This document shows, piece by piece, positions 1 through 47,922 of a stretch of 47,922 nucleotides of DNA (positions are counted from its first letter, which is position 1; each line of letters starts with the position of its first letter). The position numbers and the translations under genes are program-made. The notes beneath the pieces were generated by a model. The model was not told the DNA's origin, did not search any database, and saw only the letters and a program-made list of their open reading frames with translations. The DNA comes from Deltaproteobacteria bacterium (GTDB taxonomy: Bacteria; Desulfobacterota; Desulfobacteria; Desulfobacterales; Desulfosalsimonadaceae). The stretch lies in the NCBI GenBank assembly GCA_013151835.1, contig JAADHK010000026.1:1-47922 (forward strand), given 5' to 3'.

Positions 1-948
1 GTGGGCGAAATCATCGAAACCGGGCCGGATGTCACGCAATTTTCACCCGGTGACCGGGTGACCGTAAACCCAGGTCTTGCCTGCGAGGCCCGGGGCATAT
101 CCCCACCCTGCCGGAGCTGCGCTGCGGGAAGGCCCTCCAATTGCGAAAATTTCGCCGAAGGAAATCTTCCGCCCGGCATGTTTTTGGGAATCAACAGCGG
201 CGTAAACGGCGGATTCGCCCCGTATTTAACTGCTCATAAAAGCCAACTTTTCCCTGTTCCCAAAGGACTTGCGCTTGAATCCGCAGTCATGACCGAGCCG
301 GTTTCGGTCGCCCTTCAGACTGTTTTTGACAACATGCCGCAAAGCAATGAAAAAATTCTTATCATAGGGGGCGGAGTCATCGGCAACCTTGTAATCCAGT
401 CGGCCCGCGCCCTGGGTTCCGGCTGTCACATTTCAGTCATGGAACCGTCGCCCCATGCCGCAGACCTTGCCATTGCGTGCGGGGCGGACGAAATCATTGC
501 CGCAAATAAAGTCTTCGAGCGCACGGCCGCCATAACCGGGGCAAAAATTTACAAACCGCTTCTCGGCATGGATATCCCCATGGGAGGGTTTGACCGGATA
601 TATGACACCGTTGCCTCGGCATCCACCTTAAACTTAGGCATGCGCCTTCTTTCGGCAATGGGAACCCTTTCCATGGTGGGCATCGGAGGGGATGTAAAGC
701 TTGATCTCACCCCGCTCTGGCTCAAACTCCAGACCATAAAGGGAGTCTACGCCTATGGCGTGGTGAACTTTGAAAACAAAAAACAGAACGTATTTGAAAT
801 CGCCCTTACCCTGATGAAAAGGGGCGTGATCAAGGCCGACAGGCTTGTTACCCACAGGTTTGCACTCGAAGATTACGAAAAAATGATCGAAGTGAACCTG
901 AACAAAAAAGAGCACGGGGCCATGAAGACCATCGTTTGCTTTAAATAA
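1..948 (+). CDS. Zinc-binding MDR dehydrogenase (alcohol/polyol/threonine dehydrogenase-like), 5' end outside window
   Basis: The 315 visible residues are the later part of a medium-chain zinc dehydrogenase, which oxidises an alcohol or polyol with NAD(P). The sequence opens inside the GroES-like domain (GxVxxFxPGDRV-type segment at residues 8-20), so the frame runs in from upstream and the GTG at base 1 is not the real start. Cysteines at 28, 37, 40 and 48 resemble the structural-zinc lobe, though the first is more widely spaced than usual. A Rossmann GGGVIG motif follows near residue 120. The N-terminal catalytic-zinc region is missing from the window. The gene is followed after about 40 bp by an SCP2-like gene and then a ThDP enzyme on the same strand. 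The substrate cannot be told from sequence. Confidence 0.85.
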   Translation: MGEIIETGPDVTQFSPGDRVTVNPGLACEARGISPPCRSCAAGRPSNCENFAEGNLPPGMFLGINSGVNGGFAPYLTAHKSQLFPVPKGLALESAVMTEPVSVALQTVFDNMPQSNEKILIIGGGVIGNLVIQSARALGSGCHISVMEPSPHAADLAIACGADEIIAANKVFERTAAITGAKIYKPLLGMDIPMGGFDRIYDTVASASTLNLGMRLLSAMGTLSMVGIGGDVKLDLTPLWLKLQTIKGVYAYGVVNFENKKQNVFEIALTLMKRGVIKADRLVTHRFALEDYEKMIEVNLNKKEHGAMKTIVCFK

Positions 949-991
949 TGTCTTTAATCCTTTCGTATTAACCGGACAGAGGGAGAAAGAA

Positions 992-1348
992 ATGAAGTTT
1001 TCCATCCTGCTTTTCGTGCTGGGCCAGGTATTAAAGTTCTCATCCTTCACCAATGGCGCGTTCAAAAAATTCACCGGCAAAATATCAACGAAAATCCTCA
1101 TCAAGACCGAGGACGGCGTGAATGCACGGCTTTTCGTCTTCGATAAAGGCAAATTTTCCACAATCGCCGGCGACACTATTAATTTTGACGCTGCCCTGGT
1201 CTGGAAGGATGCGGACACTGCCTTTTCGGTCATGACCAGCAAGAGCCCGGACGCATCCTTTAACGCTGCGGCCGATGGGAAGCTGAAAGTCCTGGGCATG
1301 AGCGTTTATGCGCAATGGTTTGAGGATGCCGTGAAATTAGTTATGTAG
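992..1348 (+). CDS. Small SCP2-like (sterol carrier protein 2 fold) protein
   Basis: 118 residues. After a hydrophobic N-terminal stretch (about residues 3-15), the middle and C-terminal parts follow the SCP2 pattern: alternating strands, a segment in which a substrate-like value is 'allowed' (DAALVWKDADTAFSVM), and a closing DGKLKVLG segment. SCP2 domains bind acyl chains, sterols or acyl-CoA. The ATG follows a GGGAGAAAG-like ribosome site at about 981. It lies between an MDR dehydrogenase and a ThDP enzyme, which suggests a lipid or acyl substrate for the cluster. The assignment rests on pattern resemblance only; it could also be an unrelated small alpha/beta protein. Confidence 0.5.
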   Translation: MKFSILLFVLGQVLKFSSFTNGAFKKFTGKISTKILIKTEDGVNARLFVFDKGKFSTIAGDTINFDAALVWKDADTAFSVMTSKSPDASFNAAADGKLKVLGMSVYAQWFEDAVKLVM

Positions 1349-1351
1349 TAG

Positions 1352-1455
1352 CGTAGATCGGATTAGGCCGCAGGCCGTAATCCAACAACATACCAACGAC
1401 TTCTTGCGACTTATGCGATGAATTGTCGGATTACGCTTCGCTAATCCGACCTACG
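1352..1455. repeat. Short palindromic repeat, ~104 bp (TCGGATTA type)
   Basis: The ends are inverted: CGTAGATCGGATTAG on the left pairs with CTAATCCGACCTACG on the right (one mismatch). The right half alone forms a hairpin with GTCGGATTA/TAATCCGAC arms. A half-copy (hairpin only) recurs at 29534-29564. Hairpins of this kind are common dispersed bacterial repeats (REP-like). No direct flanking duplication is evident. It fills most of the gap between the SCP2-like and ThDP genes. Confidence 0.75.
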
Positions 1456-1481
1456 ATCAACCGAATTTACGGGAGGAAAAA

Positions 1482-3149
1482 ATGGGAAAAATTTACGGCG
1501 GGCATCTGGCCGCGAAATACATGAAACAAGTCCAGGGGGTAAGCACGGTATTCACCATATCGGGCGGTCATATTGAAAATCTCCTTGACGGGTTTACCGA
1601 ATACGGGGTGAAAACCATTGACGTGCGCCACGAGCAGGCCGCCGCCATGATGGCCCATGCATGGTCGATTTATAAAAACGAGCCGGGTGTTTGCCTGGTC
1701 ACGGCCGGGCCGGGATTCACCAATGCGCTGACGGGAATCGTAAACGCATATCTTGATAACGCGCCGCTCGTTGTACTGTGCGGCCGTCACCCGTTAAAAG
1801 ACGACCTTAAGGGGGCACTCCAGGAGATGAACCAGGTGGACATGGTAAAGCCGGTCACAAAATGGTGCGCAACCTGCTATGATGTAAAAAGGATTCCGGA
1901 ATACCTCGCCATCGCGTTTCGGGAAGCCGTCACGGGCCGTCCCGGGCCTGTCTTTCTGGAGCTCCCCCCGGACATCCTCTTTGTGGAAACGGACGAGGAA
2001 AAAGTAGTTATGCCGCCTAAAAAAACCCATAAAACATCCCTGTGTCCGGATGAATCGGCATTTGAAGACGCCGCTAAAATCATCGATTCGGCGAAAAGGC
2101 CCATGTTTATCGGTGGCAGCGGCGTGGGCATGAGCGGCCGCGACAAGGACATAGCGGCCTTTATAGAAAAAACCGGCATGCCGTTCGCCCTTGTCAACAA
2201 CGGCCGGGGGGTTCTTCCCGATGATCACCCGCTTTGCATCAACGACGGCGGCTTTACCGGCGTCATGACCGGCATCCCCCAGACGGACGTCGTGGTCCTT
2301 GCCGGGATCAGGCTCAACTGGGTCATGCAGGCCACAAAGCTTTTTCCCCAGGCAAAGGTGGTGCGCATTGATATCGCGGAACACGAGATCGACAGAAACC
2401 GGCCGTCGGACGTGGGGCTTGTCGGGGACTGCGGCCAGGTATTGGCCGGGCTCGTTACAAAGGTAAAAAAACGAGACCACGGACAATGGCTTAAAAAGCT
2501 TAAAAACGCGTACAACGCATTTATGATCTCGGAGCTGGAAAAGCGTGACACTCCGTCCGACCCCATCCATCCGATCCGGCTGGTATCGAGAATAATGGAG
2601 GTATTCGGCACCGACGCCTATTATGTCGCTGATGGAGGGGACACGAGTTATTACGGCCTTGCCGGTTTTCTTTCATCCCACCGGGCCGGGGTACAGATTA
2701 CGGCCGGGGCGCTTCTCGGGTGCCTGGGCACTGGAATCCCTTTTGCAATTGCGGCAAAGCTTATCCACCCGGATAAGCCGGTCATTGTCTTAAACGGAGA
2801 CGGGTCGTTCGGGTTTAACAGCATGGAATTCGATACGGCGGTCAGGCACAATATCCCCATCATCTGTATTGTCAACAACGACTGCGCCTGGGGGATGATA
2901 AAGCATTCCCAGGAGATGAGCATCGGGGCGGACAGGTGTACCTGCTCGGAGCTCGGATTGCGGCACTATGAAAAAATGGTGGAAGGCCTCGGCGGTTACG
3001 GCGAATTTGTGACAAAGGACGACGAAATCATCCCGGCCATAAAACGGGCCATTGATTCGGGAAAACCGGCCTGTATCAACGTGATCACGGACCCCGAGGC
3101 CACCAGCCCGGCTACTGTCATGTTTTACCAGGCATTCACCGAACTATGA
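1482..3149 (+). CDS. Thiamine diphosphate-dependent enzyme (acetolactate synthase / oxalyl-CoA decarboxylase / benzaldehyde lyase superfamily)
   Basis: 555 residues, the usual length and three-domain order of the acetolactate-synthase-like ThDP family. The Pyr domain carries the catalytic glutamate in HEQAAAMM (E51) and a GPGFTNALTG segment. The middle domain is present. The PP domain has the NGDGSFGF...IVNN thiamine-diphosphate/Mg motif (about 440-468). The ATG has a good ribosome site (GGGAGG, 1471-1476). Such enzymes decarboxylate or ligate 2-keto acids or cleave 2-hydroxyacyl-CoAs. No small regulatory subunit gene lies nearby, which argues against housekeeping branched-chain synthesis. 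A catabolic role with the adjacent dehydrogenase and SDR genes is likely; the exact reaction is unknown. Confidence 0.85.
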   Translation: MGKIYGGHLAAKYMKQVQGVSTVFTISGGHIENLLDGFTEYGVKTIDVRHEQAAAMMAHAWSIYKNEPGVCLVTAGPGFTNALTGIVNAYLDNAPLVVLCGRHPLKDDLKGALQEMNQVDMVKPVTKWCATCYDVKRIPEYLAIAFREAVTGRPGPVFLELPPDILFVETDEEKVVMPPKKTHKTSLCPDESAFEDAAKIIDSAKRPMFIGGSGVGMSGRDKDIAAFIEKTGMPFALVNNGRGVLPDDHPLCINDGGFTGVMTGIPQTDVVVLAGIRLNWVMQATKLFPQAKVVRIDIAEHEIDRNRPSDVGLVGDCGQVLAGLVTKVKKRDHGQWLKKLKNAYNAFMISELEKRDTPSDPIHPIRLVSRIMEVFGTDAYYVADGGDTSYYGLAGFLSSHRAGVQITAGALLGCLGTGIPFAIAAKLIHPDKPVIVLNGDGSFGFNSMEFDTAVRHNIPIICIVNNDCAWGMIKHSQEMSIGADRCTCSELGLRHYEKMVEGLGGYGEFVTKDDEIIPAIKRAIDSGKPACINVITDPEATSPATVMFYQAFTEL

Positions 3150-3150
3150 T

Positions 3151-3274
3151 GGCGACTTCGTAAAAAGGCCGTCTGTAGAGTTGCGCGAACCGGAAAATGT
3201 TCGACGTACAAAAAGTACGCCTACGCTTTTCCCGGCTCGCGCGCCTTGCATACGGCTCTTTTTACAAAGCCGCC
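3151..3274 (+). repeat. Palindromic element, family R2, copy a
   Basis: Ends are imperfect inverted repeats, GGCGACTTCGTAAAAAG and CTTTTTACAAAGCCGCC. The interior can fold (GGAAAATG...CTTTTCC) and carries GCGCGCCTTGCATACGGCTC. It begins one base after the stop codon of the ThDP gene. Related copies are at 17794-17919 (same orientation) and 29608-29732 (opposite). No flanking duplication was recognised. Confidence 0.8.
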
Positions 3275-3317
3275 GGCAGAGTTATTCCATACACAATGAC
3301 CGGGAGAAGTGAGATAT

Positions 3318-4316
3318 ATGAAAGCATTGATTACCGGCGCGGGCGGATTTATCGGCTCGCACCTTGCGAAACAACTGCTCAAACAGGGTCACGAGGTCCG
3401 GGGTCTGTTCCTTCCTGCCGAAGATACCGCCGGCCTGAAAGATGACGGGATGGAGGTTGTCAGGGGAGACCTTACCGCACCGGAGACCCTGCGCGGTATC
3501 GCCGACGGCATGGACACGGTCTTTCATCTCGCCACCCGCACACTCGACTGGGGAACACGGCAACAATTCGAGACAATCATGGTGGGCGGGACAAAAAATC
3601 TGCTGGAAGAATGCAGGGGCAATATCAAGAGATTTATCTATTTTTCGTCCGTGGCGGCAATGGGGCTCGGAGTCGACCTTCTCGGCGCCACGGAAAACAC
3701 GGCACGGAAATATTGCGGTGTGCCCTATTGCGACACCAAAATAGAGGCCGAAGACCTGGTCTCTGATGTTTGCAATAAAAACAACATGGAATTTACTATC
3801 ATCCGGCCCGCCAATGTCACGGGTCCGAAAAGCGTTTGGGTAACCGAGATCATAGAAGCGTTTCTGCGGGGGCCTGTTCCCCTGATTTCCGGCGGCAAGG
3901 CGCCGGGAGCGTTTATTTATGTCGACAACCTGGCAGAAGGCGCAATTTTGGCGGCAACCTCGGATATCGCGGCCGGCCACACCTATTTTTTCAGGGATAA
4001 TTACGACATTACCTGGAAGGAGTACCTTGAATTCATAGGGGGCCTGGTGGGGAAAAAGCCGTTTTCAAGCATTCCGTTTAAAATTGCGTGGCGCCTGGGG
4101 AGCCTTTGCGAGACAATGTGTGCGCCCCTGGGAATCCGCCCTCCCCTGACCCGCCTTGCCGCAGGGGTGATGGGTAAAAACAACGATGTTGACTGCACCC
4201 GGGCAAAAACCGAACTTGGATGGAAAACTATAATCGATCAGGATACCGCCCTGCAAAAAATCAAAACCTGGGTGCAAAAGGTTTATTTGCCGTCACGCGA
4301 AAACAAAAAGGAATAG
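3318..4316 (+). CDS. NAD-dependent epimerase/dehydratase-type extended SDR
   Basis: 332 residues from the ATG at 3318, which follows a GGGAGAAG ribosome site (3302-3309). An in-frame GTG at 3309 is a less likely start because it overlaps that site. Residues 7-13 give the extended-SDR GxxGxxG nucleotide-binding loop. The active-site YxxxK is YCDTK at 137-141. RPANVTGP follows, as in 3-beta-hydroxysteroid dehydrogenase/dihydroflavonol reductase relatives. Length is normal for the family. It follows the ThDP enzyme on the same strand and its stop lies 2 bp before the VOC gene, so the two are probably co-translated. It likely reduces or oxidises a hydroxy/keto group made by the cluster. Confidence 0.85.
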   Translation: MKALITGAGGFIGSHLAKQLLKQGHEVRGLFLPAEDTAGLKDDGMEVVRGDLTAPETLRGIADGMDTVFHLATRTLDWGTRQQFETIMVGGTKNLLEECRGNIKRFIYFSSVAAMGLGVDLLGATENTARKYCGVPYCDTKIEAEDLVSDVCNKNNMEFTIIRPANVTGPKSVWVTEIIEAFLRGPVPLISGGKAPGAFIYVDNLAEGAILAATSDIAAGHTYFFRDNYDITWKEYLEFIGGLVGKKPFSSIPFKIAWRLGSLCETMCAPLGIRPPLTRLAAGVMGKNNDVDCTRAKTELGWKTIIDQDTALQKIKTWVQKVYLPSRENKKE

Positions 4317-4318
4317 CC

Positions 4319-4930
4319 ATGATCTTTTTTGAGGACCTGCTCAGGGAAAACGATTTTACGGGCGCGGTAAACTCTATTGCCGCTGATTTCAGGAAAAAAC
4401 ATGATTTTCCTGAAATCCACCAGCTCGGACTCGTGGTGCCCGACGTGATCGAGGCCGCGAAAAAATACGAGGCAAAAGGAATCGGCCCATTTTTCATTGC
4501 AGAGGGCGCGCCGATGCTCTGGAAGGAGAGGGGAAAGAAAAAAACCGTTTCCGGCAAAATGGGGCTTGCCCATTTTAAAGGATTTGAAATCGAGCTGCTG
4601 GAGCCGCTTGAGGGCTCGGATTTTTACACGAAAAGCCTCGGACCGGACGGCAAAACCGTGCTCCAGCACCTGGGTTTTATAGTAAAAGACGTTGATGCCC
4701 GGGCCGAAGCGTTGGAAGCCTCGGATCTTCCGGTATATGTGCGGGGCATCCTGAAATCAGGCCCCATGAATACCGATTTCGCCTACATGGAACCAATTGC
4801 GCCGGAGGAAATTATCCTCGAGTTTATTTCCTGGCGTTTTTTAGGATTGCGCTTCACCCCGCCAGCCGCCATTATCCGAACCCTGGGCCGCATTGAAAAA
4901 TGGACCGGCAAAAGGAGCATTTCCATGTAA
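4319..4930 (+). CDS. VOC-superfamily (glyoxalase/methylmalonyl-CoA epimerase-like) protein
   Basis: 203 residues from the ATG at 4319. A longer upstream reading would overlap the SDR gene by about 100 bp and is not favoured. The core contains the paired beta-alpha-beta-beta-beta modules of VOC metalloenzymes: HQLGLVVPDV at about 40-50 supplies the first metal-ligand histidine, LAHFKGFEIELLEP the first glutamate strand, LQHLGFIVKDVDA the second histidine, and EEIILEFISW the second glutamate strand. Family members are epimerases, dioxygenases or lyases. The C-terminal 30 residues are basic and amphipathic. It is the last gene before a terminator-like hairpin, so it probably closes the operon. 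Confidence 0.8.
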   Translation: MIFFEDLLRENDFTGAVNSIAADFRKKHDFPEIHQLGLVVPDVIEAAKKYEAKGIGPFFIAEGAPMLWKERGKKKTVSGKMGLAHFKGFEIELLEPLEGSDFYTKSLGPDGKTVLQHLGFIVKDVDARAEALEASDLPVYVRGILKSGPMNTDFAYMEPIAPEEIILEFISWRFLGLRFTPPAAIIRTLGRIEKWTGKRSISM

Positions 4931-5036
4931 GCGTAGCCCCCCGCATTGAGGTTTGCCCATGGCTGGCATCAAGGACTGCTCGGCCAGCTAACCCAAGTTT
5001 GCCAAATTTGAGGGCAGATTCCCATGCACAAACCAA

Positions 5037-5067
5037 AAAGCCCGCTCTTAAAAAAAGAGCGGGCTTT
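5037..5067 (+). terminator. Rho-independent terminator after the VOC gene
   Basis: A perfect 13-bp stem, AAAGCCCGCTCTT (5037-5049) pairing with AAGAGCGGGCTTT (5055-5067), with a five-base A loop and an A/T-rich tail. It stands about 105 bp after the VOC stop codon and nothing else is encoded between. The symmetrical A/T flanks would let it work from both sides, and sat converges on it. Confidence 0.8.
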
Positions 5068-5073
5068 AAATTT

Positions 5074-5234
5074 GATGGCGTCGTAAAAAGTCCCATCTAC
5101 TGCGTTGTAGCGGGTCGCGAAATGCTCGGAATACTATATGTATGCCTCCGCTTTCGCGACACCACTACGCCTTGTATATGGAACTTTCTACTTAGCCATC
5201 TTTAACGGGTTGCCTGACTTTTTACGAGATCATC
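5074..5234 (+). mobile_element. MITE family R1, copy 1 (161 bp)
   Basis: Starts GATGGCGTCGTAAAAAGTC and ends with the inverted counterpart GACTTTTTACGAGATCATC. It is flanked by a perfect 6-bp direct duplication, AAATTT (5068-5073 and 5235-5240). The interior can form a long hairpin (GTCGCGAAA...TTTCGCGAC). It has no open frame that looks like a gene. The other copies are 6735-6889, 25834-25989 and 34039-34194, all in the same orientation. Confidence 0.9.
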
Positions 5235-5275
5235 AAATTTCGATCAGTTTTTAAAAAACTTAAGAGACTGATTGC

Positions 5276-6460
5276 TTACTTTAAAGACTGATAGTAATTG
5301 ATCAGGATGTCTGCAACTTCCGGGCGTGAGAATTCTTTCGGCGGTTTGATTCCCTGACCGAGCATTTCACGAACTTTTGTTCCGGAAAGAAGAACAAAGT
5401 CTTCTTTGGTATGACCTTCAACGCGACTCATCATGACAACCTTATCCAGTTTCTTGGAATAAGCGGTATGATCTGCTCTGTAGATGTCAATCTGCAGGTC
5501 GTCTTTTGAGATGTTGTCAAAAATGGTCTGCGCATCAAACGGACCATAGTAGTCGCCAACGCCGGCATGATCACGACCAACGATCAGGTGTGTACAACCA
5601 CAGTTCTGGCGGAAGCAGGCATGCAGAACGGCTTCACGGGGACCGGCATAAAGCATGTCAAAGCCGTAACCAGTGATCAGCACGGTGTTGGGCTTGAAAT
5701 AAACTTCGACCATTTTATGAATACATTGATTACGAACGTCAGCAGGAATATCACCTTTTTTCAGTTTGCCCAGCAGCATATGGATCAGGATACCATCGGC
5801 TTTTTCATCTTCATAAGCCATGCGGCAGAGTTCTTCGTGGGCCAGATGCATCGGGTTACGGGTCTGGAAGGCAACCACTTTTTCCCAGCCGAGTTTGCCC
5901 ATTTCTTCACGGATTTCAACGGCGGTTTTAAATGTGCCGGCAAATTCTTTATCAAAATATGAGTAGTTGAGTACCTGAACCGGACCGGCGATGCATGTTT
6001 TGCCAACGGAATTAAATGTTTTTACACCGATATGATCCATGTCATCGGTGCCGTAGACTTCTTTGGTTATTTCGGCCATCTGGTCAGCTGTGAATTCTTC
6101 AATGGATTCAACATCCTGAATAGCGATAACCGGATTGCCTGCAACGTTGGGATCAAGAAGGGCGATTCTTTTTGCGCCCTTGATGGCTGAAGCGTCTTCA
6201 ACAACGTTTAGAACCGGGGTTGGCCAGAATTGACCGCCGGTTGTTTTCATGGTCTTGGCAACGCTCATGGAATCTGCAACATTCATGTAGCCTGTCAGCG
6301 GGGTAAAGTAACCGCCGGCCAGCATGACGGCATTGCCGGCAGCGGCAGAGCTGATAACGATTGAAGGCAGGCCTTCGGCTTCTTTGAGCAGTTCGGCGCG
6401 TTTTGCGTCGTCTGCAACGTAAAGCGGCATTAATTTGTCGGAACCAAGTGGCTTAATCAT
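5276..6460 (-). CDS. sat: Sulfate adenylyltransferase (ATP sulfurylase), dissimilatory type
   Basis: 394 residues, the length of the single-chain prokaryotic ATP sulfurylase without an APS-kinase domain. It activates sulfate with ATP to APS, the first step of dissimilatory sulfate reduction. The QxRNP motif is at 199-203, the HxxH ATP-binding motif (HLAH) at 205-208, and the conserved GRDHAGVGDYYGPF loop at 295-308. The ATG has a clear ribosome site (AGAGGAG, ~8 bp upstream). No aprAB, qmo or pyrophosphatase genes are adjacent, so it is a stand-alone transcription unit. It lies between two R1 MITE copies and has its own A/T-rich upstream region. Confidence 0.97.
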   Translation of the reverse strand: MIKPLGSDKLMPLYVADDAKRAELLKEAEGLPSIVISSAAAGNAVMLAGGYFTPLTGYMNVADSMSVAKTMKTTGGQFWPTPVLNVVEDASAIKGAKRIALLDPNVAGNPVIAIQDVESIEEFTADQMAEITKEVYGTDDMDHIGVKTFNSVGKTCIAGPVQVLNYSYFDKEFAGTFKTAVEIREEMGKLGWEKVVAFQTRNPMHLAHEELCRMAYEDEKADGILIHMLLGKLKKGDIPADVRNQCIHKMVEVYFKPNTVLITGYGFDMLYAGPREAVLHACFRQNCGCTHLIVGRDHAGVGDYYGPFDAQTIFDNISKDDLQIDIYRADHTAYSKKLDKVVMMSRVEGHTKEDFVLLSGTKVREMLGQGIKPPKEFSRPEVADILINYYQSLK

Positions 6461-6534
6461 AGTTTTCTCCTCTTGTAGATTAATTTGATGGCCTAATTTA
6501 TATTTCTAATTGAAATGGTATTTTTCTCACCAAA

Positions 6535-6565
6535 TATATATTTTCAAAATAAAGAATTGAATCAA
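6535..6565 (-). promoter_or_regulatory. Candidate sigma-70-type promoter of sat
   Basis: On the - strand, TTGATT (6565-6560) is followed by a TATATA (6540-6535) after 19 bp, or by AATATA after 17 bp. The whole 6480-6730 stretch is A/T-rich and gene-free, as expected for a strong promoter. The spacing is not ideal, so the exact boxes are uncertain. Confidence 0.4.
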
Positions 6566-6734
6566 CAAACTCACAATTCCGCAGTTTGAAATTACCTGTT
6601 TAACCGCACCAAGCTCTGAGGTGTGAATTTTACTTTAAGAGGAATTCTCCTATCAATTGCTTTTCCAGATGTCAAGATGATATTGAAAATTCCACAGGGT
6701 AATAGATAATCCCAATATCACAAATTATAACCTT

Positions 6735-6889
6735 GATGGCGTCGTAAAAAGTCCCATCTACTGCGTTGTAGCGGGTCGCGAAATGCTCGGAATACTATAT
6801 GTATGCCTCCGCTTTCGCGCTACGCCTTGTATATGGAACTTTCTACTTAGCCATCTTTACCGGGTTGCCTGACTTTTTACGAGATCATC
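6735..6889 (+). mobile_element. MITE family R1, copy 2 (155 bp)
   Basis: Same ends as copy 1, flanked by a perfect 6-bp duplication AACCTT (6729-6734 and 6890-6895). It differs from copy 1 mainly by a deletion in the distal arm of the internal hairpin (CGCGCTACGCC instead of CGCGACACCACTACGCC). It lies upstream of sat in the same orientation as copy 1. Each copy has its own duplication, so the two inserted independently. Confidence 0.9.
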
Positions 6890-6937
6890 AACCTTGCTGA
6901 GTATATGCCGATGTGTGCCCGCTGATGGGTGTGGTAG

Positions 6938-6963
6938 CGTTTCCACGCTGGAGCGTGGGAACG
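6938..6963. repeat. Short hairpin repeat, GTTCCCACGCT type
   Basis: Arms CGTTTCCACGCT and AGCGTGGGAACG pair around a GG, with one mismatch. I recall near-identical hairpins as dispersed repeats in many proteobacterial genomes. This is the only copy in the window. It lies in the otherwise empty stretch between MITE copy 2 and the cNMP-binding gene. Confidence 0.6.
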
Positions 6964-7031
6964 AGGAGGACATTTGAGATCGTTTGGGGAAGCGACCGAT
7001 GGGTTTCCATTCAGCCACTACTCAAACCGGT

Positions 7032-7577
7032 TCATTGGCAGTCGTCATGGCCTGTTTCAGAGATGAATTCCTGGACCATGTTATCGACATAGTCGAAATC
7101 AATATCCGACTGCTTTTCCAGGACCAGATCTTCATTGGTGTTTTTCAGCTTCTTCAACAGGCTCAGGATGATAAGCGTCAATATCTTGTTTCCCGCCTGG
7201 GGATTTGAACGAAAAAAGGAAAGAAGGTCCTTGCGCTTGATCCGGATAACGGTGGTATCGGTTGCCGCAGTGATGGAAGCGGTGCGCCGGGCCGTCATGA
7301 ATATCGCGGCCTCTCCGAAAACCTCTCCGCTTTTTATACTGGAAATAACCACGTCATTGTCCGAGATGTCCTTGATGGAAACGTCCACCGCGCCACGGAC
7401 AACGGCGAAAAGAGCGTCACCGATTTCGTCTTGGAAGACTATTTTTTCGCCTTTATTGTATTCGATCAGGGTGGAGATGCACAAAAGGGTGTTCAATTCA
7501 TCGCTTGAAAGGCAGGAAAAAAGCCGGATTCTCTGGATCTGGGGCATGAATTTCAAAGTTTCTTCCATTGCACTCAT
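7032..7577 (-). CDS. Cyclic nucleotide-binding domain protein (no DNA-binding domain)
   Basis: 181 residues from the ATG at 7577, chosen because AGGAGG lies just upstream at 7589-7584. An in-frame start at 7595 would run through that site. The single domain is a cNMP-binding beta roll: FxxLSSDELN entry helix, YNKGEKIVFQDEIGDALFAVVRGAVDV, then GEVFGEAAIF with the phosphate-binding-cassette-like RRTASITAATD. There is no winged helix as in CRP/FNR. The C-terminal 55 residues are helical and charged, perhaps a partner-binding tail. It likely senses a nucleotide or acts as a protein-interaction adaptor. It is followed on the same strand by nothing before the repeat region. Confidence 0.85.
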   Translation of the reverse strand: MSAMEETLKFMPQIQRIRLFSCLSSDELNTLLCISTLIEYNKGEKIVFQDEIGDALFAVVRGAVDVSIKDISDNDVVISSIKSGEVFGEAAIFMTARRTASITAATDTTVIRIKRKDLLSFFRSNPQAGNKILTLIILSLLKKLKNTNEDLVLEKQSDIDFDYVDNMVQEFISETGHDDCQ

Positions 7578-7693
7578 AAAAATCCTCCTCGCCATTTTAT
7601 CCTGAATGTTAACGCCTCCCGCATTCCCGGTAAAAAGAAAAAGCGGTCCGGCGCCCCCTTATAATAACCTGATAAAGATTGCATACTAAGCGG

Positions 7694-8089
7694 TCAGGCT
7701 TGCACCTGCCCGGCCGCCTCACCCTTTTGTTCCGATTCCCACTCGTCGAGAAGCCGTTCCGCCTCGTCTATGGTCTTTGCGGTAAAGGCGGCATATCCCA
7801 CGGATTTACCTGTAAAGGTGAGTATCTCCTTGCCGTGCTCGGCCCCCACCCTTGCGGCCATGGCCATGCCGTGTTCCTCGAGCAGTCCCTGGACTTTCAT
7901 GATTTCGGCGATATCCTTTTCATCCACGTCCCGGATATCGACCACCCGGGTGATGCAGGTAAAGCCGGGCGCAAGGTTGATCAAAGCCTTTTCAATGGTT
8001 AAGTGCGCACCGTTCACACGGTTCTTCGGGATCCGGCCGAGAGTGATATACAAGCGATTTTTTAAAATGTTGACCTTGACGTCGAGCAT
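7694..8089 (-). CDS. Hypothetical protein, 131 aa
   Basis: I do not recognise a family. The protein is soluble, with an alternating strand/helix pattern: an N-terminal strand pair (VKVNILKNRLYITLGRI), a DIRDVDEKDIAEIMKVQGLLEEHG helix, and a C-terminal acidic helix. This faintly resembles a STAS/anti-sigma-antagonist or ferredoxin-like fold, in which the opening phrase sets a value and DIRDV follows. An AAAGGGGG stretch stands before the ATG. It is on the - strand, about 100 bp ahead of the cNMP-binding gene, so the two may be co-transcribed, and it faces away from the glycosyltransferase at 8334. Confidence 0.6.
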   Translation of the reverse strand: MLDVKVNILKNRLYITLGRIPKNRVNGAHLTIEKALINLAPGFTCITRVVDIRDVDEKDIAEIMKVQGLLEEHGMAMAARVGAEHGKEILTFTGKSVGYAAFTAKTIDEAERLLDEWESEQKGEAAGQVQA

Positions 8090-8333
8090 GTGGATACGCC
8101 CCCTTTTCTGTTCGGTTGGCCTTAAAGCCCGTAAATACCGATATTACGTGTCCAAGACGGATTAATATTGTTCTGATTTTTATGATAGCAATTCAAGGCA
8201 TTGTCAAGAAACAATTTCAAGCCACACCACAAAAAAACATTCCGTTTTCCACCGGTTTTTTCCTTGTCACCACCGGGAGTTATCTGATATCCTCATTAAA
8301 CTATTTGCCATCATACAACAAGGGAGGGACCAT

Positions 8334-9617
8334 ATGGCCTATTGCAAGAAATGCGGTCAGATGCATAATGCGGGTTTTATTTCCACACGGTTAATGGGTA
8401 CCGACGGTGTTTCACTGGAAACGGAAAAATGGGTGGAGGTCTTTGAAAAGCAGGGCTTTACATGTTTCTATTTCGCAGGAGAACTCGACCGGCCCGAGGA
8501 TCGATCCTACCTGGTACCGGAGGCACATTTCCAGCATCCTGAAATTGCCGAGATCAACGAAACCGTCTACGGTGTGTTTGGCAGGGGTCGATATGTAACC
8601 GACCGCATCCAGTCCATAAAAGAAACACTCAAGGACCACCTCTATGAATTTATCTCCCGCTTTGATATCGAACTTCTGGTAATTGAAAACGCACTGACCA
8701 TCCCCCTTAACATCCCCTTGGGCCTGGCCATGACGGAATTGCTGAGCGAAATCAACATGCCCACTATCGCCCACCACCATGATTTTTATTGGGAACGCCA
8801 GCGTTTTTTGACCAATGCGGTCCGGGATTACCTTAAGATGGCCTTTCCTCCCAGCCTCCCCTGTATCGAGCATGTTGTGATCAATACCTCGGCCTGCAAC
8901 CAGCTCAGCTACAGGACCGGGATCGCCTCGACAATCATCCCGAATGTCATGGATTTCTCGAAACCGCCGCCGCCGGTGGATGATTATGCATCGGATGTCC
9001 GCCATGCCCTGGGAATAGCCGATGATGAATGCCTGGTACTTCAACCCACGCGGGTGGTTAAAAGAAAAGGGATCGAGCATGCCATAGAACTGGTTCGCAG
9101 GCTGGACATGCCGGCAAAGCTTGTAATCTCTCATGCGTCCGGAGACGAGGGCCACCAGTATGAATACCGGATCCGTGATTATTCCAAACTCATGGGCGTT
9201 GATACGGTCTTTGTTTCCGATATAATCGGCGATCACAGGGGAACCACGGAGGACGGCAGGAAGATCTACACACTTGACGATATCTATCCCCATGCGGATC
9301 TCGTAACCTACCCGTCCACCTATGAGGGCTTTGGCAATGCCTTCCTGGAGGCCGTCTACTTCAAAAAACCAATTGTTGTAAACACCTATTCGATCTATGC
9401 TGAAGACATAAAGCCCATGGGATTTTCAGTCATTGAAATAGACGGATTTGTAACCGACCAGGCGGTAAACGAGGCCAGGCGGGTGCTGGGCGATGCCGAC
9501 CTGTGCACAAGGATGGTGGAGCAGAATTACGCAATCGCCGCAAACTGCTTTTCCTATGCTGTACTATACCAGGAATTGAGTACACTGATCCGCAAGACTA
9601 CGGGGTGTATCGCCTGA
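8334..9617 (+). CDS. GT4-type glycosyltransferase
   Basis: 427 residues with GT-B architecture. The N-terminal acceptor domain contains STRLMGTDGVSLE. The donor domain contains the typical QPTRVVKRKGIEHAIELV entry, and the EX7E nucleotide-sugar motif is in EGFGNAFLEA. The ATG has a strong GGGAGGG site at 8320-8326. The first 12 residues (AYCKKCGQMHN) look like an added two-cysteine knuckle before the normal start of the fold; family proteins usually begin near the STRLMGTDG region. The substrate is unknown. It is followed after 29 bp by xthA, and the 244-bp upstream gap to the divergent gene at 8089 probably holds promoters for both. Confidence 0.85.
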   Translation: MAYCKKCGQMHNAGFISTRLMGTDGVSLETEKWVEVFEKQGFTCFYFAGELDRPEDRSYLVPEAHFQHPEIAEINETVYGVFGRGRYVTDRIQSIKETLKDHLYEFISRFDIELLVIENALTIPLNIPLGLAMTELLSEINMPTIAHHHDFYWERQRFLTNAVRDYLKMAFPPSLPCIEHVVINTSACNQLSYRTGIASTIIPNVMDFSKPPPPVDDYASDVRHALGIADDECLVLQPTRVVKRKGIEHAIELVRRLDMPAKLVISHASGDEGHQYEYRIRDYSKLMGVDTVFVSDIIGDHRGTTEDGRKIYTLDDIYPHADLVTYPSTYEGFGNAFLEAVYFKKPIVVNTYSIYAEDIKPMGFSVIEIDGFVTDQAVNEARRVLGDADLCTRMVEQNYAIAANCFSYAVLYQELSTLIRKTTGCIA

Positions 9618-9646
9618 AAAAACATAGCCCCTGAAAGGAAAAATCC

Positions 9647-10438
9647 GTGTCAACTAACCAATTCCGGCTGATTTCATGGAACGTAAACGGCCTCAGGGCC
9701 GTTCTCAAAAAAAACTTCCACGATACATTTAACAACCTGGACGCCGACGTCTTCATGATTCAGGAGAGCAAGATACAAAACCACCAGTTGCCCGAAGAAG
9801 CGAAAAACATACCGGGCTACGATGCCATCTGGTCGGAATGCACCACAAAAAAGGGCTACAGCGGCGTGGCGGCGTGGACCCGGGTATCGCCCAGGGCGGT
9901 CGCTAACGGAATCGGGATTGAGCGCTATGATAAAGAGGGCAGAATCTTAAGGATCGACTTTGATGCATTCACTCTGTTTAACGTATACTTTCCCAACGGC
10001 CAGATGAACGAGGAACGCCTTGCCTACAAGCTTGATTTCTATCATGATTTTTTCGACGCCTGCCAAATTGAAAGAGAAAAAGGCCGCCCCCTGATCATCA
10101 CCGGCGACTTTAACACGGCCCACAATGAGATCGACCTGAAAAATCCGAAAGCCAATGAAAAACGGTCCGGCTTTCTACCTGTGGAACGGGCATGGATAGA
10201 TAAAATCGTAGCACAGGGATACGTGGACACGTTCAGACATCTCCACCCCGATACGGTGAAATATTCGTGGTGGTCTTACAGGTTCAAGGCACGGGATAGA
10301 AACGCGGGGTGGCGGATCGACTATTTTTTCGTCACATCCGACATCATTGAAAACGGATGGCTCAAAGAAGCGTTTATCGACAACACCGTATACGGCTCTG
10401 ATCATTGCCCGGTCGGGCTTGTGCTGACGACACCGTAA
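9647..10438 (+). CDS. xthA: Exodeoxyribonuclease III (AP endonuclease family)
   Basis: 263 residues, the family length. It cleaves DNA at abasic sites and removes 3' blocks in base-excision repair. The metal and catalytic residues are visible: WNVNG near the N-terminus, the metal glutamate in QESK, GDFN in the centre, RIDYFF, and the closing SDHCPV with the catalytic histidine. The start is GTG at 9647 after a GAAAGG site. It follows the glycosyltransferase closely, but the functional link is unclear. It is a normal complete gene. Confidence 0.95.
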   Translation: MSTNQFRLISWNVNGLRAVLKKNFHDTFNNLDADVFMIQESKIQNHQLPEEAKNIPGYDAIWSECTTKKGYSGVAAWTRVSPRAVANGIGIERYDKEGRILRIDFDAFTLFNVYFPNGQMNEERLAYKLDFYHDFFDACQIEREKGRPLIITGDFNTAHNEIDLKNPKANEKRSGFLPVERAWIDKIVAQGYVDTFRHLHPDTVKYSWWSYRFKARDRNAGWRIDYFFVTSDIIENGWLKEAFIDNTVYGSDHCPVGLVLTTP

Positions 10439-10451
10439 AAAACTTCTCCCA

Positions 10452-10544
10452 AATAACTGATTTTTAATAATCTGGTATCATTAAAAGTTATTTTTGGATA
10501 CAGTGGCGTTCAAAACGCCATAAAAAGCTTTTTACGAAGCCGCC
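10452..10544 (-). repeat. Palindrome-containing repeat, family R3, copy d
   Basis: Read on the - strand it begins GGCGGCTTCGTAAAAAGC, has the hairpin GGCGTTTTGAACGCC, and ends about CAGTTATTT. It aligns over about 90 bp with 18017-18108 on the + strand. It begins about 13 bp after the xthA stop codon and ends about 35 bp before the flavoprotein start. Confidence 0.75.
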
Positions 10545-10579
10545 AAATTTATTATCTGAAACTCTACGGGAACAATTTA

Positions 10580-11179
10580 ATGGCTGATATCATAGCCCTT
10601 TACGGAAGCCCCAGGCGGAAGGGGAACACGGCGACGCTTCTGGATCAGGCAGTCGCCGGCGCCATTGCGGCCGGCGCCAATGTCGAAAAAATCGTGCTCA
10701 GGGACTACCGGATTTCACCCTGCCTTGAAATATACGGATGCAAAAAGAATGGCGAATGCTCCATTTCAGACGATTTCCAGGAAATTCGGGACCGGATTAT
10801 AGCCGCAAAGGGCCTGATCATCGCGACACCGATCTTTTTTTATACGGTCAGCGCCCATGTCAAGATATTCATGGACCGGTGCCAGTCGCTCTGGGTCAAA
10901 AAATACTGGATCGATAAAACGCCCTATAACCAATGGGTCCCGAAGCGAAAGGGCCTGATCATAGCCGTTGGGGCGACAAAAGGGAAAAAACTGTTTGACG
11001 GCATGCTTCTTACCATGCGCTACTTTTTCGACGTACTGGACATGGTGGCCTGGGATTCCCTCCTGTTTAGAGGGCTTGATCATACCGGAGACGTTCTGTC
11101 AATGCCCGCATACCTGGATCTGGCACGGAAAAAAGGGGGGCACTTCGCAAAGGCTGTCATGTCACCTGATTCAGAGTGA
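10580..11179 (+). CDS. NADPH-dependent FMN reductase / flavodoxin-fold protein
   Basis: 199 residues of flavodoxin fold. GSPRRKGNT at 10-18 is the FMN-phosphate loop. IIATPIFFYTVSAHVKIFMDR is the second flavin-contact region. The cysteine set SPCLEIYGCKKNGECSI matches the C-x-G-C-x(3,5)-G-x-C pattern of iron-sulfur flavoprotein-like reductases, although the first cysteine is followed by L rather than the usual I/xGC. These proteins pass electrons from NAD(P)H or ferredoxin to quinones or metal centres. It is followed by the cytidylate-kinase-like gene. The physiological partner is unknown. Confidence 0.8.
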   Translation: MADIIALYGSPRRKGNTATLLDQAVAGAIAAGANVEKIVLRDYRISPCLEIYGCKKNGECSISDDFQEIRDRIIAAKGLIIATPIFFYTVSAHVKIFMDRCQSLWVKKYWIDKTPYNQWVPKRKGLIIAVGATKGKKLFDGMLLTMRYFFDVLDMVAWDSLLFRGLDHTGDVLSMPAYLDLARKKGGHFAKAVMSPDSE

Positions 11180-11273
11180 CCGGTTTGTCGATGCGTAAGC
11201 CATGGCCGCACCGGCGAAAAGCGTGAACAACCCTCCAGTGACGTTAACCATGGCAATAAAAGGAGGAAGAGAG

Positions 11274-11954
11274 ATGCAAGCCACGAAGGGACGGACCATT
11301 GAAAAGATGGTCGAAGAGCAGATACATCAATGGCAGTTATCGACAAAAGGGAAAAAACGGGCGGAAAAGCAAGGTGTTTCGGTAATTACCGTATCACGTC
11401 AGCCCGGGAGCCAAGGCGATAAAATTGCGGCCATGCTGGCTGAATCCCTGGGATTTACCCTGTTTGGCCGGGATATTATGCAGAAAATGGCCGAAAGCGC
11501 CCATATCAATGCACGCATCCTGGAAACCGTGGACGAAAAGGGGCTCAATCTCCTGGAGGAATCAATCGCCACCCTTATCGAGGACCGGCATTTATGGCCG
11601 GACCAGTATCTCAAGCACCTCATGAAGGTAATCAGCACCATTGCCCGACACGGAAAAGCGGTCATCATCGGCCGGGGCGCGCATTTTATCCTCCGACACG
11701 AACAAACCCTTTGTCTCCGTATCATAGCCCCCCGGAAAACCCGGATAAAAAGGCTTGCCGGGCAGCAGGGAGTTTCGGAAGGCGAGGCTCGGCGCATGAT
11801 TTTAAAGTCTGAATCAGACCGGCACGCATTTTCCCGCAAGTATTTCTACGCCGACATTGATGACCCTGAAAACTATGACCTGATCCTCAACACGGGAAAA
11901 CTGACGCCTATGGCCATCATCTCCGCAGTCGGAAAACTGATAGAACCGTCCTGA
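11274..11954 (+). CDS. Cytidylate kinase-like family protein
   Basis: 226 residues from the ATG at 11274, which follows AGGAGG (11261-11266). In-frame starts at 11202 and 11250 lie upstream of that ribosome site and are unlikely. After a 40-residue basic helical lead, ITVSRQPGSQGDKIA forms a P-loop-like nucleotide site of the Cytidylate_kin2 group. GRGAHFILR and a basic RxxRxKRL lid follow, as do the LILNTGKLTP residues seen in CMP kinases. These proteins are common in Desulfobacterota beside signalling or sulfur genes; their phosphoacceptor is not established. It is likely a separate unit from the cooC operon, which has its own promoter. Confidence 0.75.
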   Translation: MQATKGRTIEKMVEEQIHQWQLSTKGKKRAEKQGVSVITVSRQPGSQGDKIAAMLAESLGFTLFGRDIMQKMAESAHINARILETVDEKGLNLLEESIATLIEDRHLWPDQYLKHLMKVISTIARHGKAVIIGRGAHFILRHEQTLCLRIIAPRKTRIKRLAGQQGVSEGEARRMILKSESDRHAFSRKYFYADIDDPENYDLILNTGKLTPMAIISAVGKLIEPS

Positions 11955-12057
11955 CCCGGATGCGAGAGCAGTGGCAGGTGTATTTATTAAGGACACGGCC
12001 AAGCGATATTGAACTCCAAACTGATTTTATATCGTATATCGGATGCACAAAAGATTC

Positions 12058-12086
12058 TTGACTGTTTCACCGATCTCGCTTAAATT
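12058..12086 (+). promoter_or_regulatory. Candidate sigma-70-type promoter of the cooC operon
   Basis: TTGACT (12058-12063), a 17-bp spacer and TAAATT (12081-12086) lie 49 bp before the cooC ATG. The 180-bp gap after the kinase-like gene is A/T-rich and carries no other recognisable feature. Confidence 0.5.
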
Positions 12087-12134
12087 ATTTTAATTCTTTT
12101 AAAAAACAAATCAAACAAAAGGAATTGATCATAA

Positions 12135-12899
12135 ATGTCATACACGGTCGCATTGGCCGGTAAGGGAGGAACGGGCAAAACAACCCTTGCCGGCCTGCTG
12201 ATAAAATATTTCATTAAAACAGGCAGGACCCCGATCCTGGGAGTGGATGCCGATTCCAATGCCAACCTGAACGAAGTCCTGGGCCTTGAAGTAACCGACA
12301 CATTAGGCACCGCCCGCGAAGAAATGAAAAAAGGAAAGGTTCCCTCCGGCATGACAAAGGATGTATTCATGTCCATGCGCATGGAACAGGCGGTCATTGA
12401 AAGCAGGGATTTTGATTTAATCGTCATGGGGCAGCCCGAGGGCCAGGGATGCTATTGCGCGGCAAACACCCTGCTGACAAATTTTCTGGACAGACTTTCC
12501 GGCAATTATCCCTATATCGTCATGGACAACGAGGCGGGCATGGAACATATAAGCAGGATGACCACGAAAAATGTGGATATCCTGCTTATCGTCGCGGATG
12601 CTTCCAGGCGCGGACTCCAGGCAGCCATAAGGATATATGAGCTTGCCCGAAATCTGAGTATAGGAGTGGGTAAGAGCTATGTGGTTTTGAACCAGTCAAA
12701 GGACACTCCTGCAGATGAAGTAATCAACGCCCTGGACCAGGCAGGGGTCGAGCTTGCGGGTGTGCTGCCGGCGGACGATACCGTGTATGAATTCGACCGT
12801 GCCGGACGGCCCACCATTGAATTGCCTGAAGACGCGCCCGTGGTAGAGGCCGCCTTCAAAATGTTTGACGCCGTCCTCAATCACAACGCCCCGGCTTGA
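12135..12899 (+). CDS. cooC: CooC-type nickel-insertion ATPase (CO dehydrogenase maturation)
   Basis: 254 residues of the MinD/ParA deviant Walker family. The P-loop is KGGTGKTT (10-17), with DADSNANLNEVLG next. The CooC signature CxC is CYC at 106-108, which binds the nickel at the dimer interface. MDNEAGMEHISR is the switch II region. In CODH/ACS organisms CooC loads nickel into CO dehydrogenase or acetyl-CoA synthase. No CODH subunit gene lies in this window. Here it leads an operon with an MBL hydrolase, a sirtuin and a RACo-like ATPase; the RACo link supports a role in Wood-Ljungdahl enzyme maturation. Confidence 0.9.
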   Translation: MSYTVALAGKGGTGKTTLAGLLIKYFIKTGRTPILGVDADSNANLNEVLGLEVTDTLGTAREEMKKGKVPSGMTKDVFMSMRMEQAVIESRDFDLIVMGQPEGQGCYCAANTLLTNFLDRLSGNYPYIVMDNEAGMEHISRMTTKNVDILLIVADASRRGLQAAIRIYELARNLSIGVGKSYVVLNQSKDTPADEVINALDQAGVELAGVLPADDTVYEFDRAGRPTIELPEDAPVVEAAFKMFDAVLNHNAPA

Positions 12900-12917
12900 T
12901 CCGGGTAAGGGGAATGC

Positions 12918-13757
12918 ATGTATATCAAATGCTGGGGATCACGTGGTTCCATTCCGGTATCAGGGCGTCAATACCTGAAATACGGCGGTGACACGACCTG
13001 CCTTGAGATCCGGACAAACAGCAATGACCTGATTATCGTGGATGCCGGCACGGGTATCCGGCGTCTGGGCAACCAGTTGATAAAAGAAGACCGGCATGTC
13101 TTCAACTTCATCTTCACCCATTCCCACTGGGACCACCTGATGGGATTCCCCTTTTTTAAGCCCCTGTACCGGAAAGAGTCGGAAATCCTGATGCACCGCT
13201 GCCCGTTTCCCGGAAAATACGTGGAATCGATCGTCACCAAGCTCATGCGGCCGCCGCATTTTCCCGTAAGGTACTCCGATCTGACCGCAACGGTTATCTA
13301 CAGGAAAGGCTGTCCCGAAGCGTTTGATATCGGGTCCGTTCGCATAACCCCCATCCCGCTTTCCCATCCCAACGGCGGATGCGGGTACCGGTTCGAGGAG
13401 GACGGGAAGGTTTTCATCTTTCTGACCGACAATGAACTGGGCTATATCCATCCCGGGGGCCTCCGCTTTTACAACTATATTTCAATCTGCAAGGAGGCGG
13501 ATCTGTTGATCCACGACGCCGAATACCTGCCGGAGGAATACAAATCAAGCATTGAGTGGGGACATTCTACATACACGGACGCCCTGAAACTGGCGCTTGA
13601 AGCAGACGTCAAGAGCCTGGGCCTGTTCCACCTGAACCAGGAGCGGACGGACGAGGAAGTCGACGAGATGGTCGGGCACTGCCGACGGCTGATCGAAGAT
13701 GAAGGCCGGGATCTGGAGTGCTTTGCCGTGGGCGCGGATACCGTGATGGAAGTATAG
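12918..13757 (+). CDS. MBL-fold metallohydrolase
   Basis: 279 residues. The metallo-beta-lactamase HxHxDH motif is HSHWDH (68-73), with the remaining ligands in the PLSHPNGG histidine, the LTDNE aspartate and the SLGLFHLNQE histidine. The opening KCWGSRGSIP is typical of the subgroup related to RNase Z and PhnP-like phosphodiesterases. It starts 18 bp after cooC and ends 4 bp before the sirtuin gene, so all three are probably translated from one message. The substrate is unknown; cyclic phosphodiester hydrolysis is one option. Confidence 0.85.
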   Translation: MYIKCWGSRGSIPVSGRQYLKYGGDTTCLEIRTNSNDLIIVDAGTGIRRLGNQLIKEDRHVFNFIFTHSHWDHLMGFPFFKPLYRKESEILMHRCPFPGKYVESIVTKLMRPPHFPVRYSDLTATVIYRKGCPEAFDIGSVRITPIPLSHPNGGCGYRFEEDGKVFIFLTDNELGYIHPGGLRFYNYISICKEADLLIHDAEYLPEEYKSSIEWGHSTYTDALKLALEADVKSLGLFHLNQERTDEEVDEMVGHCRRLIEDEGRDLECFAVGADTVMEV

Positions 13758-13761
13758 ACCC

Positions 13762-14511
13762 ATGAATGATCTTATTGCTAAAGCAGCCGAAATGCTCGCC
13801 AAAACCCGACATGTCATTGCCCTGACAGGCGCGGGGATATCGGTGGAGAGCGGAATCCCGCCATTTCGGGGGCCGGGCGGGCTGTGGGAAAAATTTGATC
13901 CCATGGAGGTCGGCCATATCCGGACATTCATGAAAGATCCGGCACGGGTCTGGAATACCCTGATGGCCGAGATGCGGGGTGTGCTCAAAAAAGCCGTCCC
14001 CAACAGCGCCCATACATCCCTTGCACGCCTTGAAGAACTTTCGATATTAAAAACCGTCATCACCCAGAATATAGACGGCCTGCACCAGAAGGCCGGGAAT
14101 ACTGACGTCATAGAATTTCACGGAAACTTCGCATGGCTTACGTGTATGGATTGCGGGAACCGGAAGGAAACCATAAGCGTAAACATGGACGTACTCCCTC
14201 CCAGATGCGAATGCGGCGGGATATTCAGGCCCGACTGCGTCTTTTTCGGAGAAGCCATACCCGAAGAAGCGCTTATCCGCTCCCGTGAGGAAGCCCGGGC
14301 CTGCGAGGTCATGCTGGTGGTCGGAACATCGGCCATTGTCCAGCCTGCGGCCTTCATGCCGATGATCGCCCATCAGTCCGGCGCGAAAATCATAGAGATA
14401 AACCCGGAACCGACCCCCCTTACAGAGAGTGTGAGTACGTTTATCATTCAGAAAAGGGCCGGCGAAGCCCTGACGGCCATCATGGCTGAAATAGAAAAGC
14501 GGGCGGGCTAA
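13762..14511 (+). CDS. cobB: Sir2-family NAD-dependent protein deacylase
   Basis: 249 residues, the bacterial sirtuin length. It removes acyl groups from lysine using NAD. GAGIS (23-27) with PPFRGPGGLW is the NAD and cap loop. QNIDGLHQKAG and the catalytic FHGNF histidine follow. The zinc finger has CMDC and CEC paired cysteines, then VFFGE. VVGTSAIVQPA and the INPEPTPL segment close the NAD site. It is embedded in the cooC operon (4 bp after the MBL gene). In acetyl-CoA-synthesising organisms a deacylase may reset acyl-CoA synthetases; that connection is inference. Confidence 0.92.
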   Translation: MNDLIAKAAEMLAKTRHVIALTGAGISVESGIPPFRGPGGLWEKFDPMEVGHIRTFMKDPARVWNTLMAEMRGVLKKAVPNSAHTSLARLEELSILKTVITQNIDGLHQKAGNTDVIEFHGNFAWLTCMDCGNRKETISVNMDVLPPRCECGGIFRPDCVFFGEAIPEEALIRSREEARACEVMLVVGTSAIVQPAAFMPMIAHQSGAKIIEINPEPTPLTESVSTFIIQKRAGEALTAIMAEIEKRAG

Positions 14512-14534
14512 AAGCGCATGGAGATGAAATAAAG

Positions 14535-16088
14535 ATGGAAGAAAAACCGGCCGGATGGATACTGCCGGTGCGGCTTGAAACCCCGTCTCTATCGGACAAC
14601 ACGGCGGACGCCGACCGGCTCATAAAAGCACTTGAGACTGTAACAGGCGGTCCGGTTAAAATCGGATTGGATATTTTAAAAAAACTGCCGCAAGCCCTGC
14701 GCGACGGGAGTTTTTGTTTAAAATGCGTTTGTATCAAGGCTTCCGGCATCTGTGAACTGGTCGAAATTCTTACGCCGGATGACTTTAAACCTGCGGCCGG
14801 GCTTGCAATTGACCTCGGCACCACGCGCGTGGTTATGAGGCTGGTCTGCCTTGAATCCGGCCGCACACTGGCCGAATCGGGCTTCGATAATCCCCAGACG
14901 GCCGTTGGCCCGGACATCCTTGCAAGGATACATTACACCGACACTCCCAACGGTCTTTTAAAACTTAACAGGCTTATCATAGAGGGGATAAACAGCGAGA
15001 TTCAGGCCATTTGCACACAGTCCGGCATTGATACGGACCGCGTGTTTCTCGCAACGGTATCCGGCAATATGACAATGGCCCACCTCTTTTGCGGCATCCC
15101 GTGCGCCAATATTATACGTGAACCCTATATTCCGGCGGTTAACACGCCGGGCGCCTTTAAGGCATCCGATCTTGGGCTCTGCCTTTGCGATACGGCCCGG
15201 GTCTTTATCGTGCCGGGCGTGGGCAGCTATTTTGGAGGGGATCTGATTTCAGGCGCGATTTTTGCAGGATTCGGGGATATCGAGGATGTGGCGATTTTAG
15301 TCGATGTGGGGACAAACGCCGAGGTTCTCATAGGCAACCGGGACTGGCTGGTAGCCTGCGCCGGAGCAGCCGGACCGGCCCTGGAGGGAGGCATGTCGGC
15401 CATCGGCATGACGGCCGCCCCGGGCGCCATCGACTCGGTGACCATCGAGAATGGCAGCGGCAATATCCGGATTCATACCATAGGGGACGGGCCTGCTGCG
15501 GGGATCTGCGGTTCGGGCATGATCGACCTTGCGGCACAACTTTTCCTCACCGGCATGGTGGATATCCGTGGCCGGATCGTCCCTAAAGCCTGCGGAAAGC
15601 ATTTTACCGAGAGCAGCGGCATTGCCGGTGTTGTCGTCGTGCCGGCGGAGATATCCGCAACCGGCAGTGATCTTATTATCAGCCAGGTGGATCTCGACAG
15701 TCTCATAAGATCCAAGGCCGCGATGTACACCATACTGGAAACCATAACCGACTATGTGGGGATTGAATTTAAGGATATAAGCACCTTTTTTGTGGCCGGC
15801 ACCTTCGGCTCCTTTATCCGGCCGGAATCGGCCATCGCCATCGGCATGCTGCCCGACCTGCCCAAAAACCGGTTTACGGTTCTCGGAAACAGTTCCCTGG
15901 GCGGAGCGTCCCGGATGCTCCGATCGCGGGAGGTCCTGGCACAAGCCGAAAAAATCAGGGGCCGGATCACCTATCTGGAATTAAACGTCAACCAGGATTT
16001 CATGAACCGGTTTTCGGCGGCAAAGTTTCTGCCCCACACTGATCCAGGCCGATTTCCGAGTATTTCACTTGTTGATACAATACCATAG
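14535..16088 (+). CDS. RACo-like reductive-activator ATPase (ASKHA/DUF4445), lacking the N-terminal ferredoxin domain
   Basis: 517 residues. The first ~90 match the middle/linker region of RACo/RamA proteins (LETPSLSDNTADADRLIKAL). The ASKHA ATPase follows: LAIDLGTTRVV phosphate loop near 95, VDVGTNAEV, GPALEGG and GICGSG. Canonical relatives carry a [2Fe-2S] ferredoxin domain ahead of this; here the start codon begins after it, and no ferredoxin-like residues precede it in frame. A cysteine cluster (FCLKCVCIKASGIC, about residue 60-73) sits in the linker. These ATPases reactivate corrinoid proteins by driving reduction of Co(II). The operon with cooC supports action on a corrinoid or nickel enzyme of the C1 pathway. 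Confidence 0.85.
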   Translation: MEEKPAGWILPVRLETPSLSDNTADADRLIKALETVTGGPVKIGLDILKKLPQALRDGSFCLKCVCIKASGICELVEILTPDDFKPAAGLAIDLGTTRVVMRLVCLESGRTLAESGFDNPQTAVGPDILARIHYTDTPNGLLKLNRLIIEGINSEIQAICTQSGIDTDRVFLATVSGNMTMAHLFCGIPCANIIREPYIPAVNTPGAFKASDLGLCLCDTARVFIVPGVGSYFGGDLISGAIFAGFGDIEDVAILVDVGTNAEVLIGNRDWLVACAGAAGPALEGGMSAIGMTAAPGAIDSVTIENGSGNIRIHTIGDGPAAGICGSGMIDLAAQLFLTGMVDIRGRIVPKACGKHFTESSGIAGVVVVPAEISATGSDLIISQVDLDSLIRSKAAMYTILETITDYVGIEFKDISTFFVAGTFGSFIRPESAIAIGMLPDLPKNRFTVLGNSSLGGASRMLRSREVLAQAEKIRGRITYLELNVNQDFMNRFSAAKFLPHTDPGRFPSISLVDTIP

Positions 16089-16150
16089 GGGGCAATATCT
16101 CTTATGGGGGTTCAGGGTTCCATTGTCCATAGTCATTTAAAGAGGCAGAC

Positions 16151-16435
16151 ATGAAAGAAAGACAATTATTATTCATCACCGTGATAGGTGAGGACAAAAA
16201 AGGGATTGTCGCGAAAATTTCCGACTATCTTTTTAAAACCGACATAAACATCGAGGATATAAACCAGAGAATCATGGGGGACGGCTATTTTGTCATGACC
16301 ATGCTGGTGGACATAGGCGATTCGAAAGAGTCCATGGGCGAGATCGCGACCGCCGTGGAAAAAATCGGAAAAGATCTTTCCGTCCGGATCCAGCTCCAGC
16401 ATGAAAACATCTTTAAAATGATGCACAGGATTTAA
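16151..16435 (+). CDS. ACT domain protein (UPF0237 family)
   Basis: 94 residues forming one ACT domain: a first strand [16 protein letters not shown], helix, then [22 protein letters not shown]. This is the standard UPF0237 length and ligand-binding loop. It is followed after one base by a DUF711 gene; the pair is widely conserved and thought to act together, though the ligand is unknown. An AGAGG site stands 8 bp before the ATG. Confidence 0.92.
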
Positions 16436-16436
16436 A

Positions 16437-17795
16437 ATGACGATTACGGTTGAGGAAATTTATGAAACCGCCAGCATGATTTTAGACCAGCACCTGGATA
16501 TCCGCACAACCACGGTAGGCATAAACCTCAAAGACTGCATTGACAGCGACTTTGAGGCATTCAGAAAAAAAGTTCACAATCGGATATCCTCTTTCGGCAG
16601 GCGACTGGTGACCGAAGCCGAAAAACTCGAAATCAAATACGGGATACCGATTGTCAACAAGCGGATATCGATCACCCCGGTCAGCCTGATCATGGAGCCA
16701 CACGCCATCCATGAACGCTTCGTTGAGATGGCTGAAACCATAGATATGGCGGCCAGAGATGCGGGCATAGATTTTATCGGCGGTTTCGGCGCCCTGGTTG
16801 AAAAGGGGATGACCATGTCCGACCGGGTATTAATCGACGCCCTGCCGGATGTTTTATCAGGCACCGAAAGGGTATGTTCCTTTTTAAATGTCGGCTCATT
16901 TCGGGCAGGTCTGAACCTCGACGCAATTAACCTTATTGGAAAAATGCTCCTTGAAACTGCGAAAAAAAGTAAAAATGCTATCGGATGTGCGAAGTTCGTG
17001 GTGTTTACCAACGCGCCCCAGGACAACCCGTTCATGGCCGGGGCTTTTCACGGTGTGGGCGAGGGGGATTTTACATTAAACATCGGCATCAGCGGCCCGG
17101 GAGTGGTCCGGGCCGTTGTGGAGAAAAACCGGGACTGCGATCTTACGGGGCTCTCGGAAATAATCAAGCGGACGGTATTCAAGATAACCCGCGCAGGCGA
17201 ACTGGTGGGCCGGGAACTCGCCGCAGCCCTGGAAATACCCTTTGGAATAGTTGATATCTCGCTTGCCTCCACCACGGCCGCCGGTGACTCGGTTGCAAGA
17301 GTCATAGAGGCCTTCGGCATTGAAAAAACAGGCGCTCACGGATCAACCCTCGCGGTGGCCCTGCTCATGGACGCGGTGAAAAAGGGGGGCGCCATGGCGA
17401 GTGGAAACGTTGGGGGCTTAAGCGGCACATTTATACCGGTTAGCGAGGACGCGGGGATGATAGAGGCCGTAATGTCCGGCGCGCTGGGACTCGACAAGCT
17501 CGAAGCCCTGACCGCAGTCTGCTCCGTGGGACTCGACATGTTCGCCATACCGGGCGATGTTGCGCCTGAAACCATCTGCGCCATCATCGCCGACGAGCTT
17601 GCCATCGGCGTCATCAACAACAAGACAACCGGAGTCCGTGTGATTCCGGTACCGGGTAAACAGGCGGGCGACATCGTCGAATTCGGGGGTCTCCTCGGCA
17701 GCGCGCCGGTCATGGCCGTAAATCCCTTTTCATCGGCGGATTTCCTGAAAAGAGGCGGCCGGCTTCCCGCGCCGGTCACCAGCATGCGAAACTGA
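16437..17795 (+). CDS. DUF711 / UPF0210 (PFL-family) protein
   Basis: 452 residues, the family length. It shows the glycine-rich [35 protein letters not shown] and [18 protein letters not shown]-like blocks of the UPF0210 family, whose fold resembles pyruvate formate-lyase. The function is unproven. It begins one base after the ACT gene and is probably co-translated. Its stop codon TGA (17793-17795) overlaps the first bases of an R2 repeat, so the repeat may have redefined the last residue(s). Confidence 0.9.
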
Positions 17796-17919
17796 CGGCT
17801 TCGTAAAAAGGCCGTCTACGGCGTTGCGCTTCGCCGGGAAAATGCTCAACGTACGGAAAGTACGCCTCCGCCTTTCCCGGCTTGCGCGCCTTGTATACGG
17901 CTCTTTTTACGAAGCCGTC
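17794..17919 (+). repeat. Palindromic element, family R2, copy b
   Basis: Perfect 17-bp inverted ends, GACGGCTTCGTAAAAAG and CTTTTTACGAAGCCGTC, enclose an internal hairpin GGGAAAATG...CCTTTCCC. It overlaps the stop codon of the DUF711 gene. Same orientation as copy a. No flanking duplication was recognised. Confidence 0.85.
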
Positions 17920-17956
17920 GAGCGTGTTGGTGAAAAAAGCGGTTTATATAAAGCAG

Positions 17957-17975
17957 GCCGGGTTTCTTACCCGGC
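17957..17975. other. Small perfect hairpin
   Basis: GCCGGGT and ACCCGGC (7 bp each) close a TTCTT loop, in the gene-free stretch between repeats R2b and R3e. No U-run follows, so a simple terminator is unlikely. It may be structure in the response-regulator leader. Confidence 0.35.
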
Positions 17976-18016
17976 AATTGGCGGGAAAGAATCCCTACAA
18001 TTGTAACGTCAATTAT

Positions 18017-18108
18017 GAAGTTGCTTAAAAGCTTTTTATGGCGTTTTGAACGCCACTATATCCAAAAACAACTTTTAAATGATATCAATCTGTTAAAAAT
18101 TAGTTATT
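18017..18108 (+). repeat. Palindrome-containing repeat, family R3, copy e
   Basis: Contains the hairpin GGCGTTTTGAACGCC, followed by CACTATATCCAAAAACAACTT. It aligns with the reverse complement of 10452-10544 over about 90 bp. It ends about 20 bp before the response-regulator ATG, and its A/T-rich distal part may contain that gene's promoter. Confidence 0.75.
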
Positions 18109-18130
18109 TAAAAGTCAGGAGAGACCGGCC

Positions 18131-18760
18131 ATGATAAAAATTATGATTGCGGACGATCATGCCGTTGTCCGGGAAGGGCTTAAACAGATTATCTCGGATA
18201 CACCGAACATGATTGTGGTGGCCGAGGCGGAAAACGGCGATACGGTTATGGAGATGCTTGGCCGCGTAAAACCCGACGTGATTGTGCTGGACATCTCCAT
18301 GCCGGATACGAACATCATCGAACTTTTAAAAGCAATAAATGCCAGCAAGCAAAAGGTCCGGGTCCTGGTTTTAAGCATGCACCCGGAGAGCCAGTACGCA
18401 GAACGGGTTTTTGCAGCCGGGGCCTGCGGCTACCTTACCAAGGACAGCGCGCCGGATCTGCTTATCACCGCCATAAGAAAAGTGGCCGCAAACAAACACT
18501 ACGTCAGCGAATCATTGGGGGAGGCCCTGGCATCCAGGCTGGATAGAAATGCCGAAAGGCCCTTGCATCAAAGCCTTTCCAACCGGGAATACCAGGTTCT
18601 CTGCATGTTCGCATCAGGTAAAACAGTCAAGGAAATTGCCGAAGACCTGTGCTTGAGTGATAAGACCATAAGCACATACAGGAAAAGAATTTTAGAAAAA
18701 ATGGGTATGGAAACAAATGCCGAATTAATCCGGTACGCAATCAGGCATAATCTGGTGTAA
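18131..18760 (+). CDS. NarL/FixJ-type response regulator
   Basis: 209 residues. The receiver domain has the acidic pocket ADDH (7-10), the phosphoacceptor D54 in LDISMPD, and the switch residues in LVLSMH and YLTKDSAPD. The C-terminal LuxR-type helix-turn-helix is SNREYQVLCMFASGKTVKEIAEDLCLSDKTI. The ATG follows an AGGAGAG site. It faces the histidine kinase at 18765-20276 tail to tail, 4 bp apart, so it is likely the partner of that kinase even though the two genes converge. Confidence 0.92.
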   Translation: MIKIMIADDHAVVREGLKQIISDTPNMIVVAEAENGDTVMEMLGRVKPDVIVLDISMPDTNIIELLKAINASKQKVRVLVLSMHPESQYAERVFAAGACGYLTKDSAPDLLITAIRKVAANKHYVSESLGEALASRLDRNAERPLHQSLSNREYQVLCMFASGKTVKEIAEDLCLSDKTISTYRKRILEKMGMETNAELIRYAIRHNLV

Positions 18761-18764
18761 GCCC

Positions 18765-20276
18765 CTATGATACCGTGCATGGTATCCTCACCACCACCCT
18801 GGTCCCTTTTCCGGATGTGGATTTAATCTCCGCCGTACCTCCGGCCGTCAAGGCCCGTTCCCTTATCCCCATCAGGCCGAAAGCATCGTCTCTGGTCATT
18901 GTCTCATGAGACATGCCGATCCCGTTATCCCTTATCTCAAGCACGGTTGCGCCTTTTTTTTTCGATAACCTCACCCATGCCCCGGAAGCCCGTGAATGAC
19001 GGGCGATATTGGTGAGGGATTCCTGGCAGATCCTGAAAAGGGTGACGGATGTTTTTTCACCAAGCCCGTGATCATCACAATTTTTCTTAAACTCAGCCCG
19101 TATCCCCATCCTTTTAGCAAAATCATTCACCTGCCATTCAAGGGCTGCGCCAAGGCCGATATCGTTTAAAAGGGGGGGCCTTAATTCGGAGGTAATCCGC
19201 TGAACCGACCGTATGGCATTATCCACCAGATCCATGATTCCAAGCGCCTTTTTTTCAGCACCCGCATCAAGGCCGAGCCGTTTTTTAATCCATGCGACAT
19301 CGATTTTTACGGCGGTAAGAACCTGACCCAGGTCATCGTGAATTTCCCTTGCGATCCGGGTCCGTTCCCGCTCTCTTGCGGTTTCAATATAATCGGAAAG
19401 GTTTCTCAGCCGCTCCCTTGATTGCTCAAGCTTGTCCCCGATTCTTTTCAAATCGGTAATATCATGTGCGAACACGGCCACATGGCTTACCTTTTCGGAA
19501 GAATCGAATACAGGATGAAGATTCGTATAGTTCCACATTCCGTCTCTTTCATCCAGCATGGTTGTGGGCCGGCCGGTTTCAAATACCGAGTCCACATTTG
19601 CCTTTCGTTTTTCGGCAATTGGCCCGGGAAACAAATCCCAGATAACGCATCCGATCATATCTTCCCTGGTCCTGTTGAAGCGGCACGCATATTCAAGGTT
19701 TGATTCAACGATAATGCCATCCGGGTCGAGAAGAACCACCGCATCCGTCGTGGCTTCCAGCATGGCCCGTGTGAGCCGCTCTTTTTTTTGAAGACTCTCG
19801 GATGCAAGGGTCCTTTCCCTTTCCATTTTTTTTTGGCGTGTGATATCCCGCGATATCTCGATTACGGCCATGGGGCGGCCGTCTTCATCAAAAATTACAG
19901 GACTTGCCGTGCACAAAAAATTAAGTTTATTGCCATTCGCTACGACAACAACGGTTTCATGCTCGTGGACTCCGGCATCGGCAAACGCACTCTCAACAAT
20001 ACAGGGAGAGCATGGCTGGTATGCCCCGTGGTATGCGGCATGACATTTTTTCCCAACAAGATCCCGGCCAAAGTAACACTTAGCTACATCGTTTACCCAT
20101 AGGATATCATGATTTTTGGCAATTACGCTCATATGATCCGTAACAGCCCGGCATATACCTGCAAACCCTTCCCCGCCCTTGGAAAGAAGCCGTGTTATTT
20201 CATTTGAAACAGCCATTGTTTCCACTGGCTTTGCAACCTGTGATCCCATTGCGCCATGTCCTGGTTTTTCTGCCAA
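18765..20276 (-). CDS. Cytoplasmic PAS-PAS sensor histidine kinase (HisKA_3/NarX-like)
   Basis: 503 residues, with no membrane segment. The first PAS domain (about 30-150) carries a cysteine pair in PCSPC after KKCHAAYHG, a pattern found in many Desulfobacterota PAS modules. The second PAS domain (about 165-280) is followed by a coiled coil. The HisKA_3 phosphoacceptor is in REIHDDLGQVL, and the ATPase has NGIGMS and GLMGIRERA. The reading frame opens with TTG at 20276 behind an AGAGGTG site; a later ATG at 20216 (MAVSNE) is the alternative. It converges on the response regulator and would phosphorylate it. The signal is unknown; the cysteines may suit redox or metal sensing. Confidence 0.9.
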   Translation of the reverse strand: MAEKPGHGAMGSQVAKPVETMAVSNEITRLLSKGGEGFAGICRAVTDHMSVIAKNHDILWVNDVAKCYFGRDLVGKKCHAAYHGAYQPCSPCIVESAFADAGVHEHETVVVVANGNKLNFLCTASPVIFDEDGRPMAVIEISRDITRQKKMERERTLASESLQKKERLTRAMLEATTDAVVLLDPDGIIVESNLEYACRFNRTREDMIGCVIWDLFPGPIAEKRKANVDSVFETGRPTTMLDERDGMWNYTNLHPVFDSSEKVSHVAVFAHDITDLKRIGDKLEQSRERLRNLSDYIETARERERTRIAREIHDDLGQVLTAVKIDVAWIKKRLGLDAGAEKKALGIMDLVDNAIRSVQRITSELRPPLLNDIGLGAALEWQVNDFAKRMGIRAEFKKNCDDHGLGEKTSVTLFRICQESLTNIARHSRASGAWVRLSKKKGATVLEIRDNGIGMSHETMTRDDAFGLMGIRERALTAGGTAEIKSTSGKGTRVVVRIPCTVS

Positions 20277-20397
20277 GAGACACCTCTTTGTCGACTTTGC
20301 GGCACTTAAGTATGTATTTTAGTGGATTATATAGGAGTTAAGGCGGAAAAGCAAGGTTTATGGGAGGGAAAAGTAACGAACTCGTAAAAAAGGATTT

Positions 20398-20427
20398 GTA
20401 TTAACGCCGCTTTCGCAGCGTTAATAC
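20398..20427. other. Perfect 10-bp hairpin in an intergenic gap
   Basis: GTATTAACGC and GCGTTAATAC pair across a CGCTTTCGCA loop region. Just upstream is AACTCGTAAAAAAGG, related to the terminal core of the R1/R2 repeats. The gap 20277-20605 (329 bp) between the kinase start and the gspB stop has no gene-like frame. It probably holds the kinase promoter and this small repeat. Confidence 0.5.
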
Positions 20428-20605
20428 GGGCCGGAGGAAGAAATGAAAAAGCGCCTAGCCATGAAACGCAGTATAGATTGATAAAAAAGAAAAAGATATC
20501 CTCTTTTGTCTGATTTTTTTGTAGGATCTTTTCTCAAAAAAATGTAGGGATTGCCCTACAAATCCGGAACGGGCAGAGAAAAATATAAAAGGATTACATG
20601 TCTTT

Positions 20606-21256
20606 TCACCTTCTTAGCGCAAATGACAACTTGCCTGTATTTTCACCCTTTTTCATGAGTACGACATCAGGTGTAATCTCCTTTATCACATACCCCTCCA
20701 CCCCTTCACCTTCGTGGCAGATCCGGTTGTTGATGACCGCCATCCGCCTTGCCGGTGACGGAGACCATGAAATTGCCTGGAGTTTAAGACCGGCTGCATC
20801 TCCTATTTCCTTTGGCTCGGGCTCGTATTTTGGGAACTTTTTTACCATAATGGGAGCCGATTTAAGTCCGGTGGCCGTTTTGGGAGAATTCAAGGCCAGG
20901 TCATTCATGGCGGGTTTTACGGGGATTTGCGCTGCGGGGGCGGCATTCTCAGTTGCTTTCATCAAAAGAGCAGGTTTTTTTCCAGCCAAAACAACCGGTT
21001 TTTGAGAGACCCCGGCCGGCGAGGGCTGTTTTTCGATCCGCCTGGAAGCTTCGGTCACCGGCACATGGGCCGGACCCGATATAAAATACAAGGCCCCGGC
21101 TCCGGATACAATGAGTATAACCAGTACAAGAAAAAAGGCACGGGCTGTTTGCCCCTGGCGCCCGGATGCACTGCCGACGGGAAGTTCAGGAACCGCCGCC
21201 CTTCCCGATGCGGTATCTCGTTCCAGTTTTTTCAAAGCCCTTAAAATCGAACTCAC
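20606..21256 (-). CDS. gspB: General secretion pathway protein B-like (GspB, C-terminal T2SSB domain)
   Basis: 216 residues: a short N-terminal cytoplasmic segment (MSSILRALKKLERD), one transmembrane helix (about 41-62), a low-complexity Pro/Ala-rich periplasmic region, and a C-terminal T2SSB/PulB-like domain (LQAISWSPSPARRMAVIN...). GspB works with GspA to place the type II secretin in the peptidoglycan layer. It overlaps the gspA gene by 4 bp (ATGA), so the two are translationally coupled. The C-terminal domain carries the family signature; the middle is hypervariable, as usual. Confidence 0.88.
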   Translation of the reverse strand: MSSILRALKKLERDTASGRAAVPELPVGSASGRQGQTARAFFLVLVILIVSGAGALYFISGPAHVPVTEASRRIEKQPSPAGVSQKPVVLAGKKPALLMKATENAAPAAQIPVKPAMNDLALNSPKTATGLKSAPIMVKKFPKYEPEPKEIGDAAGLKLQAISWSPSPARRMAVINNRICHEGEGVEGYVIKEITPDVVLMKKGENTGKLSFALRR

Positions 21257-23070
21257 TTTGCCGGCTCCTGTCGGGTGTCTCCGTCATACGCATCAGGAAC
21301 AGGACGGCCGGAAACAGACTCGGGCTCCTGCAGTCGTGCTATGAGAAGCGCGGGATTGTCATTATATAAAACAATTCTTGTGAGCGGCCCCACGTAACCA
21401 TCGGCAGGGATATGATGCGCGGACTGTAAGGCCTTAATCACGGATCGTGTGAGGGGATCGTAAACCGGACTTATCCGCACCTGTTTATATCCCATTTCCC
21501 GCAGGTGCATCTTTAAGGTGATAATCGATTCCCCGGGAGCGCTTGTGGGGATTACCCCCTTATAATTATAAAAATCCTTCCAAAAAACAAAGGCTTTTCC
21601 CGTCCAATGGCGAATCATCACGTCCGGAGGCGTTGTTATTGCTTCCGATCCATCCTTTTTTTCCAGTACAAGACCGTCCGGTGATGTCCCGGTAACAGCC
21701 AGGTAGACAAAAGCGCTGCTCTGCGGGGATGCAAAGCGGAGTACGGCGCACAGCCCCAGGTTAAAAACAAGATCTAAATCTCCGTCTATCACCTGGAATT
21801 TAAGGCCCTTTTTCAGGGCAAGGGCATTGAAAAACCGGTCATCATCCTTTATGGCCGAAATATCGGGAGAAATATCAGGGTCGGTATTCCATTTGCGCAA
21901 AACCAAGGCTGCGGATTCAGATCGGGAATCACCTGCGGCAAGGTTTTCAAGCAGTTTGTTAAACCCTTTGAGATCAAGGGCGCTTTTGCAGACGATTTCC
22001 CTCGGACCGGAGATGTCGGCCTTTATTTCAGGCGCTGGGCTTTCAATCGTTTTTACCTCTTTACGGCGATCGGCCGATTTTTTATGGGCCGATGGGGCCG
22101 GCTTCACAAAAGACGTGACTTCGGTAGTTGCCGGAGGCAAAAAAGAAAACCCGGCCATGTGCCCAATGCCTCCCGCCTGCCACGCCAGCAGAACGAAAAT
22201 AAGCATAAGGCCCGCCAGGATAACACCGCCTGAAAAGTTTTTACCGGCTGATTTTCCGGGGTCGCCTCTCTGCGACAATTCGGATATTGCCGCAGCCGCG
22301 ATCCTTCCCGAAATCCTGCGGCGGTTGAAACCGTATGCGGTCAAAAGCACCCTGTCACAGCAGATATTTATCAGCCTTGGAATACCACCGGAATATTTAT
22401 AAATCCTGCGAACCGCACCCCGTGAAAAAAGATTTGCCGACTTTCGGGAAGCGACAAAAACCCTGTGCCGGATATATGAGTATGTCTCCTTTAAGGATAG
22501 AGGTCTTAAGATACAGCTCAGGGATATGCGCTGGGAAAGCTGCCTCAACTCGTAGGAGTCGAGCATTTCCCCGAGTTCCGGCTGCCCCACGAGGATGATC
22601 TGAAGAAGCTTTTCCTTTGTTGTTTCCAGGTTGGAAAGAAGCCTGATCTGTTCAAGGACATCTTTTTTCAGGTTCTGGGCTTCGTCGATTATGAGAATCG
22701 CCTTTTTCCCTTCTCCCCTTTTTGCCATGAGAAACAGGTTTAACGCGTCAATTGATGCCTTTGTCCCCCCCCTGGATGGGGGAACCCCGAACTCGTCATT
22801 TATGGCGCAAAGAAGGTCGTCTGCGTCCATCTTGGGATTAAAAATATAAGCCGACTCGGTTTCCGGCCCAAGGCCTTCGAGAAATGCACGGCATAGCATG
22901 GTCTTCCCGCACCCGACCTCGCCGATGATTTCCACGAATCCCTCGCCGTGATCCACCGCGTACTTCAAATGGCAGAGCGCTTCGTCATGGCTTTTACTCA
23001 AAAAAAGATAGTCCGGGTCCGGAACCAGCTTAAACGGGCGCTCGGAAAATCCGAAAAATTGCCTGTACAT
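21253..23070 (-). CDS. gspA: GspA/ExeA-type AAA ATPase with C-terminal peptidoglycan-binding domain
   Basis: 605 residues. The N-terminal AAA domain opens with the ExeA hallmark YRQFFGFSERPFKLVPDPDYLF. Walker A is GEVGCGKT (about 52-59), Walker B is ILIIDEAQN, and ends with GGIPRLINICCDR. A transmembrane segment lies near 280-300 (GGVILAGLMLIFVLLAW). The periplasmic half ends in a peptidoglycan-binding module (TLKMHLREMGYKQVRISP...IKALQSAHHIPADGYVGPLTR). It assists assembly of the type II secretin through the cell wall. It is the first gene of the gspAB unit; no other type II genes are in the window. Confidence 0.92.
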   Translation of the reverse strand: MYRQFFGFSERPFKLVPDPDYLFLSKSHDEALCHLKYAVDHGEGFVEIIGEVGCGKTMLCRAFLEGLGPETESAYIFNPKMDADDLLCAINDEFGVPPSRGGTKASIDALNLFLMAKRGEGKKAILIIDEAQNLKKDVLEQIRLLSNLETTKEKLLQIILVGQPELGEMLDSYELRQLSQRISLSCILRPLSLKETYSYIRHRVFVASRKSANLFSRGAVRRIYKYSGGIPRLINICCDRVLLTAYGFNRRRISGRIAAAAISELSQRGDPGKSAGKNFSGGVILAGLMLIFVLLAWQAGGIGHMAGFSFLPPATTEVTSFVKPAPSAHKKSADRRKEVKTIESPAPEIKADISGPREIVCKSALDLKGFNKLLENLAAGDSRSESAALVLRKWNTDPDISPDISAIKDDDRFFNALALKKGLKFQVIDGDLDLVFNLGLCAVLRFASPQSSAFVYLAVTGTSPDGLVLEKKDGSEAITTPPDVMIRHWTGKAFVFWKDFYNYKGVIPTSAPGESIITLKMHLREMGYKQVRISPVYDPLTRSVIKALQSAHHIPADGYVGPLTRIVLYNDNPALLIARLQEPESVSGRPVPDAYDGDTRQEPAK

Positions 23071-23205
23071 GGATGATATTTTCCTTCCGAATCATTTGCG
23101 GCACAATTCCTTACATTTCAAACGAAGTCTACCCTAGTTTAAAACCCGAATCGATGTCAACAGGGAATATGCGCTGTAAATCCGGATTTGCGATATGATA
23201 AAGGC

Positions 23206-23233
23206 TTGCATTTGCGGCGGGTTCTGCTAAAAT
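23206..23233 (+). promoter_or_regulatory. Candidate sigma-70-type promoter toward plsC
   Basis: TTGCAT (23206-23211), 16 bp, then TAAAAT (23228-23233), about 190 bp ahead of plsC. The gap 23071-23423 (353 bp) also holds an R1-like repeat fragment and a weak 38-codon frame at 23256-23372 without a ribosome site. Confidence 0.4.
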
Positions 23234-23356
23234 AATCCGCAAATATAATCAGCCATGGGGGGCATGAGGGTCTGCGACATCGTCCTTAAAAACGCAGTGT
23301 TGCAAGGCATAACCCGTTTTTACCGGGGCGGTCGTATAAAAGAAAATACATGTCCT

Positions 23357-23390
23357 GATGGCGTCGTTTAAAGCACCATATGCTGCGTTA
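23357..23390 (+). repeat. Degenerate left-end fragment of an R1-like MITE
   Basis: GATGGCGTCGTTTAAAGC and the following ...ATATGCTGCGTTA resemble the first ~34 bp of R1 (GATGGCGTCGTAAAAAGTC...TACTGCGTT). No right end or duplication is visible, so it is either a relic or chance similarity of a short run. Confidence 0.4.
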
Positions 23391-23423
23391 CCGCATTGAC
23401 TACTGGAAGGATGGCCGAAACCG

Positions 23424-24179
23424 ATGAAGAATAAATTGGTCGTTATTGGCTGGTTTACGTTTGTAATACTTACATCCCTTGTCTTTTTTCCGATCGCCCT
23501 GATTATCCGTGTGCTGACCGCCCCCTTCGACCGGCGGCTGGCACTCCTCCAGCAGTTCACCTGCTTCTGGGGGTCTTTGTATACATGGATTATGCCCGCC
23601 TGGAAGGCCCGTGTGGAAGGGCGCGATAATATTGAAAAAAAAGAGACTTACATGGTGATCTCAAATCACCAGTCCCTGCTGGATATCCTCATGCTTTTCA
23701 CCCTTTTTTTCCATTTCAAATTTGTTTCAAAAATAGAAATATTTAAAATCCCGCTTATCGGATGGAACATGTATCTGAACCGCTACATCCGGCTCAAGCG
23801 CGGGGACAAAAAAAGCATCGCCAAGATGATGAAAGACGCCGAACAAAGTCTTTCCGAAGGCAATTCCATCCTTATGTTTCCCGAAGGAACGCGCTCGTTT
23901 GACGGAAAGATCAAGGCCTTCAAGCCGGGTGCGTTCATTATGGCAAAAAAGATGAAGCTGCCGATCCTGCCGATTGTAATAAGCGGCACGAATGCGGCCC
24001 TTCCAAAGCACGACATCGATTTTCACGGCAGGCAGGCCATACGTATCAGGATACTGGAGCCTGTTGCCTATGAGCGATTCGAAGATCTTTCCGTGGATGA
24101 ATTATCGGATTTAATGCGCAATAAGATGATCCGGGTCCTTGATGAGCTGGATTCAATGCAGGATATCAGCGGCGCATAA
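23424..24179 (+). CDS. plsC: 1-acyl-sn-glycerol-3-phosphate acyltransferase
   Basis: 251 residues. The acyltransferase box NHQSLLD gives the catalytic H-x4-D. The glycerophosphate-binding box is FPEGTRS, and VSKIEIFKIPLIGWNM lies between. One N-terminal membrane helix (residues 6-28) anchors it in the inner membrane. It transfers an acyl chain to lysophosphatidate in phospholipid synthesis. Its last 14 bp overlap the end of the GT-Nudix gene on the other strand. It stands alone, with the gspA gene diverging upstream. Confidence 0.93.
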   Translation: MKNKLVVIGWFTFVILTSLVFFPIALIIRVLTAPFDRRLALLQQFTCFWGSLYTWIMPAWKARVEGRDNIEKKETYMVISNHQSLLDILMLFTLFFHFKFVSKIEIFKIPLIGWNMYLNRYIRLKRGDKKSIAKMMKDAEQSLSEGNSILMFPEGTRSFDGKIKAFKPGAFIMAKKMKLPILPIVISGTNAALPKHDIDFHGRQAIRIRILEPVAYERFEDLSVDELSDLMRNKMIRVLDELDSMQDISGA

Positions 24180-25800
24180 GATCAAAGGATTTTTTCGCCA
24201 TCCAGTCGGTAAACCGGTCAAACTCGTCTTCAAAATTATCGCTCAAAACACCGGTGCCGAACGCTGCGCGTATCTCTTCTACTTCCCAGAAGCGGACCGA
24301 TTCAATTTCCTTTTCATTGTGCCGAAAATTCCCGTCATACAGGCATACATGGGTAAAAACCAGCTCGGACTCAAAATCGTTTGAATGGATATAGGAATAA
24401 CAGGGCACGGCATCTTTCGGCCTAATGCCGAGTTCCTCCTCGGTCTCCCGCACAAGTGACTCTTCCACGGTTTCACCGCAGTCCACATGCCCTCCCACGG
24501 AGGTGTCCCATCTGCCGGGCGCAACCCTTTTTTGGGGCGAACGCTTCTGCAGCAGTATTCGTCCGGCGGAGTCAATTACCATAAGATGTATCACGCGATG
24601 AAGCAGGTTATTGTTCCCGTGTACGTTTCGTCTCGGTGCCGCGCCTACCACCTGACCTGACTCATCCACAATTTCCAGGATATCCATCTGTTTTGCAATG
24701 GCCCGACACACGAACCCGGCCGCGACATCCGCTCCGTTTTCGCACGCATGTTCCTGTTTGGGGCGGACGAGCGGGGCGGCAAGGGTCTCCACCCAGATTC
24801 CGGAATCAAAGTCAGCGGCGTCAATCTGAAACGAAAACATCCTGTTATTGATAAATGACTCCAGAAAGGGTGATTCCGGTGAATCCGGCCTGGACACATA
24901 ACCAAAGGGGGTCTTGCTGCAAAACGCCTCGGCAATGGTGGAGTATCCCGCCTTGCCCACCAGGATATCGGCCGCGTTGACCAGATCGGGATGATAAAAA
25001 TTCGATGCATGGGGAAGCAGCGTGACGTTTCCCCATGCTTCACCGGTTTTATCGATCCCGGGAAACGCACCCGGCACCACGAAATAAAAAGCGTTTCCCG
25101 ATGCCCGCAGGCAGTCGATAAACCCCGGGGTGTAGGGGACGCCGCCCATGGTGACAAGCACTATTTTCCGGTCGTCCTTTATGGAGAGCCGCCTTCGGAT
25201 TTCCATTTTTGACGTTTCGGGTTTTCTGGCAATCGGCCCGACCGTGGGGCATCCGGGATCAGGTCTGCACAGGGGTTCCGTCCGGATATGCAGATCAGCC
25301 TGTCCATAGAGATCGGAGAGATATTTGATATGTTTTTCAAGCCCCGATTCCCGATCGATATACCCTTCATACAGCCAGTCCCAGGTAAAATTTTCGATCA
25401 GAACCGAAAAAAGACCGGCTTTACGGGCAACCGCTATTCCAAGAGGCGCGATATCGCAGATCACACCCAGGCAGCCGGCGCCGGCGACCCTTTGCGCAAG
25501 ACCTTTGACGAGTTTGGTGTCATAGGGAAGAAGGGAATCAAGAGCCTGTTCAGTTTTACGAAGATCGGCGGCAAATGGCGTTGTCTGGACGAGGCCCACA
25601 TCCGTCACTGTCTCATGGTACACATAGGGGGGCCGCAGCGATTTTTGAAAAAACCACTCGGGCACGGTTGAAAATATAATAAATTCAACAAACGGCCATC
25701 TGGCGTAAATGGCGTTCATCACCGCCGAACTCCGGGCCGCATGCCCGAATCCGTGAGAAGAGACAAAATATGCTATCTTAATTTTCGGATCTGTTTTCAA
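24166..25800 (-). CDS. Glycosyltransferase (GT28/MurG-like) fused to a Nudix hydrolase
   Basis: 544 residues with two domains. The first ~380 are a GT-B glycosyltransferase: the glycine-rich acceptor loop GHGFGHAARS near residue 15, a donor half with VTMGGVPYTPG, then VNAADILVGKAGYSTIAEA, as in MurG and glycosyltransferase-28 proteins. The last ~160 form a complete Nudix hydrolase resembling IPP isomerase/YfcD, with the Nudix box GX5EX7REUXEEXGU intact at about 435-460 (all conserved E and R present). The reading frame is unbroken through the junction (about residue 390). The substrates are unknown; a nucleotide-sugar transferase coupled to a pyrophosphatase would be logical. Its 3' end overlaps plsC by 14 bp. 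Confidence 0.82.
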   Translation of the reverse strand: MKTDPKIKIAYFVSSHGFGHAARSSAVMNAIYARWPFVEFIIFSTVPEWFFQKSLRPPYVYHETVTDVGLVQTTPFAADLRKTEQALDSLLPYDTKLVKGLAQRVAGAGCLGVICDIAPLGIAVARKAGLFSVLIENFTWDWLYEGYIDRESGLEKHIKYLSDLYGQADLHIRTEPLCRPDPGCPTVGPIARKPETSKMEIRRRLSIKDDRKIVLVTMGGVPYTPGFIDCLRASGNAFYFVVPGAFPGIDKTGEAWGNVTLLPHASNFYHPDLVNAADILVGKAGYSTIAEAFCSKTPFGYVSRPDSPESPFLESFINNRMFSFQIDAADFDSGIWVETLAAPLVRPKQEHACENGADVAAGFVCRAIAKQMDILEIVDESGQVVGAAPRRNVHGNNNLLHRVIHLMVIDSAGRILLQKRSPQKRVAPGRWDTSVGGHVDCGETVEESLVRETEEELGIRPKDAVPCYSYIHSNDFESELVFTHVCLYDGNFRHNEKEIESVRFWEVEEIRAAFGTGVLSDNFEDEFDRFTDWMAKKSFDLMRR

Positions 25801-25833
25801 TTATACCTGATTATTTTCGCCCGGCCCAACAAT

Positions 25834-25989
25834 GATGGCGTCGTAAAAAGTCCCATCTACTGCGTTGTAGCGGGTCGCGAAATGCTCGGAATACTATATG
25901 TATACCTCCGCTTTCGCGACACCGCCTTGTATATGGAACTTGCAACGATGCCATCTTTACCGGGTTGTCTGACTTTTTACGAGTGCATC
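25834..25989 (+). mobile_element. MITE family R1, copy 3 (156 bp)
   Basis: Begins GATGGCGTCGTAAAAAGTC and ends GACTTTTTACGAGTGCATC. Perfect 6-bp duplication AACAAT (25828-25833 and 25990-25995). Its right end covers the 3' end of the DUF6178 gene: the stop and the last ~10 codons of that gene (- strand) are MITE sequence. It lies between two - strand genes. Confidence 0.9.
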
Positions 25990-27738
25990 AACAATAAACA
26001 TATTAATAAACCGTGGATCAAGATCATCCGCAACAACTGCCGAAAGTTCTTCCTCGAGCCTCACAAACATCTGCTCCAGGGATCGGCCCAGGATTTCCGA
26101 GACCCTGTATTCCTCCTGTCCGCTCTTTTGGGCCAGGAACCGCAGGAAATCCGTCTTTATCCCGTCTGAAACCTTTGGTGGGCTGGTATCGGTCCACAGA
26201 GTGACAAAAAAAGCCTTAAATGTATCAAGGTCGATAGTAACCAGCACAGGAGAGAGCCCGGCCCGTGTCCGGGCCCACATGGTAAGCAGGAGATTTTCAT
26301 AGGTCACGAAACGGCCCCTTGGAATTGTTTTTACCTCAACACCTGTTTTTGAAAAAAGGGCGTCAAAGGCCATGGCCGCATCCAGCGCATCCCCTGCCTG
26401 AAAGATATCCTCCAGGGATTCAAATTCACGGTAAAGCCTGCCGGTTTCATAATTATCGAAAAAACGGGGCCGGCTAAGAAGCAGGCCGCCGATGTATCCC
26501 GTAAGCCTTTCCCCCCAGAAGGTCAGCGGCAGGCCGTTTTTCGCAAACCACCCTTCTTTTTTCCAGCTCATGGCCCGGGACTTTAATTCAATTGCTGCGG
26601 CAAAACCGGCCCTGAAAATCCCGGAAAGAGGGTATGAGGAAAGCAGGGCCGCAGCCCGGCCCGGTTCCGGCTTTTCACCCGCCACGCAGGACAGGCCGAT
26701 GCTCAAATATCCGCACACTTTTTCCACGACATGGCGAAGATCGCTACGATCGTTTATGAGGGTCTGGTCCGCCGCTATGATCCGGTTGCACAGGGCCGCG
26801 AATTCGGCCAGGAGTTCATCCGTCGGGCCGCCTTCACCCATGCGCATAATCGCATCGGAAAAAATCGTGCCGGATTTGAGCATGAAAACATGACCCATTG
26901 GAACGGGTGGCGAAAAACCATTATTTTTATTTGGCCCGGCCAGAGACGATCGTCTCTTTTTTACGCCCGAAGGACCCAATGGCGCGTAAACACCCACTGC
27001 CTCATCAAAGGGCAAAAAACCCCTTTCGGCCAGGCGCACGTTTTTAAGCCTGAAGGCATCCTCCTCGCTTTCGGCCGGGATTACTGCCGTTGTTGCAAGG
27101 AGCGTGAACTGGTATCGTTTTATATCTTCATCAACAAGGCACGCAAGAAAGCGGGTTATAAATTCGGCCCGTGCATCAGGCCCGTCATCATCTTCTTCAG
27201 GCGAGCCGGCGCTTGTTTTTTCAGGTATGATCCGCACATAAAACACGCCGTCATTTGTGAAAAAGCCATCCTCCCACTCGGATGGATCTTCGTTTTCCTC
27301 TAATATCCGGACGTCAATGGTCCGGCTGAGATAATATTCCGCAAGTTCGGGTTTTTCATCCCACATCCATTTGGCAAACCGGGCCGGGTCCGCCAGAAAA
27401 AGACGATTCAGCCATTCTGTCATGGCGCTGGTTTTAAACCGATCCTTTTCCCAGACATCCATGTCGAGGAAAAACTCCCATTGTCGGGCCGAAGCCATAC
27501 CCAGGATTTCCAGAGAGTCGTCCGGGCCGATTTCATGGATCAGAAAATAAAAATCCTCGACGGGCATGGAATGGACAAGGGGAGTCGCCATTTTATGATC
27601 TAAAATGGCTTTGATCGCCTTTTCGGGCGGAAGGGACAGGATGCGCATCCTCTCTTTTGCAAGCAGGGCCATCCGTTGCCGGTGGGCATCCAGCGCCCTG
27701 GTTTTTTCTTTATAACTTGCCAGCTTGTTATTATTCAT
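25957..27738 (-). CDS. DUF6178 family protein, C-terminus supplied by a MITE
   Basis: 593 residues. The N-terminal block (SLPPEKAIKAILDHKMATPLVHSMPVEDFYFLIHEIG) and the WEFFLDMDVWEKDR segment match the Desulfobacterota family of unknown function DUF6178. It is soluble and helical. The last residues, DALVKSQTTR, and the TAA stop are encoded inside the right end of R1 copy 3, so the original C-terminus has been replaced or lost. How many native residues were lost cannot be seen. The ATG lies at 27738; a 5'-proximal repeat (R4) stands just beyond. Function unknown; the gene may still be active. Confidence 0.85.
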   Translation of the reverse strand: MNNNKLASYKEKTRALDAHRQRMALLAKERMRILSLPPEKAIKAILDHKMATPLVHSMPVEDFYFLIHEIGPDDSLEILGMASARQWEFFLDMDVWEKDRFKTSAMTEWLNRLFLADPARFAKWMWDEKPELAEYYLSRTIDVRILEENEDPSEWEDGFFTNDGVFYVRIIPEKTSAGSPEEDDDGPDARAEFITRFLACLVDEDIKRYQFTLLATTAVIPAESEEDAFRLKNVRLAERGFLPFDEAVGVYAPLGPSGVKKRRSSLAGPNKNNGFSPPVPMGHVFMLKSGTIFSDAIMRMGEGGPTDELLAEFAALCNRIIAADQTLINDRSDLRHVVEKVCGYLSIGLSCVAGEKPEPGRAAALLSSYPLSGIFRAGFAAAIELKSRAMSWKKEGWFAKNGLPLTFWGERLTGYIGGLLLSRPRFFDNYETGRLYREFESLEDIFQAGDALDAAMAFDALFSKTGVEVKTIPRGRFVTYENLLLTMWARTRAGLSPVLVTIDLDTFKAFFVTLWTDTSPPKVSDGIKTDFLRFLAQKSGQEEYRVSEILGRSLEQMFVRLEEELSAVVADDLDPRFINMFIVDALVKSQTTR

Positions 27739-27778
27739 GAATGTTCCTTGGCGGATGTCTTTATAATCGGCATGGCGT

Positions 27779-27942
27779 TAAGAGCCCACGCAAAAATAAC
27801 TTCATATTTTAAGCGCCGATGCATCCCGCCTGGCTGCGTTGCGAAAGCTCGGAATATTCCCGATATTCCTGCACTTTCGCGCCTTGCCAACCGGGCGCCT
27901 CAACACCAAAAATCTATGGACTTATTCCTGCGCGAGCCCTTA
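27779..27942. repeat. Palindromic element, family R4 (164 bp)
   Basis: Terminal repeats are imperfect: TAAGAGCCCACGCAAAAATAA left, and the complement of TAAGGGCTCGCGCAGGAATAA at the right. The interior has the same plan as R1 and R2, GCGAAAGCTCGGAATATTCC...CACTTTCGC then GCGCCTTG. No flanking duplication was recognised. It fills the gap between the DUF6178 start and the toxin-antitoxin promoter. Confidence 0.7.
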
Positions 27943-28010
27943 GCCTCCAAAAAGTTTTCCTGCTTTTATAAAAAAGTGTAACGAATAGGGCAGTCGGTGT
28001 CAATTATATC

Positions 28011-28054
28011 TTGACTTTCATTCCACCGCACCTATAATAGGGCCCTAATATAGG
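28011..28054 (+). promoter_or_regulatory. Promoter and operator of the MazEF-like operon
   Basis: TTGACT (28011-28016), a 16-bp spacer and a consensus TATAAT (28033-28038). The -10 lies in the first half of an inverted repeat, CCTATAATAGG (28031-28041) and CCTAATATAGG (28044-28054), one mismatch between halves. Autorepression by the antitoxin would then block the promoter, as is usual for toxin-antitoxin operons. Confidence 0.75.
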
Positions 28055-28085
28055 GGACAATATTTGGCGCCAGAAAGGAGGCGGT

Positions 28086-28319
28086 ATGCAACAGGCAAAA
28101 TTCAGTATTGAAGAGGCGCAGGCAAAATTTATTGGCAATTTTAAATCTTATGGATTTAAAGATAAAAGCGCCCTGATACGGACGGCTATTGATCATTTTA
28201 AAAATAAGCTTGAACTTGAAAATTTAAGAAAATCAGCGGAATTATATTCTGAAATTTATTTTGAAAACGACAATCTGAAAGAATTGACTGAAACGGCTAT
28301 AACCGGATGGCCTGAATGA
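28086..28319 (+). CDS. Antitoxin, RHH-like, of a MazEF-type module
   Basis: 77 residues, rich in charged residues. The first ~50 have the strand-helix-helix arrangement of a ribbon-helix-helix dimeriser (KFSIEEAQ...SALIRTAIDHFKNKLE), and the acidic C-terminal tail (YFENDNLKELTETAITGW) would bind the toxin. AAGGAGG precedes the ATG by a few bases. It overlaps the toxin gene by 4 bp (ATGA). It has more A/T-rich codons than its neighbours, suggesting separate acquisition. Confidence 0.8.
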   Translation: MQQAKFSIEEAQAKFIGNFKSYGFKDKSALIRTAIDHFKNKLELENLRKSAELYSEIYFENDNLKELTETAITGWPE

Positions 28320-28675
28320 CAATATTAAAAAGAGGCATGATTATTGATGTAAATCTTGACCCGACCCAGGGTTCCGAAACGGGAAAAATCAGACCATGCG
28401 TAATTGTAACCAATGATGTTTATAACGAAAGAGTACCTGTTATTCAAGTTGTTCCAATTACAGAATGGAGTGCAAAAAAAGTTCAAATAAAAACCAATAT
28501 TGAGCTTAATCCTTCGCGGGAAAATGGCCTGTCAAAAAGATCCGTGGCGGATTGTCTGCAAACACGCCCTGTCGATCATCGTCACAGGCTGGTAAAAATC
28601 CGTGGAAAATTGTCACATTCTAAAATAGATGAGATAAATCAGGCGTTATTAATTGTTTTCGAACTCGCATTGTAG
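28316..28675 (+). CDS. MazF/PemK-type endoribonuclease toxin
   Basis: 119 residues of the PemK/MazF family, mRNA interferases. RGMIIDVNLDPTQGSETGKIRPCVIVTND contains the catalytic arginine and the RPCVIV strand. VPITEW and LSKRSVADCLQTRPVDHRHRLVKIRGKLS complete the fold, with the conserved threonine/serine in the QTRPVD loop. It follows the antitoxin with a 4-bp overlap. Typically it cleaves RNA at short sites when the antitoxin is degraded. The composition is A/T-rich, like the antitoxin. Confidence 0.92.
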   Translation: MTILKRGMIIDVNLDPTQGSETGKIRPCVIVTNDVYNERVPVIQVVPITEWSAKKVQIKTNIELNPSRENGLSKRSVADCLQTRPVDHRHRLVKIRGKLSHSKIDEINQALLIVFELAL

Positions 28676-28694
28676 CTCCCCCCATCCGAGCCCG

Positions 28695-29358
28695 TCAAAT
28701 TTTACACGAAATTTTTTCAAAAACCGGCATCTGCTGGGAAATCCAGGCAAGCACCTTGTCAAATTCGTCTTTTACCTCGGCAAGTGCCCGACCCCTGTGA
28801 CTTACCCGATTTTTTTCCTCTTGGCTCAGCTCGGCGAATGTCTTTTTAAATTCAGGATAATAGAATACAGGATCATAGCCGAACCCGTTATATCCCGACG
28901 GAGCATCCGCAATCACGCCCTCACACCTTCCCGTATAAGTCAGTGCCGCGCCGGTGGGCACCGCGATTGAAATCACGCATTCAAAGGCCGCCGCGCGATT
29001 TTCCTTTCCAAAAAGTGCTTTGAGCAGCTTTTCACAACGATCTTCATCTGTGATGCCAGTGCCGCCGTATCTTGCCGAATAAACTCCGGGAGCACCCCCA
29101 AGCGCATCCACGCAAAGTCCGGAATCATCCGCAAGGGCGGGCATGCCCAGTATTCTGGCCGTAAAAGCCGCCTTTTTATAGGCATTGTCATCAAAGGTAA
29201 GGCCGTCTTCCACCACATCCGGTATGGGAGGAAAATCGGCAAGGCTTTTGATGGCAACCGGAAAACCCTTCAGCAGGGAAACCCTTCAGCAGGGGCCGGA
29301 TTTCCCTTATTTTGTTTGTATTTTTTGTGGCAAGCACAATGGTTGTTTGCTGGTCCAT
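28695..29358 (-). pseudogene. rdgB: RdgB/HAM1 dITP/XTP pyrophosphatase, frameshifted by a 16-bp tandem duplication
   Basis: The N-terminal frame (from ATG 29358, MDQQTTIVLATKNTNKIREIRPLLKGF) and the downstream frame (VVEDGLTFDDNAYKKAAFTARI ... SHRGRALAEV) are two halves of one HAM1 protein, which hydrolyses non-canonical purine nucleotides. They do not join because AAACCCTTCAGCAGGG occurs twice in a row at 29263-29294. Removing one copy restores one frame, reading ...LLKGFPVAIKSL...PPIPDVVEDG, with all family motifs (TKNxxK, DDSGL, SHRGRAL). The rest looks intact, so the defect is recent, reversible, or a sequencing error. Confidence 0.9.
29263..29294. repeat. Perfect 16-bp tandem duplication inside rdgB
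   Basis: AAACCCTTCAGCAGGG at 29263-29278 is repeated at 29279-29294. 16 is not a multiple of three, so it shifts the frame. Confidence 0.95.
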
Positions 29359-29533
29359 AAATTTTTCGTCCTTTTCCATAAATGTTTGCATAGTCTAATC
29401 ATGCAATGACCGATTGTAAATATTTTTCGTAAAATCCGGGGGACCGATCCGCCCGGAAGGCAAAAAAACCTTTACACCGGGCCGGATGCCGTTATATTAA
29501 GCCGTTACATACGGACGGCAGGCATAGTTATTT

Positions 29534-29564
29534 GTCGGATTACGCTTCGCTAATCCGACCTACG
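29534..29564. repeat. Hairpin repeat (TCGGATTA type), half copy
   Basis: GTCGGATTA and TAATCCGAC pair around CGCTTCGC, identical to the right half of the element at 1352-1455. It lies in the 29401-29746 gap with repeat R2c. Confidence 0.75.
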
Positions 29565-29607
29565 ACTACTACGAGTCCGACCTGAAACCACCAAAAAACT
29601 GTGACCA

Positions 29608-29732
29608 ACGGCTTCGTAAAAAGTGCCGTATGCAAGGCGCGCGCGCCGGGAAAGGCGGAGGCGTACATTTTGTACGTTGAGCACTTTCACGGCGAAGCGC
29701 AACGCCGCAGACGGCACTTTTTACGGAGTCGT
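29608..29732 (-). repeat. Palindromic element, family R2, copy c
   Basis: Reverse orientation relative to copies a and b. Ends are ACGGCTTCGTAAAAAGTGCCGT and its inverted counterpart (with mismatches). It lies about 15 bp before the iorA ATG, so it fills the leader of that gene. Confidence 0.8.
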
Positions 29733-29746
29733 CAAAGGATGACACC

Positions 29747-31609
29747 ATGCATAAACTCCTTATGGACTCACCGGGCGAAAAAATGCTCCTTCTGGGAAAC
29801 GAGGCCATTGCCCGAGGCGCGATTGAAGCGGGCATGGCCTTTGCCACCACCTACCCGGGAACCCCTTCTTCGGCTTCTTCGGAAATATCAGCCAATTTCT
29901 TTACGATGGCGTCCGAAAGCCCGCTTTATTTCGAGTACTCCACAAACGAAAAGGTGGCCCTGGAGGTAGCTGCAGCCGCCGCCAACTCAGGCCTTCGGAC
30001 CATGTGCGTGATGAAGCACGTGGGCGTAAACGTCGCTGCGGACGCCCTTATGACTTTAGCCTATGTGGGTGTCACCGGCGGGCTTGTCATCCTCACTGCG
30101 GATGATCCATACATGTTTTCCAGCCAGAACGAGCAGGACAACCGGTATTACGGCAAACTGTCCGGCCTGCCCATTGTGGAGCCGGTCTTCGTGGACGAGG
30201 CCCGGCAGATGATGGGCTATGCCTTTGACCTGTCCGAAAAGCTGGGCGAGCCGGTACTCTTCAGGACGACGACCCGACTGAATCATTCAACCGGCCCCGT
30301 GACATTCGGTGCGATCAGGAAACCCGTGACAAAAGGCGAGTTTAAAAAAGACCCTTTCAGCAAGGTCACGGTTCCGGCTGTTTCGAGAAAACTCCATGTA
30401 CGCCTGGTTGAAAATATCGAACGTGCCGAAAGACTTTCATGTGAATCGCCCTACAACACCATAACCGGTGACGGACCATGGGGAATCGTTGCCAACGGCG
30501 TGAGCGTGAACTACGTGGCGGACGCCGTGTCCGACCTCTCGATAACCGACCGGGTGCGCGTTTTGCGCGTGGGATTTTCACATCCCATGCCCGAAAGTCT
30601 TATCCTGAAATTTTTAGACGGGTGTGAAAAGGTGTTGATTGTCGAGGAGGGGGAGCCGTTCATGGAGGAGGCCATCCGGGCAATCGCCCAGTCGGCCGGA
30701 ATCACCGTGTCGATACAGGGCAAAGCAAAAAACCTCTTTTCCCGGCTCTTCGAATACGATCCCGGACTCGTGCGGGCAAAAATCGCGGCATATTTCTGCG
30801 TCCCCTATGATGCGCCCGTGAAAATCGACCTTTCGGATATCCCCCAAATTCCGCAGCGTCCGCCCAACCTCTGCGCGGGATGCTCCCACAGGGCTGTATT
30901 CTACGAGGTGAACCAGGCGACAGCCGGGATGGAAACCATCAAACCAACCGATATCGGCTGCTATACCCTCGGATTCCTTCCCCCGCTTTCATCGGGTGAT
31001 TTTCTGATCTGCATGGGCTCTTCCGTGGGCACTTCATCCGGTTTTTCCCAGGCATGCGACCAGAAGGTCATTTCCTTTATCGGTGATTCAACCTTTTTCC
31101 ATTCCGGCATCCCCGGGCTCATAAATGCGGTATTCAACAACCATGACTTCACGCTCGTTATCCTGGATAACCAGACAACCGCCATGACCGGCCATCAGCC
31201 ACACCCGGGCGTTGATATGATGGCCATGAACCACGAAGGCTACGGCCGGGTCTCCATAGAATCCGTGGTCAGGGGCATCGGCGTTCCCCATGTGAGCGTC
31301 ATCAAGCCGTATAACGTTAAAAAAAGCATAGCGGCCATCCGCGAGGCCGTTGCCCACAAGGGAGTTTCAGTGGTCATAGCCAGGCAGGAGTGCGTGCTTC
31401 TGGCAAAGAGCTTGAAAAAACTTAAAGGCAAACCTTTTTACGTAAGCGACAAATGCAAAAATCATAAAAACTGCATAAACGACCTGGCATGTCCCGCCTT
31501 CTATCTTGACGGCGGCCGGGTTAAAATCGATCCAAACCAGTGCACCGGCTGCTCGGTGTGTACGCAGATCTGCCCGGAACATGCCATTTTGCCGGTAAAA
31601 GGAAAATAA
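29747..31609 (+). CDS. iorA: Indolepyruvate:ferredoxin oxidoreductase, alpha subunit
   Basis: 620 residues, full family length. It oxidises aryl-pyruvates (from Trp, Phe, Tyr) with CoA to aryl-acetyl-CoA, using ThDP and ferredoxin. The N-terminal Pyr domain begins LLLGNEAIARGAIEAGMAFATTYPGTPSS. The ThDP domain carries CAGCSHR and GDSTFFHSGIPGL...LDNQTTAMTG. The C-terminal ferredoxin domain shows a CxxCxxxCP set around NQCTGCSVCTQICPEHA and a further cluster at KCKNHKNCINDLACP. It lies 2 bp before iorB in one operon. The R2c repeat sits before it. Confidence 0.95.
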   Translation: MHKLLMDSPGEKMLLLGNEAIARGAIEAGMAFATTYPGTPSSASSEISANFFTMASESPLYFEYSTNEKVALEVAAAAANSGLRTMCVMKHVGVNVAADALMTLAYVGVTGGLVILTADDPYMFSSQNEQDNRYYGKLSGLPIVEPVFVDEARQMMGYAFDLSEKLGEPVLFRTTTRLNHSTGPVTFGAIRKPVTKGEFKKDPFSKVTVPAVSRKLHVRLVENIERAERLSCESPYNTITGDGPWGIVANGVSVNYVADAVSDLSITDRVRVLRVGFSHPMPESLILKFLDGCEKVLIVEEGEPFMEEAIRAIAQSAGITVSIQGKAKNLFSRLFEYDPGLVRAKIAAYFCVPYDAPVKIDLSDIPQIPQRPPNLCAGCSHRAVFYEVNQATAGMETIKPTDIGCYTLGFLPPLSSGDFLICMGSSVGTSSGFSQACDQKVISFIGDSTFFHSGIPGLINAVFNNHDFTLVILDNQTTAMTGHQPHPGVDMMAMNHEGYGRVSIESVVRGIGVPHVSVIKPYNVKKSIAAIREAVAHKGVSVVIARQECVLLAKSLKKLKGKPFYVSDKCKNHKNCINDLACPAFYLDGGRVKIDPNQCTGCSVCTQICPEHAILPVKGK

Positions 31610-31611
31610 AT

Positions 31612-32199
31612 ATGGACGTAACACGTTTGATAATAGTCGCGGTGGGAGGACAGGGAAACCTGCTCGCATCAAAAGTCCTGGGCGAGGCATCCCTTTGCTC
31701 GGGCATCCCGGTGCGCATGAGCGAAATTCACGGAATGGCCCAGAGGGGCGGAGTGGTGGAATCGGCCCTTGTGTTCGGTGACGCGGAAAGCACCATAATT
31801 TCGGATGGAGAAGCCGATATCCTGCTTGGATTCGAGCCGGCGGAGACGCTCAGGGCGTTGAAACGCTGCAATCCGAAAACAGTTGTTATCACTAACACCG
31901 CGCCCCTGCCCCCGTTTACCGTGGCAATCGGCAAGGGAATCTATCCGGAAATCGAAACCATATGTAAACTCCTCCGGGAAAGGACCGCCTCGCTTATAGA
32001 CATCGACGCTGCGGCCCTCGCAAAGGAGGCGGGAAATGTTCTTGCGGTAAACATGGTATTGCTCGGGGCATTGACGGCTACCGGCATCCTCCCTGTAACT
32101 CCTGAAAGCATTGAATCCGCCATAGAAAAGATAACAAGAAGCGCATTTATTGAGACAAACATCAAGGCGTTTGAAATGGGAAGAAAGGTTGCCGGTTGA
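31612..32199 (+). CDS. iorB: Indolepyruvate:ferredoxin oxidoreductase, beta subunit
   Basis: 195 residues from the ATG at 31612. A longer frame from 31540 would overlap iorA and has no reason to be used. It is the gamma-type domain of pyruvate:ferredoxin oxidoreductases: VGGQGNLLASKVLGEA at 12-27, EIHGMAQRGGVVESALVFG, and NMVLLGALTATG. It pairs with IorA, whose stop codon is 2 bp upstream. The end of the gene lies in a hairpin shared with the convergent decarboxylase gene. Confidence 0.95.
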   Translation: MDVTRLIIVAVGGQGNLLASKVLGEASLCSGIPVRMSEIHGMAQRGGVVESALVFGDAESTIISDGEADILLGFEPAETLRALKRCNPKTVVITNTAPLPPFTVAIGKGIYPEIETICKLLRERTASLIDIDAAALAKEAGNVLAVNMVLLGALTATGILPVTPESIESAIEKITRSAFIETNIKAFEMGRKVAG

Positions 32200-32239
32200 C
32201 GGTTATCGGTTCACGGTTAAAGACCGCAAACCGGCAACC
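32187..32239. terminator. Inverted repeat between convergent iorB and panP
   Basis: GGTTGCCGGTT (32187-32197) and AACCGGCAACC (32229-32239) are perfect 11-bp arms around ~31 bp. The arms lie on the two stop-codon regions, and CTTTTT follows the right arm. Within the loop are tandem 7-mers (GGTTGAC, GGTTATC, GGTTCAC). It could terminate transcription from both sides. Confidence 0.55.
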
Positions 32240-33881
32240 GCTTTTTCGCAATCTCTTCCTGCTCGTCTAAAATGTCGCCAAGTATTGAAATCGTGGTCAT
32301 GGGATTCATGATGACGCAGCGCAGCACGACAATATCGTCTTCGTGGCCGTGATCCGCGCGTAAAGTAGTCCTTGAGACAAAGCTTTTCCCCGCCTCCCGC
32401 TGAAGCCTCTGCAGGTTGAGGTTTGCCCCATTGATCCGTTTGTTTATTTTCTTCCGCTCGTCCGATGATGCAGCGGCAAGCTGTTTTTGTAAATGCTCCG
32501 GGCAGTAACGGTAGGTCAGGATATTTAAAACCGGGCGTGTCACGAGCTGAAAATCAGGCCTTTTTTCGATCTCAGCCGCAAAAAGGGCCGCCGTTTCTAT
32601 CCCGTGGTCGATGAGCAGGGAATATCCCTTTTTCCCCATTATTTTCAATGCGCCATCTAAAATCAGGGAATTGGCTTCCCGTGAGCCGGACAGACTCTTT
32701 ATGCCAAGGTCCACCGACCCGCGCCGGTTAACATAATGGGAGTAATAGGCGATCACATCCAGATGGCGGGGATCGTTAAAATATACCATGCCACAGCTCA
32801 TGGGCATGTAAAACTGCTTGTGACCGTCAATGGTCACGGAATCGGCGTTTTCTATTCCTGAAAGGAGATGCCGGTTCTTGGCGGAAAGCAGTGTCGGCCC
32901 TCCCCAAGCGGCGTCCACATGGAAATGAATTCCGTAAGTCTTGCATATATCTGCCATTTCAGCCAGGGGATCGACAGTGCCGGTCTCTGTTGCACCGGCA
33001 ATCCCCACAACCGCCATGATGTGTATTTTCGGGCTCTTTTCCCGTATCCCGGAAATCGCCTTTTTCAGGGCTGTTATGTCGATACGAAAATCTGCGTCCG
33101 TATCAATCGGGACCACCGCGTTGTTCCCCAGACCGAGAATTCCCGCAGCTTTTTTCAGGGAATAATGACCCAGCCGCGACACCAGGATCACGCATTGATC
33201 GATGTCATGGGCGCGAAACGCCGCAGAAAGCCCGTCCGCCTCGATGCCGACAAATTCGGCTTTCGGAGGAAATGCGGAGTTTCGAGCAACCCAGAGGGCC
33301 GTAAGATTGGCCGTTGTCCCGCCCTCGGTGAACACCCCGAGCGAGGAATCCGTGTTCTGGACATGCTCCAGGTAAAACGCATCGCTTTTGGCGTAGACCA
33401 TGCGATGGATCTTTGCGATAACCTGCTTTTCAAGGATCGACACGACCTTGGAGGTCTCAAGCTTTACAACATTCTGATTCAGGGCCGAGACAATGGTCTT
33501 TAGATGAACCATGAAAAAAGGGATGGCGGATGTCATGTGGCCCACGAAATAGGGTGACGCCACATTGACGGCATGGGGGGCGAGATCGTTGATAAGGCAT
33601 GTGATAACATCCGAAAGCTTTGTTACCGGCTCATCGTTTATGACCGTGCCGGCAAACCGCGAGGCAAGATCCTTTAAACTTGCCGATTCGGTGATGCCCA
33701 CATGTTTTTTAAGAAAATCATTGAGCCCGAAAAGAATCTGCTCCATGTACTTGATGAGCGTCTCGCGACAGGCATCTTCCTCGGGCCTGATAAAGACCTT
33801 AAACAGTCTCTCCCAATCCGCCACCAGGTCTTTTTTGCCGTGATGTAAAGTACCGGAAGTTGCTTTTGGACTGCTTTTCAT
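32217..33881 (-). CDS. panP: PLP-dependent decarboxylase, group II (PanP-like aspartate 1-decarboxylase or glutamate/tyrosine type)
   Basis: 554 residues, the length of the PanP (putative PLP-dependent aspartate decarboxylase) group. The Schiff-base lysine is in DGHKQFYMPMSCG, the cofactor aspartate is in HVDAAWGGP, and the EGGTTANLTAL loop is present. A PanP-type enzyme would make beta-alanine for coenzyme A, and no panD is visible here. Related group II enzymes also decarboxylate glutamate, tyrosine or diaminobutyrate, so the substrate is uncertain. It is convergent with iorB. The first ~20 residues are basic and may be a non-conserved lead. Confidence 0.75.
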   Translation of the reverse strand: MKSSPKATSGTLHHGKKDLVADWERLFKVFIRPEEDACRETLIKYMEQILFGLNDFLKKHVGITESASLKDLASRFAGTVINDEPVTKLSDVITCLINDLAPHAVNVASPYFVGHMTSAIPFFMVHLKTIVSALNQNVVKLETSKVVSILEKQVIAKIHRMVYAKSDAFYLEHVQNTDSSLGVFTEGGTTANLTALWVARNSAFPPKAEFVGIEADGLSAAFRAHDIDQCVILVSRLGHYSLKKAAGILGLGNNAVVPIDTDADFRIDITALKKAISGIREKSPKIHIMAVVGIAGATETGTVDPLAEMADICKTYGIHFHVDAAWGGPTLLSAKNRHLLSGIENADSVTIDGHKQFYMPMSCGMVYFNDPRHLDVIAYYSHYVNRRGSVDLGIKSLSGSREANSLILDGALKIMGKKGYSLLIDHGIETAALFAAEIEKRPDFQLVTRPVLNILTYRYCPEHLQKQLAAASSDERKKINKRINGANLNLQRLQREAGKSFVSRTTLRADHGHEDDIVVLRCVIMNPMTTISILGDILDEQEEIAKKRLPVCGL

Positions 33882-34022
33882 TTATTGTGATTCCGTATAT
33901 TGGGCATGGCCCGGTTTGTTTTCATGGATGTTATCGCCGCATACTTGCGCGACATTTAAATGAATCATAACGGTGAAACTTAAACGGATTAAAGGGCAGG
34001 GTCAACCTCTATTTATCCCCAT

Positions 34023-34335
34023 CAGCAATTCTAATTATGATGGCGTCGTAAAAAGTCCCATCTACTGCGTTGTAGCGGGTCGCGAAATGCTCGGAATACT
34101 ATATGTATGCCTCCGCTTTCGCCACTACGCCTTGTATATGGAACTTTCTACTTAGCCATCTTAACCGGGTTGCCTGACTTTTTACGAGATCATCAATTAT
34201 GGATTTAACAAAACTAATGTTGCCATGCACAGATCACGTAACGACGGCCTGCGGCCGCCATTTCCCAATAAATGGAAGGCTGAAGCCATCCGCTACATGG
34301 CCGTACCGCAGTTCTTTCCATAATTAGAATTGCTG
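34023..34335. mobile_element. MITE with 19-bp inverted ends, itself interrupted by R1 copy 4
   Basis: Outer arms CAGCAATTCTAATTATG (34023-34039) and its reverse complement (34319-34335) match exactly. Removing R1 copy 4 and one AATTAT extends the arm to 19 bp, CAGCAATTCTAATTATGGA. A perfect 9-bp duplication TATCCCCAT flanks it (34014-34022 and 34336-34344). The undisturbed element would be about 151 bp. It contains a CCATTT/AAATGG hairpin and a 39-bp segment recurring at 45032-45070. The right duplication supplies AT of the AddB-like ATG. Confidence 0.88.
34039..34194 (+). mobile_element. MITE family R1, copy 4 (156 bp), nested
   Basis: Ends as in the other copies; perfect 6-bp duplication AATTAT (34033-34038 and 34195-34200). 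It lies inside the terminal arm of the larger 34023-34335 element. Confidence 0.9.
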
Positions 34336-34342
34336 TATCCCC

Positions 34343-37141
34343 ATGGAAATTGCCTGCATGAAAATAGAAAAAAAAATCAAAGACAAAAAACAGCTCCTGG
34401 AATTTCTCGAAAAAAAAGGTGTTCTGATCACGGCAAATCGCCGCATGGCCCGGTCCGCCCTTGCCTCGTACGGAAAATCGCAGGTAACAAAAGGCCGGTC
34501 GGCATGGGAAACCCCGGAAATTCTCACCTTTGGCGCGTGGATTGAAAAATGCGCCCTGTTTTCCCTTTACCCGGAGGATGCACCGGGATCTCACCCGGTG
34601 CAGGGAGACAATAAAGCAGGAGGGGCTGTAAAATCGACCCCTTGTCGGGCAATCCTTTTAAGTCCGCTCCAAGAGAGGATGATATGGGAAGATATAATAG
34701 AAAGGTCAACTCGCGGCAGTGGGCTGCTTGCCCTGTCATCCGCTGCGGCTGCCGCCTCGACGGCATGGGCGCTGGCTCATGAATGGAAAGTTGTCTTAAA
34801 ACGCGGGCCTTTGTGGGAATCCGGTGATCCGGCGGCATTTTTGAACTGGGCCGGACAATTTGACCTCCTTTGTGCGAAAAACAACTGGATCGATCACGCA
34901 AGGCTGCCCATGATCCTTACCGAAGCGTTTAAGTCCGGACGCATGCAGGCGCCCGGCGCTATCTGCCTCTTCGGCTTTGACGAATTTACACCGGCACAGA
35001 CCGGGTTGTTTGAAATACTTGCCGGCTGCGGAGCCAAACTTTTTATCCATGAGCCAACGGCTCACAATACCAGGGCCTATCGGACCGGGTTTATTGACGC
35101 GGCGACCGAACTTTTTTCTGCGGCAAAATGGGCCCGCGCCATTGTTGAATCAGACCCGAACCTGCGCGTGGGAGTTATAATTTTTGACCTTTCCGCACGG
35201 AGCAACGAGGTCCTGCGGGTATTTGAGGAAGTATGCCACCCGGATTCGGCGCTCCTTTGTTCCGGACATCAGGACCTTGCCTTTAATATATCCTACGGCC
35301 AAAGTCTTTCGGACTACCCGCTTGTGCGCGCAGCCCTTTTGATCCTGGCGTTGAGTGCGGACCGGTTTTCCATAACCGACTGGAGTGAACTGCTTCGATC
35401 CCCTTTTATTGCGCAGGCCAACACCGAAATTCATTCCCGCGCGAAAATGGACGCCTATCTCAGGGAACATGGGGAAAATTTCATTACAATCCGTCGTTTT
35501 CTTAAAATCTTCGACAAAGGCCAGGATAACAAATGGCCGGCCGGATTTAAAAATTGCCTTAAAAGATTTTCGGCCCTTGTCACGGGTCTTCCAAAACGTC
35601 AGTTGCCGTCAGGCTGGGCCGAAACATTTAATCAAATGACAAAGGCGTTCGCATGGCCCGGGGACAGAACATCAGACAGCCGTGAATTCCAGCAGACGGT
35701 TGCAACGCAGGACGCCCTGCTGCAATTAGCCGGCCTTGACCGGGTGGCGCCGTCCGGCTGGACTCGTAAAAAAGCGCTGTCCGCTTTTGAAAAGCATGTT
35801 TCATCAACGATCTTTCAGCCGGAACAAAAGAATGCGCCCATACAGATAACGGGTTTTCTGGAAGCTGCGGGCCAGGATTTCGACCGGGTCCGGATAACCG
35901 GGCTGCATCATGAATGCTGGCCGGCACCGGCAAGACCCAACCCGTTTCTTCCAATCGGACTCCAGAGGGAGAAAAACCTGCCGCACAGCTCGCCTGCCCG
36001 TGAAGTCTCGTATGCGAAAAAGATAACCGAACGACTGCTTGTTTCGGCGCCGGAGATTATTGTAAGCTACCCGATCTCGGACGGGGAAAACGAACTCTTC
36101 GCCAGCCCGTTGATTGCGGGGCTTCCGGAAGTCGATAGAAAAACCCCCTATGATTACGGGGAATTTATCATGCCCGCAGCCTCCTTAGCAACCGACCCCC
36201 TGGCCACCCCCGAAATCGTCCCCAAATCTGCAATGGAAACGATCCGCGACGCAAAAGGCCCGGAAGTTGCCAAAGGACAAAAGATCAGCGGCGGGACTGG
36301 CATGATAAAGGCCCAGGCCGCCTGCCCGTTTAAGGCTTTTTCACATTACCGGCTTTCGGCCAAACGTCTGGAATTACCGGTTTCAGGCCTGAGCCCGGCC
36401 GAGCGTGGCATACTGGTTCACGCCGCTTTGGAGTATGTATGGGGACTGCTGAAAAACCAGAAAACCCTTTTATCCATGAAGGAGGAAGAAATTGAAGAAA
36501 TCGTCGGCAGGGGTGTGGCTTCAGCCATGGGAGACATGGCGAAAAACCGGCCGGACCTGTTTTCCGGCCGGTTTGGAAAGATTGAAACCCTCCGGTTAAA
36601 AGGGCTTATTTCAGAATGCCTGGAGCTGGAAAAAAACCGTTCCCCATTTACCGTCATCCAAAGAGAGGAGCGCATAGATGCTGAGATCAGCGGGCTGCGG
36701 CTTACCACGATTGTCGACCGGATCGACCGACTTGTTGACGGCCGCCTGGTAATCATAGACTACAAGACCGGCAAGGCCGGTGTAAACTCATGGACGGAAG
36801 AGAGAATGGAAGAGCCGCAACTTCCACTTTACAGCACCATAATGAAAGAGCCCCTTGCGGGTGTATTTTTCCTGCAGGTCAAAAAAGGGGATTGCGAATA
36901 TAAAGGCGTTGCCTCGGATGATCATGTGATTCCCGGCGCCATTGTGATCGGAGGGGAAAAGGATAAAATTTTTACTTCATACGATTGCCTGGATGAACTC
37001 GTGCTTGAATGGAAAAAGAGACTGTACATCCTGGCGGACGAGATATTGTCCGGCCATGCGCCCGTGGCCCCGGTCGATCCAAATAAGGTTTGCAAATATT
37101 GTGATTTAAAGCCCTTGTGCAGAATAGAGGTTTTTAGATAA
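34343..37141 (+). CDS. AddB/RecB-like PD-(D/E)XK nuclease subunit (DNA repair)
   Basis: 932 residues. The N-terminal part (VLITANRRMARSALASYGK) and the helicase-like middle match the probable DNA-repair protein group related to AddB. The C-terminal nuclease has RLTTIVDRIDRLVDGRLVIIDYKTGK (the D and E/D-x-K of the active site). An iron-sulfur site is suggested by CPFKAF and CKYCDLKPLC (C, then C-x2-C-x5-C). It probably resects double-strand breaks with the neighbouring AddA-like protein. The ATG at 34343 is only partly from native sequence, because a mobile element's duplication ends there; ATG 34358 is the alternative. No Shine-Dalgarno is clear. Confidence 0.88.
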   Translation: MEIACMKIEKKIKDKKQLLEFLEKKGVLITANRRMARSALASYGKSQVTKGRSAWETPEILTFGAWIEKCALFSLYPEDAPGSHPVQGDNKAGGAVKSTPCRAILLSPLQERMIWEDIIERSTRGSGLLALSSAAAAASTAWALAHEWKVVLKRGPLWESGDPAAFLNWAGQFDLLCAKNNWIDHARLPMILTEAFKSGRMQAPGAICLFGFDEFTPAQTGLFEILAGCGAKLFIHEPTAHNTRAYRTGFIDAATELFSAAKWARAIVESDPNLRVGVIIFDLSARSNEVLRVFEEVCHPDSALLCSGHQDLAFNISYGQSLSDYPLVRAALLILALSADRFSITDWSELLRSPFIAQANTEIHSRAKMDAYLREHGENFITIRRFLKIFDKGQDNKWPAGFKNCLKRFSALVTGLPKRQLPSGWAETFNQMTKAFAWPGDRTSDSREFQQTVATQDALLQLAGLDRVAPSGWTRKKALSAFEKHVSSTIFQPEQKNAPIQITGFLEAAGQDFDRVRITGLHHECWPAPARPNPFLPIGLQREKNLPHSSPAREVSYAKKITERLLVSAPEIIVSYPISDGENELFASPLIAGLPEVDRKTPYDYGEFIMPAASLATDPLATPEIVPKSAMETIRDAKGPEVAKGQKISGGTGMIKAQAACPFKAFSHYRLSAKRLELPVSGLSPAERGILVHAALEYVWGLLKNQKTLLSMKEEEIEEIVGRGVASAMGDMAKNRPDLFSGRFGKIETLRLKGLISECLELEKNRSPFTVIQREERIDAEISGLRLTTIVDRIDRLVDGRLVIIDYKTGKAGVNSWTEERMEEPQLPLYSTIMKEPLAGVFFLQVKKGDCEYKGVASDDHVIPGAIVIGGEKDKIFTSYDCLDELVLEWKKRLYILADEILSGHAPVAPVDPNKVCKYCDLKPLCRIEVFR

Positions 37142-40100
37142 TGAACGAAATTAATCACATCCCGGACACACCTGCACGGAAAGCTGCCATCGACCCGGCA
37201 GGCTCGTTTATCGTCCAGGCCCCGGCGGGCTCGGGCAAGACCGGGCTTTTGATCCAGAGATACCTCGCGCTGCTCCCGTGCGTTACCTCCCCGGAAGAAG
37301 TCCTTGCCATAACCTTTACGAAAAAAGCTGCGGCCGAGATGCGCGCAAGGATAATTTCGGCCTTAAAGCAGGCGCAAAATCCCGACCCTCCCGGAACCGC
37401 GCATGAAAAAACCACTTGGGGCCTTGCCCGGGCCGCACTGGCTACGGACGAAAAATCCGGCTGGGCCATCGATAAAAACCCCTCCCGGCTCCGCGTAATG
37501 ACCATAGACGCACTCTGCTCTTCATTGACCCGGCAAATGCCGTTTCTCGCAGGCTTCGGTGGGCAGCCGGAAATAGCCGAAAACCCGGGGGCTCTCTATG
37601 CCGAGGCCGCATCAAACACCGTGTCCGAGCTTGAAACCGGCTCGGCCCGGGCCGATGATATAGCAATCCTTGTCAAAAACACGGACAACAGGCTCGACCG
37701 TGTCGAGGCTCTCGTGGCGGCCATGCTCCCCCGAAGGGACCAGTGGCTCCGTCACGTGGTGGATACCGCTGGCTCCGAACAATACCGCGAGGCTCTTGAA
37801 TCGGCCATGCGCCGGGTAATATCAGATACGCTGCGCTCGGCCGGAAAGGAGCTCGCCTCCCCGGGTCTCCCGCCACCTGCCGAGTGGATGCCCGTTGCCC
37901 GTTTTGCGGCAAAAAATCTCCTGTCCGAAGGCATTGATTCTCCCATATGCAATTGCCATGACCTTGCGGTTCTGCCGGGCGATTCTCTGCCTGACCTTCC
38001 CGCCTGGCAGGGAATCAGCGAACTGTTTCTGACCCAAAAAGGGGAATGGAGAAAACCGGGCGGCGTAAGCAAAAGAATCGGATTTCCTCCCAAAAGCGCC
38101 GGACTCGACCCGGAAACAAAGGCTACAAATGAAAGTATGAAAAATGCCTTCAAATCTTGTCTTGAAGAATTTTCAGCAAACCTGGCAGTAGCTCAAGTCC
38201 TTGACATGATACGCTCAATTCCCGCACCCGGATATACGGACGAGCAATGGAAGGTCATGGCGGCGCTCTTTACGACATTAAAGCTTGCCGCAGCCCATCT
38301 CAGCCTTGTTTTTGCCGAAAAAAACAAGGCCGATTTCACAGAAATGTCCATGCGGGCGGCAATGGCCCTGGGCACACCGGACAACCCCACGGACCTTGCC
38401 CTGAGGCTCGATTACGCGATTTCACACATTCTCATAGACGAGTTTCAGGATACGAGCATCAGCCAGTTTGAACTTTTAAAACAGCTCACTGCGGGATGGA
38501 CTTTAGGGGACAAAAGGACCTTTTTCGCCGTGGGAGACCCCATGCAGTCCATTTACGCCTTCAGGGAGGCCGAGGTCGGTATCTTTTTAAACACATGGGA
38601 AAACGGCCTGGGCCATATCCCATTAACTTCCCTGACCCTTTCAACGAATTTCAGGTCTGAAAAGGGAATCGTGGACTGGATAAACAAAACATTCCCAAAG
38701 GTTTTCCCAAAATCCGCCGGCGGGGCCGAAGGGGCCGTGCCCTACACCCCGTGCGCGGCCGTACATTCCATGGGGCCGGGCATAGCCGTCCATGTCCACG
38801 CCCTTGCGGACACGGGCATGGACAACGAAGCAGCAATCGTGGCCGATTGCGTCGAATCCATTAAAAAAAACAGGCCGGACGACCGGATCGCCATACTGGT
38901 GAGAGGCAGGCCCCATTTACGGGAAATAATCCCCACGCTACGGGCAAGGGGCATACGATTTTCGGCAATGGATATTGATCCACTTGAAACAAGGCCGGTG
39001 ATACGCGACCTTATTTCACTCACAAGAGCCCTCGCCCATCCGGCCGACAGGATCGCCTGGCTCGCGATTCTGCGTGCACCCTGGTGCGGGCTGCGCCTTG
39101 AAGATCTTCATATACTTGCCGGCGATGATCATTCCAGGGCCGTGCACGAGCTTATCCATGAAAAATCACGGCTTGAAAGGCTTTGTGCAAACAGCGCGAA
39201 ACGGCTGTTATCCTTCCGGCAAATCATTGATGCGGCCATAAAAAATACGGGACGGCGCAGTCTTTCGCGCATGGTGGAAATCACCTGGCGCAAGCTTGGA
39301 GGGCAGGCCACCATGATGTCGGAATCGGACATAAAGGAAGTCCGGGCCTATCTGGACCTGCTGGAACAGGTTACCGGCACGGGAACGCTTTCGGATTACA
39401 ATCAATTCAATTCAGCCGTGTCCGGCCTTTTTGCCCTGCCCGACCCCCTTGCCGACGGCAGCATCAGGATCATGACCATACACAAAGCCAAAGGCCTTGA
39501 ATTTGACATTGTTCTTATTCCGGGGCTTGAAAAGAGCGCGCCGGGTGAGGTGGACCGGCTGCTTTTCTGGCTGGAACGGCCGGACGTGCCGGGAGAAGAA
39601 GGGCTGTTAATGGCGCCCATGGGCGAAACCGGGAGACAAAACGATCCGACCTACAAATATATAAAGGGCCTTCACCAGAAAAAAAAGGGTCTCGAGGTCG
39701 GCCGGATCCTTTATGTGGCCGCAACCCGTGCCAAAAGGGAGCTACACCTGTTCGGGCGCATTAATTTAACCGAAGACGGATTTGTTAAAACCCCGAAAAA
39801 CGGTTCCTTCCTTAACATGCTCTGGCCGGCAGTGGAACAGGACTTCACAAAAGCCGCTCAAATCACGACAAAAAATGACGCCGGACCAGAGCCCGGAACG
39901 GGAATAAACCCGAAGTTCGGAACAACGACAGAGATACTGGAAATCCAAAGGCTGCCGGACCAGTGGGAGGCGCCGGCTCCCGGACCGGGGATTCTGATCA
40001 AACAGGACAAATCCCCTGCTGTTTCCGACGCCTCTCTTGATCCCGGTCTGGACGGACCTCCATTGTTCGACTGGGCCGGGTTTACGGCCAGGCGGGTGGG

Positions 40101-40602
40101 AATCGTTGTCCACCGATGGCTTCGGCTGATCTGTGAACAGGGGATCGATAAATGGAACCCGGACCGGGTAAAAATGGCGAGCCGCCTTATCCGGGTCGAC
40201 ATGGAGAGGAGCGGCGTGAACCCGGAACATATCGATTCGGCGGCAAACCTTGCGCAAACGGCGCTTACAAACACCCTGACCGATTCAAGGGGAAAATGGA
40301 TATTGTCGCCGCATGAGTCTTCCGCCTGCGAGTATGCCCTGAGCGGCATTGACGGGAATGAAATTATAAACGCGGTTATTGACCGGAGCTTTGTGGATGA
40401 AGAGGGAGTTGTCCGTATAATAGATTACAAGACCTCAACCCATGCGGGAGGCGACAAAGAAGAATTTCTGGACCGTGAACAGGACCGGTATGCCGGCGTC
40501 ATGAACCGTTACGCCCGGCTCATGCATGCCATGACCGGTCGTGACGTGAAGCTCGGGCTTTATTATCCGCTGCTGTGCGGATGGAGGCAATGGAAGATTT
40601 GA
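37141..40602 (+). CDS. AddA/RecB-like UvrD helicase-nuclease
   Basis: 1153 residues. Walker A is APAGSGKTGLL near residue 30. Motif Ia TFTKKAAAEMRARI, motif II ILIDEFQDTS, motif III VGDPMQSIYAFREAEVG, motif V TIHKAKGLEFDIVLIPGL and motif VI LYVAATRAKREL are all intact. The C-terminal PD-(D/E)XK nuclease has VIDRSFVDEEGVVRIIDYKTS. It overlaps the AddB-like stop by one base (TAATG), so the pair is coupled. The complex would unwind and degrade broken DNA ends. It stands without a RecD or other partner here. Confidence 0.92.
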   Translation: MNEINHIPDTPARKAAIDPAGSFIVQAPAGSGKTGLLIQRYLALLPCVTSPEEVLAITFTKKAAAEMRARIISALKQAQNPDPPGTAHEKTTWGLARAALATDEKSGWAIDKNPSRLRVMTIDALCSSLTRQMPFLAGFGGQPEIAENPGALYAEAASNTVSELETGSARADDIAILVKNTDNRLDRVEALVAAMLPRRDQWLRHVVDTAGSEQYREALESAMRRVISDTLRSAGKELASPGLPPPAEWMPVARFAAKNLLSEGIDSPICNCHDLAVLPGDSLPDLPAWQGISELFLTQKGEWRKPGGVSKRIGFPPKSAGLDPETKATNESMKNAFKSCLEEFSANLAVAQVLDMIRSIPAPGYTDEQWKVMAALFTTLKLAAAHLSLVFAEKNKADFTEMSMRAAMALGTPDNPTDLALRLDYAISHILIDEFQDTSISQFELLKQLTAGWTLGDKRTFFAVGDPMQSIYAFREAEVGIFLNTWENGLGHIPLTSLTLSTNFRSEKGIVDWINKTFPKVFPKSAGGAEGAVPYTPCAAVHSMGPGIAVHVHALADTGMDNEAAIVADCVESIKKNRPDDRIAILVRGRPHLREIIPTLRARGIRFSAMDIDPLETRPVIRDLISLTRALAHPADRIAWLAILRAPWCGLRLEDLHILAGDDHSRAVHELIHEKSRLERLCANSAKRLLSFRQIIDAAIKNTGRRSLSRMVEITWRKLGGQATMMSESDIKEVRAYLDLLEQVTGTGTLSDYNQFNSAVSGLFALPDPLADGSIRIMTIHKAKGLEFDIVLIPGLEKSAPGEVDRLLFWLERPDVPGEEGLLMAPMGETGRQNDPTYKYIKGLHQKKKGLEVGRILYVAATRAKRELHLFGRINLTEDGFVKTPKNGSFLNMLWPAVEQDFTKAAQITTKNDAGPEPGTGINPKFGTTTEILEIQRLPDQWEAPAPGPGILIKQDKSPAVSDASLDPGLDGPPLFDWAGFTARRVGIVVHRWLRLICEQGIDKWNPDRVKMASRLIRVDMERSGVNPEHIDSAANLAQTALTNTLTDSRGKWILSPHESSACEYALSGIDGNEIINAVIDRSFVDEEGVVRIIDYKTSTHAGGDKEEFLDREQDRYAGVMNRYARLMHAMTGRDVKLGLYYPLLCGWRQWKI

Positions 40603-40603
40603 C

Positions 40604-40652
40604 GGACTCGTAAAAATACCGCGAAGCGGGATAAACAGCTTTTTACGAGCCC
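40604..40652. repeat. Palindromic element, family R5, after the AddA-like gene
   Basis: GGACTCGTAAAAA and TTTTTACGAGCCC (one mismatch) enclose a CCGCGAAGCGG hairpin. It starts 2 bp after the AddA stop and may act as a terminator. Shares the TCGTAAAAA core of R1 and R2. The rest of 40653-40779 has no clear feature. Confidence 0.65.
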
Positions 40653-40779
40653 TCAGGATCGAGTTTTAGTTGGAGCAACACCCGCCTTTTTGGCAAGAAA
40701 ACGGCAGAATATCCGACTTTTTATGAATGCATCAATATTGAACAGTGAATTTCACCCTGCGGAAGCCAAGGAAAATACT

Positions 40780-41016
40780 TTACAACTCATCTCCGGCCAT
40801 GGGTTCACGATCCGGCACTTTTGCCAGTATCCGTTCCATCTTATGTATATCTGCTCGTTTAGCCCGCTTAACAATATATTCTTCAGTCATGATTGCGGAA
40901 ATTTTTTCAGTAACCGCCGAAGAAATGAACTGATTAATCGAGACACCTTCCTGTTTTGCAATTTTACGGATATGGCAGTGAATCGATTCCGGCAGTCTTA
41001 AACTTAAAGCTCCCAT
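40780..41016 (-). CDS. Antitoxin, RHH/CopG-like, of the PIN toxin
   Basis: 78 residues. The MGALSLRLPESIHCHIRKIAKQEGVSINQFISSAVTEKISA segment is an RHH DNA-binding fold (strand then two helices), and the C-terminal AKRADIHKMERILAKVPDREPMAGDEL is a charged toxin-binding tail. A GGAGG site lies just before the ATG, inside the end of the toxin gene. The toxin comes first and the antitoxin second, the reverse of most modules. It probably represses the operon with the toxin. Confidence 0.8.
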   Translation of the reverse strand: MGALSLRLPESIHCHIRKIAKQEGVSINQFISSAVTEKISAIMTEEYIVKRAKRADIHKMERILAKVPDREPMAGDEL

Positions 41017-41447
41017 TTTATTTCCTCCAGCAAAGCCATGGGGGATAAAAGTCTAATGCCAAATTTATCCGCCCCTGAAAAATCCTTTACATTAAAAGTG
41101 GTTATGCTTTTTGCTCCCGAGGCCACCGCTAATTCGAGAACGTGGTCGTCTTTGGGGTCCGATAGAAATGGACGCCATAAATAGTGAATTTTATGTAATG
41201 AACACAGGCTGCACATCGCATCCAGCAAGTCATCAGTATCAGAGTAGCTAAGGCCGAGTTGTCTGCTGTTTCGTTTAAGCACATCTTCATATTCGAAAAG
41301 TAGGGCAACAGACATTACCGGCTGAACCCGTTTTTTCATAATGGCTTTTAATACCTGATAGGAGGCTCCTCTGTTCGAATTCAAACCGGCATAGAGAATG
41401 TTTGTATCAATTACGGTTTTAATACCATAGCCTCCTTGTGATACCAT
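41004..41447 (-). CDS. PIN-domain toxin (putative toxin-antitoxin, type II)
   Basis: About 140 residues of PIN fold, the putative toxin component of the PIN-family RNases. KTVIDTNILYAGL is the first metal aspartate, LFEYEDVL the glutamate, and DPKDDHVLELAVASGAKSITTFN holds the later acidic residues. It overlaps the antitoxin by 13 bp. Three starts are possible: TTG 41471, ATG 41447 (used here), or an ATT at 41423. Only the ATT has AAGGAGG at a good distance (7 bp) and gives MKTVIDTN, the normal family start. See the finding on this start. Confidence 0.8.
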   Translation of the reverse strand: MVSQGGYGIKTVIDTNILYAGLNSNRGASYQVLKAIMKKRVQPVMSVALLFEYEDVLKRNSRQLGLSYSDTDDLLDAMCSLCSLHKIHYLWRPFLSDPKDDHVLELAVASGAKSITTFNVKDFSGADKFGIRLLSPMALLEEIKWEL

Positions 41448-41456
41448 ATACGGTAT
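41441..41456. promoter_or_regulatory. Candidate operator of the RHH/PIN operon
   Basis: ATACC-ATATAC-GGTAT, a perfect 5-bp inverted repeat around six bases, overlaps the ATG candidate 41447 and lies upstream of the ribosome site of the ATT candidate. A further ATACC half-site occurs at 41422. It may bind the RHH antitoxin. Confidence 0.5.
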
Positions 41457-41546
41457 TAAGGTAGCGATCAAGTTATATTTTTATTACCAGCGCCCAAATA
41501 CAGATTCGACATTCCCTGTTCGGCATTAAAATTGTTGAGTTTTTTT

Positions 41547-41570
41547 ACCGTAAACCGACAACCGTCAACC
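41547..41570. repeat. Heptamer repeat cluster (GGTTNNN)
   Basis: Read on the - strand, GGTTGAC GGTTGTC GGTTTAC GGT, the same series as GGTTGAC GGTTATC GGTTCAC GGT at 32194-32216. It lies directly beyond the 3' end of the HD-GYP gene. Confidence 0.65.
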
Positions 41571-41576
41571 GCTCCC

Positions 41577-42710
41577 CTATGCCCCCCCTATAACCGCTGC
41601 GGTCTTATCCGCGAGGTCCCTTTCGCTCCATGCAAAATCAGCAATATTTAAACTATCGGGGCCGCTGACCTCATTTTTTATGGCCACCACATCATCTATA
41701 CTGTTCAGGAAAACATCCACAACTTCCGGGTCGAATTGCTCTTCCCTCTCTTTTTTTAAAATTTTAAGGGCGACCTCAAGGGGGTAGGGTTTTTTATACG
41801 GCCGCTGGGATGTGAGGGCATCAAATGTATCGGCAATACCCACGATACGGCCGGCAATGGGGATATCAGCTCCGGCCAGGCCGTTTGGATACCCTTTTCC
41901 ATTCCATTTCTCGTGATGGGTAAGGGCTATTTCATGGGCCGCCTTCAGGACCGGAGCCTTTGCGTCTGAGAGTATCTTCGCACCTATTAGCGTGTGATTC
42001 TTCATGGCATCAAACTCATCTGCCGTCAACTTCCCTTCTTTTAGCATTATACTGTCCGGGATCCCGATCTTGCCGATGTCGTGCATGGGAGACGCGTACC
42101 GGATGTTTTCAATCTCCTGTTCGGACATGCCGATCTTTTGAGCCAGAAGAATACAATAACGGCTCATGCGGATAATATGGTCACCGGTATCCTCGTCCTT
42201 GAACTCGGATGCGATCACCAGGCGGCGGACGGTATCAAGATATGCCTCACGAAGCTCATGATGGGCTGTTTCAAGCTCCGACAGGGTTTCTTCAAGCTCT
42301 TTTTTCGAGCGGTCCCGGTCAAACCGAAGCCGCCGCTCCCGGACCACCCGTTGTATCCGGATAAGCATCTCCGTCAGCCCTATTGGCTTGGGAACAAAAT
42401 CGCTGGCGCCTGCGTTAATGATAGTCTCGTAATCATAGTCCTGGGAAAAGCCGGTCATGACCATGGCGTCGATATCATAGGAGGTCATGGCCTTTTTGAG
42501 CAGTTCGACCCCGGTCATGCCCGGCATGTGGATATCTGTTATCATTATATCAATCGGTGTGGATTCGAGAATTTTCAATGCCTCGGCCCCATCAGACGCC
42601 ACATGGCACTCATATCCCGCCCTGCGGGTCACCTGGCTCAACATCTTTCTGATCGATTCCTCGTCATCCACCACAAGAATTGAAACAGATGTGTTTTTTT
42701 CCATGTTCAT
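41577..42710 (-). CDS. HD-GYP-domain response regulator (RpfG-like)
   Basis: 377 residues. The receiver domain (1-125) has VVDDEE and the phosphoacceptor in ITDIHMPG. A coiled-coil linker (RSKKELEETLSELETAHHELRE) follows. The HD-GYP domain has HDIGKIGIPD, the second metal histidines in HHEKWNGKGYPNGL (with the GYP triad intact), and ADTFDALTSQRPYK. HD-GYP enzymes hydrolyse cyclic-di-GMP, and the receiver would gate that. It lies beside the HD-independent WaaP-like gene (25 bp away). The kinase partner is not in the window. The start has no strong site but ATG is likely. Confidence 0.93.
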   Translation of the reverse strand: MNMEKNTSVSILVVDDEESIRKMLSQVTRRAGYECHVASDGAEALKILESTPIDIMITDIHMPGMTGVELLKKAMTSYDIDAMVMTGFSQDYDYETIINAGASDFVPKPIGLTEMLIRIQRVVRERRLRFDRDRSKKELEETLSELETAHHELREAYLDTVRRLVIASEFKDEDTGDHIIRMSRYCILLAQKIGMSEQEIENIRYASPMHDIGKIGIPDSIMLKEGKLTADEFDAMKNHTLIGAKILSDAKAPVLKAAHEIALTHHEKWNGKGYPNGLAGADIPIAGRIVGIADTFDALTSQRPYKKPYPLEVALKILKKEREEQFDPEVVDVFLNSIDDVVAIKNEVSGPDSLNIADFAWSERDLADKTAAVIGGA

Positions 42711-42734
42711 CGACGCTCCTTATGTTTTTTAATC

Positions 42735-43427
42735 TCAGTTGCCGAAAAGCGGAACAAGGCTAACGGGCAGGTTATGTTTGGTCACGGCCCTGCGCCAGCG
42801 GCGTTCATATCTGCGTCTGAGCCGGGAGGTATTCCCTCGGACCCCGGTTCTTGCCCGGTCAAAATCAATAATAAAAACCCGGCCGTCCAAATCTACGAGC
42901 ACGTTTCCGGGATGAAAATCAACATGAAACACCTTGTATTCAATCAAATGCTCAACCTGCCGGCGGACTTCGGCCATGAGGCACGCGGCACGGTCATTAT
43001 CCATTGCGGCAATATCGGCCAGGGTGGATGCTTCTGGCATCTCCCGTGTCACAAGCCATGCCCTGTAAAAAATCCTTCCGGAAACAATCCATGCTACCGG
43101 TTCGGGCACGGATACGTCAATGCTTTTGAGCCATGCCAGGAGGCCGAATTCCGAAGCGCTTCTCCAAGACTTTACCCGCACATGGGTCTGCCTGCTCGCA
43201 TACCGGATCAGCCCGCCCCTGAAATATGACTTTACCACGACCTTCCCCACGCCTTGAAGATCGAGTCGTAAAATGCCCCCCCGGCCCCCGAGTACGCCCT
43301 TTTGAACACACTGCGGCGTCTCAAGGCAAGATGCCAGCGCCCTCATCTGACCGTAAGAAAGTCCTGCGTCGCTCCCGAATACATAGCCATTGTATGGCTT
43401 AATTACGGTCATGGGGTGTGGTTCCAT
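42735..43427 (-). CDS. WaaP/KdkA-like lipopolysaccharide kinase
   Basis: About 230 residues of the eukaryotic-like LPS kinase family. The catalytic loop is HVDFHPGNVLVD and the metal DFD lies in VFIIDFDRARTG. The N-terminal lobe has GVGKVVVKSYFRGG with the ATP-lysine. It would phosphorylate heptose or Kdo in the core. The true start is unclear: TTG 43436, ATG 43427 or ATG 43412 (MTVIKPYNGYV). The latter two overlap the GT9 gene's end and no strong ribosome site is seen. It is the last gene of the GT9-WaaP pair. Confidence 0.82.
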   Translation of the reverse strand: MEPHPMTVIKPYNGYVFGSDAGLSYGQMRALASCLETPQCVQKGVLGGRGGILRLDLQGVGKVVVKSYFRGGLIRYASRQTHVRVKSWRSASEFGLLAWLKSIDVSVPEPVAWIVSGRIFYRAWLVTREMPEASTLADIAAMDNDRAACLMAEVRRQVEHLIEYKVFHVDFHPGNVLVDLDGRVFIIDFDRARTGVRGNTSRLRRRYERRWRRAVTKHNLPVSLVPLFGN

Positions 43428-44499
43428 ATTTTTCAAGTCCGTATTCGATTTTATCGATCACCATTTCAGGCGTGATCATCCGCATCCGCCCGGGACGGGT
43501 TTTGCGGGTAATGGGCGCGTCCTCTTTTTCGGGCTCGTTATAAAAATCTATCAGAAGATCGTGAAACCGCCGGTAGGGACCGCATCGCCCAGGATTCGAA
43601 TACCCGTACATACCGATGGTGGGGACATTTAATGCCACGGCCATGTGCAGCGGCCCGGTATCCGGCGCCACGACCAGGGAACATCCCGCAAGCTGGAGCA
43701 TGGTATGACGGATGGGTTTTTCAAGGGCCAGAATCGGCGCATGCCTGCAAAGGCCGGAAATCCTTTCGGCAATCTCTGCCTCGCTCCTGCCCGGCCCGCC
43801 TATGATTACCGGCGCGTAACCGAGATTTGCCACATGGTCCATGACCCTTGCAAAGGATGCGGTCGGCCAGTCCTTTTCAATGGACGAAGACGCAATTACA
43901 AACCCCACCGCAGGCTTTTTGATGGCCGTAAAAAAATCATTTTGCCATTTTCTTTCCATGTCGGTGAAACAAAAATCCCAGCAAACCGGTTCTTTTTCAA
44001 TCCCGAGAAAATCGGAAAATTCAAAAAACTGGTCCTGGACGTGCTGCATGGGACGCGCAGGAATGTGCGCGTTTGTCATCAGCCAGTGAAATTCGCGCGC
44101 ACGTGAAAAATTAAATCCAAGCTTGACCTTTGCCGGCAGGAACATGGCAATCAGGCTCACCTTGGCGCTGGCCTGGGGGATGATCGCGAGGTCATAGGGG
44201 GCCTCTTTTCGCAGCCTGAAAAGAAATTTTCGCCATGTTTTCAGGTCCGCATTGCGGTCAAAGGTTATAAACCGGTCGATGGCCGGCTGGCGGCAGACCA
44301 TATCATGGGGCAGATCCTGGAGTATCCAGGTGAGGCTGGCCTCCGGGTACCCGCGCTTTATGGCATTGGCCAAGGCCAGGGCGTGAACCGTGTCGCCCAG
44401 GGCGGAGGTCCTCACCAGGCAGATTCTTTTTGCTTCGATTTTCGGCATGGGCTTATCGTATAAATCCGGGTATTGTCCGCAATGGGCGGCATAAACCAT
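43399..44499 (-). CDS. GT9-family heptosyltransferase-like protein
   Basis: 366 residues. After a 17-residue lead, ICLVRTSALGDTVHALALANAIKRG gives the N-terminal loop of the heptosyltransferase family. ASSSIEKDWPTASFARVMD is the ADP-heptose region and VAPDTGPLHMAVALNVPTIGMYG the C-terminal donor motif. It adds heptose (or a related sugar) to the LPS core. An AAGGGAAA site precedes the ATG at 44499; MPKIEAK at residue 18 (44448) is another possible start. It overlaps the WaaP-like gene, so the two are coupled, and it diverges from DUF6165 upstream. Confidence 0.9.
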   Translation of the reverse strand: MVYAAHCGQYPDLYDKPMPKIEAKRICLVRTSALGDTVHALALANAIKRGYPEASLTWILQDLPHDMVCRQPAIDRFITFDRNADLKTWRKFLFRLRKEAPYDLAIIPQASAKVSLIAMFLPAKVKLGFNFSRAREFHWLMTNAHIPARPMQHVQDQFFEFSDFLGIEKEPVCWDFCFTDMERKWQNDFFTAIKKPAVGFVIASSSIEKDWPTASFARVMDHVANLGYAPVIIGGPGRSEAEIAERISGLCRHAPILALEKPIRHTMLQLAGCSLVVAPDTGPLHMAVALNVPTIGMYGYSNPGRCGPYRRFHDLLIDFYNEPEKEDAPITRKTRPGRMRMITPEMVIDKIEYGLEKYGTTPHDRN

Positions 44500-44575
44500 G
44501 AAATTTCCCTTGAAAATAGATATATTAGACTATAAGGTTTAAGGCGGAAAATCAAGGGGTTTAAAAGGGGAATCA

Positions 44576-44610
44576 TGGACTTTGGACTACGGACTATTGG
44601 CTGTGGACAG
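44576..44610. repeat. Heptamer repeat cluster (NGGACTN)
   Basis: TGGACTT TGGACTA CGGACTA TTGGCTG TGGACAG runs in tandem 7-mers ahead of the DUF6165 gene. A related pair of short blocks stands near 16110-16135 before the ACT gene. It lies in the divergent 44500-44644 region, which otherwise shows only A/T-rich sequence. Confidence 0.55.
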
Positions 44611-44644
44611 GGCGGCGCTGCGATCATCTATTGGAGGAAAAAAC

Positions 44645-45043
44645 ATGAAAATAGAAGTCTCCATCGGAGAGGTAATGGACAAGCTGAGCATCCTTGCCAT
44701 CAAACGGAAAAAAATCACCGCCACTGAAAAGCTTGCAAACATTGAAAAAGAATATCAATTCCTTGCAGCCGCCCTGGCAAAAGAGGGCATTGAAACCGAT
44801 TCCGACGAATACCGTCGCTTAGAAGCGGTAAACGCAAAACTCTGGGATATCGAGGACAGGATAAGGCTCAAGGAGGCGGCATCAGAGTTTGACAAGGATT
44901 TTATCGCCCTTGCCCGGAGCGTATATTTCAACAACGATGACAGGGCAAACGTAAAGCGGGAAATCAACGAAAAATACGGGTCAGAGCTTGTCGAGGAAAA
45001 GCAATACGCAACTTATCGGTTTTCCAAAAAAATGGAAGGCTAA
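44645..45043 (+). CDS. DUF6165 family protein
   Basis: 132 residues from ATG 44645, which follows TTGGAGG. An upstream in-frame start at 44582 lies inside the heptamer repeat and lacks a ribosome site. The protein is helical and charged, with no known activity. MKIEVSIGEVMDKLSILAIKRKKI is the family's opening. Its final residues (KKMEG) and stop lie in a repeat shared with the MITE at 34023. It stands at the head of a run with the GT2 and CDP-glycerol genes, so a role in envelope glycan synthesis is plausible. Confidence 0.85.
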   Translation: MKIEVSIGEVMDKLSILAIKRKKITATEKLANIEKEYQFLAAALAKEGIETDSDEYRRLEAVNAKLWDIEDRIRLKEAASEFDKDFIALARSVYFNNDDRANVKREINEKYGSELVEEKQYATYRFSKKMEG

Positions 45044-45070
45044 AGCCATCCGCTACACGACCGTGCCGCA
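45032..45070 (+). repeat. 39-bp segment shared with the MITE at 34023-34335
   Basis: ATGGAAGGCTAAAGCCATCC plus the next 19 bases match 34272-34310 at 35 of 39 positions. It covers the end of the DUF6165 gene and reaches to 31 bp before the GT2 start. No terminal repeats or duplication are seen here. Confidence 0.7.
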
Positions 45071-45100
45071 TGATCTGCATTCGCATAATAGGCGGATATA

Positions 45101-45916
45101 TTGAGAAATACTGAAAAAAAAAAGCAAAAGACCCTTTCGGTGATCGTTATCACGAAAAACGAGGAAGACAGGATCGGCCGGTGCCTTGAATCCGTGGCGT
45201 CCCTTGCCGATGAAATCATAGTATTGGACAGCGGCAGCACGGATGCCACCGTTGATATCGCAAAAAAGTACACCGACAAGGTCTTTGTCACCAACTGGCC
45301 CGGCTATGGACTTCAGAAACAACGGGCTCTGGAAAAAGCATCCTGCGAATGGGTATTGTCCATTGACGCGGACGAGGCCTTGTCGCGAAAACTTTACGAT
45401 GAAATCGCGCGCGTTTTGTCCGAAAATCCGGATGTAGCGGGATTTAAACTCCCCTGGGCCGTGGTGGTGTTCGGCCAAACCCTGAACCACGGCAGAAGCG
45501 CACGTGCCCCATTGCGGCTCTTCCGCAGCGCCGGGGCAAGGTTTTCCGATGATATCGTACATGAAAAAATAATCCTTCCCCCGGGCAGGGTAAAAAAACT
45601 CTCCGGCAGACTCTATCATTACACGCACCGGGATTTCGGTCATTATCTTCAAAAAAACCGTGAATACGCCTGGCTAGGATCAAAAAAACGGCATGCCGCC
45701 GGAAGGCGGGGAGCAGGCCTGTTTGTTGCCGCCCTGCGCGCACTCTGGACCTTTTTTTCGATTTACATCATAAGGCTCGGTTTTTTAGACGGCCCGCCCG
45801 GGTTTCTTGTGGCCGTCATGTACGCCCAGGGAAATTTCAACAAATATGCCGGATTGTGGAGTCTCAGGCGCATGGAGCGCCTCGGAAAACAACAGGGACA
45901 GGACAACAGGGCATGA
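45101..45916 (+). CDS. GT2-family glycosyltransferase (WaaE/KdtX-like)
   Basis: 271 residues. VIVITKNEEDRIGRCLESV and VLDSGSTDATVDIAKKY are the GT-A nucleotide-sugar motifs, DADE (about 84-87) the metal-binding DxD equivalent, and HEKIILPPG a later acceptor loop, all as in the WaaE group that adds glucose to LPS core. The reading begins with TTG at 45101 behind GGCGGA. It overlaps the CDP-glycerol gene by 4 bp (ATGA). A C-terminal amphipathic stretch with FFSIYIIRLGF would attach it to the membrane. Confidence 0.88.
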   Translation: MRNTEKKKQKTLSVIVITKNEEDRIGRCLESVASLADEIIVLDSGSTDATVDIAKKYTDKVFVTNWPGYGLQKQRALEKASCEWVLSIDADEALSRKLYDEIARVLSENPDVAGFKLPWAVVVFGQTLNHGRSARAPLRLFRSAGARFSDDIVHEKIILPPGRVKKLSGRLYHYTHRDFGHYLQKNREYAWLGSKKRHAAGRRGAGLFVAALRALWTFFSIYIIRLGFLDGPPGFLVAVMYAQGNFNKYAGLWSLRRMERLGKQQGQDNRA

Positions 45917-46947
45917 AAAAATACCTCTTTTACGCAAGCGAGCTATACGCTTTTGCCATCCTGCGGCCCCTTGAGGCGGCCATATTTGAACGGGGAGATA
46001 ATGCCGCCTGGTTTTTCGAGGACCGGACACGGCTTGCACATTTTCTGCGTGAGGACGAAAAAGAGGTCCAAACCGTTTCCGACGTCAAAAAATACAATCC
46101 AGATGCGGTATTTGTGCCCGGAAACATGGTGCCCGGTTTTTTCCCGGGGGTCAAGGTCGAGGTCTTTCACGGATTTTCCGTAAACAAGCGGAGCCGTGAA
46201 AAAGGGCATTTCCGTATACGCGACTGTTTTGATCTCTATTGCACCCAGGGGCCGGACACCACCATTGGTTTTCGTGAACTCGCGCAAAAACACGGCTTTT
46301 TCGAGGTGGCGGAGACAGGGTGGCCCAAGATGGACCCGCTTTTTTCCGAAACCCCGCCCCCTTATCTAAAAGCCGGGGTGAGGCCGATAATTTTTTTTGC
46401 GTCCACCTTCACTCCGCGCCTGAGCGCCGCACCGCGCCTTTTTGAAACAATCTCGCTTCTGGCCGCGAAAAACGACTGGCAGTGGATAATAAACTTTCAT
46501 CCCAAGATGGACCACAACGTGGTGGAGAAATACAAGGCGATCCAGGGGCAAAACATCACCTATATAGAGACCGACGACATAATCTCTTTGCTCAAATCAG
46601 CGGATATAATGCTTTGTGACACCTCATCGGTCATTTCCGAGTTTCTTCTTTTAAACCGGCCTGCAGTGACGTTTAAAAACCAAAAGCCCGGCCCTCACCT
46701 GATAGACGTGACCGACGCCTCCCAAATCGAGTCCGCCATCCAACATGGCCTGACCCGGCCGGAAGCATTGATGGACAATATCCGCGCCTACGGTGATCGT
46801 ATCCACCCGTACCGGGACGGTAAATCGAGCGTCCGGGTCCTTGAGGCTACCGACCGGTTCATTGAAAAAGGCCGGGCGCATCTTAAACCCAGGCCGGCAA
46901 ACATCTTCAGAAACCTCAAACTGCGGCGCAGACTCGGATATTTCTGA
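45913..46947 (+). CDS. CDP-glycerol glycerophosphotransferase-family protein
   Basis: 344 residues from ATG 45913; the longer frame from 45856 overlaps the GT2 gene more and is not needed. VFHGFSVNKRSREKGHFRIRDCFDLYCTQGP and IINFHPKMD followed by DTSSVISEFLLLNRPAV are the signatures of the CDP-glycerol/polyol transferase (TagB/TagF) fold, which is GT-B. In Gram-negatives such proteins probably add phospho-sugar or polyol to cell-surface glycans. It follows the GT2 gene with a 4-bp overlap, and the Cache gene begins 15 bp after it. Confidence 0.85.
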   Translation: MKKYLFYASELYAFAILRPLEAAIFERGDNAAWFFEDRTRLAHFLREDEKEVQTVSDVKKYNPDAVFVPGNMVPGFFPGVKVEVFHGFSVNKRSREKGHFRIRDCFDLYCTQGPDTTIGFRELAQKHGFFEVAETGWPKMDPLFSETPPPYLKAGVRPIIFFASTFTPRLSAAPRLFETISLLAAKNDWQWIINFHPKMDHNVVEKYKAIQGQNITYIETDDIISLLKSADIMLCDTSSVISEFLLLNRPAVTFKNQKPGPHLIDVTDASQIESAIQHGLTRPEALMDNIRAYGDRIHPYRDGKSSVRVLEATDRFIEKGRAHLKPRPANIFRNLKLRRRLGYF

Positions 46948-46962
46948 GGGGGGATAACGTAA

Positions 46963-47922
46963 ATGAAAAAAAACAATTTTTTACTAAACACAGTCATAAT
47001 AATTTCCTGCCTTATAGTCCTTTATCTGCCTGCCATTTCATATGGGGCATCACGTGCGGACATCAAAAAGGAACTTGCTGATTGCCGACAACATCATCAA
47101 GCATATATAGATGATCTCATGCTGCGCGCCCGTCAAATCGCGAGACAATGCAAAAATTATCTGGATCATCATCCACTTCTTAAACCGGAAGAATTCGGGT
47201 TGGATCCCGACTTTCAGCCAATTGCGGTTCAAACAGTAGGCAGAACCGGGGCTTCTTTTCTCATGGAATGCGGTCACAAGGATCAGGATGTCGAACAATT
47301 AAGCATATACGCAGACGCACAATGCTACCCACTTCCCCAAACTCTGCGCTCCTTCTTGCAGACAGCCGGAACTTATGCGCATGATTATAAAGCTATACTC
47401 AAAGCGACAAGCGGCTGCAAAGAAGCAGCCGGCTTTTATATTTGGAATGATGGGATTGAAGGCGTCAAGGCAATGGCTCTCGCACCGGTATCAGGATATC
47501 CTTATATGATCGGCTGCCATATTTATGCCCTTGAGTATAAAGAAAACAAAGGGACATCATCCATTGCCGCAGCAACGTCGAAACCGGATAAGACAAAATT
47601 GCTCCACAAAAAAATCAAAGCCGGTTATTTCGGCATCCGTTTTGGTTGCAATCCCGAAACCGTGCGAAAAACATTAAAATCGGCCATGCCGTCCCTGAGA
47701 TTTACCCCAAAAAAACAGTTTGAAAATTCCATTCTCTACTCCTGCCAGGGCAATCCCGTAATTAAACACGCAAAAGAAACTACTTTTTTCTTCTGGAAGG
47801 ACCGATTATACGAAATCGTCGTTGAATTTACCGATACTCCGGACCAAACAAAAAAAATTATAGATAACCAGAGGAAAATCATAGAAGAAAAATATGGCAA
47901 AATGTCCAGACAATTTTATCCG
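46963..47922 (+). CDS. Exported Cache-like sensory domain protein (3' end outside window)
   Basis: 320 codons are open to the window edge without a stop. GGGG before the ATG is a ribosome site. Residues 8-31 are a signal peptide (NTVIIISCLIVLYLPAISYGA). The periplasmic part shows the Cache pattern: a long helix, an GRTGASFLMEC strand, then AGFYIWNDGIEGVKAMALAPVSGYPYMIGCHIYALEY, which matches the small-molecule-binding core of Cache domains. A second domain, about 200-320, has no recognised match. It probably senses a ligand in the periplasm. The gene lies just behind the envelope cluster, but it is more A/T-rich and may be unrelated. Confidence 0.7.
   Translation, partial: MKKNNFLLNTVIIISCLIVLYLPAISYGASRADIKKELADCRQHHQAYIDDLMLRARQIARQCKNYLDHHPLLKPEEFGLDPDFQPIAVQTVGRTGASFLMECGHKDQDVEQLSIYADAQCYPLPQTLRSFLQTAGTYAHDYKAILKATSGCKEAAGFYIWNDGIEGVKAMALAPVSGYPYMIGCHIYALEYKENKGTSSIAAATSKPDKTKLLHKKIKAGYFGIRFGCNPETVRKTLKSAMPSLRFTPKKQFENSILYSCQGNPVIKHAKETTFFFWKDRLYEIVVEFTDTPDQTKKIIDNQRKIIEEKYGKMSRQFYP

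Follow-up and report, generated by a model that had tools for sequence, protein, structure and literature searches.

Two MITEs (non-autonomous DNA transposons) that are unrelated to each other appear to have entered the intergenic region between panP and addB in succession, in a manner that preserved the bases of the addB start region and that would leave translation of addB essentially unaffected. On the strength of sequence comparison, we give this explanation as a whole a probability of roughly 80%. The first element, MITE-A, would have inserted with a 9-bp target duplication, leaving 22 bp between its right end and the start of addB, and the second, R1, would then have inserted at an AATTAT target in the left arm of MITE-A. 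Translation of addB would proceed from ATG 34358, and the leader and promoter region alone would have changed, by a gain of 322 bp. Coordinates refer to the window, that is, the whole 47,922-nucleotide stretch of DNA that was analysed, and the features concerned are as follows.

32217 to 33881, minus strand: panP, PLP-dependent aspartate 1-decarboxylase, divergent (TIGR03799, above cut-off)
34014 to 34022, no strand: left target duplication of MITE-A, 9 bp, TATCCCCAT
34023 to 34335, plus strand: MITE-A, 151 bp without the R1 insert, ends CAGCAATTCTAATTATGGA in inverted orientation
34033 to 34038, no strand: left target duplication of R1, 6 bp, AATTAT
34039 to 34194, plus strand: R1, the second MITE, in the left arm of MITE-A, 156 bp, ends GATGGCGTCGTAAAAAGTC / GACTTTTTACGAGATCATC
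34195 to 34200, no strand: right target duplication of R1, AATTAT
34336 to 34344, no strand: right target duplication of MITE-A, TATCCCCAT, whose last two bases and a native G make up ATG 34343
34358 to 37141, plus strand: AddB-like gene, probable DNA repair protein (TIGR03623) with a PD-(D/E)XK nuclease, start assigned by orthologue comparison
37141 to 40602, plus strand: AddA-like UvrD-type helicase/nuclease gene, overlapping the addB stop

The last two genes form a probable operon and resemble AddAB helicase-nucleases in being adjacent, overlapping genes for a nuclease and a UvrD-type helicase. The addB protein itself belongs to the TIGR03623 subfamily, for which it scores above cut-off, but does not reach the cut-offs set for the AddB equivalogs of alphaproteobacteria and of Gram-positive bacteria. 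A divergent panP also adjoins addB at five other loci (L045, L051, L053, L060 and L067, in genomes G008, G009, G013, G015 and G031). None of the six genomes with panP abutting addB, that of the window (G000) included, has a MutY above the curated cut-off; the only matches there are weak, at about 80-95 bits, and the one in G000 is an endonuclease-III-like protein.

The anatomy of the insertion is readily reconstructed. Inverted ends reading CAGCAATTCTAATTATG(GA) are flanked by both copies of TATCCCCAT, at 34014-34022 and 34336-34344, and in-silico removal of R1 together with one AATTAT leaves a MITE-A 151 bp long whose inverted ends are perfect over 19 bases. The first-pass annotation, which had described a MITE of 151 bp with 19-bp perfect ends and a 9-bp duplication, was thus accurate to the base, and it was also right that R1 arrived later: R1, which carries its own AATTAT duplication, interrupts MITE-A and must therefore be the younger of the two. 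A perfect 17-bp inverted repeat is expected by chance about 3e-6 times in 331 bp, a figure that takes no account of the 9-bp duplication abutting it. Given this expectation, together with seven further copies of MITE-A and many copies of R1 in the genome, the nested elements are not a product of chance. MITE-A has inverted ends and a 9-bp duplication, is short and multicopy and contains no transposase gene, and R1 has terminal inverted repeats and a duplication of fixed length, as MITEs do. Compared with bacterial MITEs as a general kind rather than with named insertion-sequence entries, that is, with non-autonomous derivatives of DDE-transposase insertion sequences, the two are alike in being short, non-coding, multicopy and intergenic, with inverted ends and fixed-length duplications, and no difference was found. 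No Rfam family matched within the window.

MITE-A is present in eight copies in its own 3.3-Mb genome (contigs C91, C65, C39, C9, C145, C69, C118 and C127), the other copies being flanked by 9-bp duplications that are exact or contain one mismatch. Beyond this genome, the exact 18-bp end occurs in at least 111 stretches of one genome collection, in hosts that range from Desulfobacterales to Kiritimatiellae, Akkermansia and others, and such ends are often paired, 80-350 bp apart, with exact 9-bp duplications; all three statements apply among the matches listed. Matches to the MITE-A end at two loci of family genomes (L074 and L075) were set aside: they are single ends with flanks that resemble each other, and look like chance matches in conserved sequence and not like elements. 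Within the window, 50 bp at 45021-45070 match the interior of MITE-A at 88% identity and are a piece of a short repeat found at more than 20 sites in the genome. The copy on contig C39 (L080, 29708-29848) has an R1 end in its left arm, the contig terminating inside R1. Since this R1 sits at the same AAT(T/C)AT position as that of the window copy, in the opposite orientation, the site has probably been hit by R1 twice.

What mobilised MITE-A? A search of its own genome for a parent transposase, run without a positive control, matched none. A gammaproteobacterial MAG (L157) carries a 1808-bp element with MITE-A-type 18-bp ends, within a few mismatches, and a 9-bp duplication, features that may link MITE-A to IS4/ISAs1-like insertion sequences. 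This candidate parent differs in its length, in a frameshifted transposase with weak similarity to the DDE_Tnp_1, IS4 and ISAs1 profiles, all below curated cut-offs, and in that it was not found in the genome of the window. Judging from this one degenerate element and its sub-cut-off profile hits, MITE-A was probably mobilised by an IS4/ISAs1-like DDE transposase.

The uninserted site reads TATCCCCATGG, the same ATG included (in longer context ...CTATTTATCCCCATGGAAATTGCCTGCATG...), and ATG 34343 and ATG 34358 are both present with or without the element. Because the 9-bp duplication copies native sequence, the insertion created no start codon. It had been proposed that the duplication provides the AT of ATG 34343, and that the start codon now depends on element sequence or that 34358 is a new start. 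Both bases are native whether or not the element is there, the duplication restores them, and ATG 34358 exists in the uninserted sequence and is the start that orthologues favour. The observation of nested MITEs, an ordinary arrangement, is correct; its consequence was over-read.

Orthologue comparison suggests which of the two codons is used. AddB orthologues of the family, mostly 39-43% identical, carry, close to the N-terminus, a conserved motif, L(V/I)TVNRR, and in 16 of the 19 that are readable a start codon lies 20-22 codons before it (19, 24 and 24 codons in the rest). In three orthologues (L047, L059 and L062) an in-frame stop leaves no room for a start 27 codons before the motif. In the window, ATG 34358 lies 22 codons before the motif and ATG 34343 lies 27. 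Since the former distance matches the orthologues, addB most likely starts at ATG 34358 and not at 34343, as judged against proteins about 40% identical. Uninserted orthologues, at this same level of identity, do mostly start at the place of 34358, which is what the first-pass annotation had said would speak against any change. A scan of the contig collection with the AddB protein gave no relative that would supply a close uninserted allele. The ribosome-site match of ATG 34358 is weak (GGA only), that of orthologue starts is no better, and the 22 bases directly upstream are native. Translation initiation of addB is probably untouched by the elements.

What is certain to have changed is that the addB start now lies 322 bp farther from whatever precedes 34014. 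This longer 5' leader and promoter region would be the real change, and its effect on transcription is possibly none. Alternatively, addB and addA might now be transcribed under the control of the elements, through a promoter or a structured leader that these supply. Bacterial transposable elements supply promoters in other species, the Correia elements of Neisseria being one example, and RNA folding predicts strong, stable hairpins for both MITE-A and R1. Against this, a scan of 33850-34420 confined to promoters of the sigma-70 type found none, against a chance expectation of 1.3. We consider control by the elements unlikely, if the most credible of the alternatives to a merely lengthened leader.

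Nor is the location of R1 unusual for its family. R1-type ends give 139 matches in the genome of the window, and 33 of the 36 genomes of the family have them; of the 35 copies that were read, 24 are flanked by an exact duplication of 6 bp (consensus AANNNT). The 29 copies examined in the window's genome are all situated between ORFs. Twelve lie within 60 bp of, or slightly overlap, an ORF start (several within 25 bp), ORF starts here being mechanical first-start calls. The position of R1 near the addB start is therefore typical of the family. Three more copies are found in the window itself (5069-5236, 6734-6891 and 25832-25991).

R1-type elements also occur at addAB in two relatives. In G007 (L061, reverse complement, 1300-1451) an element of 152 bp separates mutY from addB, and its duplication, AATGATT, contains the addB ATG. 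Another, of 151 bp, lies between addB and addA in G025 (L068, reverse complement, 2552-2702), with the duplication AACTGT; 17 bp separate its end from the likely start of addA. Might R1-type elements prefer leaders just before start codons, and have repeatedly altered addAB expression in the family? We find this improbable. With 135-162 end matches in each of the three genomes, and the 29 copies examined in G000 all intergenic, independent insertions near addAB, such as those in G000, G007 and G025, are what one would expect of an element that is abundant between genes.

There remains the open frame upstream. As the first-pass annotation had it, the frame that begins at GTG 33973 becomes continuous with addB once the elements are removed, as the joined flanks confirm. 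One might read this as a start that moved, addB having once begun at GTG 33973 and now beginning at ATG 34343 or 34358, with a shortened and element-dependent protein. The frame does run into addB, but GTG 33973 has no Shine-Dalgarno sequence, and TGA 33961 just upstream would limit any extension to about 20 codons at most. Moreover, the frame has no counterpart in the orthologues, which have no N-terminal extension in common and for the most part begin where ATG 34358 lies, and both ATG codons were already there in the uninserted sequence. A 16-codon stretch that is open in the right frame by accident is not rare, and a moved start seems very improbable to us. That the frame is instead a remnant of mutY is an equally remote prospect and was rejected: mutY directly precedes addB in five relatives (G001, G004, G007, G012 and G016), no mutY was detected in G000, and TTTATCCC occurs at a nearly equal distance before addB in L062, but a profile built from the C-terminal parts of the relatives' MutY proteins scores below 0 bits at best against the joined flanks.

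Successive MITE insertions that spared the addB start call for care in annotation: where a duplication abuts a start codon, the element can seem to have supplied the start, yet the duplicated bases are native. R1 is a very abundant, family-wide element; no published description of it, or of MITE-A, was found in the literature searched. Should the elements have altered transcription of addB and addA, they would add to the cases in which MITEs changed the regulation of a DNA-repair operon.
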